Assembly: GCA_030524745.1 (NCBI GenBank) | Contig: JAUNGC010000029.1 | Location: 1 to 49,040, forward strand | Origin: Eubacteriales bacterium | GTDB lineage: Bacteria > Bacillota > Clostridia > Lachnospirales > Lachnospiraceae | Direction: 5' to 3' | DNA: 49,040 bases | Shown here: piece after piece, positions 1 through 49,040 of the stretch | Numbering within the stretch: the stretch's first letter is position 1 | Layout: the number at the start of each line of letters is the position of its first letter | Made by a program: the position numbers and the translations under genes | The notes under the pieces: generated by a model | Seen by the model: the letters and a program-made list of their open reading frames with translations, nothing else | Databases searched by the model: none | What the model was told of the DNA's origin: nothing

Positions 1-5
1 AACAA

Positions 6-530
6 ATGAAAAAACTGGAAGAATATGTAAGAAGCATACCGGATTTTCCGCAGGAGGGCATTATTTTCCGCGATGTGACGAGCGTTTTGGAGGATGCGGA
101 AGGATTTGCCCTTGCGATTGATACGATGCAAAACCTCGTTTCCGATCTGGATTTTGACGTGGTGGTCGGCGCGGAGTCCCGCGGATTCATTTTCGGAGCG
201 CCGATTGCTTATAATTTGAAGAAACCTATGGTGCTCATTCGCAAGAAGGGAAAACTCCCCTGTGAGACGATTTCTCAGGAATATGAACTGGAATACGGCA
301 CAGCTTCGATTGAGATGCATAAGGATTCCATCAAGCCTGGCCAGAAGGTGCTGATTGTGGATGATCTGATCGCCACAGGCGGAACGACGGAGGCGATGAT
401 CCGTCTGGTGGAGCAGCTTGGCGGAGAGATTGCCGGCGTGGTGGTTTTGATTGAATTGGCAGGACTAAACGGCAGAGAGAAAATCGGAAGCTATCGTCTG
501 GATGCGGCAATCAGTTATCCGGGAAAATAG
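6..530 (+). CDS. apt: adenine phosphoribosyltransferase
   Basis: Salvages adenine by joining it to PRPP to give AMP and pyrophosphate in the cytosol. The 174-aa product has the usual length for bacterial Apt. It starts with the family-typical MKKLEEYVRSIPDFPQEGI and carries VVVGAESRGFIFG near residues 52-64. The PRPP-binding loop VLIVDDLIATGGTT lies at residues 115-128 with the acidic pair D119-D120. The start codon is only five bases inside the window, so its ribosome site and promoter are out of view, but the N-terminus matches known Apt starts. The (p)ppGpp synthase gene follows after about 80 bases, a common clostridial order. The assignment is secure. Confidence 0.96.
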   Translation: MKKLEEYVRSIPDFPQEGIIFRDVTSVLEDAEGFALAIDTMQNLVSDLDFDVVVGAESRGFIFGAPIAYNLKKPMVLIRKKGKLPCETISQEYELEYGTASIEMHKDSIKPGQKVLIVDDLIATGGTTEAMIRLVEQLGGEIAGVVVLIELAGLNGREKIGSYRLDAAISYPGK

Positions 531-611
531 AAGCAGAAGCGGTATGGAGTTGCCGTGAAGTGTGCGGTATGGCGGCTGTCATAAACAAATCAAGACTTTG
601 AAGGTACATGT

Positions 612-2945
612 ATGGGAATGACGGAAGAAAAAACGACACAATCGAATACAACGGAACTGGTGCTGGATGACGGGCGCATTGAATCCATACGGGAGTTTAT
701 CAGCCCGGAAGAATTGTATCATGATCTGATTGAGCGCGTGCGCAGGTATCATCCTTCGGATGACATTTCCCTGATCGAGAAGGCTTATCGTATCGCAGGG
801 GAAGCGCATAAGGACCAGGTGCGCAAATCCGGTGAGCCTTACATCATTCATCCGTTATATGTGGCGATTATTCTGGCGGATCTGGAATTGGATAAGGAAA
901 CGATTGTTGCGGGACTGCTGCATGATGTGGTAGAAGATACGGTTATGACAGTGGAAGAAATCAGCAGGGAATTCGGCCCGGATGTGGCGCTGCTGGTGGA
1001 CGGCGTGACAAAGTTGCAGCATCTGCATCTGGTGGATAATTCCGGCAATAAGACGGAAGCCCAGATTGAAATGCAGGCTGAGAATCTGCGGAAAATGTTC
1101 ATGGCCATGGCGAAGGATATTCGCGTTATCATGATTAAGCTTGCGGACCGGCTGCATAATATGCGTACTTTAAAGCACATGCCTCATGACAAGCAGATCC
1201 GTATTGCGAGAGAGACGATGGACATTTATGCGCCCATCGCACAGCGTCTGGGTATTTCCAAGATCAAGGTGGAACTGGACGACTTATCTTTAAAATATCT
1301 GGAGCCGGATGTTTATTATGATCTGGTGGATAAGATTGCGATGCGCAAAAGTGAGCGCGAAAAGTATATTGCGGGCATCGTAGCGGAAGTCGGCGAACAT
1401 ATTCGCAAAGCGGGCATTGAAGCCAAGATCGACGGGCGCGTAAAGCATTTTTTCAGCATCTACAAGAAGATGAAAAACCAGCATAAGACCATCGATCAGA
1501 TTTATGATCTGTTCGCGGTCCGCATCATTGTGGATTCCATCAAGGACTGTTATGCGGCGCTGGGGGTGATCCATGAGATGTATAAGCCGATTCCGGGCCG
1601 TTTTAAAGATTACATCGCAATGCCCAAACCGAATAAGTACCAGTCGCTTCATACGACGCTGATCGGCAGCACCGGCCAGCCCTTTGAAATACAGATTCGT
1701 ACCTATGACATGCACCGCGTGGCCGAATATGGTATCGCCGCGCATTGGAAATATAAAGAGGCTTCCGACGGCAAGAAAGTGGAAGCGCAGGAAGAAGAGA
1801 AGCTTTCCTGGCTGCGCCAGATTCTGGAATGGCAGCGGGAAATGTCCGATAACAAAGAGTTCATGAACATGTTAAAGAGCGATCTTGATCTCTTTGCGGA
1901 CAGCGTATATTGTTTTACGCCCACCGGCGAAGTGAAGACGCTGCCGGCAGGGTCCACGCCCATTGACTTTGCCTACAATGTCCATACGGCTGTGGGAAAC
2001 AGAATGATCGGCGCGAGAGTCAACGGAAAACTTGTGACGATCGACTATGAGATTCAGAACGGCGATCAGGTGGAGATCCTGACCTCTCAGAATTCCAAAG
2101 GTCCCAGCCGCGACTGGCTTTCCGTCGTGAAAAGCACGCAGGCCAGAAATAAGATCAATCAGTGGTTTAAAAACGAAGTCAAGGAAGAGAATATCACCAA
2201 GGGAAAAGAACTTTTCAATTCTTATTGTAAAGCCCGCGGCATCAATCTGGGCGAGATCGTGAAGCCGGAGTACCAGAGCGTTGTCATGAAGAAGTACGGT
2301 TTCATGGACTGGGATTCTCTGCTGGCGGCTATCGGACACGGCGCGCTCAAGGAAGGGCAGATCGCCAACCGGATGCAGGAACTTTACGATAAGGATCATC
2401 CGAAAGTCGTATCCAATGAAGAGGTTCTTGCGTCGATCGCGGAGAATAATGCCGGGCAGAACAGGCATATGAAAGCTGGCAGTAAAAACGGCATTGTGGT
2501 CAAGGGAATTCACGATGTGGCGGTCCGGTTCTCCAAATGCTGTTCTCCGGTACCGGGGGATGAAATTGTCGGTTTTGTCACCAGGGGGCGCGGAATCTCC
2601 ATTCACCGTACGGACTGCATCAATGTGCTCAATCTGCCGGAGATCGAACGTCCGCGTTTGATCGAAGCGGAATGGGAACAGTCCGGAAAAGGCGCGGCCG
2701 GAGAGAAATATATTGCGGAAATTACGATTTTTGCCCATGACAGAAGCGGCCTTCTGGCGGATATCACCAAGACGCTGACCGAACGGAATGTGGATATTCT
2801 TTCTTTGAATACGAGGACGAATAAGCAGGGAGTTGCGACAGTGGCAGTTTCCTTTGAAATCAGCAGCAGGGAAGAACTCAATCAGATTGTTTCCAAGCTT
2901 CGCAATATCGGAAGCGTGATTGATATTGAACGAACGACAGGGTAA
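612..2945 (+). CDS. relA: bifunctional (p)ppGpp synthetase/hydrolase (RelA/SpoT, Rel type)
   Basis: Controls the stringent response by making (p)ppGpp from ATP and GTP/GDP and by hydrolysing it. The 777-aa protein has the full long-RSH layout. The HD hydrolase has HDVVEDT at residues 104-110. The synthetase region (about 277-385) has RFKDYI near residue 331, which fits the RxKD motif of bifunctional Rel enzymes rather than the ExDD form of monofunctional RelA. A TGS domain spans about 430-495, a zinc-finger/CC region with FSKCCSPVPGDE begins near 638, and an ACT domain occupies about 700-777. AAGG lies about 8 nt before the ATG at 612; an in-frame ATG at 618 is an alternative. Both catalytic halves look intact. 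Confidence 0.96.
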   Translation: MGMTEEKTTQSNTTELVLDDGRIESIREFISPEELYHDLIERVRRYHPSDDISLIEKAYRIAGEAHKDQVRKSGEPYIIHPLYVAIILADLELDKETIVAGLLHDVVEDTVMTVEEISREFGPDVALLVDGVTKLQHLHLVDNSGNKTEAQIEMQAENLRKMFMAMAKDIRVIMIKLADRLHNMRTLKHMPHDKQIRIARETMDIYAPIAQRLGISKIKVELDDLSLKYLEPDVYYDLVDKIAMRKSEREKYIAGIVAEVGEHIRKAGIEAKIDGRVKHFFSIYKKMKNQHKTIDQIYDLFAVRIIVDSIKDCYAALGVIHEMYKPIPGRFKDYIAMPKPNKYQSLHTTLIGSTGQPFEIQIRTYDMHRVAEYGIAAHWKYKEASDGKKVEAQEEEKLSWLRQILEWQREMSDNKEFMNMLKSDLDLFADSVYCFTPTGEVKTLPAGSTPIDFAYNVHTAVGNRMIGARVNGKLVTIDYEIQNGDQVEILTSQNSKGPSRDWLSVVKSTQARNKINQWFKNEVKEENITKGKELFNSYCKARGINLGEIVKPEYQSVVMKKYGFMDWDSLLAAIGHGALKEGQIANRMQELYDKDHPKVVSNEEVLASIAENNAGQNRHMKAGSKNGIVVKGIHDVAVRFSKCCSPVPGDEIVGFVTRGRGISIHRTDCINVLNLPEIERPRLIEAEWEQSGKGAAGEKYIAEITIFAHDRSGLLADITKTLTERNVDILSLNTRTNKQGVATVAVSFEISSREELNQIVSKLRNIGSVIDIERTTG

Positions 2946-2997
2946 GCAAGGAACGAAGGAATTCTTGCGGTGAAAGGTGAAAACAGGGAGATGCAGG

Positions 2998-3630
2998 ATG
3001 AGTGATATTAAGATCGGGCGCATGACGCTGGGCGTGTGCGCTACCAACTGTTATTTTTTGTACCGGGAAAACGCGTCGGATGTTATTTTTGTGGACCCGG
3101 GCGACCGGGGCGCGGATATTTATACGGCGCTTCAGAATAAGGGATTGCGCGTGGCGGCTATCCTGCTGACCCATGGACATTTTGACCATATCTGGGGCGC
3201 GGAGAAGCTTCGGGAGTTATCCGGCGCGAAAATCTATGCGCTGGATGCGGAAAAAGTGGTCTGTCAGGACGCATACGTGAACGTGTCCGCGCAGGCCGGA
3301 AGAAAGGCGACGATTGCGCCGGACGAATGGCTGACAGACGGACAGGAACTTTTGCTGGCAGGTATTTCGCTGAAGGTGATTGCAACGCCGGGACATACCA
3401 TCGGAAGCTGCTGCTATTATGTGCCGGAAGCGGATTTTTTGATTGCAGGCGACACGCTTTTTGCAGGATCCGTAGGCAGAACGGATTTTCCTACAGGCAG
3501 CATGAGTAAGCTGATCCGCTCCATCAAAGACAAGCTGTTTGTCCTGCCGGAACAAACGAAAGTCTATCCGGGTCATGGTGAGGAGACCACCATCGAAGAG
3601 GAAAAACAGTACAATCCATTCTGTCAATAA
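2998..3630 (+). CDS. MBL-fold metallo-hydrolase (glyoxalase II-like)
   Basis: A 210-aa metallo-beta-lactamase-fold hydrolase of the YcbL/glyoxalase II-like group, probably a cytosolic thioester hydrolase with unknown substrate. The metal motif THGHFDHIWG (HxHxDH) is present, followed by ATPGHTIGS, the later metal residue in IAGDTLFAGSVGR, and YPGHGEETT near the C-terminus. I start it at ATG 2998 because AGGGAG at 2985-2990 sits 7 nt upstream; an in-frame GTG at 2977 would add seven residues but has no comparable site. It lies between relA and hemZ in the same direction with short gaps, so co-transcription is likely. True glyoxalase II activity cannot be told from sequence alone. Confidence 0.88.
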   Translation: MSDIKIGRMTLGVCATNCYFLYRENASDVIFVDPGDRGADIYTALQNKGLRVAAILLTHGHFDHIWGAEKLRELSGAKIYALDAEKVVCQDAYVNVSAQAGRKATIAPDEWLTDGQELLLAGISLKVIATPGHTIGSCCYYVPEADFLIAGDTLFAGSVGRTDFPTGSMSKLIRSIKDKLFVLPEQTKVYPGHGEETTIEEEKQYNPFCQ

Positions 3631-3645
3631 GAAGGATTTTCCATT

Positions 3646-5127
3646 ATGATCGTAGTAATTTTAAATGAAGACAAATTTGCATATGACATACACTCCCTGG
3701 TAAAAGCCTTCTATCCGGAACAGGATGTGAAGGTTTTTGTGGAAGGGGAAAAAGACCTGGCAAGCGATCCCGACCTGCCGTCTTTTTTTGTGCGCTTTGA
3801 GACGGATCATATCCGCGCTGGATTTTGGCCGCCGAAGGAACAGGCGCGCAGCGTCTATCTGTCCATGGAAGACAGGGTACGGGTGAAAAATGAGTTGAAG
3901 CAGCTTTTATACGGGCTGCTTTCTGAATTGACGAAAAAGCAGCTCCCCTGGGGGACGCTGACGGGAATCCGCCCCACCAAAATCGCCATGCAGCTTTTGG
4001 AAGAGGGGAAGACGGAAGAAGAAATTTCGGCATATATGCAGGAAACGTATCTGGCGTCCGAAGAAAAGACCGCGCTTTCCATTGAGATCGCCAAAAGGGA
4101 ACGGGAGATTTTATCCGGGATTCACTATGAAAAAGGCTATAGTCTCTACATAGGAATTCCGTTCTGTCCCACCACCTGTCTGTACTGCTCTTTCACCTCA
4201 TTTCCGATTTGCGCCTGGAAAAAGAGAGTGGGCGAATATCTGGATGCGCTGGAAAAGGAGATCGATTTTGTGCGGGAAGCCTGCCGGGATAAGATTCTGG
4301 ACAGCGTTTATATCGGCGGTGGCACGCCCACCACGCTGGAGGCCGGAGAACTGGAGCGGCTTTTGTCCAAAATCAGAAACACCTTCGATTTCGGGCATGT
4401 GCAGGAGTTTACCGTGGAAGCGGGGCGCGCGGACAGCATAACGCGGGATAAACTGAAAGTGATGAAAAAGTACGGCGTGACCCGTATCAGCGTCAATCCC
4501 CAGACGATGAATCAAAAGACCTTAAAGCTGATCGGCAGACAGCATACGGTGGAACAGGTTGAAAAAGCCTTTCATATGGCGAGAGAAGAGGGATTTGACA
4601 ATATCAACATGGATCTGATTCTCGGACTTCCCGGAGAGAATGAAGCGGATGTGGCTTACACGATCGAGCGGGTAAAGGCGTTAAACCCCGACAGTCTGAC
4701 CGTCCATTCCCTGGCCGTTAAGAGAGCCTCCCGGCTGAGTCAGTGGATTCTTGAGAACGGTATTTCCACGCTACACAACACGGACGAGACGATGAAGATC
4801 GCGGCGGCGGGCGCTTATGATCTGGGCATGGAGCCTTATTATCTGTACCGGCAGAAAAATATGTCCGGCAATTTTGAAAACGTGGGTTATGCAAAGCCGG
4901 GCAGGGCCGGAATCTACAACATTCTGATTATGGAGGAAAAGGAATCCATACTGGCTCTGGGCGCGGGGACGATTTCCAAAGCGGTATTTGCGGACGGAAG
5001 GATCGAGCGTTGCGACAACGTCAAGGATGTGACGCTTTATATGGAGAAGATCGACGAGATGATTGCGCGCAAGCGGCAGTTGCTATTGAAAAATGAGGAA
5101 AAACAGTGTAGAATCGTAGAGAAATAG
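3646..5127 (+). CDS. hemZ: coproporphyrinogen III oxidase-like radical SAM protein HemZ
   Basis: Oxygen-independent coproporphyrinogen oxidase family. The 493-aa protein has an N-terminal extension of about 160 residues, as in Bacillus HemZ, and then YIGIPFCPTTCLYCSF. The radical SAM cysteines are C174, C178 and C181 (CxxxCxxC). IGGGTPTTL and the VEAGR segment follow as in HemN/HemZ proteins. No other heme gene is in view, so the actual substrate is not certain: HemN-like proteins also include heme chaperones (HemW) and methyltransferases. The family resemblance to HemZ is strong. It begins 15 nt after the MBL gene and ends 22 nt before hisS, consistent with one operon. Confidence 0.88.
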   Translation: MIVVILNEDKFAYDIHSLVKAFYPEQDVKVFVEGEKDLASDPDLPSFFVRFETDHIRAGFWPPKEQARSVYLSMEDRVRVKNELKQLLYGLLSELTKKQLPWGTLTGIRPTKIAMQLLEEGKTEEEISAYMQETYLASEEKTALSIEIAKREREILSGIHYEKGYSLYIGIPFCPTTCLYCSFTSFPICAWKKRVGEYLDALEKEIDFVREACRDKILDSVYIGGGTPTTLEAGELERLLSKIRNTFDFGHVQEFTVEAGRADSITRDKLKVMKKYGVTRISVNPQTMNQKTLKLIGRQHTVEQVEKAFHMAREEGFDNINMDLILGLPGENEADVAYTIERVKALNPDSLTVHSLAVKRASRLSQWILENGISTLHNTDETMKIAAAGAYDLGMEPYYLYRQKNMSGNFENVGYAKPGRAGIYNILIMEEKESILALGAGTISKAVFADGRIERCDNVKDVTLYMEKIDEMIARKRQLLLKNEEKQCRIVEK

Positions 5128-5149
5128 TGTGAGAAGGAGAGAAAGAGAG

Positions 5150-6409
5150 ATGGCACTCAGCAAGAAGCCGGTGACCGGCATGAAGGATATTCTGCCTGCG
5201 GAGATGCAGTTGAGAGATTACTGTATCAGCGTGATCAAGGAAACTTATGGTAAATTCGGATTTACCTGTATCGATACTCCCTGCGTGGAAAACATTGCGA
5301 ATCTGAGCAGCAAGCAGGGCGGCGAAAATGAAAAACTGATTTTCAAAATCTTAAAACGGGGAGAAAAGCTGAATCTGGAAACCGCGAAGGAAGAGGCGGA
5401 TCTGGTGGACGGCGGCCTGCGTTATGACCTGACCGTGCCGCTGGTGCGTTTTTATTCCAATCATGCCAATGAACTGCCTTCTCCCTTCAAGGCGCTGCAG
5501 ATCGGCAACGTCTGGCGCGCGGACAGACCGCAGAAAGGGCGTTACCGCCAGTTCATGCAGTGCGATATTGATATTCTGGGCGAACCCTCCAATCTGGCGG
5601 AGATCGAATTAATTCTGGCGACCACCACGACGCTGGGAAAGCTTGGGTTTAAAAATTTCCAGATCCGCATCAACGAAAGAAGAATTTTAAAGGCCATGGC
5701 GGCATACAGCGGATTTGAAGAAGAAGCGTATGATACCGTATTCATCATTCTGGATAAGATGGACAAGATCGGTCTGGATGGCGTCGCCGAAGAACTGGAA
5801 AAGAGCGGTTTTGCGAAAGAATCCATCGAAAAATATCTGGAACTGTTCCGGGGGCTGGAAACGGCGCAGGACGGCATTTCTTATCTGGCAGAGAAGCTGG
5901 ACGGCTTTCTGGAAAAGGAAGTGGAAGAGAGCCTGCAGGAAATCATTGCCAGCGTGAAGGCGACGAAGTCTTCCGACTTTGAAATCGTCTTCGATCCCAC
6001 GCTGGTGCGCGGGATGTCCTATTATACCGGAACGATTTTTGAAATTGCGATGCCCCAGTTCGGCGGAAGCTGCGGCGGCGGCGGCCGTTACGATAAAATG
6101 GTGGGAAGATTCACCGGAAACGATGTTCCCGCATGCGGATTTTCCATCGGCTTTGAGCGCATCATTTTAATCATGATGGAAAACGGCTTTCAGATCCCCG
6201 GACAGCCCCAAAAGACAGCCTATCTGATTGAAAAGGGCGTTTCCGGAGACGAACTGTGCAAGGTGATCGCACAGGCCCAGGAAGCCAGAAAGAACGGCGA
6301 GCAGGTGCTGATCGCCCGCATGAATAAGAATAAGAAGTTCCAGAAGGAGCAGCTTTCCAAAGAGGGATATGAAAAATTCGTGGAATTTTACAAAAATCCT
6401 TTGAAGTAA
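5150..6409 (+). CDS. hisS: histidyl-tRNA synthetase
   Basis: Class II synthetase that charges tRNA-His. The 419-aa product has the HisRS opening PVTGMKDILPAEM, motif 2 at WRADRPQKGRYRQFMQCDID, the histidine-binding GGGGRYDKMVG, and motif 3 at ACGFSIGFERI. The anticodon-binding C-terminal part is present. I place the start at ATG 5150 because AAGGAG at 5134-5139 is 10 nt upstream; an upstream in-frame GTG at 5129 would add seven Arg/Glu-rich residues and overlaps the region of that ribosome site. hisS followed by aspS is a common pair in Firmicutes. Confidence 0.96.
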   Translation: MALSKKPVTGMKDILPAEMQLRDYCISVIKETYGKFGFTCIDTPCVENIANLSSKQGGENEKLIFKILKRGEKLNLETAKEEADLVDGGLRYDLTVPLVRFYSNHANELPSPFKALQIGNVWRADRPQKGRYRQFMQCDIDILGEPSNLAEIELILATTTTLGKLGFKNFQIRINERRILKAMAAYSGFEEEAYDTVFIILDKMDKIGLDGVAEELEKSGFAKESIEKYLELFRGLETAQDGISYLAEKLDGFLEKEVEESLQEIIASVKATKSSDFEIVFDPTLVRGMSYYTGTIFEIAMPQFGGSCGGGGRYDKMVGRFTGNDVPACGFSIGFERIILIMMENGFQIPGQPQKTAYLIEKGVSGDELCKVIAQAQEARKNGEQVLIARMNKNKKFQKEQLSKEGYEKFVEFYKNPLK

Positions 6410-6473
6410 GAGAAAAACCGGCGGCGTTTGAAGGCAAGCGCACAGCCGGTGTGAAAATAGCAGGAGGCGTATG

Positions 6474-8270
6474 ATGGCTGAGACAATGAAAGGATTAAAA
6501 AGAACCTGCCGCTGCGGCGAGGTGTCCGTTGAAAATGTGGGACAGACCGTTACCGTGATGGGGTGGGTTGCGAAGCAGAGAAATAAAGGCGGCATTATTT
6601 TCGTGGATCTGCGCGACCGGGCAGGTCTTTTGCAGGTGATTTTCGAGGAAGCGGACTGCGGCAGCGAGAATTTCGCAAAGGCAGAACGCTTAAGAAGCGA
6701 ATTTGTGGTCGCTGTTGTGGGAAAAGTGGAGAGACGTTCCGGCGCGGTCAATGAAAATCTTGCCACGGGTGAGATCGAGGTGCGGGCAACGCAGGTGCGC
6801 ATTCTGTCCGAGGCGCAGACCCCGCCCTTCCCGATCGAAGCCAATTCCAAAACCAAAGAGGATATCCGTTTGAAGTACCGCTATCTGGATTTGAGAAGAC
6901 CGGATCAGCAGGAAAAGATCATTTTAAGAAGTAAAATCTGTGCGGTGTTCCGCAGATTTCTGACGGACGAGGGATTTTTAGAGATCGAAACCCCGATTTT
7001 GTGTAAGTCCACGCCGGAAGGCGCGCGGGACTATCTGGTGCCCAGCCGCGTGCATCCGGGTAACTTCTACGCGCTGCCCCAGTCTCCGCAGTTGTTCAAG
7101 CAGCTTCTGATGTGCTCCGGCTATGACCGGTATTTTCAGATTGCAAAGTGTTTCCGTGACGAAGACCTGCGCGCGGACCGCCAGCCGGAATTCACGCAGG
7201 TGGATATGGAACTTTCCTTTGTGGATGTGGATGACGTGATCGATGTAAACGAAAGAGTGCTGCAGTATGTATGCAGGGACGCCATCGGTTTGGAGATTGC
7301 TCTGCCGCTGCCCAGAATGAAATGGATCGACGCCATGAACCGTTACGGTTCCGATAAGCCGGATACCCGGTTCGGCATGGAACTGACCGATGTGTCCGAA
7401 GTGGTGGCTGACTGCGGTTTCGGCGTGTTCACAGGCGCGCTGGCAAACGGCGGCTCTGTCCGCGGCATCAATGCGAAGGGACAGGCTGGCATGCCCAGAA
7501 AGAAAATCGACGCGCTGGTGGACTTCGCAAAGGGCTATGGCGCAAAGGGCCTGGCTTATCTGGCGGTGCAGGAGGACGGTTCCTATAAGTCTTCTTTTGC
7601 AAAGTTTATGACCGAAGAACAGCTTGCGGCGCTGGTTGCGGCGATGGATGGACAGCCCGGAGACCTGCTGCTGTTTGCGGCGGATAAAACCAATATCGTC
7701 TGGAGCGTTCTGGGCGCGCTGCGTCTGGAACTGGGCGAGCAGATGGGCCTGATCGACCACAGCAAATTCAATTTCCTCTGGGTGGTGGAATTCCCGCAGT
7801 TTGAATGGAGCGAGGAAGAAAACCGGTTTATGGCGATGCACCATCCTTTCACCATGCCGATGGAAGAGGATCTGCCGCTTCTGGAAACCGATCCCGGCAA
7901 GGTGCGGGCGAAAGCCTATGACATCGTGTTAAACGGCGTGGAACTGGGCGGCGGCAGCGTTAGAATTTTCCAGGACGACGTGCAGGAAAGAATGTTTACG
8001 GCCCTTGGCTTTACAAAGGAAAGAGCGCACGAGCAGTTCGGCTTTTTGCTGGATGCTTTCAAATACGGCGTTCCGCCTCATGCAGGACTGGCTTACGGTC
8101 TGGACCGTCTGTGCATGCTTCTGACCGGCGCGGATTCCATCCGAGAGGTGATCGCTTTCCCGAAGGTGAAGGACGCTTCCGATCTGATGACGGATTGCCC
8201 GAACGTGGTGGACGAGAAGCAGCTTGAAGAACTGGGGATCGAAGTGTCAGGCGCAGAGGAAGAGGCTTAA
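6474..8270 (+). CDS. aspS: aspartyl-tRNA synthetase (bacterial type)
   Basis: Class II synthetase that charges tRNA-Asp. The product is 598 aa, the length of bacterial AspRS with its GAD insertion. The N-terminal OB-fold anticodon-binding domain occupies about the first 130 residues, motif 2 reads CFRDEDLRADRQPEFTQVD, and motif 3 is in GLAYGLDRLCMLLTG near the end. Two adjacent ATG codons (6471, 6474) are possible. AGGAGG at 6462-6467 gives 3 nt spacing to the first and 6 nt to the second, so I chose 6474. No GatCAB genes are in view, so whether the enzyme is discriminating cannot be judged here. Confidence 0.96.
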   Translation: MAETMKGLKRTCRCGEVSVENVGQTVTVMGWVAKQRNKGGIIFVDLRDRAGLLQVIFEEADCGSENFAKAERLRSEFVVAVVGKVERRSGAVNENLATGEIEVRATQVRILSEAQTPPFPIEANSKTKEDIRLKYRYLDLRRPDQQEKIILRSKICAVFRRFLTDEGFLEIETPILCKSTPEGARDYLVPSRVHPGNFYALPQSPQLFKQLLMCSGYDRYFQIAKCFRDEDLRADRQPEFTQVDMELSFVDVDDVIDVNERVLQYVCRDAIGLEIALPLPRMKWIDAMNRYGSDKPDTRFGMELTDVSEVVADCGFGVFTGALANGGSVRGINAKGQAGMPRKKIDALVDFAKGYGAKGLAYLAVQEDGSYKSSFAKFMTEEQLAALVAAMDGQPGDLLLFAADKTNIVWSVLGALRLELGEQMGLIDHSKFNFLWVVEFPQFEWSEEENRFMAMHHPFTMPMEEDLPLLETDPGKVRAKAYDIVLNGVELGGGSVRIFQDDVQERMFTALGFTKERAHEQFGFLLDAFKYGVPPHAGLAYGLDRLCMLLTGADSIREVIAFPKVKDASDLMTDCPNVVDEKQLEELGIEVSGAEEEA

Positions 8271-8431
8271 AACCGGATATGCGCTGCGGGAAGGCCCGGC
8301 GCATACAATTTAAGAAAAATTTACGATTTCGTTAAAATTTTGAAACCGTTTCCCGTGTTATCATATGGAACAGGTGGGGATATGACAGGAAGATGTCCCC
8401 GATTCTATGATGACGGGGAGCGGTTTTTTGT

Positions 8432-9337
8432 ATGCGGTCAAACGGAGGAGACAGGAATCTGGATTTGATTCTGGAAAAGGACAGAAGGACAAGCGGAAAG
8501 CAAAAAAGCGGCGTCCGCAGAGGAAATGCGGCGGATGTGCAATTGTGGACGGATGACCGGGATAAACAGCCGCAAAGGAGAAGATACAAAAGCCGGGAAG
8601 AAGAAATGCGTTACCGGAGAGAACTGCGCCGTAAAAAACGCCGCCGGCAGGTGTTTGTGACACGGATGGCGACGGGAATTCTTGCGTTTCTTCTGCTTTG
8701 CGGAATCGGAGCAGGACTGTGGAAAATCGGAAAAGCTTTATGGAAGAAGGTGGATTCGGCAGATTCCCTGACTGCAATGCAGATGCAGGAGGAGCAGCAG
8801 TTGATTTCGGGCAACCAGTCCCCCAAGCCCGTCATTCTGGAAGATTTTCTGACTCCCAACGAATATTCCAGGCCGGGGGAAGCGCTGCCGGAAGTGACGG
8901 AGATTTTTGTGCACTATACGGCAAATGCGGGGACAAGCGCCGCGCAGAACAGAAGCTATTTTGAAAATCTGGGAATCACCGGGGAGACCTCCGCATCCGC
9001 TCATTTTGTGATCGGCTCCGAGGGAGAGATCGTCCAGTGTCTGCCCCTTGATGAAATCGGCTATGCGGTCAAGGAACATAATTACAATTCCATTTCCATC
9101 GAATGCTGTTATCTGAAGGAGGACGGGAAGTTTGAAGACGCCACCTACCAGTCGCTGATCGCGCTTTTAGGGTGGCTGATGAAGGAATATGATCTGGGAC
9201 CTTCCGCCATAAAACGTCATTATGACGCGTCCGGAAAGCTTTGCCCGCTGTATTATGTGGAGCATGAGGAGGCGTGGGAGCAACTGAAAAAAGACGTAGA
9301 GGAATATTTGTTGCAGTATGGCAGTGAGGAACTGTAA
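8432..9337 (+). CDS. membrane-anchored N-acetylmuramoyl-L-alanine amidase (amidase_2)
   Basis: Predicted peptidoglycan amidase cutting between muramic acid and L-alanine. The 301-aa protein starts with about 70 highly basic cytoplasmic residues, then one membrane segment at about 75-95, and an outside amidase_2/PGRP-like domain. The zinc ligands can be read as H161 (in FVHYTAN), H263 and C271 (in RHYDASGKLCP); H191 in SAHF is another conserved position. No cleavable signal peptide is seen, so it should stay as a type II membrane protein. It begins after a gap of about 160 nt from aspS and precedes other wall genes (ddh, the GH25 protein). The charged tail is unusual and may bind a cytoplasmic partner (inference). 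Confidence 0.88.
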   Translation: MRSNGGDRNLDLILEKDRRTSGKQKSGVRRGNAADVQLWTDDRDKQPQRRRYKSREEEMRYRRELRRKKRRRQVFVTRMATGILAFLLLCGIGAGLWKIGKALWKKVDSADSLTAMQMQEEQQLISGNQSPKPVILEDFLTPNEYSRPGEALPEVTEIFVHYTANAGTSAAQNRSYFENLGITGETSASAHFVIGSEGEIVQCLPLDEIGYAVKEHNYNSISIECCYLKEDGKFEDATYQSLIALLGWLMKEYDLGPSAIKRHYDASGKLCPLYYVEHEEAWEQLKKDVEEYLLQYGSEEL

Positions 9338-9361
9338 CTGCAAAAATATCGTAAAAAGCAT

Positions 9362-9389
9362 TTTACAAAGTATGATTTTATGATAGAAT
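9362..9389 (+). promoter_or_regulatory. predicted sigma-A promoter of ddh
   Basis: TTTACA at 9362-9367 and TAGAAT at 9384-9389 are separated by 16 nt. They lie in the AT-rich gap between the amidase gene and ddh, so ddh probably has its own transcript starting near 9396. Confidence 0.6.
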
Positions 9390-9435
9390 ACCTAAGGAAT
9401 AAATTTTACTTTAAAGCAGTAGAGGAGAGAAGTAT

Positions 9436-10419
9436 ATGATTCGCATTGGTATTTTAGGATATGGAAATCTGGGAAAGGGCGTGGAAAGCGCAATCCGCCA
9501 GAATCCCGATATGGAACTGGCGGCTGTGTTCACCCGCCGCAATCCGGAGAATATAAAGGTGAGAACCGAAGGCACAAAGGTGCTTGGCGCAGAGGAACTG
9601 GAGCGGATGCAGGATGCCATCGACGTGCTGATTCTGTGCGGCGGCAGCGCTACCGATCTTCCGGTACAGACGCCCAGATATGCGGCGATGTATAACGTGG
9701 TGGACAGCTTCGATACCCATGCAAAGATTCCGGAGCATTTTGCGGCGGTGGACAGTGCGGCGAAGGGAGCGGGCAAGGTAGGCGTCATTTCCTGCGGCTG
9801 GGACCCCGGCATGTTTTCCTTAAACAGACTGTATGCAAACTGTGTTTTACCCCAGGGCCATGATTATACGTTTTGGGGCAAGGGCGTATCTCAGGGGCAT
9901 TCCGACGCAGTCAGAAGAATTGAAGGCGTGAAGGATTGCAGACAGTATACGATTCCGGTTCCGGAAGCGCTGGATGCGGTAAGGAGCGGTTCCAATCCGG
10001 AACTTTCCACCCGGCAGAAACATACGAGAGAGTGCTTTGTTGTGGCAGAAGAAGGCGCCGATTTGCAAAGAATTGAAGAAGAGATCAAAACCATGCCGAA
10101 TTATTTCGCGGATTATGATACGACCGTACATTTCATCACGGAAGAGGAAATGAAGCGGGATCATAGCGGACTGCCTCATGGCGGCTGCGTCATCCGCACG
10201 GGGAATACCGGATGGGAGCAGGAAAACTCCCATGTGATCGAATACAGCTTAAAGCTGGATTCCAATCCGGAATTTACAGGGTCTGTCATCGCTGCATATG
10301 CGAGAGCGGCATACCGTATGAATCAGGAGGGGATGAGCGGCGCAAAAACCGTGTTTGATATCGCGCCCGCTTATTTAAGCGCAGAGAGCGGCGACTATCT
10401 GCGGGCGCATCTGCTGTAA
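9436..10419 (+). CDS. ddh: meso-diaminopimelate D-dehydrogenase
   Basis: NADPH-dependent enzyme that converts tetrahydrodipicolinate plus ammonia directly to meso-DAP, a one-step branch of lysine and peptidoglycan-precursor synthesis. The 327-aa length fits the family. The N-terminal Rossmann motif is IRIGILGYGNLGKGV, followed by VFTRRNPENIK, where the Arg pair is expected to select NADPH. The segments DSFDTHAKIPEH, SCGWDPGMFSLNR and FWGKGVSQGHSDAVRR are characteristic of Ddh. A strong terminator at 10434 directly follows, and a promoter is visible upstream, so it is probably monocistronic. It implies meso-DAP in the wall. Confidence 0.94.
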   Translation: MIRIGILGYGNLGKGVESAIRQNPDMELAAVFTRRNPENIKVRTEGTKVLGAEELERMQDAIDVLILCGGSATDLPVQTPRYAAMYNVVDSFDTHAKIPEHFAAVDSAAKGAGKVGVISCGWDPGMFSLNRLYANCVLPQGHDYTFWGKGVSQGHSDAVRRIEGVKDCRQYTIPVPEALDAVRSGSNPELSTRQKHTRECFVVAEEGADLQRIEEEIKTMPNYFADYDTTVHFITEEEMKRDHSGLPHGGCVIRTGNTGWEQENSHVIEYSLKLDSNPEFTGSVIAAYARAAYRMNQEGMSGAKTVFDIAPAYLSAESGDYLRAHLL

Positions 10420-10433
10420 AATGGATCGTAAGG

Positions 10434-10471
10434 CTGCTGCCGGCTCATGTTTGCGCCGGCAGCAGTTTTTT
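10434..10471 (+). terminator. intrinsic terminator after ddh
   Basis: A perfect 11-bp stem, CTGCTGCCGGC (10434-10444) with GCCGGCAGCAG (10455-10465), and a 10-nt loop, followed by a run of six T. It ends 50 bases after the ddh stop codon. Confidence 0.92.
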
Positions 10472-10500
10472 AAAAAGGGACGAATGACGGATATGAGAAT

Positions 10501-11373
10501 ATGATGGACAGATTCTGGGATTTTCTATTGGGAAAAAAAGCGGGAAAAAAGGAATATCATGAACTGGTAAAAACCGTCCGCAGATCGGACGCGGGAAAAA
10601 AGCAGGCCAGAGAGCAGTTAAAATCGATGATGGAATCCGATGATCCGGAGGTGCTCAATCAGATTGCCGAAGCCAGAATAAGGCTTTATTCCCAGGCGGC
10701 CTATGAAGGGGACGAGCAGGCGCAGTACAGGGTAGGGCTGTCCCAGGCGAAGCTGGGAAATAAGGAAGTTTCGCTGGAATGGCTGACCGGCCTTGCAAAG
10801 AAAGGCGATGTGAAAGCCATGAAGGCGATCGCCAGAGGATATGCGCAAAACGGCATTTACGGCTACAGCAGGGAAGAATACCGTCACTGGACGCAGAAGG
10901 CGGCGGAGGCGGGAGACGCGCAGGCCCAGGCGGATCTTGGTTTGTTTTATGCCGCTAAAAATGAAAAGCTGTCCCGGTACTGGTATCAGAAATCGGCAAA
11001 GCAGAACTGGCCCGCCGGCTGCGTGGGTCTGGGAAAAGCCTACTACAACGAAGCGCTATTGAGTTTTGGAAAGCAGGAAGACGGCAGGCGGGAAGCTTTG
11101 ATGCAAAAAGCGGAGCAATACTTTTTGCTGGCGGCAAACGGTGCGGCGAAGAATCGGGATTTTGCCGCGGCATGTCATGAACTGGGCGTGTTTTATGAAA
11201 CGACTGCGCCGGGAGAGGAAACGGCGAAACGCGCCGCTTATTTCTATTATCAGGCTTGGAGCGGCGGTAAGCAAAACGAAGACAGGGAAGCGTTTGAACG
11301 GATCCGGGATAAATACGGTCTGAAGGTTCATACGGAAGATCCGGAAAAATGGGAACATGAAATTTTCGGATAA
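10501..11373 (+). CDS. Sel1/TPR-like repeat protein
   Basis: A 290-aa soluble protein with no signal peptide or membrane segment. The first 60 residues are very basic. The middle is built of helical repeats of the Sel1 kind, for example AQYRVGLSQAKLGNKEVSL, AMKAIARGYAQNG, AQADLGLFYAAKNEKLSRYW and AGCVGLGKAYYNEALLSF (about residues 80-190), with more repeats toward the end. Such repeats mediate protein-protein contacts; no catalytic motif is seen. The start has only a weak ribosome site, and ATG 10501 and 10504 are both possible. Its place between a terminator and a GH25 wall protein gives only a loose hint of an envelope role. Confidence 0.75.
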   Translation: MMDRFWDFLLGKKAGKKEYHELVKTVRRSDAGKKQAREQLKSMMESDDPEVLNQIAEARIRLYSQAAYEGDEQAQYRVGLSQAKLGNKEVSLEWLTGLAKKGDVKAMKAIARGYAQNGIYGYSREEYRHWTQKAAEAGDAQAQADLGLFYAAKNEKLSRYWYQKSAKQNWPAGCVGLGKAYYNEALLSFGKQEDGRREALMQKAEQYFLLAANGAAKNRDFAAACHELGVFYETTAPGEETAKRAAYFYYQAWSGGKQNEDREAFERIRDKYGLKVHTEDPEKWEHEIFG

Positions 11374-11435
11374 TTATTTGGCGGTGTCGGAACTGATATT
11401 TTCGGAAAAACGAATGGAAAACGAGGGTTGCGGTT

Positions 11436-13334
11436 ATGGCAAAGAGAAGACGCAAAAGAGGCAGAAGAGGCGGATTTGAACCGCTGTTTGTGATCGTGCC
11501 GGCAGCGGCGGCGATCATTGTGATTATTGTGCTGGTCGTTCTGATTTTGAAAAAGGACAGTGACGTGGCGGCGGATGCGGAACCGGAAACGGCGGTGCAA
11601 CAGGAAACGGAAGATATGACGTTATCGGAAGAAGCTGACGGCGAGGCGGAACCCGTAGAGGAAACGGAGCCGGAGACGGCTGCAGAAACGGATCCGGACG
11701 AAGAACTTCTGACGGCAGAGCAAAATGTTGCGGCGGAAGTGGGAAGTATGGATGACAGCGAGGACCCCCAGGCATCCACGAAAACGACGCAGGAAGGCGG
11801 AAGCGGCGCGGCCGTGGATGTGAGCGCCGTACAGGTGCCGGAGGGCGAGACAACCCGGGCGACGATCGGAATCGATGTATCCAAGTATCAGGGGACCATC
11901 GACTGGGCTGCGGTGAAAAACGCAGGCGTGGAATTTGCCATAATCCGTGTGGGATATCGGGCCAAGACGACGGGCGTTCTTTACGAGGATCCCGCCGCGC
12001 GGTACAATCTGCAGGAAGCGACGAAGAACGGAATCAAGGTCGGCGCCTATTTCTTTTCTTCCGCAATCACACAGGAGGAGGCGAAAGAAGAAGCTGCATG
12101 GGTTGCAAGTTTTATTGCAAAATATAAAATCACCTATCCGGTTGCTTATAACTGTGAGGATTTTTTGTCTTCGGACAGCAGACAGTATCAACTGACAAAG
12201 CAGGAGAGGACAAACCTTGCCTGCGCATTTTTGGACAGTATCGCCGCATATGGCTACAATCCGATGTTCTATGCGTCCCGGAATGAGATGGAAGGCTCCG
12301 CGCAGTGGGACATGGCAACCCTTACCGGCAAGTATAAAATATGGGTTTCCCAGTATCCGGACAAGCCCTATCCGGAGACGCCGGCGTCTTCTTACAGCGG
12401 GACTCATTCCATGTGGCAGTATACCAGTCAGGGGCAGGTTTCCGGGATTAAAGGAAAAGTGGATGTCAATGTGGCGTATTTCGGATACGATCAGGAGGCG
12501 GAGGCAAAGGACTCCACACCGGCGCAGGTTGTGGAAGCAAACCCTGAAATCGGCATCAATTTCACGGAAGTGGACGAACAGGTGACGGCGAAAGACGAGA
12601 CGAATCTGCGCAATATTCCCACAACGGAAGGAAGCACGGTCGTGTATTTGCTGAAAAACGGCGAAACGCTGCAGCGCACGGGAATCGGAAGCAACGGCTG
12701 GGACCGTCTGATTTATAACGGGCAAAAGGTTTATGCGGTGCACAGCCTTTTGACGACGGATCTGACGGCAAAGCCGGCAGAGAGCGCAGGCGGACAGGAT
12801 GCAGGCGCCGCACAGACGGACAGTTCTGTGACAAAGGTCGGAAATCTGACTTTTCAGACGGTGAGCGAGGCGGTGACGGCGCGGGATAAGGTGAATCTCA
12901 GGGATTTTCCCAGCACAGAAACCGGGAATATCGTAGGAACGCTCAGCTATGGAGAGGCAGTAGTGCGCACCGGAATATCCGGCAGCGGCGATACCGGATG
13001 GTCCCGGCTGGAGATCAACGGTCAGGTGGTCTATGCTTCGTCCAGACTGCTTGCGACCAGTATGGACTATAAGGAACAGGAAAAGATTACGAACGAGAAT
13101 CCGGAAGCCGGCATGCATTTCGTGGCGGTGACGGGCACGGTGATGGCGAAGGACGGACAGACGAACCTGCGGACGTTGCCCACCACGAACGAGCCTTCCC
13201 AGGTGGTTGTTACGCTGACGGGGGATATGACGGCGCAGCGGATCGGCATCGATAAGGATAAAGGTTGGACAAAACTCAGCTATAACGGTCAGACGGTTTA
13301 TGCGGTGACAAATTATCTGACCGTGGTGGAATGA
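11436..13334 (+). CDS. GH25 lysozyme-like protein with three SH3-type repeats
   Basis: A 632-aa envelope protein. A short basic tail is followed by a membrane anchor at about residues 18-39 and a Glu/Thr-rich acidic linker to about 140. A GH25 muramidase-like domain spans about 145-340, and three SH3_3-type wall-binding repeats lie at about 376-441, 473-540 and 562-632, each with a conserved NLR-x-x-P segment. GH25 landmarks are D147 in GIDVSKYQG and E241. The usual DxE pair reads N239-C240-E241 (in PVAYNCEDF), so the first Asp of the pair is Asn. Activity may therefore differ from classical lysozymes. The last codons overlap the next gene by ATGA, indicating translational coupling. Confidence 0.9.
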   Translation: MAKRRRKRGRRGGFEPLFVIVPAAAAIIVIIVLVVLILKKDSDVAADAEPETAVQQETEDMTLSEEADGEAEPVEETEPETAAETDPDEELLTAEQNVAAEVGSMDDSEDPQASTKTTQEGGSGAAVDVSAVQVPEGETTRATIGIDVSKYQGTIDWAAVKNAGVEFAIIRVGYRAKTTGVLYEDPAARYNLQEATKNGIKVGAYFFSSAITQEEAKEEAAWVASFIAKYKITYPVAYNCEDFLSSDSRQYQLTKQERTNLACAFLDSIAAYGYNPMFYASRNEMEGSAQWDMATLTGKYKIWVSQYPDKPYPETPASSYSGTHSMWQYTSQGQVSGIKGKVDVNVAYFGYDQEAEAKDSTPAQVVEANPEIGINFTEVDEQVTAKDETNLRNIPTTEGSTVVYLLKNGETLQRTGIGSNGWDRLIYNGQKVYAVHSLLTTDLTAKPAESAGGQDAGAAQTDSSVTKVGNLTFQTVSEAVTARDKVNLRDFPSTETGNIVGTLSYGEAVVRTGISGSGDTGWSRLEINGQVVYASSRLLATSMDYKEQEKITNENPEAGMHFVAVTGTVMAKDGQTNLRTLPTTNEPSQVVVTLTGDMTAQRIGIDKDKGWTKLSYNGQTVYAVTNYLTVVE

Positions 13335-14059
13335 GATTAGAGAAAGGGCGGATACGGCTTTATCTGGCGGATATCCGCCCTTTGCTGGAAGAAAAAGCGC
13401 AGCGCTGCGTTTATCAGCGCATGGATGAAGAGCGGCGGCAGAAAGCGGACGGATGTAAAGTGCCGGGAGTAAGAGCCGCTTCCCTTGGAGTCGGCTTTCT
13501 TGCGCAGTATGCGCTGGAAAAAAACGGCTATGAGGACTGCTGTGTCTGTTATCATGCGGGCGGGCAGCCGTTTGTCAGAAAAAAGTCCGCAAGGAACGCG
13601 GCTTTGGAACCGGCAGAATCTCCCGCATATATCAGTCTGTCCCATTCCGGCGATTATGCGGTGTGCGCGCTGGCCGCCGTTCCGGTAGGAGTGGATATTC
13701 AAAAAAAAGAACCCATCCGTGCCGTTATGCTCCGGCATTTTTTTTGTGAAGCAGAGCGGCTGGAATTTGAAAAGCGGCATGAACTGCCAAAGAGCGGTCT
13801 GAGGAATAAAGAACCTGTTTTTTTGCCCGATAAAGCGGCGGAGGAGTTTCTGCGGCTCTGGACTGCGAAGGAAAGCTTTATGAAGCTGACCGGAGAAGGC
13901 ATGGCGATGGGATTTGCCAATCTGTCGGCGGATCTGGAAGAAGGCTTGATCCGGGAAAAGGGCGGATTGCAAAGAGTTGGCTTTATACGGGAGTATAAGG
14001 CGCCGGAGGAATATTATCTGACGGCATGCATTGGGAAAAGGTCTGGCATATTGTCTTAA
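13331..14059 (+). CDS. Sfp-type 4'-phosphopantetheinyl transferase
   Basis: Moves the phosphopantetheine arm of CoA onto carrier proteins. Family signs in the 242-aa product are LSHSGDYAVCA, VGVDIQ (metal Asp), FFCEAERLEF (second acidic residue), and LWTAKESFMKLTGEG, the W-x-x-KES signature. The residue two after the metal Asp is Gln rather than the usual Glu, a variation seen in some members. A short Lys/Pro-rich insertion separates the CEAE and KES motifs. The ATG overlaps the stop of the GH25 gene (ATGA). No NRPS or PKS gene lies in this window, so its carrier protein is elsewhere, either fatty-acid ACP or a secondary pathway. Confidence 0.87.
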   Translation: MRLEKGRIRLYLADIRPLLEEKAQRCVYQRMDEERRQKADGCKVPGVRAASLGVGFLAQYALEKNGYEDCCVCYHAGGQPFVRKKSARNAALEPAESPAYISLSHSGDYAVCALAAVPVGVDIQKKEPIRAVMLRHFFCEAERLEFEKRHELPKSGLRNKEPVFLPDKAAEEFLRLWTAKESFMKLTGEGMAMGFANLSADLEEGLIREKGGLQRVGFIREYKAPEEYYLTACIGKRSGILS

Positions 14060-14110
14060 AATGTGATATAAAAGATAGCAGCGAACTTAAGGAAACGAGG
14101 AACCATTTAC

Positions 14111-14884
14111 ATGCTGAATCAATTTTCAAGAACGGAATTACTGGTCGGCAAAGACAATATGGAACGGCTGTCTGGCGCAAGAGTGGCAGTGTTCGGAATC
14201 GGCGGAGTGGGCGGTTATGCGGTGGAGGCGCTGGCCAGAAGCGGAATCGGCACGCTGGACCTGATCGACGATGACAAAGTCTGTCTGACCAATATCAACC
14301 GCCAGATTTATGCCACCAGAAAGACGGTGGGAAAATATAAGGTGGATGTGGCGAAGGAACGGATTCTGGAGATCAATCCGGATGCGGCAGTGAACACTTA
14401 TCAAACTTTTTATCTGCCGGAAACGGCGGATCAGTTCGATTTTACGCAATATGATTACGTGGTGGATGCGATCGATACCGTGACGGGAAAGCTGACGCTG
14501 GTGGAAGAGGCGCAGAAGGCGGGCGTGCCCATCATCAGCTCCATGGGAGCGGGCAATAAAATGGAACCGTCGCTTTTTGAGGTGGCGGATATCTATGATA
14601 CCTCGGTCTGTCCGCTGGCAAAGGTGATGCGCAGAGAATTGAAAAAACGCGGTATTTCCCATCTGAAGGTGGTTTATTCAAAGGAAAAGCCTCTGACGCC
14701 GGTTGAGGATATGGCGGTTAGCTGCCGTACCAACTGTATTTGCCCGCCGGAAACGGAAAGAAAATGTACCCAGCGCAGACAGATTCCGGGAAGCATTGCG
14801 TTTGTGCCTTCCGTAGTCGGACTGATCATCGCCGGGGAAGTGGTGAAGGATCTGATGAAAGGACAGGGAAACGGAAAGGTTTAG
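14111..14884 (+). CDS. tcdA: tRNA threonylcarbamoyladenosine dehydratase (TcdA/CsdL family)
   Basis: E1-like ATP-dependent enzyme that cyclises the t6A base next to tRNA anticodons to ct6A. The 257-aa product has the adenylation motif VAVFGIGGVGGYAVEAL at about residues 28-44, DDDKVCLTNINRQIYA, DAIDTVTGK, SSMGAGNKMEP, and a Cys-rich segment CRTNCICPPETERKC in the C-terminal third. This order of motifs fits TcdA rather than MoeB or ThiF. The rhodanese-TtcA fusion gene starts only 3 nt after its stop codon. The pair look like a tRNA-modification operon, and the rhodanese could hand sulfur on. Confidence 0.9.
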   Translation: MLNQFSRTELLVGKDNMERLSGARVAVFGIGGVGGYAVEALARSGIGTLDLIDDDKVCLTNINRQIYATRKTVGKYKVDVAKERILEINPDAAVNTYQTFYLPETADQFDFTQYDYVVDAIDTVTGKLTLVEEAQKAGVPIISSMGAGNKMEPSLFEVADIYDTSVCPLAKVMRRELKKRGISHLKVVYSKEKPLTPVEDMAVSCRTNCICPPETERKCTQRRQIPGSIAFVPSVVGLIIAGEVVKDLMKGQGNGKV

Positions 14885-14887
14885 GCT

Positions 14888-16060
14888 TTGAGGATGGACA
14901 GGCAAATAGATATCACGTATCAGGAAATGACAAAACTGCCGAAGGATTCCTGTTTACTTGTGGATACCAGAGACGAATCTGCGACGGAGTACGGCATGAT
15001 TCCGGGCGCAGTGCGCATTGCGGAAAATGAACTGGAGGACAAGGCGGCGGCTCTGCCGGCAGATAAAAAAATCATTCTTTACTGCGCCCGCGGCATTTTC
15101 AGCAGAGAGTGGGCGGAAGAACTGCGGGAAAAGGGGCTTGACGCTTACAGCCTAAAAGGCGGATATGCGGGATGGCTTCTGGAACGCATGCGGGAAGCGC
15201 AGGAAGAAGAAAAAGATAAGCCGGAGTCAAAAGCGAAGGAAGTGGAAGAGGGAATCCGGAAGAAATTCCACAAACAGCTTTTTTCAAGGTTCGCCAAAGC
15301 GATCAATGTTTATGATCTGGTTCAGGAAAACGATAAGATTGCGGTCTGCATTTCCGGCGGCAAGGATTCCATGTTGATGGCGAAGTTGTTTCAGGAATTA
15401 AAGCGGCATAATAAATTTCCGTTTGAACTGGTATTTCTGGTGATGGACCCGGGCTATAGCGAATTAAACCGGAAGGTGATCGAAAACAACGCAAAGCTTT
15501 TGGACATTCCGATCACGGTTTTTGAGTCCGATATTTTCGAGGCGGTCTATGAGGTGGAGAAGTCGCCCTGCTATCTGTGCGCCAGAATGCGGAGAGGTTA
15601 TCTCTACAGCAGAGCGAAGGAACTGGGCTGCAATAAGATTGCGCTGGGGCATCATTACGACGATGTGATCGAAACGATTCTGATGGGGATGCTTTACGGC
15701 GCGCAGATGCAGACGATGATGCCGAAGCTGCACAGCACGAATTTTGAAGGAATGGAACTGATCCGCCCCATGTATCTGATCCGCGAGGACGATATCAAAA
15801 AGTGGAGGGATTTTTATGATCTGCACTTCATTCAGTGCGCCTGCCGCTTTACGGATACCTGCACGACATGCAGACCGGACGGAAGCAGCGTGTCCAAACG
15901 AATGGAAATAAAAAGGCTGATTGCCGATATGAAAAAGACCAATCCCTTTGTGGAAAGCAACATTTTTAAGAGTGTGGAGAATGTGAATCTGAGCACAATT
16001 ATCGCCTATAAGGAAAACGGAATCCGGCATCATTTTCTGGACGGTTATGATAAAAAATGA
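14888..16060 (+). CDS. rhodanese-TtcA-like PP-loop fusion, probable tRNA thiolation enzyme
   Basis: A 390-aa fusion. Residues about 1-100 form a rhodanese domain with LVDTRDESATEYGMIPGA and the active cysteine C66 in YCARG. Residues about 130-390 are a TtcA-like adenylating domain with the PP-loop SGGKDS at 156-161, the CYLC pair, GHHYDDVIETILMG, and a later Cys cluster, CACRFTDTCTTC, that could hold an iron-sulfur cluster. Likely job: ATP- and persulfide-dependent thiolation of a tRNA base, with the rhodanese as sulfur donor (inference). I give the TTG at 14888, which is 8 nt after AAAGG; the ATG at 14894 is a close alternative. It follows tcdA almost directly. Confidence 0.84.
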   Translation: MRMDRQIDITYQEMTKLPKDSCLLVDTRDESATEYGMIPGAVRIAENELEDKAAALPADKKIILYCARGIFSREWAEELREKGLDAYSLKGGYAGWLLERMREAQEEEKDKPESKAKEVEEGIRKKFHKQLFSRFAKAINVYDLVQENDKIAVCISGGKDSMLMAKLFQELKRHNKFPFELVFLVMDPGYSELNRKVIENNAKLLDIPITVFESDIFEAVYEVEKSPCYLCARMRRGYLYSRAKELGCNKIALGHHYDDVIETILMGMLYGAQMQTMMPKLHSTNFEGMELIRPMYLIREDDIKKWRDFYDLHFIQCACRFTDTCTTCRPDGSSVSKRMEIKRLIADMKKTNPFVESNIFKSVENVNLSTIIAYKENGIRHHFLDGYDKK

Positions 16061-16073
16061 CAGTTCTGCGGCT

Positions 16074-16116
16074 AAAAACCGGCAGCCCTGAATTGATATC
16101 AGGAATGCCGGTTTTT
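16074..16116. terminator. bidirectional terminator between convergent genes
   Basis: AAAAACCGGCA (16074-16084) pairs with TGCCGGTTTTT (16106-16116), and the inner part CCTGA/TCAGG pairs too. The A-run and T-run flanks allow it to work for the + strand fusion gene and the - strand CorC gene. Confidence 0.85.
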
Positions 16117-16161
16117 ATCGTTACTGTTTTATCGTGATTGTTTTACAAAGAAAACTGATTT

Positions 16162-17514
16162 TTAAGATGGATTTTCTTCTTTCTGCTCCGGATTCGAGTT
16201 GTCGTTCTGGTCCGTATCATGAATTCCCTTCAGCAGTTCCGCGGGATTTTCTTCGGCTGCAGGTTCCGGCAATATCATACGCACTTTGGTGACCCGGTTT
16301 TGTTCCACCGCTTCCACAGAGAGCGTGATGCCGTCCTGTGTCGTCACACGGTCGCCGGGCTGGGGCATGCGGTCGAGAATCTCGATGATGATGCCGCCGA
16401 TGGAATCATAGTCTTCACTTTCCAATTCCGTGCCGATGGCGTCGTTGATGTCGGAAAGTTTCATGCCGCCCTCTACCAGATATTCGCGGTCGTTGATTTC
16501 CTGAATGAGATCCTTTTCATCCTCATCGTATTCGTCGCGGATCTCGCCTACAATTTCCTCCAGCAGGTCTTCCAGCGTAATCATGCCGACGCAGGAGCCA
16601 TATTCATTTAGGACAAACGCGACGTTAAAAGGCTGTTCCCGCATTTCGATCATCAGGTCCGCCGTTTTCTTATACTCATAGGTATAATAGGCGTCGCGGA
16701 GAATGTCGCGGATGCGGAAGTTCTCTCTGTCAGCGACAAACATGAAGTCCTTAATGTTGACAAGTCCGATCATGTTGTCATTGTCGTCCTGATAAACAGG
16801 AATTCTGGTGTACATATTATCCTTAAAAATGGAAAACAATTCGTCATAACTGGCTTCCACATTCACCGTGCTCATATCGATGCGGGGGATCATGATATCC
16901 TTTGCGACCGTATCTGAGAATTCAAACACGTTATAGATCATTTCCCGTTCTTCCGTTTCGATGACGCCGTCTTCATGGCTCACGTCCACATAGGTTTTTA
17001 ATTCTGTTTCCGTCATCTGGGAAAGCTTCTTGTTGGGATCAATGTGAAGCAGAAACATGATGCCGTGGGACAGCTTATCCACGATGAAAATAACAGGGGT
17101 CAATACCTGCATCAGACTGTATATGATTCTCGCATAGGCCAGCGCCAGTTTCTCACCGGAGAGCATTGCCGCATTCTTCGGCACGATTTCCCCGAAAAGC
17201 AGGATGACCAATGTCAGAATTCCGGTGGAAATACCGACGGCAGAACTTCCGAAAAGCCTCGTTGTAAAAACCGTGATAATTGAGGAGGCGGAAATATTGA
17301 CGATATTGTTGCCGATCAGAATGGCGGAAATCATCTTGGAATTGCGGTCCAGGACTTTCTGCAGGACAATGGCCCTTTTATTGCCTTCCTCCACCAGGGA
17401 ACGGATTCTCACCCTGTTTGCGGTTGTGAGAGCTGTCTCGGCGGAAGAGAAGAAGGCGGAAAGGCCTACCAGAACCACCACAGACAGAAGTTGTATGACA
17501 CCAGAGGTATCCAA
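16162..17514 (-). CDS. DUF21/CBS/CorC-HlyC domain membrane protein
   Basis: A 450-aa inner-membrane protein of the CNNM/CorC (YhdP/MpfA-like) family, often linked with Mg2+ export or resistance. The N-terminal DUF21 domain (about residues 1-185) has three to four membrane segments, starting at VIQLLSVVVLVGLSAFFSSAE with the family signature SSAETALT. Two CBS domains lie at about 200-330 (MIPRIDM; RIPVYQDDNDNMIGLVNIKD). A C-terminal CorC/HlyC domain follows (GGMKLSDIND, GDRVTTQDGI). The acidic tail after 430 is low complexity. It is the only minus-strand protein gene. The label 'hemolysin' is historical and not implied here. Confidence 0.9.
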   Translation of the reverse strand: MDTSGVIQLLSVVVLVGLSAFFSSAETALTTANRVRIRSLVEEGNKRAIVLQKVLDRNSKMISAILIGNNIVNISASSIITVFTTRLFGSSAVGISTGILTLVILLFGEIVPKNAAMLSGEKLALAYARIIYSLMQVLTPVIFIVDKLSHGIMFLLHIDPNKKLSQMTETELKTYVDVSHEDGVIETEEREMIYNVFEFSDTVAKDIMIPRIDMSTVNVEASYDELFSIFKDNMYTRIPVYQDDNDNMIGLVNIKDFMFVADRENFRIRDILRDAYYTYEYKKTADLMIEMREQPFNVAFVLNEYGSCVGMITLEDLLEEIVGEIRDEYDEDEKDLIQEINDREYLVEGGMKLSDINDAIGTELESEDYDSIGGIIIEILDRMPQPGDRVTTQDGITLSVEAVEQNRVTKVRMILPEPAAEENPAELLKGIHDTDQNDNSNPEQKEENPS

Positions 17515-17559
17515 AAAAAATCACTCCTTTTTGTTATTTATCATATTTTTTTATATGCA

Positions 17560-17588
17560 ATCTTACAGAAATTGCGGACGTTTGTCAA
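17560..17588 (-). promoter_or_regulatory. predicted promoter of the CorC-family gene
   Basis: On the minus strand TTGACA (17583-17588) and TAAGAT (17560-17565) are 17 nt apart. They are followed by a strong AAAAAGGAG ribosome site just before the start at 17514. Confidence 0.72.
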
Positions 17589-17609
17589 GTTCAGCCTGTG
17601 TTCAGAATA

Positions 17610-17863
17610 TACATTTACTACCGGTACGTTCCGGAACTTCTGCCGGCGCCGCCCTGTCTGTCCGCCATGCCAAAGCCCGGGGCTTCGCTTTCGGGCACGC
17701 TTGCGCTCGGAGAAGTGCGTAGCAGTACATAACGCCGCACGGGACGCGGCGTAAGTACTGACGCATTTCTGACGGCCCGGGCAGCGAAGCCCCGGGCTTT
17801 GGCATGGCGGGCAGGCAGGGCGGCACCATCAGAAGTTCCGGATGAAAACCGGCACCTAATGTA
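17610..17863. repeat. approximately 250-bp imperfect palindromic element
   Basis: The gap 17515-17880 is filled mainly by one large inverted repeat. The core arms are 17631-17696 and 17775-17841, matching at about 60 of 66 positions, including a 23-base exact stretch that begins GCCATGCCAAAGCCCG on the left arm. Inside are a second pair (AGAAGTGCGT/ACGCATTTCT, one mismatch, plus CAGTAC/GTACTG) and a central ACGCCGC/GCGGCGT hairpin. Weaker matches extend outward to TACATT (17610) and AATGTA (17863). There is no transposase frame inside. It is GC-rich compared with its flanks. It looks like a mobile MITE-type or other dispersed palindromic unit; this is inference from one copy. Confidence 0.85.
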
Positions 17864-17880
17864 GAGAAAGAGGAGTGAAT

Positions 17881-18267
17881 ATGGAGAGATCAGGCAGAAT
17901 GGAAAAAAAGGTTGCCCGGCTGCCAGTTGCACTGGCGAAGTGCCTGCTGGCATCTTATTTGCTGACCGGAGCGGCTCTGTTGCTTTTGGCTTTGCTTTTG
18001 TACCGGTTTCAGCTATCGGAGCAGATTGTGAATATCGGTATTATTGTCATTTACGTGATAGCCGCTTTTCTGGCGGGGTTTCTGAGCGGAAAATGCACGC
18101 AGGAACGCAGGTTTTTGTGGGGGCTAATTGCAGGCGGATTGTACTTTGCGGTGCTGGCGCTTCTGACGTTGCTTGCGAATCACGGATTCAAGGATCTCAA
18201 TACGCATTTTTTCACAACCCTGATGATCTGCGCCGGAAGCGGTATGCTGGGCGGCATGGTGAGTTAA
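17881..18267 (+). CDS. small membrane protein, TIGR04086-like
   Basis: A 128-aa protein with four predicted membrane helices: about residues 18-40, 47-67 (with the GFLSGK turn), 75-98 and 108-127. The layout and the GFLSGKCTQERRFLWGLIAGG segment fit the clostridial TIGR04086 family of unknown function, which is commonly found next to the SCIFF peptide genes (recalled family knowledge). I start it at ATG 17881, 5 nt after AGGAG (17871-17875); an upstream GTG at 17875 overlaps that site. It lies about 115 nt before scfA. The molecular role is unknown. Confidence 0.8.
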   Translation: MERSGRMEKKVARLPVALAKCLLASYLLTGAALLLLALLLYRFQLSEQIVNIGIIVIYVIAAFLAGFLSGKCTQERRFLWGLIAGGLYFAVLALLTLLANHGFKDLNTHFFTTLMICAGSGMLGGMVS

Positions 18268-18338
18268 GACGGCGCAAAACCGCCCCGATTTAATTTCATA
18301 GATTTTTTGAAAAAATACTTTTCCTGTATTCTTTTTTA

Positions 18339-18347
18339 TGGTATACT
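18339..18347 (+). promoter_or_regulatory. extended -10 promoter of scfA
   Basis: TGG-TATACT at 18339-18347 forms an extended -10 element (TGnTATAAT type) with a poor -35 region. It is 35 nt before scfA, which has AGGAGG at 18368-18373 and its ATG 9 nt later. Confidence 0.5.
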
Positions 18348-18382
18348 TATCAGAGTTTTAAAACAATAGGAGGTAATGCGAG

Positions 18383-18526
18383 ATGAAGCACATCAAGACA
18401 TTAACGACAAGAAACCTGAAAGAGTCCATGAAGAAGGGCGGTTGCGGAGAGTGTCAGACGTCTTGCCAGTCTGCATGCAAGACATCCTGTACAGTAGGCA
18501 ACCAGAGCTGCGAGAAAGTAAAATAA
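18383..18526 (+). CDS. scfA: SCIFF ranthipeptide precursor (six-cysteine peptide)
   Basis: A 47-aa peptide, MKHIKTLTTRNLKESMKKGG followed by a Cys-rich core. The six cysteines are C21, C24, C28, C32, C36 and C43, the defining 'six cysteines in forty-five' pattern. T34 and T37 lie among them. In the characterised SCIFF peptide CteA the maturase joins Cys32 to Thr37 by a thioether, and both positions are conserved here at the same numbers. The gene is too short for ordinary gene calling but has a perfect AGGAGG site and sits right before its radical SAM maturase. The mature product is a ranthipeptide RiPP; family work points to a signalling or regulatory role in clostridia. Confidence 0.95.
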   Translation: MKHIKTLTTRNLKESMKKGGCGECQTSCQSACKTSCTVGNQSCEKVK

Positions 18527-18542
18527 GCAGAAAAGGCGGTTT

Positions 18543-18571
18543 ATAAGCAGCGATGAAACATCGCTGCTTAT
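18543..18571 (+). terminator. hairpin between scfA and scfB (partial terminator or processing site)
   Basis: A perfect 13-bp stem, ATAAGCAGCGATG (18543-18555) with CATCGCTGCTTAT (18559-18571), and an AAA loop. Only a short TTGTG follows rather than a real T-run, so read-through into scfB is expected. Such a hairpin would give more precursor than maturase mRNA. Confidence 0.65.
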
Positions 18572-18615
18572 TTGTGCGAATTCATATAAGTGTGGACATT
18601 GAGAGGACATGATTT

Positions 18616-20007
18616 GTGATACACCAGTATAAGAATAACGGCTACAATATCGTGATGGATGTCAACAGTGGCTCTGTTCATGTTGTGGACGATATCGTAT
18701 ATGATGTGATTCCTCTGGCGGAGCAGCTTGTCAGGGAAGGCGTGGAAGACGCGGATACGATTACTGCGGCGCTGGAAGCCTGTCAGCAGTTGAACTGGCC
18801 CCATGAGGAAATAAGAGAGGCCGTCGGAGAAGTGCTGGAACTGAAACGGGACGGCGCTCTTTTTACGGAAGACATTTATGAAAATTACATCGGCAATTTC
18901 AAAAACCGGCAGACAGTAGTCAAAGCGCTGTGCCTGCATATCGCCCATGACTGCAATCTGGCCTGTCAGTATTGTTTCGCAGAAGAAGGCGAATATCACG
19001 GACGGCGGGCGCTGATGAGTTTTGAAGTGGGAAAAAAGGCGCTGGACTTTCTGGTGGCGAATTCCGGCAACCGCATCAATCTGGAAGTGGATTTCTTCGG
19101 CGGCGAGCCGCTGATGAACTGGCAGGTGGTCAAGGACCTGGTCGCTTACGGCAGGAGCCTGGAAGAGCCTTATCATAAGAAATTCCGCTTTACCCTGACG
19201 ACAAACGGCGTGCTTTTAAACGACGAGGTGCTGGAATTTGCGAATAAAGAGATGAGCAATGTGGTGTTGAGCATCGACGGACGCAGAGAAGTGCACGATA
19301 GAATGAGGCCGTTTCGGAACGGGCAGGGCAGCTATGATCTGATCGTGCCGAAGTTTCAGAAGGTGGCTGAAAGCCGGGGCCAGACAAACTATTATGTGCG
19401 CGGTACGTTTACCCGCAATAATCTGGATTTTGCAGAAGATGTGAAGCATCTGGCCGATCTGGGATTTGAGCAGATTTCCGTGGAGCCTGTGGTGGCGGAT
19501 CCGAAGGAGCCCTATGCGCTGCAGGAAGAGGATATTCCGAAGCTTCTGGAAGAATACGATAAGCTGGCGGCAGAACTTTTAAAACGCCGTAAAGAGGGAA
19601 GAGGCGTGAATTTTTTCCACTTCATGATCGACTTAAGCGGCGGCCCCTGCGTGGCAAAGCGCTTGTCCGGCTGTGGGTCCGGTACGGAGTATCTGGCGGT
19701 GACGCCCTGGGGAGATTTCTATCCCTGCCATCAGTTCGTGGGCAATGAGAAATTTTTGCTGGGCAATGTGGACGGCGGCATCGTGCGCAAAGATCTGGTG
19801 GACGAGTTTAAATGCTGTAACGTATATGCAAAAGAAAAGTGCAGGAACTGTTTCGCGAAGTTTTATTGCAGCGGCGGATGCGCAGCCAATTCCTACAACT
19901 GTCACGGCAACATCAACGACGCTTACGATCTGGGATGCGAATTGCAGAGAAAGCGTGTGGAATGTGCGATTATGATAAAAGCGGCGTTAGCCGATGAAGA
20001 AGAATAA
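18616..20007 (+). CDS. scfB: SCIFF radical SAM maturase (thioether-forming, SPASM-type)
   Basis: A 463-aa radical SAM peptide maturase. An N-terminal peptide-recognition (RRE-like) region covers about residues 1-95. The radical SAM cysteines are C113, C117 and C120 in CNLACQYCF, followed by FFGGEPLMNW. The C-terminal SPASM region carries about ten cysteines (CGSGTEYLAVTPWGDFYPCH, CCNVYAKEKCRNCF, YCSGGCAANSYNC) for two extra 4Fe-4S clusters. It makes Cys-to-Thr thioether links in ScfA. The start is GTG 18616, 8 nt after AGAGGA. secDF follows after 14 nt, so maturation and export genes are probably co-transcribed. Confidence 0.94.
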   Translation: MIHQYKNNGYNIVMDVNSGSVHVVDDIVYDVIPLAEQLVREGVEDADTITAALEACQQLNWPHEEIREAVGEVLELKRDGALFTEDIYENYIGNFKNRQTVVKALCLHIAHDCNLACQYCFAEEGEYHGRRALMSFEVGKKALDFLVANSGNRINLEVDFFGGEPLMNWQVVKDLVAYGRSLEEPYHKKFRFTLTTNGVLLNDEVLEFANKEMSNVVLSIDGRREVHDRMRPFRNGQGSYDLIVPKFQKVAESRGQTNYYVRGTFTRNNLDFAEDVKHLADLGFEQISVEPVVADPKEPYALQEEDIPKLLEEYDKLAAELLKRRKEGRGVNFFHFMIDLSGGPCVAKRLSGCGSGTEYLAVTPWGDFYPCHQFVGNEKFLLGNVDGGIVRKDLVDEFKCCNVYAKEKCRNCFAKFYCSGGCAANSYNCHGNINDAYDLGCELQRKRVECAIMIKAALADEEE

Positions 20008-20021
20008 GGAGAACAACAAAG

Positions 20022-22175
20022 ATGAGCAAGAAAAGAGGGATTATTACCCTGATCGTTGCGGTTGTGGCGCTCGCCGCATTCACGTATGTATGCGTGTTTG
20101 GCCTGGACAGCGGAAAGACCGGTTCCGCCGCCAACATCAAGCAGGGACTTGATCTGGCAGGCGGCGTCAGCATCACCTATGAAGTGGTGGGAGACGAGGA
20201 ACCCAGTTCGGAAGACATGAACGATACGATCTTTAAGCTGCAGCAGCGTGTGGAAAATTATTCCACGGAGGCGCAGGTTTATCAGGAAGGCAGCGACCGT
20301 ATCAACATTGAGATTCCCGGCGTTTCCGATGCCAACGCCATTTTGGAAGAACTTGGAAAGCCCGGTTCCCTTTCCTTTTACAATTCCAGCTTTGAAGAAG
20401 TGCTGACAGGTACCGATGTGGCGGATGCACAGGCGGGCTACCAGCAGGACAACATGGGAAATCAGGCCCCGGTCGTTTCTCTGACGCTTACGGAAGAAGG
20501 CGCTGAAAAGTTTGCGGAAGCGACAAAAGCGGCTTATCCCACGAATGATGTCATTTACATCATATATGACGATTCCATTGTCAGCATGCCTTCCGTACAG
20601 GCTGAGATTACGGACGGACATGCGGTGATCAACGGAATGTCCTCTTATGAGGAGGCCGAAACACTGGCTTCCACGATCCGTATCGGCGGCCTGAAACTGG
20701 AACTTCAGGAACTGCGTTCCAATGTGGTGGGCGCACAGCTTGGCTCTGCGGCGGTGAAGACGAGCCTGATTGCAGGCGCGATCGGTCTTGTGATCGTCAT
20801 TGTTTTCATGATCGCAGTATATTGGATTCCGGGTGTTGCCAGCGCTCTTGCGCTGTGTCTGTACACCGCAATAATGGTGCTGCTGCTCAACGGCTTTGAT
20901 CTCACACTGACGCTGCCGGGTATTGCGGGTATTATCCTTTCAATCGGTATGGCGGTTGACGCCAACGTCATCATTTTCGCCCGCATCCGTGAGGAAATCG
21001 CAACCGGTAAAACGGTTAAATCCTCCATCAATATCGGCTTTAAGAAAGCGTTGTCCGCAATCATCGACGGCAACGTAACGACGCTGATTGCGGCGGCTGT
21101 TCTGGCGATTATGGGAACCGGTACGATTAAAGGATTTGCGCAGACGCTGGCTTTGGGTATTGTCGTTTCCATGTTTACGGCGCTTGTTGTGACAAAGCAG
21201 ATTCTGAACGCGTTTTATGCGATCGGCTTCCAGAACGAGAAGTTTTATGGCCGCACAAAAGAGAAAAAACCCATCGATTTCCTGTCCAAAAAAGCGGTGT
21301 TCTTTGTTATTTCCGCAGCCGTTATCATTGCAGGCTTCGTCTTTATGGGCGTGAATAAGTCTCAGACAGGCAATGTTTTAAATTACAGCCTGGAATTTTT
21401 GGGCGGAACATCCACCAATGTGACCTTCAATGAGGATTTGAGCATTGAGGAACTGGATGAGACCGTGGTTCCCGTGATCGAGGAGATCAGCGGCGATCCC
21501 AATGTCCAGACACAGAAGGTGCAGGGCACAAATGAAGTTATTTTTAAGACAAAGTCCCTTACGGTAGAGCAGAGACAGGAACTCAATACCGCTTTGGCGG
21601 AACAGTTTGGCGTGGATGAAGAGACGATCATGGCGGAGACGATCAGTTCCACCGTCAGTTCGGAAATGAGATCAGGCGCGATTCTGGCAGTGCTGGTGGC
21701 GGTTATCTGTATGCTGATCTATGTGTGGTTCCGGTTTAAGGATGTGCGTTTCGGCGCCAGCAGCGTACTCGCGCTGGTGCATGACGTGCTCGTTGTGTTG
21801 GCCTTTTATGCGATTGTGAAGGTTTCCGTGGGCAATACCTTTATCGCCTGCATGCTGACCATCGTGGGTTATTCCATCAATGCGACGATCGTTATTTTTG
21901 ACCGCGTCCGCGAGAACATGCAGCTGGAAGGCAGCAAGGCTGATCTGAAGAATCTGGTAAATAAGAGTATTTCCCAGACGCTGACCAGAAGTATTTTCAC
22001 CTCTCTGACCACTTTCATCATGGTGGCGGTGCTCTATGTGCTGGGCGTATCCAGCATTAAGGAATTTGCGCTTCCGCTGATGGCGGGCATTGCCTGCGGC
22101 GCGTACTCATCCGTTTGCCTGGCAGGCGCGATGTGGTATCTGATGAAAACGAAGATCGTGAAAAGTGATAAATAA
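20022..22175 (+). CDS. secDF: fused protein translocase subunit SecDF
   Basis: A 717-aa fusion of SecD and SecF that uses the proton gradient to pull proteins through SecYEG. The SecD half starts with one membrane segment at about residues 6-27 and a large outside domain (QGLDLAGGVSITYEV). Its helix bundle carries the SIGMAVDANVIIFARIREEI signature near residue 310. The SecF half begins near residue 425 with VFFVISAAVIIAGFVFMG and contains FLGGTSTNVTF and GYSINATIVIFDRVRENM. Fused SecDF is usual in Bacillus and many clostridia. It lies in the conserved scfA-scfB-secDF-recJ order, which suggests but does not prove a role in SCIFF export. Confidence 0.95.
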   Translation: MSKKRGIITLIVAVVALAAFTYVCVFGLDSGKTGSAANIKQGLDLAGGVSITYEVVGDEEPSSEDMNDTIFKLQQRVENYSTEAQVYQEGSDRINIEIPGVSDANAILEELGKPGSLSFYNSSFEEVLTGTDVADAQAGYQQDNMGNQAPVVSLTLTEEGAEKFAEATKAAYPTNDVIYIIYDDSIVSMPSVQAEITDGHAVINGMSSYEEAETLASTIRIGGLKLELQELRSNVVGAQLGSAAVKTSLIAGAIGLVIVIVFMIAVYWIPGVASALALCLYTAIMVLLLNGFDLTLTLPGIAGIILSIGMAVDANVIIFARIREEIATGKTVKSSINIGFKKALSAIIDGNVTTLIAAAVLAIMGTGTIKGFAQTLALGIVVSMFTALVVTKQILNAFYAIGFQNEKFYGRTKEKKPIDFLSKKAVFFVISAAVIIAGFVFMGVNKSQTGNVLNYSLEFLGGTSTNVTFNEDLSIEELDETVVPVIEEISGDPNVQTQKVQGTNEVIFKTKSLTVEQRQELNTALAEQFGVDEETIMAETISSTVSSEMRSGAILAVLVAVICMLIYVWFRFKDVRFGASSVLALVHDVLVVLAFYAIVKVSVGNTFIACMLTIVGYSINATIVIFDRVRENMQLEGSKADLKNLVNKSISQTLTRSIFTSLTTFIMVAVLYVLGVSSIKEFALPLMAGIACGAYSSVCLAGAMWYLMKTKIVKSDK

Positions 22176-22200
22176 AAATCGTTTCGTTTAAAAGGAACGG

Positions 22201-22240
22201 GCCGGGATACCGCATTGGTGCGGCCCCGGCTTTTCTTTTT
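22201..22240 (+). terminator. intrinsic terminator after secDF
   Basis: GCCGGG (22201-22206) pairs with CCCGGC (22225-22230), with an inner CCGCA/TGCGG stem. The U-rich tail TTTTCTTTTT follows at 22231-22240. Confidence 0.85.
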
Positions 22241-22329
22241 AGTCAGGAAATTAAGCTTCCTGTCTGAAAAGAAAGGCCGGAGATGCGCAGGCGTTTGACG
22301 GAAAGGGAAGTGAAAGAGGACGGCAGAAG

Positions 22330-24192
22330 ATGGCAAAGTGGTTTGTGGCGGCGAAAAAGGCAGATTTTAATCAGATAGCGGAGCAATTCGGCATCAGTCC
22401 GGTGCTGGCGCGGATTATCCGCAACAGGGATGTGATCGGGGAAGAGCAGATTCGGAAATACTTAAGCGGTACGTTGGATGAATTATATGATCCGCATCTG
22501 TTAAAAGGGATGGATCAGGCGATTCCTTTATTGCAGCAGAAGATAAAGGAGAAGAAGCGGATCCGGGTGATCGGCGATTATGATGTGGATGGGATATGTT
22601 CCGCCTTCATTTTAAAAAAGGGACTCAAAACCTGCGGCGCTATGGCAGACACGGCGATTCCCCACCGGATGAAGGACGGCTACGGGCTGAATGAACATCT
22701 GGTGGAAGAAGCGTGGCAGGACGGGATCGATACGATCATAACCTGCGACAACGGAATTGCGGCTGCCGCGCAGGTTGCGCTGGCAAAGGAACACGGAATG
22801 ACGGTGATCGTGACGGATCATCATGAGATTCCCTATGAAGAGCGGGCAGATGAAAACGGCGGACCGTCCGTCCGGCGATACATTTTGCCGCCGGCGGATG
22901 TGGTGATCGATCCGAAACAGGAAGGGTGCTCTTATCCCTGGCGGGAGATCTGCGGGGCCGTCGTTGCGTTTAAAGTGATACAGCAGCTTTTTGAGGCGTT
23001 CGGTCTGCCCGGCCTGCAGAATGTGGGCATAAAAGCGGGTGCGCAGGAGTGCCCAAAACAGCCGGTACAGGCGTCAAAAGCGACGGGCGTGCTGGAAGAA
23101 CTTCTGGAATTTGCGGCGTTTGCGACGGTATGCGACGTGATGCCCCTGCAGGATGAAAACCGGATTCTTGTCAGACACGGGCTGGAACGGATGCAGAACA
23201 GCAAAAATGCAGGATTAAAGGCGTTGATGGAGGTGAACGGGATTCTGCCCGACGGGAAAGGAAAGAAGCTGGGCGCTTTTCATCTCGGATTTGTGCTGGG
23301 GCCCTGCCTGAACGCTTCCGGCAGGCTGGATACCGCATCCAGGGCGCTGGAACTTCTGGAATCAGAGTCCAGGGAAGAAGCTGTTCCAAAGGCGGCTTTT
23401 TTAAAGCAGTTAAACGACAGCCGCAAGGAAATGACGGAGAATTTCGTAAAAGAGGCCGTGGAATTGATTGAAAACAGTCCGATCAGAGACGACCGGGTGC
23501 TGGTGATCTTTCTGCCCGATTGTCATGAGAGTATCGCGGGAATTATCGCGGGGCGGATCAGGGAACGGTATTACAAACCGGTTTTTGTGCTCACCAGAGC
23601 GGAAGAGGGACTCAAAGGAAGCGCCCGCTCCATTGAGGGGTATCACATTTTTGAGGAAATGACGAAATGCAGGCGCTTTTTTACCAAATACGGCGGACAT
23701 AAGATGGCCGCGGGATTGTCCATGCGGGAGGAAGATCTGGAAGCTTTCCGAAGAGAGATCAATGCGCTGTGCACGCTGACGCCGGATGACATGCAGGAAA
23801 AGATCCACATCGATGTGCCGATGCCGGTGTCCTATGTGAGTTTTTCGCTGGTGGAAGAGTTAGAAAGGCTGGAACCTTTCGGGACCGGAAATCCCAAGCC
23901 CGTATTCGCACAAAAGGATCTTTTATTCCTTTCTGCCAGAGTGCTGGGAAAAACGGGAAACGCAATCCGGTTTACGGTGATGGATGATCTGGACAAACGG
24001 TGGGAAATGATGTATTTTGGCAGTAGAGAGAATTTTGAGACTTACGTGTCGGGAAAATGCGGCAGAAAGAAGCTGGAAGAATTGTATGAAGGACGCAGCA
24101 CGGGGTTTTTGCTGAACGTCGTGTATTATCCGGGCATCAATACTTATCAGGGAAATTCCAGGCTGCAGCTTGTGATGCAGCATTATATGTAA
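22330..24192 (+). CDS. recJ: single-stranded-DNA-specific exonuclease RecJ
   Basis: A 5'-3' exonuclease on single-stranded DNA used in recombination and repair. The 620-aa product has the DHH-superfamily motifs IGDYDVDGICSAFIL (about residues 80-94) and VTDHHEIPYEE (about 162-172). It also has ECPK...CDVMPLQDENR near 260, the GPCLNASGRLDTASRA segment, and the DHHA1 motif GGHKMAAGLSM near 460. A C-terminal OB-fold region follows. The length fits clostridial RecJ. AGAGGA precedes the start. It comes after the secDF terminator, with the PfkB-family kinase 70 nt downstream. Confidence 0.94.
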   Translation: MAKWFVAAKKADFNQIAEQFGISPVLARIIRNRDVIGEEQIRKYLSGTLDELYDPHLLKGMDQAIPLLQQKIKEKKRIRVIGDYDVDGICSAFILKKGLKTCGAMADTAIPHRMKDGYGLNEHLVEEAWQDGIDTIITCDNGIAAAAQVALAKEHGMTVIVTDHHEIPYEERADENGGPSVRRYILPPADVVIDPKQEGCSYPWREICGAVVAFKVIQQLFEAFGLPGLQNVGIKAGAQECPKQPVQASKATGVLEELLEFAAFATVCDVMPLQDENRILVRHGLERMQNSKNAGLKALMEVNGILPDGKGKKLGAFHLGFVLGPCLNASGRLDTASRALELLESESREEAVPKAAFLKQLNDSRKEMTENFVKEAVELIENSPIRDDRVLVIFLPDCHESIAGIIAGRIRERYYKPVFVLTRAEEGLKGSARSIEGYHIFEEMTKCRRFFTKYGGHKMAAGLSMREEDLEAFRREINALCTLTPDDMQEKIHIDVPMPVSYVSFSLVEELERLEPFGTGNPKPVFAQKDLLFLSARVLGKTGNAIRFTVMDDLDKRWEMMYFGSRENFETYVSGKCGRKKLEELYEGRSTGFLLNVVYYPGINTYQGNSRLQLVMQHYM

Positions 24193-24262
24193 AGCTTAAG
24201 AACAGGCTGACCTGCAGCGTCGCCGCCGGACAGTCTTTGTTCCCGGGAAGGAGAAGGGTGAA

Positions 24263-25189
24263 ATGATACTGACAGTGACTTTAAATCCTGCGATCGATAA
24301 AACTTATAGCACGCAGGAACTGATTGCCGGACATGTGAACCGGATGAAGAGCATGAAAAATATCCCCGGCGGGAAGGGGATCAATGTGAGCAAAATTCTG
24401 TGCCAATATGCCTGTCCGGTCTGCGCTACGGGCTTTCTGGGCGGTTACACAGGTCAATGGATCGAAGAGAAGATTAAAGAGATGGGAATTGTCTGCGATT
24501 TTGTCAAAACGCAGCAGGATACCCGATGCAGCATGAACATTGTGGGGAGCGACGGATTTGTGACGGAAATTCTGGAGCCGGGTCCTGAGATTATGCCGGA
24601 AGAGCGGCTCACCTTTCTGGGAAAATACCGGGAGTTGGTACAGAAATGCGAACTGGTTGTGATGTCGGGAAGCGCGGCGCCGGGGCTTCCGGAAGAAATC
24701 TATGCGGAACTGATCGATATTGCGGCTGCCTATGAAAAACGGGTGATTCTGGATACCAGTCTGAATTTGCTGGCAAAAGGAATCGGGGCAGGCCCCTGGC
24801 TGGTGAAGCCCAATCGCAGGGAACTGGAATATCTGGCGGGGCATCGCTGCAGCGGTCAGCATGAAATTCTGATGGCGGCGCAGACGCTTCTGGATCAGAA
24901 TGTGACCTATGTGGCGGTTTCTGTCGGGGAGAAGGGAATGTACCTGCTTTCCCATGACAGAAAGCTGTTTGCGAGAGCGCCCAGAGTCAAGACTGTGAAT
25001 ACGGTGGGCTGCGGGGACAGCGCATGCGCGGCGTTTGCGATGTCCGCATTAAAGGGAGAAAACATGGAAGAAATGCTTCGCAGGGCGGTGGCGTTGTCCG
25101 CCGCGAACGCAACGACGATGGAGAGCGGCAATATTCCTCAGGAACTGGCAAAAGAACTGGAAGATTCTGTCAGCGTGGAAAATCTTTAG
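24263..25189 (+). CDS. PfkB-family sugar-phosphate kinase (1-phosphofructokinase-like)
   Basis: A 308-aa ribokinase-fold kinase. The N-terminus MILTVTLNPAIDKTY and GGKGINVSKIL (about residues 37-47) are typical of the FruK/LacC group. VNTVGCGDSACAAF near residue 250 holds the catalytic Asp, with GCGD in place of the more common GAGD, as often seen in this subgroup. The likely reaction is ATP-dependent phosphorylation of fructose-1-phosphate or tagatose-6-phosphate. No phosphotransferase or aldolase gene is nearby, so the exact substrate cannot be fixed. AAGGAG lies 10 nt before the start. The next feature is a possible small RNA. Confidence 0.87.
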   Translation: MILTVTLNPAIDKTYSTQELIAGHVNRMKSMKNIPGGKGINVSKILCQYACPVCATGFLGGYTGQWIEEKIKEMGIVCDFVKTQQDTRCSMNIVGSDGFVTEILEPGPEIMPEERLTFLGKYRELVQKCELVVMSGSAAPGLPEEIYAELIDIAAAYEKRVILDTSLNLLAKGIGAGPWLVKPNRRELEYLAGHRCSGQHEILMAAQTLLDQNVTYVAVSVGEKGMYLLSHDRKLFARAPRVKTVNTVGCGDSACAAFAMSALKGENMEEMLRRAVALSAANATTMESGNIPQELAKELEDSVSVENL

Positions 25190-25265
25190 AGTTAGTTTAG
25201 AAGTTTTAGAAGTTTTTTATAGATTGGACATATTTTGCACACATTTTTTCGGTATTATAAATACA

Positions 25266-25341
25266 GATAGTTGAACAACTCACTATCTCCCCCCTCATAA
25301 GAAAAGTGAAAAGCCCCGCAGCGATGCGGGGCTTTTCACTT
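25266..25341 (+). ncRNA. candidate C-rich small RNA
   Basis: Between the kinase gene and 25449 there is no protein gene. A possible -10 (TATAAA, 25256-25261, with a weak TTTTGC at 25233-25238, 17 nt spacing) is followed by a short hairpin (AGATAGT with ACTATCT around GTTG/CAAC). Next come an unpaired CTCCCCCCTC at about 25287-25296 and a strong terminator hairpin. A C-rich single-stranded stretch complementary to Shine-Dalgarno sequences is typical of several Firmicute regulatory RNAs. It could instead be the tail of the kinase mRNA. The name and the start point are inference. Confidence 0.4.
25304..25341. terminator. strong intrinsic terminator
   Basis: A perfect 17-bp stem, AAGTGAAAAGCCCCGCA (25304-25320) and its complement (25325-25341), around a GCGA loop. 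The GC core is flanked by A-rich and T-rich parts, so it could end transcripts on both strands. Confidence 0.9.
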
Positions 25342-25448
25342 GTAATGCCCTGTGGTTTGGTATAAGATGAACATAATGAATTCGGGAAAAGTCGCTAATC
25401 ATACGGCTTTCGGACGGAGATTACGGATAAAGACAGGAGCAGGACGGG

Positions 25449-27599
25449 ATGCGCCCTTTCAGATTGAAAACCGCCGCGCGCGGCAAAACATTTTTTTTAA
25501 AACACAGAGGTCTTCTGATTCCACTTTTTTTGGCGCTGCTTGTGGAAGCGACGGTCTGTCAGCTTTCTTTTTGGAGCACATTGTTCCAAAAATGGACGGA
25601 TATATCCGGAGAGATGGAATTTGTAAGCGGCTATGTGACGATTGAGGATATGGAGACGGCTGCAGCGCAGGGGAATATCCCGGCGGACGAACAGGGATAT
25701 CTGCACGAACAGGACGGCGCGCTTTTACTTCGCTGGAAAAATATGGGCCGGAAGGTGGACCGGATTCATCTGGATCTTGATATTCCGGAAGGCTGTCTGG
25801 TGAAGGCCGCGGTTTTTATGCAGGATGAAGGAAACCGTTACATATATCAACTGGGAACGGGAAGAGTCCTGCTCGCAGGCGTGGAGGAAAACGGCTGGAT
25901 GAAGGTTTATCCGTATGGAGAAACGGACAATCTGTATTTGCGTCTGGAAACCGCGGACAGGTATGGCAATGCGGCCGCGGGAAGCATGGGAGAACTGACG
26001 GTTAAGATAAACGGAGTGGAAATCAACGGGCGGATGCCTTTTGCGCTGCGTCCGGCGCGCCTGCTGTTTCTTTTTGCTCTGTTTTTCCTGCTTTATGGTC
26101 TTTCGGAAAGGAATAGATTTGCGGGGGTTTTGTTTGAGGCGGGGAAGGAAAACAGAAGCGGTCGAAGAAAACGAAGGGCGACGGTCTGGCTGTTTACGGC
26201 CGGACTGATCGCGCTGGCATTTTTCTTCGTGCGCATGAATCCGTCCTGTCAGAAAAATCTGGCGGTTCATCATGCCCAGTATCAGGAACTGGCTGTGGCG
26301 ATCAGTCAGGGCAGGGTGAGCGTGGGGGAGGCAGATCCCGCTCTTTTGGAAGTGGAGAATCCATATGATACGATCTGTCTTCAGGCAAACGGGATTCCTT
26401 ATCAGGCGGATTATGCCTATTATGACGGGAACTATTATGTGTATTTCGGAATTGTGCCCGAACTTTTGCTCTACTTGCCCTATTATCTGCTGACGGGAAA
26501 GAACCTGCCCAATTATCTGGCTGTATTTTTCTTCTTTGCAGGATTTATTGCGGCATCGGCAGGGCTGGTTTATGAACTGATGAAGCGCTTTTTTCCCAGA
26601 CTGCCTTTTTATCTATACGGCGTCGCGGTTTTTATGCTGGTGGGCAGCTATTCCTATTTCTATCTGTTGATCCGTCCCGATCTGTACCATGTGCCCATCG
26701 CGGCGTCCTGCATGTTTACTGCCGCCGGGCTGTGGTGCTATCTGGCCGGTTTAAACCGGGAAAGAGGAAAAACGATGCTTTATGCGGCAGGTTCGCTCTG
26801 CCTTGCCCTCACCGCCGGATGCAGGCCGCAGTTTGTTTTGTTTGCGCTTTTGGCATTGCCCCTGTTTTGGGAGGAAGTGTTTGAAAAAAGAAATCTTTTT
26901 TCAAGAAAAGGCGCCATACAGACGGCTGCGCTGGCTCTTCCTTATGCCGCGGTGGCCGCCGGCCTGATGTACTATAATGCGATACGGTTCGGAGCGCCCT
27001 TTGATTTCGGGGCGGCTTACAGCTTGACCAGCAACGACATGACCCATCGGGGGTTTAATCTGGAACGGATTCTTTACGGAATGTGGTATTTTCTGTTGGA
27101 ACCTGCCCGTCTGGAAGCGGCTTTTCCGTATCTGAAAAGCGTTTCCATTGAGACGGACTATCTGGGCAGGATGGTGAGCGAAAGTAGCTTTGGCGGGATT
27201 TTTGCCTGCAGTATGCTGGCGTGGCCCGCATTGCTTCTGATCTTGCTGCGGACCAAAAAGCGCGCTGAATGCCGGACGGTCTTTTGGACCGGCATTGCTT
27301 CGGCTTTTGTGGCTGTAGTGATCTGTGCGGCGGACGCGACGGGGGCGGGAATTTTGCAGCGGTATAGCAGCGACATTTCCCTCGGCCTTTTTCTGGCGGC
27401 CGTAATCGGCCTTTTTCTGGTGGCGGAACGGGCGATGGAAAAAAAGATAACCGGTGCGTTTCTTACATGGCTAAAGGTGGCATTGATTTTGCATGGCGTC
27501 TTTTTGTTTTTGGTTTTGATACAAACGGATGGCAGCATAAATCTGCTGACAGGAGATCCGGTTATGTATTATAAAATCTGCGCGATGCTGCGCTTTTGA
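25449..27599 (+). CDS. large multi-pass membrane protein, possible GT-C glycosyltransferase
   Basis: A 716-aa protein I do not firmly recognise. One membrane segment lies at about residues 21-40, followed by an outside domain of about 160 residues. Some ten further membrane helices run from about residue 200 to 710. The outside loop after the third helix has HHAQYQELAVAISQGRV and then DYAYYDGNYYVYFGIVPELL. An aromatic-rich loop with acidic residues at this place recalls GT-C transferases that use polyprenyl-phosphate sugars (inference only). A late helix pair carries GILQRYSSDISLGLF. A secreted SGNH hydrolase gene is next, so a shared surface-polysaccharide role is possible. No TTG-type or alternative start is needed; AGGAGC precedes the ATG. 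Confidence 0.72.
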   Translation: MRPFRLKTAARGKTFFLKHRGLLIPLFLALLVEATVCQLSFWSTLFQKWTDISGEMEFVSGYVTIEDMETAAAQGNIPADEQGYLHEQDGALLLRWKNMGRKVDRIHLDLDIPEGCLVKAAVFMQDEGNRYIYQLGTGRVLLAGVEENGWMKVYPYGETDNLYLRLETADRYGNAAAGSMGELTVKINGVEINGRMPFALRPARLLFLFALFFLLYGLSERNRFAGVLFEAGKENRSGRRKRRATVWLFTAGLIALAFFFVRMNPSCQKNLAVHHAQYQELAVAISQGRVSVGEADPALLEVENPYDTICLQANGIPYQADYAYYDGNYYVYFGIVPELLLYLPYYLLTGKNLPNYLAVFFFFAGFIAASAGLVYELMKRFFPRLPFYLYGVAVFMLVGSYSYFYLLIRPDLYHVPIAASCMFTAAGLWCYLAGLNRERGKTMLYAAGSLCLALTAGCRPQFVLFALLALPLFWEEVFEKRNLFSRKGAIQTAALALPYAAVAAGLMYYNAIRFGAPFDFGAAYSLTSNDMTHRGFNLERILYGMWYFLLEPARLEAAFPYLKSVSIETDYLGRMVSESSFGGIFACSMLAWPALLLILLRTKKRAECRTVFWTGIASAFVAVVICAADATGAGILQRYSSDISLGLFLAAVIGLFLVAERAMEKKITGAFLTWLKVALILHGVFLFLVLIQTDGSINLLTGDPVMYYKICAMLRF

Positions 27600-27656
27600 C
27601 GGGGAAAGAAGAGGAATAAGAAAAGATAGTCGATTAAGAAGGGCGTGGATGTAAGG

Positions 27657-27685
27657 TTTACGCCGTTGGAAAATTGTGATAAAAT
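27657..27685 (+). promoter_or_regulatory. possible promoter before the SGNH gene
   Basis: TTTACG (27657-27662) and TAAAAT (27680-27685) are 17 nt apart. The 250-nt gap 27600-27849 otherwise shows only a 36-codon open frame without a ribosome site (27684-27794), so the transcript would have a leader of about 160 nt. Confidence 0.4.
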
Positions 27686-27849
27686 GATGATCCGGGAGTT
27701 TTATTTTCTGTTCGAAACGTTCCGGAAGCCGATAGATTACGGCGGTAAGAAGCGGATGTTGGTCGAGAAAGACACAAAATGGTTGAATAAATAAGCGTGT
27801 TCAACGTATGTATGAGGCGCGCATCGCAGCGCGCAGATCGGATTGTAAA

Positions 27850-28875
27850 ATGCGGAAGAAGAGATTGACATGGTTGATGGCGGCGGGATTTTTTGCAGTA
27901 GTTGCATGGATGCTGCCGGCGGCCGGGGTGCGGGCGCAGGCACAGGAACCGTCTGCGATCTATGTGCAGATGCCCGGTTTTGTGGTGGAGCAATGGAACG
28001 TCCGGCGTCCGATGGCAGTATATCAGGATGCGGTGGTAAGAGTATTGCCGGACCAGAACCAAAAGGAACTGGGCCGGGTGGAAAAAGGGCAGTTCGTCAA
28101 TGCCTGGGGGCAGACGGATACCGGCTGGTATTTTATTGAGTGCAACGGAACGCTGGGTTATGTGAGATATGAAGCGGCGGCTTTTGCAACCCAGGAGCAG
28201 ATTGCCCAGGCGCAGGCGCAGGCTGCGGCATTGGCGCAGCAGCAGGCGCAGGAAGCGGCCCTGGCACAGCAGCAGGCCCAGGCGGCGGCTTTAGCGCAGC
28301 AACAGGCGCAGGCGGCAGCGGCCCAGGCGGCGCAGATTGCAGCGGCGGCAGCACAGCAGCCGGCGGTAACAGCGGGCATCGTATTTATCGGTGATTCCCG
28401 GATGGTCACCCTGAAAGAGGCGGTGGAAAATAATCTGGGGCCGTGTCCGGCGGCGGTCATTGCAAAGAACGGAAGCCGGTACGAGTGGTTTTGCGATACG
28501 GCGATTCCCCAGGGCGATAAGATTATCGGAAAAGGCAGCAAGGTTGTCATTAACATGGGTGTGAACGATCTGTCCAATGCGGATAAATATGCCCAGATGG
28601 TCAACTACTGGGCGGCGGTATGGGCGGCGAGGGGAGCGAAGATCTATTACGCTTCCGTCAATCCTGTATGGGCGAACAGCTATGGCATGACGGAAGAACG
28701 GGTACAGCTTTTTAATTCCCTGCTGCAGTCCCAGTTGATTCCTCAGATAACCTGGCTGGACAGTCACACGTATTTACTGCAGACCGGCGTGCATGCGACG
28801 GACGGAGTGCATTATAAAGACGACACCAATCTGGTGCTGTATAATTACTACATGACGATGATCGGCGCAGTCTGA
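27850..28875 (+). CDS. secreted SH3-SGNH hydrolase
   Basis: A 341-aa exported protein. The signal peptide is MRKKRLTWLMAAGFFAVVAW... with cleavage near AGVRAQA (about residue 30). An SH3-like domain at about 50-112 (AVVRVLPDQNQKELGRVEKG, GWYFIECNGTLGYV) is followed by an Ala/Gln linker at about 118-170 and an SGNH/GDSL hydrolase domain at about 175-341. The catalytic pattern is visible: S183 in FIGDSRM, N239 in MGVND, D318 and H321 in DGVHY. It probably removes acyl groups from surface glycans. I start at 27850 because the signal peptide begins there; an ATG at 27808 would add 14 residues. Neither has a good ribosome site. Confidence 0.85.
   Translation: MRKKRLTWLMAAGFFAVVAWMLPAAGVRAQAQEPSAIYVQMPGFVVEQWNVRRPMAVYQDAVVRVLPDQNQKELGRVEKGQFVNAWGQTDTGWYFIECNGTLGYVRYEAAAFATQEQIAQAQAQAAALAQQQAQEAALAQQQAQAAALAQQQAQAAAAQAAQIAAAAAQQPAVTAGIVFIGDSRMVTLKEAVENNLGPCPAAVIAKNGSRYEWFCDTAIPQGDKIIGKGSKVVINMGVNDLSNADKYAQMVNYWAAVWAARGAKIYYASVNPVWANSYGMTEERVQLFNSLLQSQLIPQITWLDSHTYLLQTGVHATDGVHYKDDTNLVLYNYYMTMIGAV
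28200..28340 (+). repeat. 30-bp tandem repeats coding an Ala/Gln linker
   Basis: About three and a half copies of a 30-bp unit encode AAALAQQQAQ-type decapeptides between the SH3 and SGNH domains. The unit is G+C-rich with few changes between copies, so the copy number may vary between strains. Confidence 0.8.
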
Positions 28876-28876
28876 T

Positions 28877-28907
28877 GTGACAGTTCATCCGGAGGCTGAA
28901 CTGTTAC
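28877..28907 (+). terminator. hairpin after the SGNH gene
   Basis: GTGACAGTTCA (28877-28887) pairs with TGAACTGTTAC (28897-28907), with one G-T pair. No T-run follows, so it may be a transcript-end stabiliser rather than a full terminator. Confidence 0.45.
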
Positions 28908-28948
28908 AGTCTGACGGCTCGTTCCGTTAAAACCCTGAAAATTAGTTC

Positions 28949-28977
28949 TTGACAGATCGCTTTATTCACGGTATGCT
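28949..28977 (+). promoter_or_regulatory. promoter of the trpB T-box transcript
   Basis: A consensus TTGACA (28949-28954), a 17-nt spacer and TATGCT (28972-28977). It places the RNA start near 28984, at the front of the T-box leader. Confidence 0.8.
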
Positions 28978-28983
28978 GGTTTT

Positions 28984-29279
28984 AATTGAAGAAGAAAACC
29001 TGTGAGAAAGATGAGTAGGCATTGGTGAATATTTCAGAGAGCCGCTGCGGATGGGAATGCGGTATAGGAACCTTTGTTGAATGGCCTTTTGAGGCTGACC
29101 CGAACTTTTAGTAGGCGTCGGCGGGAGTCCGAACCCGTTATCAAGTCGGCGTGCATTGTTGTGCATGCATACGTAAGTATGGAGAAAGTGGACTTTCAGT
29201 CAATTTGAGTGGTACCGCGATAAGGAATGATTCTTAGCGTCTCAAATCCTGTTTTACAGCAGGGTTTGAGATTTTTTTA
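28984..29279 (+). promoter_or_regulatory. tryptophan-specifier T-box leader
   Basis: The 370-nt region between promoter and trpB is a T-box riboswitch. The conserved T-box stretch GAGTGGTACCGCG is at 29207-29219, and its ACC bulge pairs with the uncharged tRNA end. The stem I AG-bulge segment CAGAGAG (29034-29040) precedes the distal loop. In the specifier loop, GAA is followed by TGG at 29082-29084, the tryptophan codon. The terminator alternative is CTCAAATCCTG (29241-29251) with CAGGGTTTGAG (29260-29270), then seven T. The expected effect is that low charged tRNA-Trp allows read-through into trpB. Confidence 0.93.
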
Positions 29280-29346
29280 TACTTAAAATAAGCATTTTCG
29301 CAGAACGGAAAATAAATAAATGCCAATCAGGAAAAGGAGAGTAATT

Positions 29347-30738
29347 ATGGCAACGAATGAAAAAATTCCCTACAAAATTTATTTGGAGGAGAGCGAGATC
29401 CCGAAACAGTGGTATAATGTGCGGGCCGATATGAAAAATAAGCCGGCGCCTCTGTTAAATCCCGGAACGCTGCAGCCGATGAAATTTGAAGAACTGCGTC
29501 CCGTATTCTGTGATGAACTGATCAGACAGGAGTTGAACGATACGGATGCGTATATCGATATTCCGGAAGAAATTCAGCAGTTTTATAAGATGTATCGTCC
29601 CTCGCCGCTGATGCGGGCGTATCGCCTGGAAGAGAAACTGCAGACACCGGCGAAGATTTATTACAAATTTGAAGGCAACAATACCAGCGGAAGCCATAAA
29701 CTTAATTCCGCAATCGCTCAGGCTTATTATGCGAAAAAGCAGGGCTTAAAGGGCGTTACGACGGAGACCGGCGCAGGACAGTGGGGCACCGCGCTTTCCA
29801 TGGCGTGTTCTTATTTTGATCTGGATTGTAAAGTCTACATGGTAAAGGTATCCTATGAACAGAAGCCGTTCCGCCGGGAAGTGATGCGCACCTACGGCGC
29901 GCAGGTAACGCCGTCTCCTTCCGATACGACGCAGATCGGCCGGAAAATTCTGCAGGAGCATCCCGGTACAACCGGAAGCCTCGGATGCGCAATTTCTGAG
30001 GCGGTAGAAGCGGCTACCACACAGGAAGGATACCGTTATGTGCTGGGCAGCGTGCTCAATCAGGTACTTCTGCATCAGTCCGTGATCGGGCTTGAAGCGA
30101 AAGCCGCTCTGGATAAGTATGGCATCGAGCCGGATGTAATCATCGGATGCGCAGGCGGCGGTTCCAATCTGGGTGGTCTGATTTCTCCGTTTATGGGAGA
30201 AGTGCTGAGAGGAGAGAAGAAGTATCAATTCATTGCGGTGGAACCGGCATCCTGCCCCAGCTTCACCCGTGGTAAATTTGTATATGACTTTTGCGATACC
30301 GGTATGGTATGTCCTCTGGCGAAGATGTATACTTTGGGCAGCAACTTCATTCCGTCTGCCAACCATGCAGGCGGTCTCCGGTATCACGGCATGAGTTCGA
30401 TTCTGTCCCAGTTGTATGCGGACGGCTATATGGAAGCGCGCAGTGTGGAACAGACTTCGGTATTTGCCGCAGCGGAACAGTTTGCCCGGGCGGAAGGAAT
30501 CCTTCCCGCGCCGGAAAGCAGCCATGCGATCCGCGTTGCGATTGACGAGGCGCTGAAGTGTAAGGAAACGGGAGAAGAGAAGACGATCCTGTTCGGCCTG
30601 ACCGGAACCGGCTATTTTGATATGGTGGCTTATGAGAAGTATCATACCGGCGAAATGAACGACTATATTCCGACGGATGAAGATTTGAAGCCCGGTTTCG
30701 CTTTGATTCCCAAGTTCCCCGGCAATGAAATTGACTGA
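29347..30738 (+). CDS. trpB: tryptophan synthase beta-like enzyme (TrpB2 type)
   Basis: A PLP enzyme that joins indole and serine to tryptophan. The 463-aa product is longer than classical TrpB (about 400 aa) and has the TrpB2-type N-terminus (IPYKIYLEESEIPKQWYN). The PLP lysine is in SGSHKLNSA near residue 119, the phosphate loop is CAGGGSNLGG, and FGLTGTGYFDM lies near the end. No trpA or other trp gene is near. It stands alone behind a Trp T-box, which supports indole salvage or a partner encoded elsewhere. I chose ATG 29347, which has AAGGAGA 6 nt upstream; an ATG at 29320 has no site. Confidence 0.92.
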   Translation: MATNEKIPYKIYLEESEIPKQWYNVRADMKNKPAPLLNPGTLQPMKFEELRPVFCDELIRQELNDTDAYIDIPEEIQQFYKMYRPSPLMRAYRLEEKLQTPAKIYYKFEGNNTSGSHKLNSAIAQAYYAKKQGLKGVTTETGAGQWGTALSMACSYFDLDCKVYMVKVSYEQKPFRREVMRTYGAQVTPSPSDTTQIGRKILQEHPGTTGSLGCAISEAVEAATTQEGYRYVLGSVLNQVLLHQSVIGLEAKAALDKYGIEPDVIIGCAGGGSNLGGLISPFMGEVLRGEKKYQFIAVEPASCPSFTRGKFVYDFCDTGMVCPLAKMYTLGSNFIPSANHAGGLRYHGMSSILSQLYADGYMEARSVEQTSVFAAAEQFARAEGILPAPESSHAIRVAIDEALKCKETGEEKTILFGLTGTGYFDMVAYEKYHTGEMNDYIPTDEDLKPGFALIPKFPGNEID

Positions 30739-30751
30739 TAAAACGAAATGA

Positions 30752-30783
30752 CAATGGGCAGTCCGAAGCCGGGCTGCCCATTG
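30752..30783 (+). other. hairpin downstream of trpB
   Basis: CAATGGGCAG (30752-30761) pairs with CTGCCCATTG (30774-30783), loop 12 nt, without a T-run. Together with the next hairpin it closes the trpB transcript. Confidence 0.6.
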
Positions 30784-30840
30784 GAGTATATGTGGGTAAG
30801 ATACCCTTGTACACTGAGGGTAAAAATGGTCCGTTAAAAA

Positions 30841-30873
30841 AGGACTGAAAATGCAGGATTTTCAGTCCTTTTT
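30841..30873. terminator. bidirectional terminator between trpB and ssrA
   Basis: AGGACTGAAAAT (30841-30852) pairs perfectly with ATTTTCAGTCCT (30858-30869). Five A precede it and a T-run follows, so it serves trpB on the + strand and the tmRNA gene on the - strand. Confidence 0.9.
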
Positions 30874-30876
30874 GAG

Positions 30877-31232
30877 TGGACTAGACGGGAGTCGAACCCG
30901 TGTCCAAAAGCCCATTCCCTGTCCTTCTACTATCATAGTCTGTTCATTGTGTACGGTCTTACTCCGTACTGTTCCCTCGCAATTCAGAGAGCAGACACTC
31001 TGAAAAGTCCGGTAGCTTCATGATACGCCTGCAGGGGCAAAGCTTAACCTGCATCGTTTCTCACATAGTCGATGCCTGGGTCTTAAAGTGTGAGTGCCTT
31101 AAGTCAGACAGCCGCCCTTAGGCAGCGTATGCTAAATTATCTTCAGCGTTTATATTTAGGTTTGTGGTTTGACGCACCACCTGCGGATAGCTTCTCCAGC
31201 TGCAAGACCCCTGTCGAAACCTTGACTAGCCC
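30877..31232 (-). ncRNA. ssrA: transfer-messenger RNA (tmRNA)
   Basis: The RNA that rescues stalled ribosomes with SmpB. Read on the minus strand, the 5' end GGGCTAG (31226-31232) pairs with 3' CTAGTCC to form the tRNA-like acceptor stem. The T arm GGACACGGGTTCGACTCCCG is just before the end. The tag frame (31118-31147) reads GCT GAA GAT AAT TTA GCA TAC GCT GCC TAA, that is AEDNLAYAA, a typical clostridial degradation tag. After the discriminator A comes CTC rather than CCA, so the CCA end must be added by enzyme. The total is about 356 nt. Confidence 0.96.
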
Positions 31233-31246
31233 ATAAATGTGAAACC

Positions 31247-31276
31247 ATTATACGGGCCGGGACAAACTTTTGTCAA
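31247..31276 (-). promoter_or_regulatory. promoter of ssrA
   Basis: Minus-strand TTGACA (31271-31276) and TATAAT (31247-31252), both consensus, 18 nt apart. The predicted start is a few bases before the mature tmRNA 5' end. Confidence 0.88.
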
Positions 31277-31345
31277 CAGTAAATTTCTGGTATTTTCACC
31301 CGCGGGTGTTTATATTTTTTTAATAGTTAATTTTCCATCAGTTTC

Positions 31346-31373
31346 TTGCATTTTCAATATGATCCGATAGAAT
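31346..31373 (+). promoter_or_regulatory. promoter of the zinc-ribbon/DUF5685/J-domain genes
   Basis: TTGCAT (31346-31351) and TAGAAT (31368-31373) with a 16-nt spacer, 38 nt before the ATG at 31412. Confidence 0.65.
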
Positions 31374-31411
31374 AAGAACAGTACGGATAGGAAAAAGGAG
31401 TCTTAATTAGG

Positions 31412-31804
31412 ATGAAAGAGAAATTAATGCGTTTTATGCAGGGCCGCTATGGGGTGGATCAGTTCGGGAGATTTTTGACGTGGGCGAGTATGATTCTTTT
31501 GATTGTTTCCATGTTCTTCGGGCAGATCTGGTTTCTGGCGGCGCTTCTGGTTCTGATTTATAACTATTTCCGCATGTTTTCGAAGAATATTGCGAAGCGG
31601 TATGCGGAAAACCAGAAATATCTGGCGAGTACGGCGCGGCTGAGGCAGTTTTTTTCAAAGAAGAAATACGGACTGGGGCAGCGAAAGACGCATCATATTT
31701 ACCGCTGTCCGAACTGCAGACAGAAGATCCGCGTGCCGAGAGGAAGAGGAAAAATTGAAATCCGCTGTCCGAAATGCGACGCCAGATTTGTGAAGAAAAG
31801 TTAA
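31412..31804 (+). CDS. small membrane protein with C-terminal zinc ribbon
   Basis: A 130-aa protein with two membrane helices at about residues 20-36 and 41-55. A basic stretch follows, and then a zinc ribbon made by two CPxC knuckles, CPNCRQKIRVPRGRGK and RCPKCDARF, at about residues 98-126. The ribbon would face the cytoplasm given the positive residues around the helices. No enzyme motif is seen. It starts 11 nt after AAGGAG and ends 10 nt before the next gene, so it is likely the first gene of a small operon with the DUF5685-like and J-domain genes. Function unknown. Confidence 0.72.
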   Translation: MKEKLMRFMQGRYGVDQFGRFLTWASMILLIVSMFFGQIWFLAALLVLIYNYFRMFSKNIAKRYAENQKYLASTARLRQFFSKKKYGLGQRKTHHIYRCPNCRQKIRVPRGRGKIEIRCPKCDARFVKKS

Positions 31805-31814
31805 GGACCGAAAT

Positions 31815-32660
31815 ATGTTTGGATATATTATTGTGAACAAGCAGGAAATGAAATTCCGGGAATATGACTGCTATCAATCTTATTATTGCGGTTTATGCCA
31901 GAATCTGAAAGAGCGCTACGGCAGAAGCGGTCAGATCACATTGAGTTATGATATGACGTTTATTATCCTGTTGTTGACGTCTCTTTATGAGCCGGAGACG
32001 GAGCAGGATTGCTGCAAGTGCATCGCGCATCCGCTGGAAGCCCATTCCACGAGACAGAATCAGTTTACGGATTATGCCGCCGATATGAATGTTTTACTTT
32101 CCTATTACAAATGTCTGGACGACTGGACGGACGAGAAGAAATTCTCCCGGCGGGCGGCAGCCGGATTTCTGAAGAAAAAGAACGACAGGATTTCAGAGAA
32201 ATATCCGGAGAAGGCAGAGAAAATTTATACCTTGCTGGAGCAAATCCGGCTTTATGAAAAGGCGGGCGAAAGAAATATCGACCTCGCCAGCGGATGCTTC
32301 GGAGAGATTATGGGAGAAATTTTCGCTTACCGTCAGGACGAATGGGAAGCGGAACTGAGAAGAATGGGATTTTTCCTGGGAAAATTCATCTATCTGATGG
32401 ACGCTTACGAGGATATGGAAAAAGACGCAAAGAGCGGAAATTATAATGTTTTTTTATATAAAAGGGAAGAATATCCCGATGAGGAAAGCTTTGAAAAAGG
32501 GGCTTATACGATTTTGAATATGATGATGGCGGAGTGTTCGAGAGCGTTTGAAAAGCTTCCTATCATAGAAAATGTGGAGATTCTTCGGAATATTCTCTAT
32601 TCCGGCGTCTGGTGCCGGTATGAGTTTGTGCAGAAGAAAAAGGAAAAGAAAGATGCGTGA
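31815..32660 (+). CDS. DUF5685-like protein with two Asp-rich motifs
   Basis: A 281-aa helical, soluble protein of unknown function. It opens [20 protein letters not shown] with Cys pairs YYCGLC and DCCKC, which could bind metal. Two acidic motifs stand out: D102-D103-W-T-D106-E107 (a DDxxD) and D196-A-Y-E-D200 followed by D204, then SGNYNVF. Class I isoprenoid synthases use a DDxxD/DxxxD pair to hold Mg2+ and diphosphate, and squalene/phytoene synthases have DxxED followed by a Gly and Tyr. The two motifs here are 94 residues apart, shorter than in those enzymes. The resemblance is my inference, not a family assignment. The gene overlaps the J-domain gene by 8 nt. Confidence 0.75.
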
Positions 32661-33402
32661 TCCCTATCAGGTTCTGGGCGTTTCGAGAGATGCGTCGGAA
32701 GAAGAAATCAAAAAGGCATACAGAAAACTGAGCCGGATATATCATCCGGACGCCAATGTCAATAATCCGAATAAAGAACAGGCAGAAGAGAAGTTCAAGG
32801 AAATCCAGCAGGCTTACCAGCAGATCATGAAAGAAAAAGAGCAGGGAAGCTATGGCGGCTACGGCACGCAGAGCGGGAGCGAAAGAAACTACGGCGGAAG
32901 CGCCGGCTATGATCCCTTTGAAGATTTTTTTGGCGGCTTTGGCTTCGGCGGTTTTGGCAATTATGGCGGTTATGGGCAAAGGCAAAACAGGGCCGGGGAT
33001 GAGGATGAATATTCCGCACATATGAAAGCGGCAATGAACTATATCAACAGCGGCCACTACAGAGAAGCGCTCAATGTGCTGGACGGAATTGGCGAGCGGA
33101 CGGCGAAATGGTATTATTACAGTTCTGTGGCGAATCAGGGACTGGGCAATAACGCAGTGGCTTTGGAACATGCGAACAGGGCGCTTTCCATGGAACCGCA
33201 GAATATGGAATATGCGAATTGGAAACAGAGGATGGAATCGGGAGGCAGTTGGTACAGCGGCAGGCAGACGCAGTATGGCGGCATGCCGACGTATTCCGGC
33301 GGCGGATTCTGCTGGAAGCTGTGTCTGGCAAACCTGATTTGCAATCTTTGCTGCGGAGGCGGCGGTTTATGCTGCGGCGGCATGCCGGGCGGATACCGGT
33401 GA
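32653..33402 (+). CDS. J-domain protein with Gly-rich linker and Cys-rich tail
   Basis: A 249-aa DnaJ-like cochaperone. The J domain is at residues 1-65 ([21 protein letters not shown] with the HPD needed to stimulate DnaK). A Gly/Tyr-rich linker spans about 75-115, followed by a TPR-like helical part ([28 protein letters not shown]). The last 30 residues are Cys- and Gly-rich ([21 protein letters not shown]) and partly hydrophobic. It lacks the CxxCxGxG zinc repeats of true DnaJ, so it is a specialised J protein. The start at 32653 lies inside the previous gene's end (8-nt overlap), so expression is coupled. Confidence 0.85.
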
Positions 33403-33432
33403 CAGGAAGGGATATTGAAGGAGAGTATGAAT

Positions 33433-33942
33433 ATGCAGGCGATGGTGGTTTATTCCAGCAAGACGGGAAACACACAAAAGATAGCCACTGCGATTTTTGC
33501 AGCGATTCCGGGAGATTCCAAGGATATGCAGCGGGTGGAGGAATATAAAGGAAAAGAGGCGGATACTTTTTTTATCGGCTTTTGGACGGATCAGGGCAAC
33601 TGCGATACGAAAATTGCGAACCTGTTGTCCTCTCTGCACGGCAAGAGGATAGCGCTTTTCGGAACCTGCGGGGCGGCCAGGGACGACGCTTATTATACGG
33701 AGATCGTCCGGGAAGTGAAAAAATGGATTCCAGCGGACAATGACTATCTGGGAGCGTTTTTGTGTCAGGGCAAAATGCCGATGCAGGTCCGCAGGCGTTA
33801 TGAGACGTTGGCGTCCGGCGCAGACGCCGATCCCCATGTCAAAGCGATGATCCGCAATTTTGACGAGGCTCTTTTGCATCCGGATAAAAAGGATGAACAG
33901 GATGCGGCCGAATTTGCCAGAAAAATGGTGTCAGAAAATTAA
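33433..33942 (+). CDS. flavodoxin-family protein
   Basis: A 169-aa FMN-binding protein of the flavodoxin fold. The phosphate-binding loop VVYSSKTGNTQKIA is at about residues 4-17, followed by FFIGFWTDQGNCD and ALFGTCGAARDD as flavin-edge loops. It probably carries electrons or reduces quinones. It resembles the short flavodoxin-like proteins of gut clostridia, but no partner reductase is adjacent. I prefer ATG 33433, which is 9 nt after AAGGAG (33418-33423), over ATG 33427 with only 3 nt spacing. It follows the J-domain gene by 30 nt. Confidence 0.84.
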   Translation: MQAMVVYSSKTGNTQKIATAIFAAIPGDSKDMQRVEEYKGKEADTFFIGFWTDQGNCDTKIANLLSSLHGKRIALFGTCGAARDDAYYTEIVREVKKWIPADNDYLGAFLCQGKMPMQVRRRYETLASGADADPHVKAMIRNFDEALLHPDKKDEQDAAEFARKMVSEN

Positions 33943-33966
33943 TATATTTTTTTATAACAGACCCCA

Positions 33967-34010
33967 TTGCTTTTTGTTTCATTTCGTGGTATATACACTG
34001 TTTGAAACAG
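33967..34010 (+). promoter_or_regulatory. promoter of the MATE gene with palindrome at the start point
   Basis: TTGCTT (33967-33972), 17-nt spacer, TATATA (33990-33995). A perfect palindrome, CTGTTTGAAACAG, follows at 33998-34010, where transcription should begin, a good place for a repressor. Confidence 0.55.
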
Positions 34011-34029
34011 AAAGAAAGGGGTCTTTTCT

Positions 34030-35385
34030 ATGACAAAAGATATGACGCAGGGCAGTCCGAGAAAACTGATCCTGGAGTTTGTGATACCGTTGCTGTTGGG
34101 GAATCTGTTCCAACAGTTTTATAGTCTGGTGGATACTGTGATCGTAGGGAAATTTTTGGGAGTCACCCAGCTTGCCGCAGTGGGCGCTACGGGTTCCATT
34201 AACTTTCTGATTATCGGTTTCTGCATGGGAATGTGCAGCGGTTTGGGAATTCCGATCGCGCAGAAATTCGGCGCGAAGGATGAAAGCGCGATGCGCCGTT
34301 ATGTGGCCAACAGCGCCTGGCTGGGAATCATTTTTTCCGTGATCCTGACTGTGCTGACGGTGGTTTTGTGCAGGCAGATTCTGGTCTGGATGAAGACGCC
34401 TGCGGATATCATCGACGGTTCCTATTCCTATATCGTGATTATATTTGCGGGCATACCGGTGACCATTTTGTACAATCTGACTTCCGCAATTATCCGTTCC
34501 ATGGGAGATTCCAGAACGCCGGTTTATTTTCTGACGATGTCCGCGACGCTCAACATTGTGCTGGATCTGTTCTGCATTCTCGTGCTGCACATGGGCGTTG
34601 CAGGCGCGGCGGTAGCGACCGTGATTTCTCAGGCTGTTTCCGGAATTGCCTGTCTGATTTATATGATAAAAAAATACGACGTGCTTAAGATGCGTCAGGG
34701 CGAGGGAAAACCACAGCCGGAACTGATGAAGAAGCTGGTCATTATGGGAGTTCCTATGGGACTGCAATATTCTGTCACGGCGATTGGCAGCGTCGTTTTG
34801 CAAAGTTCCGTCAATACGCTGGGAAGCGCAGCGGTGGCCGCCGTGACGGCGGCAAGCAAAATCAGCCTGTTCTTCTGCTGTCCGTTTGAAGCGCTGGGAG
34901 CGACGATGGCGACCTATGGCGGGCAGAATATGGGAGCCGGAAAGCCCGAAAGAATCCGGAAAGGCCTGCGGGAAGCTGCCGTAATGGGCGTTATTTATTC
35001 CGTCGTCGCTTTTGTTGTGCTTTTTACCGGCGGGAAATATATTGCGCTGTTCTTTGTGGATGCCGGTGAAACGGCCATTCTGTCGGACGTACAGTTCATG
35101 CTTACCATAAACAGCGCCTTCTATATCGCTTTGACGTTCGTCAATACGGTCCGCTTTCTGATACAGGGAATCGGCTTCTCCGGTCTGGCCGTATTTTCGG
35201 GGGTCTTTGAAATGTTGGCCAGAGCGTTGGCGGGATTTCTTCTGGTGCCTATATTCGGATTCGGGGCGGTCTGTTTTGCCAACCCGCTGGCCTGGCTGTT
35301 TGCGGATGCCTTTCTGTTTCCGGCGTATTTTATGGTTATGCGCAGGGTGGAAGATTATCTGGCGGGAAAACGCCAACATCTTTAA
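34030..35385 (+). CDS. MATE family efflux transporter
   Basis: A 451-aa membrane exporter with twelve predicted helices in two six-helix halves. Typical features are the start MTQGSPRKLILEFVIPLLLGNLFQQFYSLVDTVIVGK, GATGSINFLI, and the mid-protein repeat GVPMGLQYSVTAIGSVVLQ with PFEALGATMATYGGQNMGAG. These point to the DinF/MepA-like branch, which uses Na+ or H+ to export drugs or metabolites. The substrate cannot be read. Its own promoter with a palindromic site suggests ligand-controlled expression. A two-component gene pair follows after 91 nt with its own promoter. Confidence 0.93.
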   Translation: MTKDMTQGSPRKLILEFVIPLLLGNLFQQFYSLVDTVIVGKFLGVTQLAAVGATGSINFLIIGFCMGMCSGLGIPIAQKFGAKDESAMRRYVANSAWLGIIFSVILTVLTVVLCRQILVWMKTPADIIDGSYSYIVIIFAGIPVTILYNLTSAIIRSMGDSRTPVYFLTMSATLNIVLDLFCILVLHMGVAGAAVATVISQAVSGIACLIYMIKKYDVLKMRQGEGKPQPELMKKLVIMGVPMGLQYSVTAIGSVVLQSSVNTLGSAAVAAVTAASKISLFFCCPFEALGATMATYGGQNMGAGKPERIRKGLREAAVMGVIYSVVAFVVLFTGGKYIALFFVDAGETAILSDVQFMLTINSAFYIALTFVNTVRFLIQGIGFSGLAVFSGVFEMLARALAGFLLVPIFGFGAVCFANPLAWLFADAFLFPAYFMVMRRVEDYLAGKRQHL

Positions 35386-35411
35386 GCTGGTCACATTTTC
35401 TACATAATTAG

Positions 35412-35426
35412 CTGTTATACTAACAG
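35412..35426 (+). promoter_or_regulatory. extended -10 promoter within a palindrome, before the two-component operon
   Basis: TGT-TATACT at 35413-35421 is an extended -10 element. It lies inside the inverted repeat CTGTTA-TAC-TAACAG (35412-35426). This may be an operator, or the hairpin may end the MATE transcript, although no T-run follows. Confidence 0.45.
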
Positions 35427-35476
35427 TAGAAAGGCCTGTTTATGAATAACGAGGCAGAAAGGATCGTGCGTGGAAG

Positions 35477-36154
35477 ATGGAAAAACGAAAGGTTTTAGTG
35501 GTCGATGATGAAAGCAGGATGCGCAAACTGGTGAAGGATTTTTTGCAGAGAGAGAACTTTGAAGTGCTGGAAGCGGCGGACGGCAGCGAAGCGCTGGATA
35601 TTTTTTTTGCTGATAACGATATCGCGCTCGTTATTCTCGATGTTATGATGCCGAAGATGGATGGATGGCAGGTATGCAGAGAGATACGCGCCTTTTCTAA
35701 AGTACCGATCATCATGTTGACGGCGCGGGGCGATGAAAAAGACGAACTGCAGGGATTTGAACTGGGAGTGGATGAATACATTTCCAAACCGTTCAGCCCC
35801 AAAATTCTGGTGGCGCGGGTGGAAGCGATTCTGCGCAGGAGCAACGGAGGAACGGAGTCGGGAGAAGTTCTGGAAGTGGGCGGCATTCATATGGATAAGG
35901 CGGCTCATATGGTGGAAATCGATGGAAAGAGCGTTGATTTGAGTTATAAGGAGTTTGAACTTCTTGCGTACTTCATGGAAAATAAGGGAATCGCGCTTTC
36001 CAGGGAAAAAATTCTGAATAATGTCTGGAATTACGACTATTTCGGAGATGCCAGAACGATTGATACCCATGTGAAAAAACTGAGAAGCAAGCTGGGAGAA
36101 AAAGGCGAACTGATTAAAACGATCTGGGGAATGGGGTACAAGCTGGAGGTATAG
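35477..36154 (+). CDS. OmpR/PhoB-family response regulator
   Basis: A 225-aa DNA-binding regulator. The receiver domain (about residues 1-118) has the acidic pair in VVDDE, the phosphorylation site D55 in VILDVMMPKMDGW, Thr in MLTARGDE, and Lys in YISKPFSP. A winged-helix DNA-binding domain covers about 128-225 (LSYKEFELLAYFMENKG, RTIDTHVKKLRSKLGE, IWGMGYKLEV). It is paired with the kinase gene 2 nt downstream, with which it must form one system. The target genes and signal cannot be inferred; the MATE gene upstream is one candidate. Confidence 0.95.
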   Translation: MEKRKVLVVDDESRMRKLVKDFLQRENFEVLEAADGSEALDIFFADNDIALVILDVMMPKMDGWQVCREIRAFSKVPIIMLTARGDEKDELQGFELGVDEYISKPFSPKILVARVEAILRRSNGGTESGEVLEVGGIHMDKAAHMVEIDGKSVDLSYKEFELLAYFMENKGIALSREKILNNVWNYDYFGDARTIDTHVKKLRSKLGEKGELIKTIWGMGYKLEV

Positions 36155-36156
36155 GG

Positions 36157-37632
36157 ATGAAGCATTCCATACGCAGGCAGTTTGCGGCGATTTTTATCGG
36201 CCTGATGGCGGGGACGATTCTGCTGTGCTGGTTTATCAACGGAACTTTTCTGGAAAAATATTATATTGCCAATAAAAAGGCGGTGCTTTTGAAGGTATAC
36301 ACGGAACTGGAAAACGCGGTTAACAGCGAAGATCTGGATTCCGAAACTTACAATCTGAGTTTGCAGCAGAACTGCGGAAAGTATAACCTGTCCTTGCTTG
36401 TGCTGGATTCCAGCGCGAGAATCGTGAAGTCTTCCGAGAGCGATTCCAATCTCATGAAGCTGCAGCTTTTGCAGCATGTTTTTATGGAAACGGACCCGAC
36501 AGACGAGATTATGGAAAAGACGGATGATTACATTGTTCAGCGGGTGAACGACCCCAGATCTGATATGGAATATATCGAAATCTGGGGCATACTGGGGAAC
36601 AGCTACTTTTTCATCATCCGGACGGCACTGGAAGGGATACAGGACAGCGTGGCGATTGCCAACCGGTTTCTGGCCTATGTGGGAATTTTGTCGGCAATTG
36701 CCAGCGGTATGATTATCTGGTATGTGTCCCGCAAAATTACGACTCCTATTTTACAGCTTGCGGATATTTCCCGCCGCATGGCTCATCTGGATTTTGATGC
36801 GGAATATCAGGGACAGAGCCATAATGAAATCGACCTTCTGGGAGAAAATATCAATAAACTTTCAGAAACGCTGGAAAAGACAATTTCGGAACTGAAAACG
36901 GCGAACAATGAGTTAAAAAAGGATATTGAAAAGAAAAACGAAATCGACGAGATGCGGAAAGAATTTCTTTCCAACGTTTCCCATGAACTGAAGACGCCGA
37001 TCGCGCTGATTCAGGGCTATGCGGAGGGCCTGCAGGAGGGAATCAGCGACGATCCGGAAAGCAGGAGTTTTTACTGCGAAGTCATTGTGGATGAAGCGGC
37101 GAAGATGAATGAGATGATGAAGAAGCTGCTCACATTGAATCAGTTGGAATTCGGCAATGACGTGGTCTCCATGGAGCGGTTTGATATCACGGCGCTGATT
37201 GATAATTATCTGCAGTCGGCGGATCTTCTGGCCAGACAGAATGAAATTACGGTTCAGATGGAACAAAAAGAGCCTGTTTTTGTATGGGGCGATGAATTTA
37301 AAATAGAAGAAGTATTCATGAACTATTTTTCCAATGCGATCAATCATTGCACGGGCGATAAGGTGATTGAAGTGAGCATCGTTCAACGGGATAACTGCGC
37401 AAGAGTATCGGTATTTAATACGGGAGAGCCGATTCCGGAGGAATCCCTGCCCCATCTCTGGGATAAATTTTACAAAGTGGATAAGGCCAGAACGCGGGAA
37501 TACGGCGGAAGCGGCGTGGGACTTTCTATCGTGAAAGCGATCATGAAATCCATGAATCAGAATTACGGCGTAATCAACTACGAAAATGGGGTGGCTTTCT
37601 GGTTTGAGTTGGAACTTTTTGAAAAAAAGTAG
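36157..37632 (+). CDS. membrane sensor histidine kinase
   Basis: A 491-aa kinase for the preceding regulator. Membrane helix 1 lies at about residues 9-28, an outside sensor region at about 29-165, and helix 2 at about 170-190. Then come HAMP (ISRRMAHLDFDAEYQGQ), a coiled coil, HisKA with the phospho-acceptor H276 in SNVSHELKTPIALIQG, and the ATPase domain with N-box MNYFSNAINHC. The G1 region reads VFNTGEPIPEE (Asn in place of Asp), usual for this clostridial subgroup. KARTREYGGSGVGLSIV is the G2 box. Ribosome site GGAGG overlaps the end of the regulator gene. Confidence 0.94.
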   Translation: MKHSIRRQFAAIFIGLMAGTILLCWFINGTFLEKYYIANKKAVLLKVYTELENAVNSEDLDSETYNLSLQQNCGKYNLSLLVLDSSARIVKSSESDSNLMKLQLLQHVFMETDPTDEIMEKTDDYIVQRVNDPRSDMEYIEIWGILGNSYFFIIRTALEGIQDSVAIANRFLAYVGILSAIASGMIIWYVSRKITTPILQLADISRRMAHLDFDAEYQGQSHNEIDLLGENINKLSETLEKTISELKTANNELKKDIEKKNEIDEMRKEFLSNVSHELKTPIALIQGYAEGLQEGISDDPESRSFYCEVIVDEAAKMNEMMKKLLTLNQLEFGNDVVSMERFDITALIDNYLQSADLLARQNEITVQMEQKEPVFVWGDEFKIEEVFMNYFSNAINHCTGDKVIEVSIVQRDNCARVSVFNTGEPIPEESLPHLWDKFYKVDKARTREYGGSGVGLSIVKAIMKSMNQNYGVINYENGVAFWFELELFEKK

Positions 37633-37707
37633 TTGAAAAATGGTGATTTTTAGTATACACTTGTAAAGGATTTAAATCGTGAATTTTGATTAGGAGGAAG
37701 ATTTTGT

Positions 37708-38265
37708 ATGATTTCTGCAGGCGATTTCAGAAATGGTGTTACCATCGAATTCGAAGGAAATATTTATCAGATCATTGAATTCCAGCATGTAAAGCCCGGT
37801 AAAGGGGCAGCTTTTGTTAGAACCAAGTTAAAGAATATCAAGAGTGGCGGCGTAGTGGAGAAGACTTTCAGACCCACTGAGAAGTGCCCGACTGCTCGTA
37901 TCGATAGAAGAGATATGCAGTATCTGTACAATGACGGTGAACTGTTCACCTTTATGGATATGGAGACTTACGACCAGATTTCCTTAAATTCCGACGCGAT
38001 CGGCGACGCGCTGAAGTTCGTGAAGGAGAACGAGGTTTGCAAGATCTGCTCCCATAACGGCAGCGTATTTGCAGTAGAGCCGCCTCTGTTCGTGGAACTG
38101 GCTGTTACGGAGACGGAGCCCGGATTCAAGGGCGATACCGCTACCGGCGCGAACAAGCCCGCTACGGTTGAGACCGGCGCGCAGGTAAATGTTCCTCTGT
38201 TCGTGAATGAGGGAGACGTTATCAAGATCGATACCAGAACTGGCGAATATCTGTCCAGAGTCTGA
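37708..38265 (+). CDS. efp: translation elongation factor P
   Basis: Helps ribosomes form peptide bonds in proline-rich stretches. The 185-aa product has the full three-domain length. The functional lysine is K32 in [17 protein letters not shown], the same number as in Bacillus subtilis EF-P, where it is modified. The C-terminal signature region reads [25 protein letters not shown]. No modification enzymes are adjacent. AGGAGGAAG precedes the ATG, and a terminator follows at 38294, so it is probably transcribed alone. Confidence 0.97.
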
Positions 38266-38293
38266 GCGGACAACTGAAGAATGAATAGAAGAG

Positions 38294-38326
38294 ATCCGGA
38301 GTGCGTTTGGCATTCCGGATTTTTTA
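38294..38326 (+). terminator. intrinsic terminator after efp
   Basis: ATCCGGAGTGC (38294-38304) pairs with GCATTCCGGAT (38310-38320), with one G-T pair, followed by TTTTT. Confidence 0.88.
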
Positions 38327-38339
38327 CATATAGAATATA

Positions 38340-38390
38340 TTGACAAATGACAGAATTCAACATATAATCCTACTAAATAAATAGGAATAT
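38340..38390 (+). promoter_or_regulatory. consensus promoter with Rrf2/CymR-like operator
   Basis: TTGACA (38340-38345), 17-nt spacer, TATAAT (38363-38368): a near-perfect promoter. An interrupted palindrome overlaps the -10, ATAATCCTA (38364-38372), nine bases, TAGGAATAT (38382-38390), with eight of nine arm positions matching. The TCCTA-n9-TAGGA arrangement resembles sites of Rrf2-family regulators such as CymR, which respond to cysteine supply (inference). Confidence 0.7.
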
Positions 38391-38420
38391 GGTGGCGAAG
38401 AAGCCGGAAAAGAGGGGACT

Positions 38421-39062
38421 ATGAAAAACATACTGAATTATCAAAGTTCAGAATACGACTGCGGGCCGACAACGCTGATCAATGCGGTCCGCTATCTGTT
38501 CGACAGGGAAACGGTTACGCCGGAACTGCTAAAAGCGATCTCCCTTTATACGCTGGATTCCTATAATGAAGAAGGGGAGAGCGGGAAAAGCGGCACTTCC
38601 AGAATGGCAATGCAGTTTCTGGCAAGCTGGATGAATCAGTATGGCGAACGAAAGAAATTTCCGATCCGGGCCAGATTTCTGGAAGAAGATCAGGTTTACA
38701 TAGGGCAGAACAGTGAAATCGTGGAATGTCTGCAGCAAAAGGGCGTCGCCGTAGTCCGCGTATGGCTGGAAAAAGATCCGCATTATGTGTTGCTGACACA
38801 TGCGGGGCAGGATGAAATCGGACTTTTCGATCCCTACTATGTTGATTTCGGAACATGCAAAGAGAGGCTATGGGAAGAGCGCGGCTTTCGCGTGATCACA
38901 GATCAGCCCTGGAGACTGAACCGCATGGTGAAGGCTGCCGTCATGAACGCAAAAGGGGTGGCCGACTATGGCATGGGAGAAAAGAGCATGCGGGAAGCGA
39001 TGCTGATTTATAACACGGAAACGAGACTGACGCCTGAGAAAACAATAGAATATATCATCTGA
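38421..39062 (+). CDS. C39-like papain-fold protein
   Basis: A 213-aa cytosolic protein that looks like a peptidase C39-like domain. The expected catalytic triad is C14 in EYDCGPTTLINA, H121 in PHYVLLTHAG, and D137 in LFDPYY. There is no signal peptide, no ABC transporter and no GG-leader peptide nearby, so it is not an ordinary bacteriocin processing protease. The M20 peptidase gene begins 17 nt later, which suggests joint peptide use. The upstream CymR-like site hints at a role in cysteine recovery. Possible alternatives are a transglutaminase-like or a non-catalytic member. Confidence 0.72.
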   Translation: MKNILNYQSSEYDCGPTTLINAVRYLFDRETVTPELLKAISLYTLDSYNEEGESGKSGTSRMAMQFLASWMNQYGERKKFPIRARFLEEDQVYIGQNSEIVECLQQKGVAVVRVWLEKDPHYVLLTHAGQDEIGLFDPYYVDFGTCKERLWEERGFRVITDQPWRLNRMVKAAVMNAKGVADYGMGEKSMREAMLIYNTETRLTPEKTIEYII

Positions 39063-39079
39063 GAAAGGAAAAGAAGAAA

Positions 39080-40216
39080 ATGAGCGAGAAGAAGATCTTT
39101 CCGGTCAACAAAGACCGTCTGGTGAAGGAGTTTGCAGAACTGGTGGAGATCGATTCCGTCAGCTTCCGGGAGCGGAAGATGGCGGACGTGCTGATTCAAA
39201 AACTGGAAGAACTGGGATTTTCCGTCCGGGAGGATGATGCGGCAAAGAAGATCGGTTCCGATGCGGGAAATTTGTATGCGTATCGGAAAGGAACGCTGGA
39301 AGGAGAGCCGCTGTTGTTTTCTTCCCATATGGATACGGTGGAGCCGGGAAGCGGCAAACATGCCGTGCTGCATGACGACGGAACAATCACGTCCGAAGGA
39401 GATACGGTTCTGGGAGCGGACGATGTGGCCGGACTGGCGTCGATTTTAGAGGCTGTCCGGACACTGCAGGAGAACGATATTCCCCACAGGAGTCTTGAGA
39501 TTTTATTTACGGTAGCGGAGGAAAGCTATGGAAAGGGCAGCAGCGTGTTCGATTATGACACGATAAGCGCCCGACAGGCATATGTGCTGGATATCAGCGG
39601 GCCGGTGGGAAGGGCCTCTTTGCAGGAACCGACCCTGATTTCTTTTGAAATTTCGGTGAAAGGGAAGGCCGCCCATGCGGGCTTTGCGCCGGAAGAAGGC
39701 GTGCACGCCATCGCGGCGGCGGCCGCCGCCATCACGAAAATACGGCAGGGGCGGCTGGACGACGAGACCAGGGTGAACATCGGAAAAATAGAAGGCGGTC
39801 AGGCGACGAACATTGTTCCGGATCTGGTGACGGTGAAAGGAGAGATCAGAAGCTACCGGCATGAGAGCGCGCTGGCGCAGATGGAAGAAATCCGCCGGAT
39901 CTTTGAAGAAACGGCAAAAAGCTTCGGAGCAGAAGCCAAAGTCAGAGACGAGGTCATTTTGCAGGCTTATCGGGTCGAAGAAGACGAAGCCGTTGTGCAG
40001 CGTTTTTTACGGGTATGCGAATCGCTGGGACTTGACGGCCGTCTGACAAAAACCTTCGGCGGCAGCGATAATAACAGCTTTTTGCGGCATGATATCCGGG
40101 GCATTGTGCTTGCCTGCGGCATGAATCAGGTGCACAGCACCATAGAATATACCTCTGTAGAAGAACTGGCGCTGTGCGCGTCCATTGTAGCCGGATTGAT
40201 GGCGGAGAAAAGTTAA
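39080..40216 (+). CDS. M20-family metallopeptidase (peptidase T-like)
   Basis: A 378-aa zinc aminopeptidase or deacylase. Metal motifs are LFSSHMDTVEPG (His, Asp), ADDVAGLASIL (Asp), and VAEESYGKGS with the catalytic Glu pair. The dimerisation domain follows at KGKAAHAGFAPEEGVHAI, and near the C-terminus MNQVHSTIEYTSVEEL supplies the last His. It fits the PepT-like/YqjE group that acts on di- and tripeptides. It is probably co-transcribed with the C39-like gene just upstream. The cysK gene follows after its own promoter. Confidence 0.9.
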   Translation: MSEKKIFPVNKDRLVKEFAELVEIDSVSFRERKMADVLIQKLEELGFSVREDDAAKKIGSDAGNLYAYRKGTLEGEPLLFSSHMDTVEPGSGKHAVLHDDGTITSEGDTVLGADDVAGLASILEAVRTLQENDIPHRSLEILFTVAEESYGKGSSVFDYDTISARQAYVLDISGPVGRASLQEPTLISFEISVKGKAAHAGFAPEEGVHAIAAAAAAITKIRQGRLDDETRVNIGKIEGGQATNIVPDLVTVKGEIRSYRHESALAQMEEIRRIFEETAKSFGAEAKVRDEVILQAYRVEEDEAVVQRFLRVCESLGLDGRLTKTFGGSDNNSFLRHDIRGIVLACGMNQVHSTIEYTSVEELALCASIVAGLMAEKS

Positions 40217-40234
40217 AAAAATAGAAAAATCCAC

Positions 40235-40300
40235 TTGACTTGTGAATAGAAAGGGAATATAATCATTACAACATAAAACATATTAAACAGATAGGAAAAT
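40235..40300 (+). promoter_or_regulatory. cysK promoter with second CymR-like site
   Basis: TTGACT (40235-40240), 17-nt spacer, TATAAT (40258-40263). At 40279-40300, CATATTAAACAGATAGGAAAAT matches the operator before the C39-like gene at 17 of 22 positions, mainly its right half TAGGAA. Confidence 0.62.
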
Positions 40301-40314
40301 AGGAGGGAAATAAA

Positions 40315-41247
40315 ATGGCAAACATTTATAAAGGCACTTTGGGACTGATCGGCAACACTCCCCTTGTAGAAGTCACAAATCTGGAGAAGGAACTGGGGCT
40401 GAAGGCCAGAGTCCTTGTGAAACTGGAATACTTTAATCCTGCGGGCAGCGTGAAGGACAGAATTGCAAAAGCGATGATCGAAGATGCGGAAGAGAAGGGG
40501 ATCTTAAAGGAAGGTTCCGTTATTATCGAACCCACGTCCGGCAATACCGGCATCGGCCTGGCATCCATCGCGGCGGCGAAGGGCTACCGCATCATTCTGA
40601 CCATGCCTGAAACGATGAGCGTGGAGAGAAGGAATATCTTAAAGGCATACGGTGCCGAACTCGTTTTGACAGAAGGCGCGAAGGGGATGAAAGGCGCGAT
40701 TGCGAAAGCGGAAGAACTTGCAAAAGAGATTCCCCAGAGTTTTATTCCCGGACAGTTTGTCAATCCTGCCAATCCTGCTATTCACAGAAAAACTACAGGT
40801 CCCGAGGTATGGAACGATACGGACGGCGTTGTTGATATTTTTGTGGCCGGCGTGGGCACGGGCGGAACGCTGACGGGCGTAGGAGAATTTTTAAAATCGA
40901 AGAAGGAAGAAGTGAAGATCGTGGCGGTTGAGCCTGCCGGATCTCCCGTACTTTCCGAAGGAAAGAGCGGCCCGCACAAGATTCAGGGAATCGGCGCAGG
41001 TTTCGTGCCGGACGTTTTGAACACGGGAATCTATGATGAGATCATCCGGATTGAGAATGAGGATGCTTTCGCAACCGGCAAGCTGCTGGCAAAGCATGAA
41101 GGCGTTTTGGTGGGAATTTCTTCCGGCGCGGCGCTCTATGCGGCGATCGAACTCGCAAAGCGGCCTGAGAACGAAGGAAAGACAATTGTGGCGCTTTTAC
41201 CCGACACAGGGGACAGATATTATTCCACGCCTCTGTTTACAGAGTAG
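40315..41247 (+). CDS. cysK: cysteine synthase A
   Basis: A PLP enzyme that makes cysteine from O-acetylserine and sulfide. The 310-aa product is standard CysK length. PLP lysine K47 lies in [11 protein letters not shown], the substrate loop is [12 protein letters not shown], and the phosphate loop is [10 protein letters not shown]. Near the end are [11 protein letters not shown] and [20 protein letters not shown] lies before the ATG. It has its own strong promoter and a terminator at 41290, so it is mainly a single-gene unit within a sulfur amino-acid block. Confidence 0.96.
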
Positions 41248-41289
41248 AAAGCAGCAGTTGGAGAGAAAAGCGGAAATTGCTGAATGTAG

Positions 41290-41317
41290 CGGGCAGGCGG
41301 TGCGCCTGCCCGTTTTT
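41290..41317 (+). terminator. intrinsic terminator after cysK
   Basis: A perfect 10-bp stem, CGGGCAGGCG (41290-41299) with CGCCTGCCCG (41303-41312), a three-base loop and five T. Confidence 0.92.
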
Positions 41318-41385
41318 ATGAAAAAACGAAGATTTTGAATGCTCTGCGGGGTATGGTATCACGTATATCTGATGGAGGGAAGGAT

Positions 41386-42531
41386 ATGGCTTACAGAATT
41401 GAAACGAAATGTATTCATGGGGAGGAGAAGGTTGAAAAGGCGCATTCTTTCGGCGCGGTCAGCGTGCCGATCTATCAGACGGCAACCTTTGCCCATCCCG
41501 GCGTCGGAAGTTCCACGGGCTTTGACTATTCCAGAGAAAGCAATCCCACCAGGGCGGAACTGGAACGGATTGTTTCATCGCTGGAAGGCGCGGCGGACAC
41601 GGTGGCATGCACGACCGGAATGGCGGCGATCGCACTCTGCCTGGAACTGTTGGAGGAAGGCAGCCACATTGTCTGCACGGACGATCTCTACGGTGGCAGC
41701 GTGCGGCTTTTTACTGAACTGGGAAAAAAGCGGGGCCTGTCTTTTTCCTATGTGGACACTTCCGATGCAGCGCTTGTGGAGAAAAGCATTTGCCAAAATA
41801 CGAAAGCGCTTTACATAGAAACGCCCAGCAATCCCACCATGAAGGTCACGGATTTAAGGGCGATGAAGAAACTGGCCGATCAGAAGGGACTGCTTCTGAT
41901 TGTGGATAATACGTTTCTCACGCCTTATTTTCAGAATCCTCTGGCGCTTGGGGCGGATCTTGTGGTGCACAGCGGAACGAAGTTTCTGGGAGGCCATAAC
42001 GACACGCTGGCCGGCTTTTTGTGCACCTCCCGAAAGGATCTGGCGGAGAAAATCCGCTTTTTGTATAAAACCGTGGGCTGCTGTCTGTCGCCTTTTGACA
42101 GCTTTTTACTGATCCGGGGGATTAAGACGCTGTCGGTCCGGCTGGAAAAACAGCAGAGCAATGCGCTCGGCCTTGCCAAATGGCTGAAACAGCAGGAAAA
42201 GGTGCGGCAGGTTTATTATGTGGGGCTGGAAGAGCATCCCGGCCATGCCGTCAACAGGACGCAGGCAAGCGGATACGGCAGCATGATATCCTTCAGGGTG
42301 GACAGCCCGCAGACGGCGGTCAATCTTCTGGAACGCATTCAGTTAATTTCCTATGCGGAAAGTCTGGGCGGAACGGAATCCCTGCTCACCTATCCGATGC
42401 TTCAGACCCATGGGGATGTGCCCATAGATGTCCGGGAAAAGCTTGGCATTACGGATACTTTTTTGAGACTTTCCGTCGGCATCGAAAATATAGAGGATCT
42501 GAAGCAGGATCTGGCGCAGGCGCTGGCCTGA
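41386..42531 (+). CDS. trans-sulfuration PLP enzyme (cystathionine gamma-lyase/synthase family)
   Basis: A 381-aa Cys/Met-metabolism PLP enzyme. Family marks are TKCIHGEE at the start, YSRESNPTRAELE, the catalytic K199 in HSGTKFLGGHND, and a C-terminal GGTESLLTYPMLQTH. Possible activities are cystathionine gamma-lyase, gamma-synthase, or homocysteine gamma-lyase (MccB-like). These cannot be separated by reading alone, so no symbol is given. I start at ATG 41386, which has GGAGG about 7 nt upstream; an in-frame upstream TTG at 41335 would add 17 residues. The MalY-type lyase gene follows, making a sulfur amino-acid pair. Confidence 0.9.
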   Translation: MAYRIETKCIHGEEKVEKAHSFGAVSVPIYQTATFAHPGVGSSTGFDYSRESNPTRAELERIVSSLEGAADTVACTTGMAAIALCLELLEEGSHIVCTDDLYGGSVRLFTELGKKRGLSFSYVDTSDAALVEKSICQNTKALYIETPSNPTMKVTDLRAMKKLADQKGLLLIVDNTFLTPYFQNPLALGADLVVHSGTKFLGGHNDTLAGFLCTSRKDLAEKIRFLYKTVGCCLSPFDSFLLIRGIKTLSVRLEKQQSNALGLAKWLKQQEKVRQVYYVGLEEHPGHAVNRTQASGYGSMISFRVDSPQTAVNLLERIQLISYAESLGGTESLLTYPMLQTHGDVPIDVREKLGITDTFLRLSVGIENIEDLKQDLAQALA

Positions 42532-42629
42532 CGGGAGAATACAGAAAGAATGACAAAAAGGCGGTAAAAACGGTTTGCAGCACAGAAACGCTGCAGATTT
42601 TATGCCAAATAGCCGGGAGGTGACGCCGC

Positions 42630-43808
42630 ATGCGGTATGATTTTGATAAAATTGTGGAAAGAAAAGGGACGAACTGTTTAAAATATGATTTCGCCAGGGA
42701 ACGGGGCAAACGGGAAGATGTGCTGCCACTGTGGGTGGCGGATATGGATTTTGAAACGGCGGCGGAAATACAGGAACGGCTGCATCAGGCGGTTTCCCAC
42801 GGAATTTACGGATACAGCGAAGGAAAGGCGGATTATTTTGACGCGGTTTCCGGATGGTACCGGGACCGCTTCGGATGGGAAGTAAAGCGTAACTGGCTGG
42901 TGAAAACGCCGGGCGTGGTGTTTGCGCTGGCGGCCGCCGTCCGGGCCTTTACCCGGGAAGGGGAAGCGGTGCTCTTACAGCAGCCCGTCTATTATCCATT
43001 TACGGAAGTGATCACGGACAATGATAGAGTCTGCGTCAATAATCCGCTGAGACTGGTGAAGGGACATTATGAGATCGATTTTGAGGATTTTGAGGAAAAG
43101 ATCATCCGCCATCAGGTGAAGCTGTTTTTCCTGTGCAGTCCGCATAACCCGGTGGGGCGCGTCTGGAAGGAATGGGAGTTAAAAAAGCTGGGGGATATCT
43201 GCGTCCGTCATGGCGTGCTGGTGGTCAGTGATGAAATTCACAGTGATTTTACCTGGGAAGGACACAGGCATCGCGTTTTCGCTTCCCTTTCGGAAGCGTT
43301 TGCCGATATCACGATTACCTGTACCGCGCCCAGCAAGACCTTTAACCTGGCGGGACTGCAGGTCTCCAATATTTTTATCTCCAATCCGGAACTGAAAAGA
43401 AAATTGAAAAGAGCAATTGAGCAGGCAGGTTACAGCCAGGTGAATCTGATGGGACTGGTGGCCTGCCAGGCTGCCTATGAAAGCGGCCAGGATTGGCTTT
43501 TACAGGTGAAGGCATACCTTGCGGATAATCTGGCTTTTGTCAGAAATTTTCTCCGGGAAAGGCTGCCGGAAATCGAACTGATCGAACCGGAAGGGACTTA
43601 TCTGATCTGGCTGGACTTCAGGAAGCTGGGGCTGACGGAAGAAGAAAGGGAAGATCTGATCGTCAACCGGGCAAAACTGTGGCTGGACAGCGGCAGCATG
43701 TTCGGACCGGACGGAGAAGGATTTGAGAGAATCAATATTGCCTGTCCGAGGACAGTGCTCAACCGGGCGCTGACGCAACTGGAAGAGGCGATACACAAAA
43801 AAGTATGA
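42630..43808 (+). CDS. MalY/PatB-type aminotransferase, probable cystathionine beta-lyase
   Basis: A 392-aa fold-type I PLP enzyme of the MalY/PatB family. Marks are the start MRYDFDKIVERKGTNCLKYD, LWVADMDFETA, SPHNPVGRVWKEWEL, SDEIHSDFTWEGH, and PLP lysine K236 in APSKTFNLAGLQ. Such enzymes split cystathionine or cysteine into pyruvate, ammonia and a thiol. With the trans-sulfuration gene 98 nt upstream it could connect cysteine and homocysteine. GGGAGG lies before the ATG. A terminator follows. Confidence 0.9.
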   Translation: MRYDFDKIVERKGTNCLKYDFARERGKREDVLPLWVADMDFETAAEIQERLHQAVSHGIYGYSEGKADYFDAVSGWYRDRFGWEVKRNWLVKTPGVVFALAAAVRAFTREGEAVLLQQPVYYPFTEVITDNDRVCVNNPLRLVKGHYEIDFEDFEEKIIRHQVKLFFLCSPHNPVGRVWKEWELKKLGDICVRHGVLVVSDEIHSDFTWEGHRHRVFASLSEAFADITITCTAPSKTFNLAGLQVSNIFISNPELKRKLKRAIEQAGYSQVNLMGLVACQAAYESGQDWLLQVKAYLADNLAFVRNFLRERLPEIELIEPEGTYLIWLDFRKLGLTEEEREDLIVNRAKLWLDSGSMFGPDGEGFERINIACPRTVLNRALTQLEEAIHKKV

Positions 43809-43810
43809 TG

Positions 43811-43838
43811 AAAAAGGGATGTTTTCGCATCCCTTTTT
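43811..43838 (+). terminator. intrinsic terminator after the MalY/PatB gene
   Basis: AAAAAGGGATG (43811-43821) pairs with CATCCCTTTTT (43828-43838) around a six-base loop; the T-run lies within the right arm. Confidence 0.9.
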
Positions 43839-43945
43839 GATTTCTAAAAAAAGTATGAAATCGCACACGACAGGGGAAAACAAAGAAAATATTAAAAAAA
43901 GAGAGATTAATTTAGAAAAAATGAGAAAAGCGAACTTATTCCGTG

Positions 43946-43974
43946 TTGCATAAAACTGTAAAGGAACATAATAT
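43946..43974 (+). promoter_or_regulatory. groESL promoter
   Basis: TTGCAT (43946-43951), 17-nt spacer, TAATAT (43969-43974); TATACT at 43972-43977 is another possible -10. The start of transcription would fall at or just before the CIRCE element. Confidence 0.65.
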
Positions 43975-43985
43975 ACTTATAGTGT

Positions 43986-44012
43986 TTAGCACTCGACACA
44001 AATGAGTGCTAA
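43986..44012 (+). promoter_or_regulatory. CIRCE operator (HrcA site)
   Basis: TTAGCACTC (43986-43994), nine bases, GAGTGCTAA (44004-44012): exact match to the consensus inverted repeat bound by the heat-shock repressor HrcA. Confidence 0.97.
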
Positions 44013-44058
44013 CAAAAGCACAAAAGAAAACAAACATTTATATAAGGAGGCATTTATC

Positions 44059-44346
44059 ATGAAGTTAGTACCGTTAGGCGACAGAGTTGTATTAAAGCAG
44101 TTGGTAGCGGAAGAAACAACCAAATCCGGCATCGTTCTTCCCGGCCAGAACAAAGAGAAACCCCAGCAGGCGGAAGTGATTGCGGTAGGCCCGGGCGGCG
44201 TTGTGGACGGCAAGGAAGTGAAGATGGAAGTCAAGGTTGGCGATCAGGTGATCTATTCTAAGTATTCCGGAACGGAAGTGAAGCTGGATGAAGAAGAGTT
44301 CATCGTTGTGAAGCAGTCCGATATTCTGGCGATCATCGAGGCTTAA
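44059..44346 (+). CDS. groES: co-chaperonin GroES
   Basis: The 10-kDa lid of the GroEL folding chamber. The 95-aa product starts MKLVPLGDRVVLKQL and has the mobile loop EETTKSGIVLPGQNKEKPQ and YSKYSGTEVKLDEEEF. ATG 44059 has AAGGAGG 7 nt upstream. A farther in-frame ATG at 44002 lies within the CIRCE element and is not used. groEL follows after 88 nt on the same transcript, under HrcA control. Confidence 0.97.
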   Translation: MKLVPLGDRVVLKQLVAEETTKSGIVLPGQNKEKPQQAEVIAVGPGGVVDGKEVKMEVKVGDQVIYSKYSGTEVKLDEEEFIVVKQSDILAIIEA

Positions 44347-44419
44347 GTCAGATCGGAAGCGGCAAGGCTGCAGAATGGCAGCCGCAGAATCAGAATTTTA
44401 AATTTTTGGAATATCATAA

Positions 44420-46060
<1,641 letters not shown>

Positions 46061-46118
46061 TAAATTCCCGGATGCGGTAAAACTGAATTATGCGCGGCAA
46101 AGATACAAAATAGCCGTG

Positions 46119-46152
46119 AAAGAGGGGCTGTCCTGAGGGATGGCTCCTTTTT
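46119..46152 (+). terminator. intrinsic terminator after groEL
   Basis: AAAGAGGGGCTGTCC (46119-46133) pairs with GGATGGCTCCTTTTT (46138-46152) using a few G-T pairs, with a TGAG loop and a T-run. Confidence 0.8.
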
Positions 46153-46188
46153 CATTTCAAAGAAAATGCTATAAATGAAATGGTAAAG

Positions 46189-46242
46189 TTGCCTTTTGAA
46201 AGGTAAGGTGCTATACTAAAACAAACACTTTAATAAAGTATA
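46189..46242 (+). promoter_or_regulatory. promoter and probable operator of the ROK gene
   Basis: TTGCCT (46189-46194), 17-nt spacer, TATACT (46212-46217). At the start point lies the palindrome ACTTTA-A-TAAAGT (46227-46239) within AAACACTTTAATAAAGTATA (46223-46242). The same motif recurs before the dehydrogenase gene, so autoregulation by the ROK protein is likely. Confidence 0.65.
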
Positions 46243-46253
46243 GGCGGTATGAC

Positions 46254-47381
46254 ATGGAAATAAAGCAGGCAACAAACATGGAGGTAAAGAAACAAAACAG
46301 AAATCGCGTATTCCGGTATATCTGCAAGCATGGAACCGTTTCTAATCCGGATATCTCGTATGATATGAAGCTGAGTCTTCCTACCGTGACACAAATTACA
46401 AAGGAATTGATGGAGAGGGGATTCGTTGAAGAAACCGGGGAACTGCAGTCGACGGGTGGAAGACGCGCCAAGGCGTTATCTGCGGCGGTCAATGTAAAGC
46501 TGGCAGCAGGACTGGATATTACGAAAAATCATATCAGTCTTGTGCTCACCAACCTTACAGGGGAGATTTTAAAACATGTGCGCATTTTTCTTCCATATGC
46601 GCATGAGGCGGCCTATTATCATAAGGTGAACGATGAGCTGGAGTCTTTTCTGGAGGAAAGCGGCGCTGATCGTAAAAGGATTTTGGGGGTGGGAATTTCT
46701 TTTCCCGGAATCATTGATTTGGACAGACGGTTGATTGCGTATTCTCACATCCTTGGTTTAAAAATGGTATCTTTTGATTTTGTGAGCAGCTTTTTTGACT
46801 ATCCCTGCCGTTTTTTGAATGATGCGAATGCGGGAGCTTATGCGGAAGGGATTCGCTCGGATGAACGGGAACGCTTTTTTTACCTGTCTTTGAGCAATAC
46901 GGTCGGAGGGGCGATTTTTGATCATAACGGTCTTGTACAGGGAAATCATTTCCGATGCGGAGAAGTCGGGCATATGACGGTGGTTCCGAATGGAAAGATG
47001 TGCTATTGCGGAAAAAAAGGATGTCTGGATGCGTATTGCAGTGCGGCGATTTTGTCAGGTGCGGCAGACGGTAAGCTGGAAAACTTTTTTGAACTGTTGG
47101 AAAAGAAAGACCAAAGGGCGGCAGAAATATGGGATGTCTATACCGGCGATCTGGCTGTGGCGTTAAATAACATTCGTATGCTTCTGGATTGTGATATTAT
47201 TCTGGGAGGCTATGTGGGCAGTTATGTAGAGCCTTATTTACCGGATATATGGAAGAAAGTATCAGAGCGGAATACTTTTACAGAGGACAGGCAATTTGTG
47301 ATGAACTGCAAGTATAAGGTTGGAGCGGCGGCGCTGGGAGCGGCGCTTGAAGTAATTGAAAATTTTGTAAGACAGATATGA
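46254..47381 (+). CDS. ROK-family transcriptional repressor
   Basis: A 375-aa XylR/NagC-type regulator. A winged helix-turn-helix lies at about residues 12-70 (RVFRYICKHGTVSNPDISYD, LPTVTQITKELMERGFV). A ROK sugar-kinase-like domain covers about 80-375, with LAAGLDITKNHISLVL, GVGISFPGIIDLD, NDANAGAYAEG, and the zinc-site motif CYCGKKGCLDAYCS near residue 250. ROK repressors leave DNA when they bind a sugar or sugar phosphate. It lies upstream of a polyol dehydrogenase gene. The start at 46254 has a weak ribosome site; ATG 46278 is an alternative. Confidence 0.9.
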   Translation: MEIKQATNMEVKKQNRNRVFRYICKHGTVSNPDISYDMKLSLPTVTQITKELMERGFVEETGELQSTGGRRAKALSAAVNVKLAAGLDITKNHISLVLTNLTGEILKHVRIFLPYAHEAAYYHKVNDELESFLEESGADRKRILGVGISFPGIIDLDRRLIAYSHILGLKMVSFDFVSSFFDYPCRFLNDANAGAYAEGIRSDERERFFYLSLSNTVGGAIFDHNGLVQGNHFRCGEVGHMTVVPNGKMCYCGKKGCLDAYCSAAILSGAADGKLENFFELLEKKDQRAAEIWDVYTGDLAVALNNIRMLLDCDIILGGYVGSYVEPYLPDIWKKVSERNTFTEDRQFVMNCKYKVGAAALGAALEVIENFVRQI

Positions 47382-47491
47382 GCGGCATGCGGCGCTTAGG
47401 CGGGAGACTTCGGAAACGGGGGCTCCTTTTTTGATGCAGTTTTACCAAAGCATAAGATGTGTTTTTTATATAATGACGAAATAGTATTTGA

Positions 47492-47567
47492 TTGACAGGA
47501 GAATATTGACAAGTTTATAATGGAAGCATAAAATAAAAAACATAATAAAACTATTTAATAAAGTATA
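47492..47567 (+). promoter_or_regulatory. promoter and operator of the polyol dehydrogenase gene
   Basis: TTGACA (47492-47497), 18-nt spacer, TATAAT (47516-47521): a consensus promoter. AAACTATTTAATAAAGTATA at 47548-47567 matches the ROK-gene site in 18 of 20 bases and lies about +20 to +39, where a bound repressor would block transcription. Confidence 0.72.
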
Positions 47568-47597
47568 AATGAAAGTAGAAAAAAGGAGGCTATAGCA

Positions 47598-48647
47598 ATG
47601 GAAGGAAAAATGAAAGTTGCGGTAATGCAGGGAATTGGGAAGATGGGGTTTGAAGAACGGGATATTCCAAAAGCAAAAGATGACGAAGTGCTGGTGAAAT
47701 TGGAATATGTGGGAATCTGCGGGAGTGACCTACATTATTATGAGACAGGGGCTATCGGGGATTATGTGGTGGAGCCGCCCTTTGTATTGGGCCATGAGCC
47801 CGGGGGAACGGTTGTTGAGGTCGGTAAGAATGTAAAGCATCTGAAGGTGGGAGACAGAGTTGCCCTGGAACCGGGTAAGACTTGCGGTCATTGTGAATTT
47901 TGTAAAACAGGCCGCTATAATCTGTGTCCGGACGTGGTGTTTTTTGCAACCCCGCCTGTAGACGGCGTATTTCAGGAATATGTTGCGCATGAAGCAGATT
48001 TGTGCTTTAAACTGCCTTCCAATGTAAGTACATTGGAAGGCGCCTTAATCGAGCCGCTGGCGGTGGGATTCCATGCGGCAGTCCAGGGAGATGCGCATAT
48101 CGGACAGCGAGCCGTGGTCATGGGCGCGGGCTGCATCGGTCTTGTTTCCATGATGGCGCTGAAAGCAAGAGGAGTATCGGAAGTATATGTGGTAGATATT
48201 ATGGAGAAGCGGCTGGAGAAAGCGTTGGAACTGGGAGCAACCGGGGTTATGAACGGAGCAAAGGAGGATATTGTGGACCGGGTGAAAGCGCTGACAAATG
48301 GAGCCGGTGTGGATCTGGTAATTGAAACGGCGGGAACGGAAATTACAACAAGGCAGGCGATCCATATGGCGAAAAAGGGATCCAATATCGTTCTGGTAGG
48401 GTACAGCAAGAGCGGAGAGATGACGCTTCTCATGAGTCTTGTGCTGGATAAAGAACTGACATTTAAGACAGTATTTCGGTATCGCCATATTTATCCGATG
48501 GCGATTGACGCAGTGGCGGCAGGAAAAGTGAACCTGAAGGGAATTGTAACGGATGTGTTTGATTTGGACGAAGCGCAGAAGGCAATGGACTACAGCGTGA
48601 ATAATAAAGCCGATATCGTGAAGGCTGTTATCCGCATTGCAGAATAA
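47598..48647 (+). CDS. zinc-dependent polyol dehydrogenase (sorbitol/xylitol dehydrogenase type)
   Basis: A 349-aa medium-chain dehydrogenase that oxidises a sugar alcohol to a ketose with NAD+. Catalytic zinc residues lie in [11 protein letters not shown] and [13 protein letters not shown]. The structural zinc lobe is [15 protein letters not shown] with four Cys. The [15 protein letters not shown] segment is typical of sorbitol and xylitol dehydrogenases. The coenzyme fold is [10 protein letters not shown], and the acidic D in YVVDIMEKR favours NAD. The exact polyol cannot be told. AAGGAGG is 8 nt before the ATG. A transporter remnant follows after 29 nt. Confidence 0.92.
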
Positions 48648-48676
48648 GAACTGCGGTAATTGCAAGGGAGAATGTA

Positions 48677-49040
48677 ATGGGGCAGAAGGATACAAATGTA
48701 AAAGTGCCGTTAATCAGCAAGATTGCATCCATCATTGGTGCTGCCTGTTTTCCGTTTGTATTTCGACTTACGAATAATAAAGGGCGGTCCGCTTCCATTT
48801 TTGCACTGCTGACAGGAGTCAGCATGTTCTGCATGTACTTCTTTACCGTTAAAGAATCCCCTATTCCATTTTATGGGTTCTCTTGTCTGGCACAACTTTT
48901 CTTTTCAGGTTTTAATACTGCAATCTATGCGATTGTTCCGGATTGTGTGGAATATGGAGAATGGAAGACCGGGCTCAGAAATGATGGATTTCAGTATGCG
49001 TTTATTTCATTGGGAAACAAAATTGGAATGGCGATTGGAA
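48677..49040 (+). pseudogene. GPH-family sugar transporter lacking its N-terminal half (runs off the window)
   Basis: The open frame from ATG 48677, with AGGGAG 7 nt upstream, continues to the window end (121 codons). It starts MGQKDTNVKVPLISKI, like the first residues of GPH (MelB/XynP-type) transporters. It then goes directly to ASIIGAACFPFVFRLTNNK and VPDCVEYGEWKTGLRNDGFQ, which belong to the C-terminal half of that family (about residue 300 onward). This suggests an in-frame internal deletion of roughly 250-280 codons that removed helices 1-7 or so. It is most likely non-functional. The 3' end is not visible. Confidence 0.65.

Follow-up and report, generated by a model that had tools for sequence, protein, structure and literature searches.

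The window analysed here is a stretch of 49,040 nucleotides from a Eubacteriales bacterium (contig JAUNGC010000029.1). The open reading frame at 31815..32660 on its plus strand codes for a protein of 281 amino acids, for which a compact class I isoprenoid-synthase fold is predicted. The name "DUF5685-like", used in a preliminary description of this DNA, proved appropriate: Pfam family PF18937 (DUF5685) matched across the full length (positions 1-271/272, E 3.7e-111, 371.3 bits compared with a gathering cut-off of 26.7). At E values up to 1 this was the only Pfam match of the 281-aa protein, and neither the squalene/phytoene synthase family (PF00494) nor the trans-isoprenyl diphosphate synthase (polyprenyl synthase) family (PF00348) was hit. 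Nothing matched in NCBIfam, and a sequence search of the PDB with the single protein found nothing. Of the profiles used, A1 was built from 41 sequences and A2 from 39 of those available. The PDB search with A1 gave four weak matches, which were taken as chance; the best of them was a phage tape-measure protein (whole-sequence E 0.0031, best stretch E 0.26).

The start of the next gene (32653..33402, plus strand) overlaps the end of the DUF5685 gene by 8 bases. Pfam and the sequence indicate that its 249-aa product consists of a J domain, a Gly/Tyr linker, a TPR-like part and a Cys-rich tail. The DnaJ match (E 4.4e-22) and weak TPR matches were obtained on the longer reading frame 32572-33402; the HPD motif is at residues 31-33. 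The C-terminal tail (residues 220-249, 33310..33399, plus strand) contains seven cysteines, and the columns of C220, C234 and C241 are conserved at 90% or more in 39 J proteins. On the other side of the DUF5685 gene, 31412..31804 (plus strand) codes for a small protein with a hydrophobic N-terminal half and a CxxC...CxxC zinc-ribbon-like end, whose zinc-ribbon matches were all below cut-off. The hydrophobic part would be compatible with a place in the membrane. Homologues of this gene were found in 38 of 84 loci, the window being one of them, either ahead of DUF5685 or behind the J gene. Close to the cluster, on its upstream side, a tmRNA gene (30876-31232, minus strand) specifies the tag peptide AEDNLAYAA.

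DUF5685 was found at 45 homologous loci in bacterial genomes, in 33/299 genomes sampled from the host phylum and in 71/120 genomes of the host family, one of the latter below the curated cut-off. Further matches came from four plasmid records, four phage records (two of which were read) and two additional actinobacterial records, and scans of viral contigs found no relatives. The family has thus been seen in Clostridia, Actinobacteria and Thermotoga maritima, the last being a control genome that also has a PF18937 match. In the open-licence literature searched, the family name occurred in a list in the accessible part of PMC9403866 and nowhere else. The comparisons described below are based on 84 loci, 83 of them with a DUF5685 reading frame; in the remaining one (L044), which is cut by a contig end, the frame was not found. 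The loci are not independent, as they include several near-identical relatives and the window itself (L046). Three of the 33 DUF5685 genomes of the phylum sample (G087, G122 and G135) are outside this set.

Conservation was assessed by aligning the query with 82 homologues, the most distant of which shares 15% identity with it (83 proteins in total). The first Asp-rich motif, DDWTDE (residues 102-107, 32118..32135, plus strand), is at the end of the predicted helix 83-107; D102 is present in 83/83 and D106 in 80/83 (96%) of the proteins. The second, DAYEDMEKD (residues 196-204, 32400..32426, plus strand), occupies the end of helix 178-199 and the start of helix 201-207 of the model, with D196 and D204 in 83/83 and D200 in 81/83 (98%). 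It is followed by SGNYN (residues 207-211, 32433..32447, plus strand), in which N211 is present in 83/83. Together with G189, the residues D102, D196, D204 and N211 are invariant, and all five aspartates are retained by 79/83 proteins. Since the motifs are conserved in proteins down to 15% identity, they are not chance occurrences. The preliminary description had named DDWTDE (102-107), DAYED, a further Asp at 204 and SGNYN, with a gap of 94 residues between the motifs. Its figures hold, DAYED lying at 196-200 and thus 94 residues after 102, and the two motifs on which it had relied are near-invariant in the family.

The structure model of the DUF5685 protein has high confidence. In the structure comparison, the best 50 entries were all isoprenyl diphosphate synthases by title; the best Foldseek match had a probability of 1.00, with modest E-values (5.4e-4) and modest TM-scores. 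Structures of MoeN5 were among the listed matches with probability 1.00, and solved squalene or phytoene synthases were absent from the best 50 matches of either listing, which excludes nothing. The model is all-alpha as in the class I isoprenoid-synthase fold, and two of its long helices, 83-107 and 178-199, each have an Asp motif at their C-terminal end. Class I isoprenoid synthases carry their Asp motifs in the same position. Judged from the helix order, the two helices would be the equivalents of helix D and helix H.

Profile alignment pointed to a particular branch of these enzymes. The DUF5685 profile used with hhalign had 82 rows, in which the window was represented twice (query and L046), and L085 and L086 were omitted as degenerate. 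Against 13 squalene/phytoene synthases it gave a probability of 79.9 (P 1.4e-5, score 46.6), and 71.4 when query and template were swapped; in global mode the probabilities were 68.7 and, swapped, 63.3. The control scores were at most 23.6 for 100 block-shuffled profiles, 15.8 for the reversed profile, 22.7 for 64 J proteins and 25.6 for 28 polyprenyl synthases. As a yardstick, phytoene synthases aligned to polyprenyl synthases gave a local score of 42.0 and a probability of 61.9, and in global mode 90.4 compared with the 68.7 of DUF5685. By this profile comparison DUF5685 is nearest in sequence to squalene/phytoene synthases. DDWTDE pairs with their ADDIVDE and D200xxxD204 with DIGED, the Tyr/Asn stretch in SGNYN (GN-YN) aligns with the R-x-Y-L-P stretch that follows their second motif, and a Gly-containing helix between the motifs is shared. 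DUF5685 differs from them in giving no PF00494 match at E up to 1 and in having a shorter stretch between the motifs, as the preliminary description had said of the known enzymes in general. The extra D196, a set of three cysteines, a beta hairpin and the Cys tail of the companion are features of DUF5685 beyond those of squalene/phytoene synthases. For trans-isoprenyl diphosphate synthases, in addition to the missing PF00348 match, the hhalign probability was only 3.1.

This register also changed the reading of the second motif. It had been described as part of a "DDxxD plus DxxED" pattern, with DAYED (D196-D200) as the DxxED element. Two conserved Asp motifs are indeed present, but the equivalent of DxxED is D200-x3-D204, which replaced D196-D200 after the profile alignment. 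As D200xxxD204 pairs with DIGED, D196 would be an additional aspartate one helical turn earlier. With this amendment, the proposal of a class I isoprenoid-synthase fold, with the Asp motifs on helices of an all-alpha protein, is well supported by the predicted model, by its Foldseek comparison, by the profile match and by the near-invariance of the motifs. DUF5685 is probably an active, compact enzyme of this fold.

The N-terminal part of the protein contains a second group of conserved residues, a putative three-Cys metal site. Its first part is CGLC (C25 and C28; 31887..31898, plus strand), and its second part is C69 with H72 (32019..32030, plus strand), located in a beta hairpin (residues 63-81) of the model. 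C25, C28 and C69 are each present in 81/83 proteins (98%), the exceptions being L085 and L086. Of the "two Cys pairs" noticed previously, C25/C28 is therefore conserved, but the second group is reduced to C69, because C66 and C67 are not conserved (44 sequences). H72 (32028-32030) occurs in 60/83 proteins. It was present in 59/67 members counted as having a J-protein partner (these 67 being all members not listed otherwise) and in 0/15 others; thus H72 is not essential to the family, and its distribution may reflect either kinship or partner type. Judged roughly from how the helices follow each other, the Cys trio would be about halfway up the bundle, a position in which a metal could serve structure just as well as catalysis.

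The chief hint at what this family does, missed by the preliminary description, is its link to Cys-rich tails, and this link is a stronger discovery than the fold. Under a loose criterion (4 Cys), a Cys-rich C-terminal tail was found at 76/83 loci, encoded at 71 of them by a nearby gene on the same strand and at five in cis, on DUF5685 itself. The cis tails belong to all four actinobacterial records (Nocardia sp., N. farcinica, Tsukamurella and Nonomuraea) and to one genome of the host phylum (L070). At 66 loci the partner has both the HPD motif and the tail.

To judge whether such tails are merely chance Cys-rich reading frames, cysteines were counted in the last 50 residues of all frames of at least 100 codons within 450 bases of the DUF5685 gene. 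With at least five Cys, 68/83 loci passed downstream on the same strand, compared with 4 upstream and with 3 and 2 on the other strand; with at least six, the numbers were 54, 0, and 2 and 1, respectively. These controls argue against chance. We quote thresholds of five or more because with four cysteines 30/83 loci passed upstream, too; we infer that these upstream passes come from the zinc-ribbon gene.

The tail also persists where the rest of the partner differs. Four tailed partners (at L047, L064, L071 and L076) have no HPD motif, so that the tail looks like the constant feature. L047 is a second, diverged DUF5685 copy in the host genome (contig C41:48114-48938); its partner has 146 residues, no HPD motif and 16 Cys among the last 50 residues. 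In a Subdoligranulum partner (L084:4935-5570) the J-like start reads NPD instead of HPD, and nine of the last 50 residues are Cys. The tails carry many cysteines and no single fixed site. In the actinobacterial cis forms, 7 to 15 of the last 40 residues are Cys. The median hydropathy of the last 30 residues was about 0 for the five cis tails, compared with 0.67 for the 71 trans tails.

No adjacent tail was found at seven of the 83 loci (L022, L072, L073, L074, L075, L085 and L086). The L022 sequence ends 788 bases past the DUF5685 gene. At L072 and L075, which belong to one taxonomic family, two related tailed proteins (153 and 142 aa; L137:802-1263 and L140:982-1410) are encoded 6-7 kb away on the other strand. 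Both combine a Pro/Gly linker with a Cys tail and are candidate trans partners. At L073 and L074 the Cys trio and all five aspartates are retained, yet the tail was not found in the stretches read (one of these, L138, is cut by a contig end). L085 and L086 come from unverified gut phage scaffolds. Neither has a tail, and both have lost the three cysteines and some of the Asp-motif residues; retired copies would be expected to look like this, although the two are just close relatives of each other.

Co-occurrence was also followed with short motifs taken from the tails. DxxCECMGGD was present in 9/299 genomes of the phylum sample (six families), each time at a DUF5685 locus, and in 0/266 genomes lacking DUF5685; the reversed pattern gave 0. 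N-x-C-C-G-G-G, from the window's own tail, was present in 9/120 genomes of the host family including the window's, again always at a DUF5685 locus, and in 0/49 genomes lacking DUF5685; here the reversed pattern gave 2. Because both motifs were drawn from DUF5685-adjacent tails, seven of the first nine in these same genomes, their presence at DUF5685 loci is partly by construction, and the informative part is their absence from other places and from genomes without DUF5685. For the same reason a hypergeometric value of 8e-10 calculated for the first motif was set aside. Each motif represents one tail subtype and is unmatched in 24/33 and 62/71 DUF5685 genomes, respectively. G087 and G122 provided two further tailed loci outside the set used for DxxCECMGGD. 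At E up to 0.01, a query comprising the J/TPR part and the tail matched 27/299 genomes, 21 of them with DUF5685 and six without it; in these six, the last 40 residues of the matching frames contained 0 to 2 Cys. Among the 21, the match in G249 (locus L169) looked like chance, too. The tail linkage rests mainly on the locus counts and on the strand and upstream controls.

From the Asp motifs, the predicted fold and the tail link we infer a prenylation chemistry. By analogy with ComQ and ComX, DUF5685 may prenylate cysteines of the tail and so tether its J-domain partner to the membrane, whereas in Actinobacteria it would tether itself; among the explanations weighed here this is the best, at somewhat less than even odds. 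Put more generally, and a little more tentatively, DUF5685 could be a bacterial protein-cysteine prenyltransferase built on a class I fold of the squalene/phytoene-synthase type that lipidates Cys tails in trans or in cis. Through Mg2+, the two Asp motifs would bind a prenyl diphosphate, either FPP, GGPP or a longer one. One or more thiols of the tail, rather than a second isoprenoid, would be the acceptor, and the product would be an S-prenylated tail serving as membrane anchor for the J-domain protein or, in the actinobacterial cis form, for the DUF5685 enzyme. C25, C28 and C69 would bind a metal, which could either activate the acceptor thiol or hold the structure. A prenyl donor is plausible, as a search of the host genome gave one match to polyprenyl synthases and none to squalene/phytoene synthases (PF00494).

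The same data were weighed against other explanations. The nearest profile relatives of DUF5685, the squalene/phytoene synthases, make small molecules, and DUF5685 might likewise act on small isoprenoids, as a terpene synthase or by head-to-head condensation, with tail and J protein acting only as membrane anchor, scaffold or folding helper; the tails borne by DUF5685 itself in the four actinobacterial records are what such an anchor would look like. On the other hand, the tail is kept while the rest of the partner changes, and no terpene-tailoring enzyme was among the neighbour products listed in the three annotated records read, so we regard a small-molecule product as unlikely. The extreme Cys content of some tails (16 in the last 50 residues at L047, 7 to 15 in the last 40 of the actinobacterial cis forms) suggests a metallothionein-like metal or redox element, next to which DUF5685, with a conserved Cys trio of its own, would be a metal- or diphosphate-binding protein past prenyl transfer. 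That the cis tails are not hydrophobic speaks against prenylation of the tail and fits metal binding as well. Further points against prenylation are the lack of one fixed site among the many Cys of the tails, the Trp targets of all characterised class I-fold peptide prenyltransferases (PMC13290415), and L073 and L074, where Cys trio and aspartates are kept but the stretches read hold no tail. The trans tails, however, are mildly hydrophobic by their median (to which Cys itself contributes), and Asp motifs that are near-invariant to 15% identity are unlike those of a retired enzyme, which makes a mere binding role rather improbable. Least probable, in our opinion, is prenylation of some other acceptor with the J protein as chaperone of the enzyme or its product. 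MoeN5 is a class I-fold enzyme that prenylates a lipid or glycolipid, and its structures are among the Foldseek matches, but such an activity would leave the tail unexplained, and no lipid or glycolipid genes were listed in the three annotated records.

If prenylation of the tail is true, bacteria own a machinery for attaching isoprenoids to protein cysteines, an S-prenylation route independent of the eukaryotic farnesyltransferase. Cysteines would then be modified by a fold otherwise associated with small-molecule terpenes and, among a small number of peptide enzymes, with Trp. The DUF5685 family would acquire a function and the class of Cys-tailed J-domain proteins an explanation, in a two-gene system simple enough for testing. 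Whatever the product, both the isoprenoid-synthase fold predicted for DUF5685 and its linkage to Cys tails give leads that can be tested directly. A literature search found nothing specific on bacterial Cys prenylation or on Cys-tailed bacterial J proteins, which is weak evidence because open-licence literature alone was covered.

Several known systems resemble parts of the proposed arrangement. The eukaryotic cysteine-string protein (DNAJC5) has a J domain followed by a Cys-rich segment that serves as lipid anchor and is acylated by DHHC enzymes. The order of J domain and Cys-rich segment is the same in the DUF5685 partner, but in the bacterial protein the segment forms the C-terminus and is linked to DUF5685. 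The protein farnesyl- and geranylgeranyltransferases of eukaryotes differ in fold and subunit plan. The likeness to DUF5685 would be confined to the proposed chemistry, S-prenylation near a C-terminus with a metal-activated thiol, whereas the tail linked to DUF5685 has no CaaX box and has many cysteines. According to the accessible part of a 2026 review (PMC13290415), the eukaryotic Cys prenyltransferases act through a Zn-bound thiolate; by analogy, the three-Cys set of DUF5685 could have a similar role. Peptide prenyltransferases of the ComQ, PalQ and ChrPC type are class I-fold isoprenoid enzymes, as DUF5685 is predicted to be. ComQ, a relative of FPP/GGPP synthases, prenylates ComX, the product of the next gene in its cluster (PMC5331326, as far as available), and at 71/83 DUF5685 loci a nearby gene carries the Cys-rich tail that would be the substrate. 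The characterised class I-fold peptide prenyltransferases all target Trp in the account of that review (PMC13290415), whereas the partner of DUF5685 offers a Cys-rich tail. Finally, the second Asp motif is described as degenerate in ComQ (PMC5331326, same portion), in contrast to DUF5685, in which it is intact.
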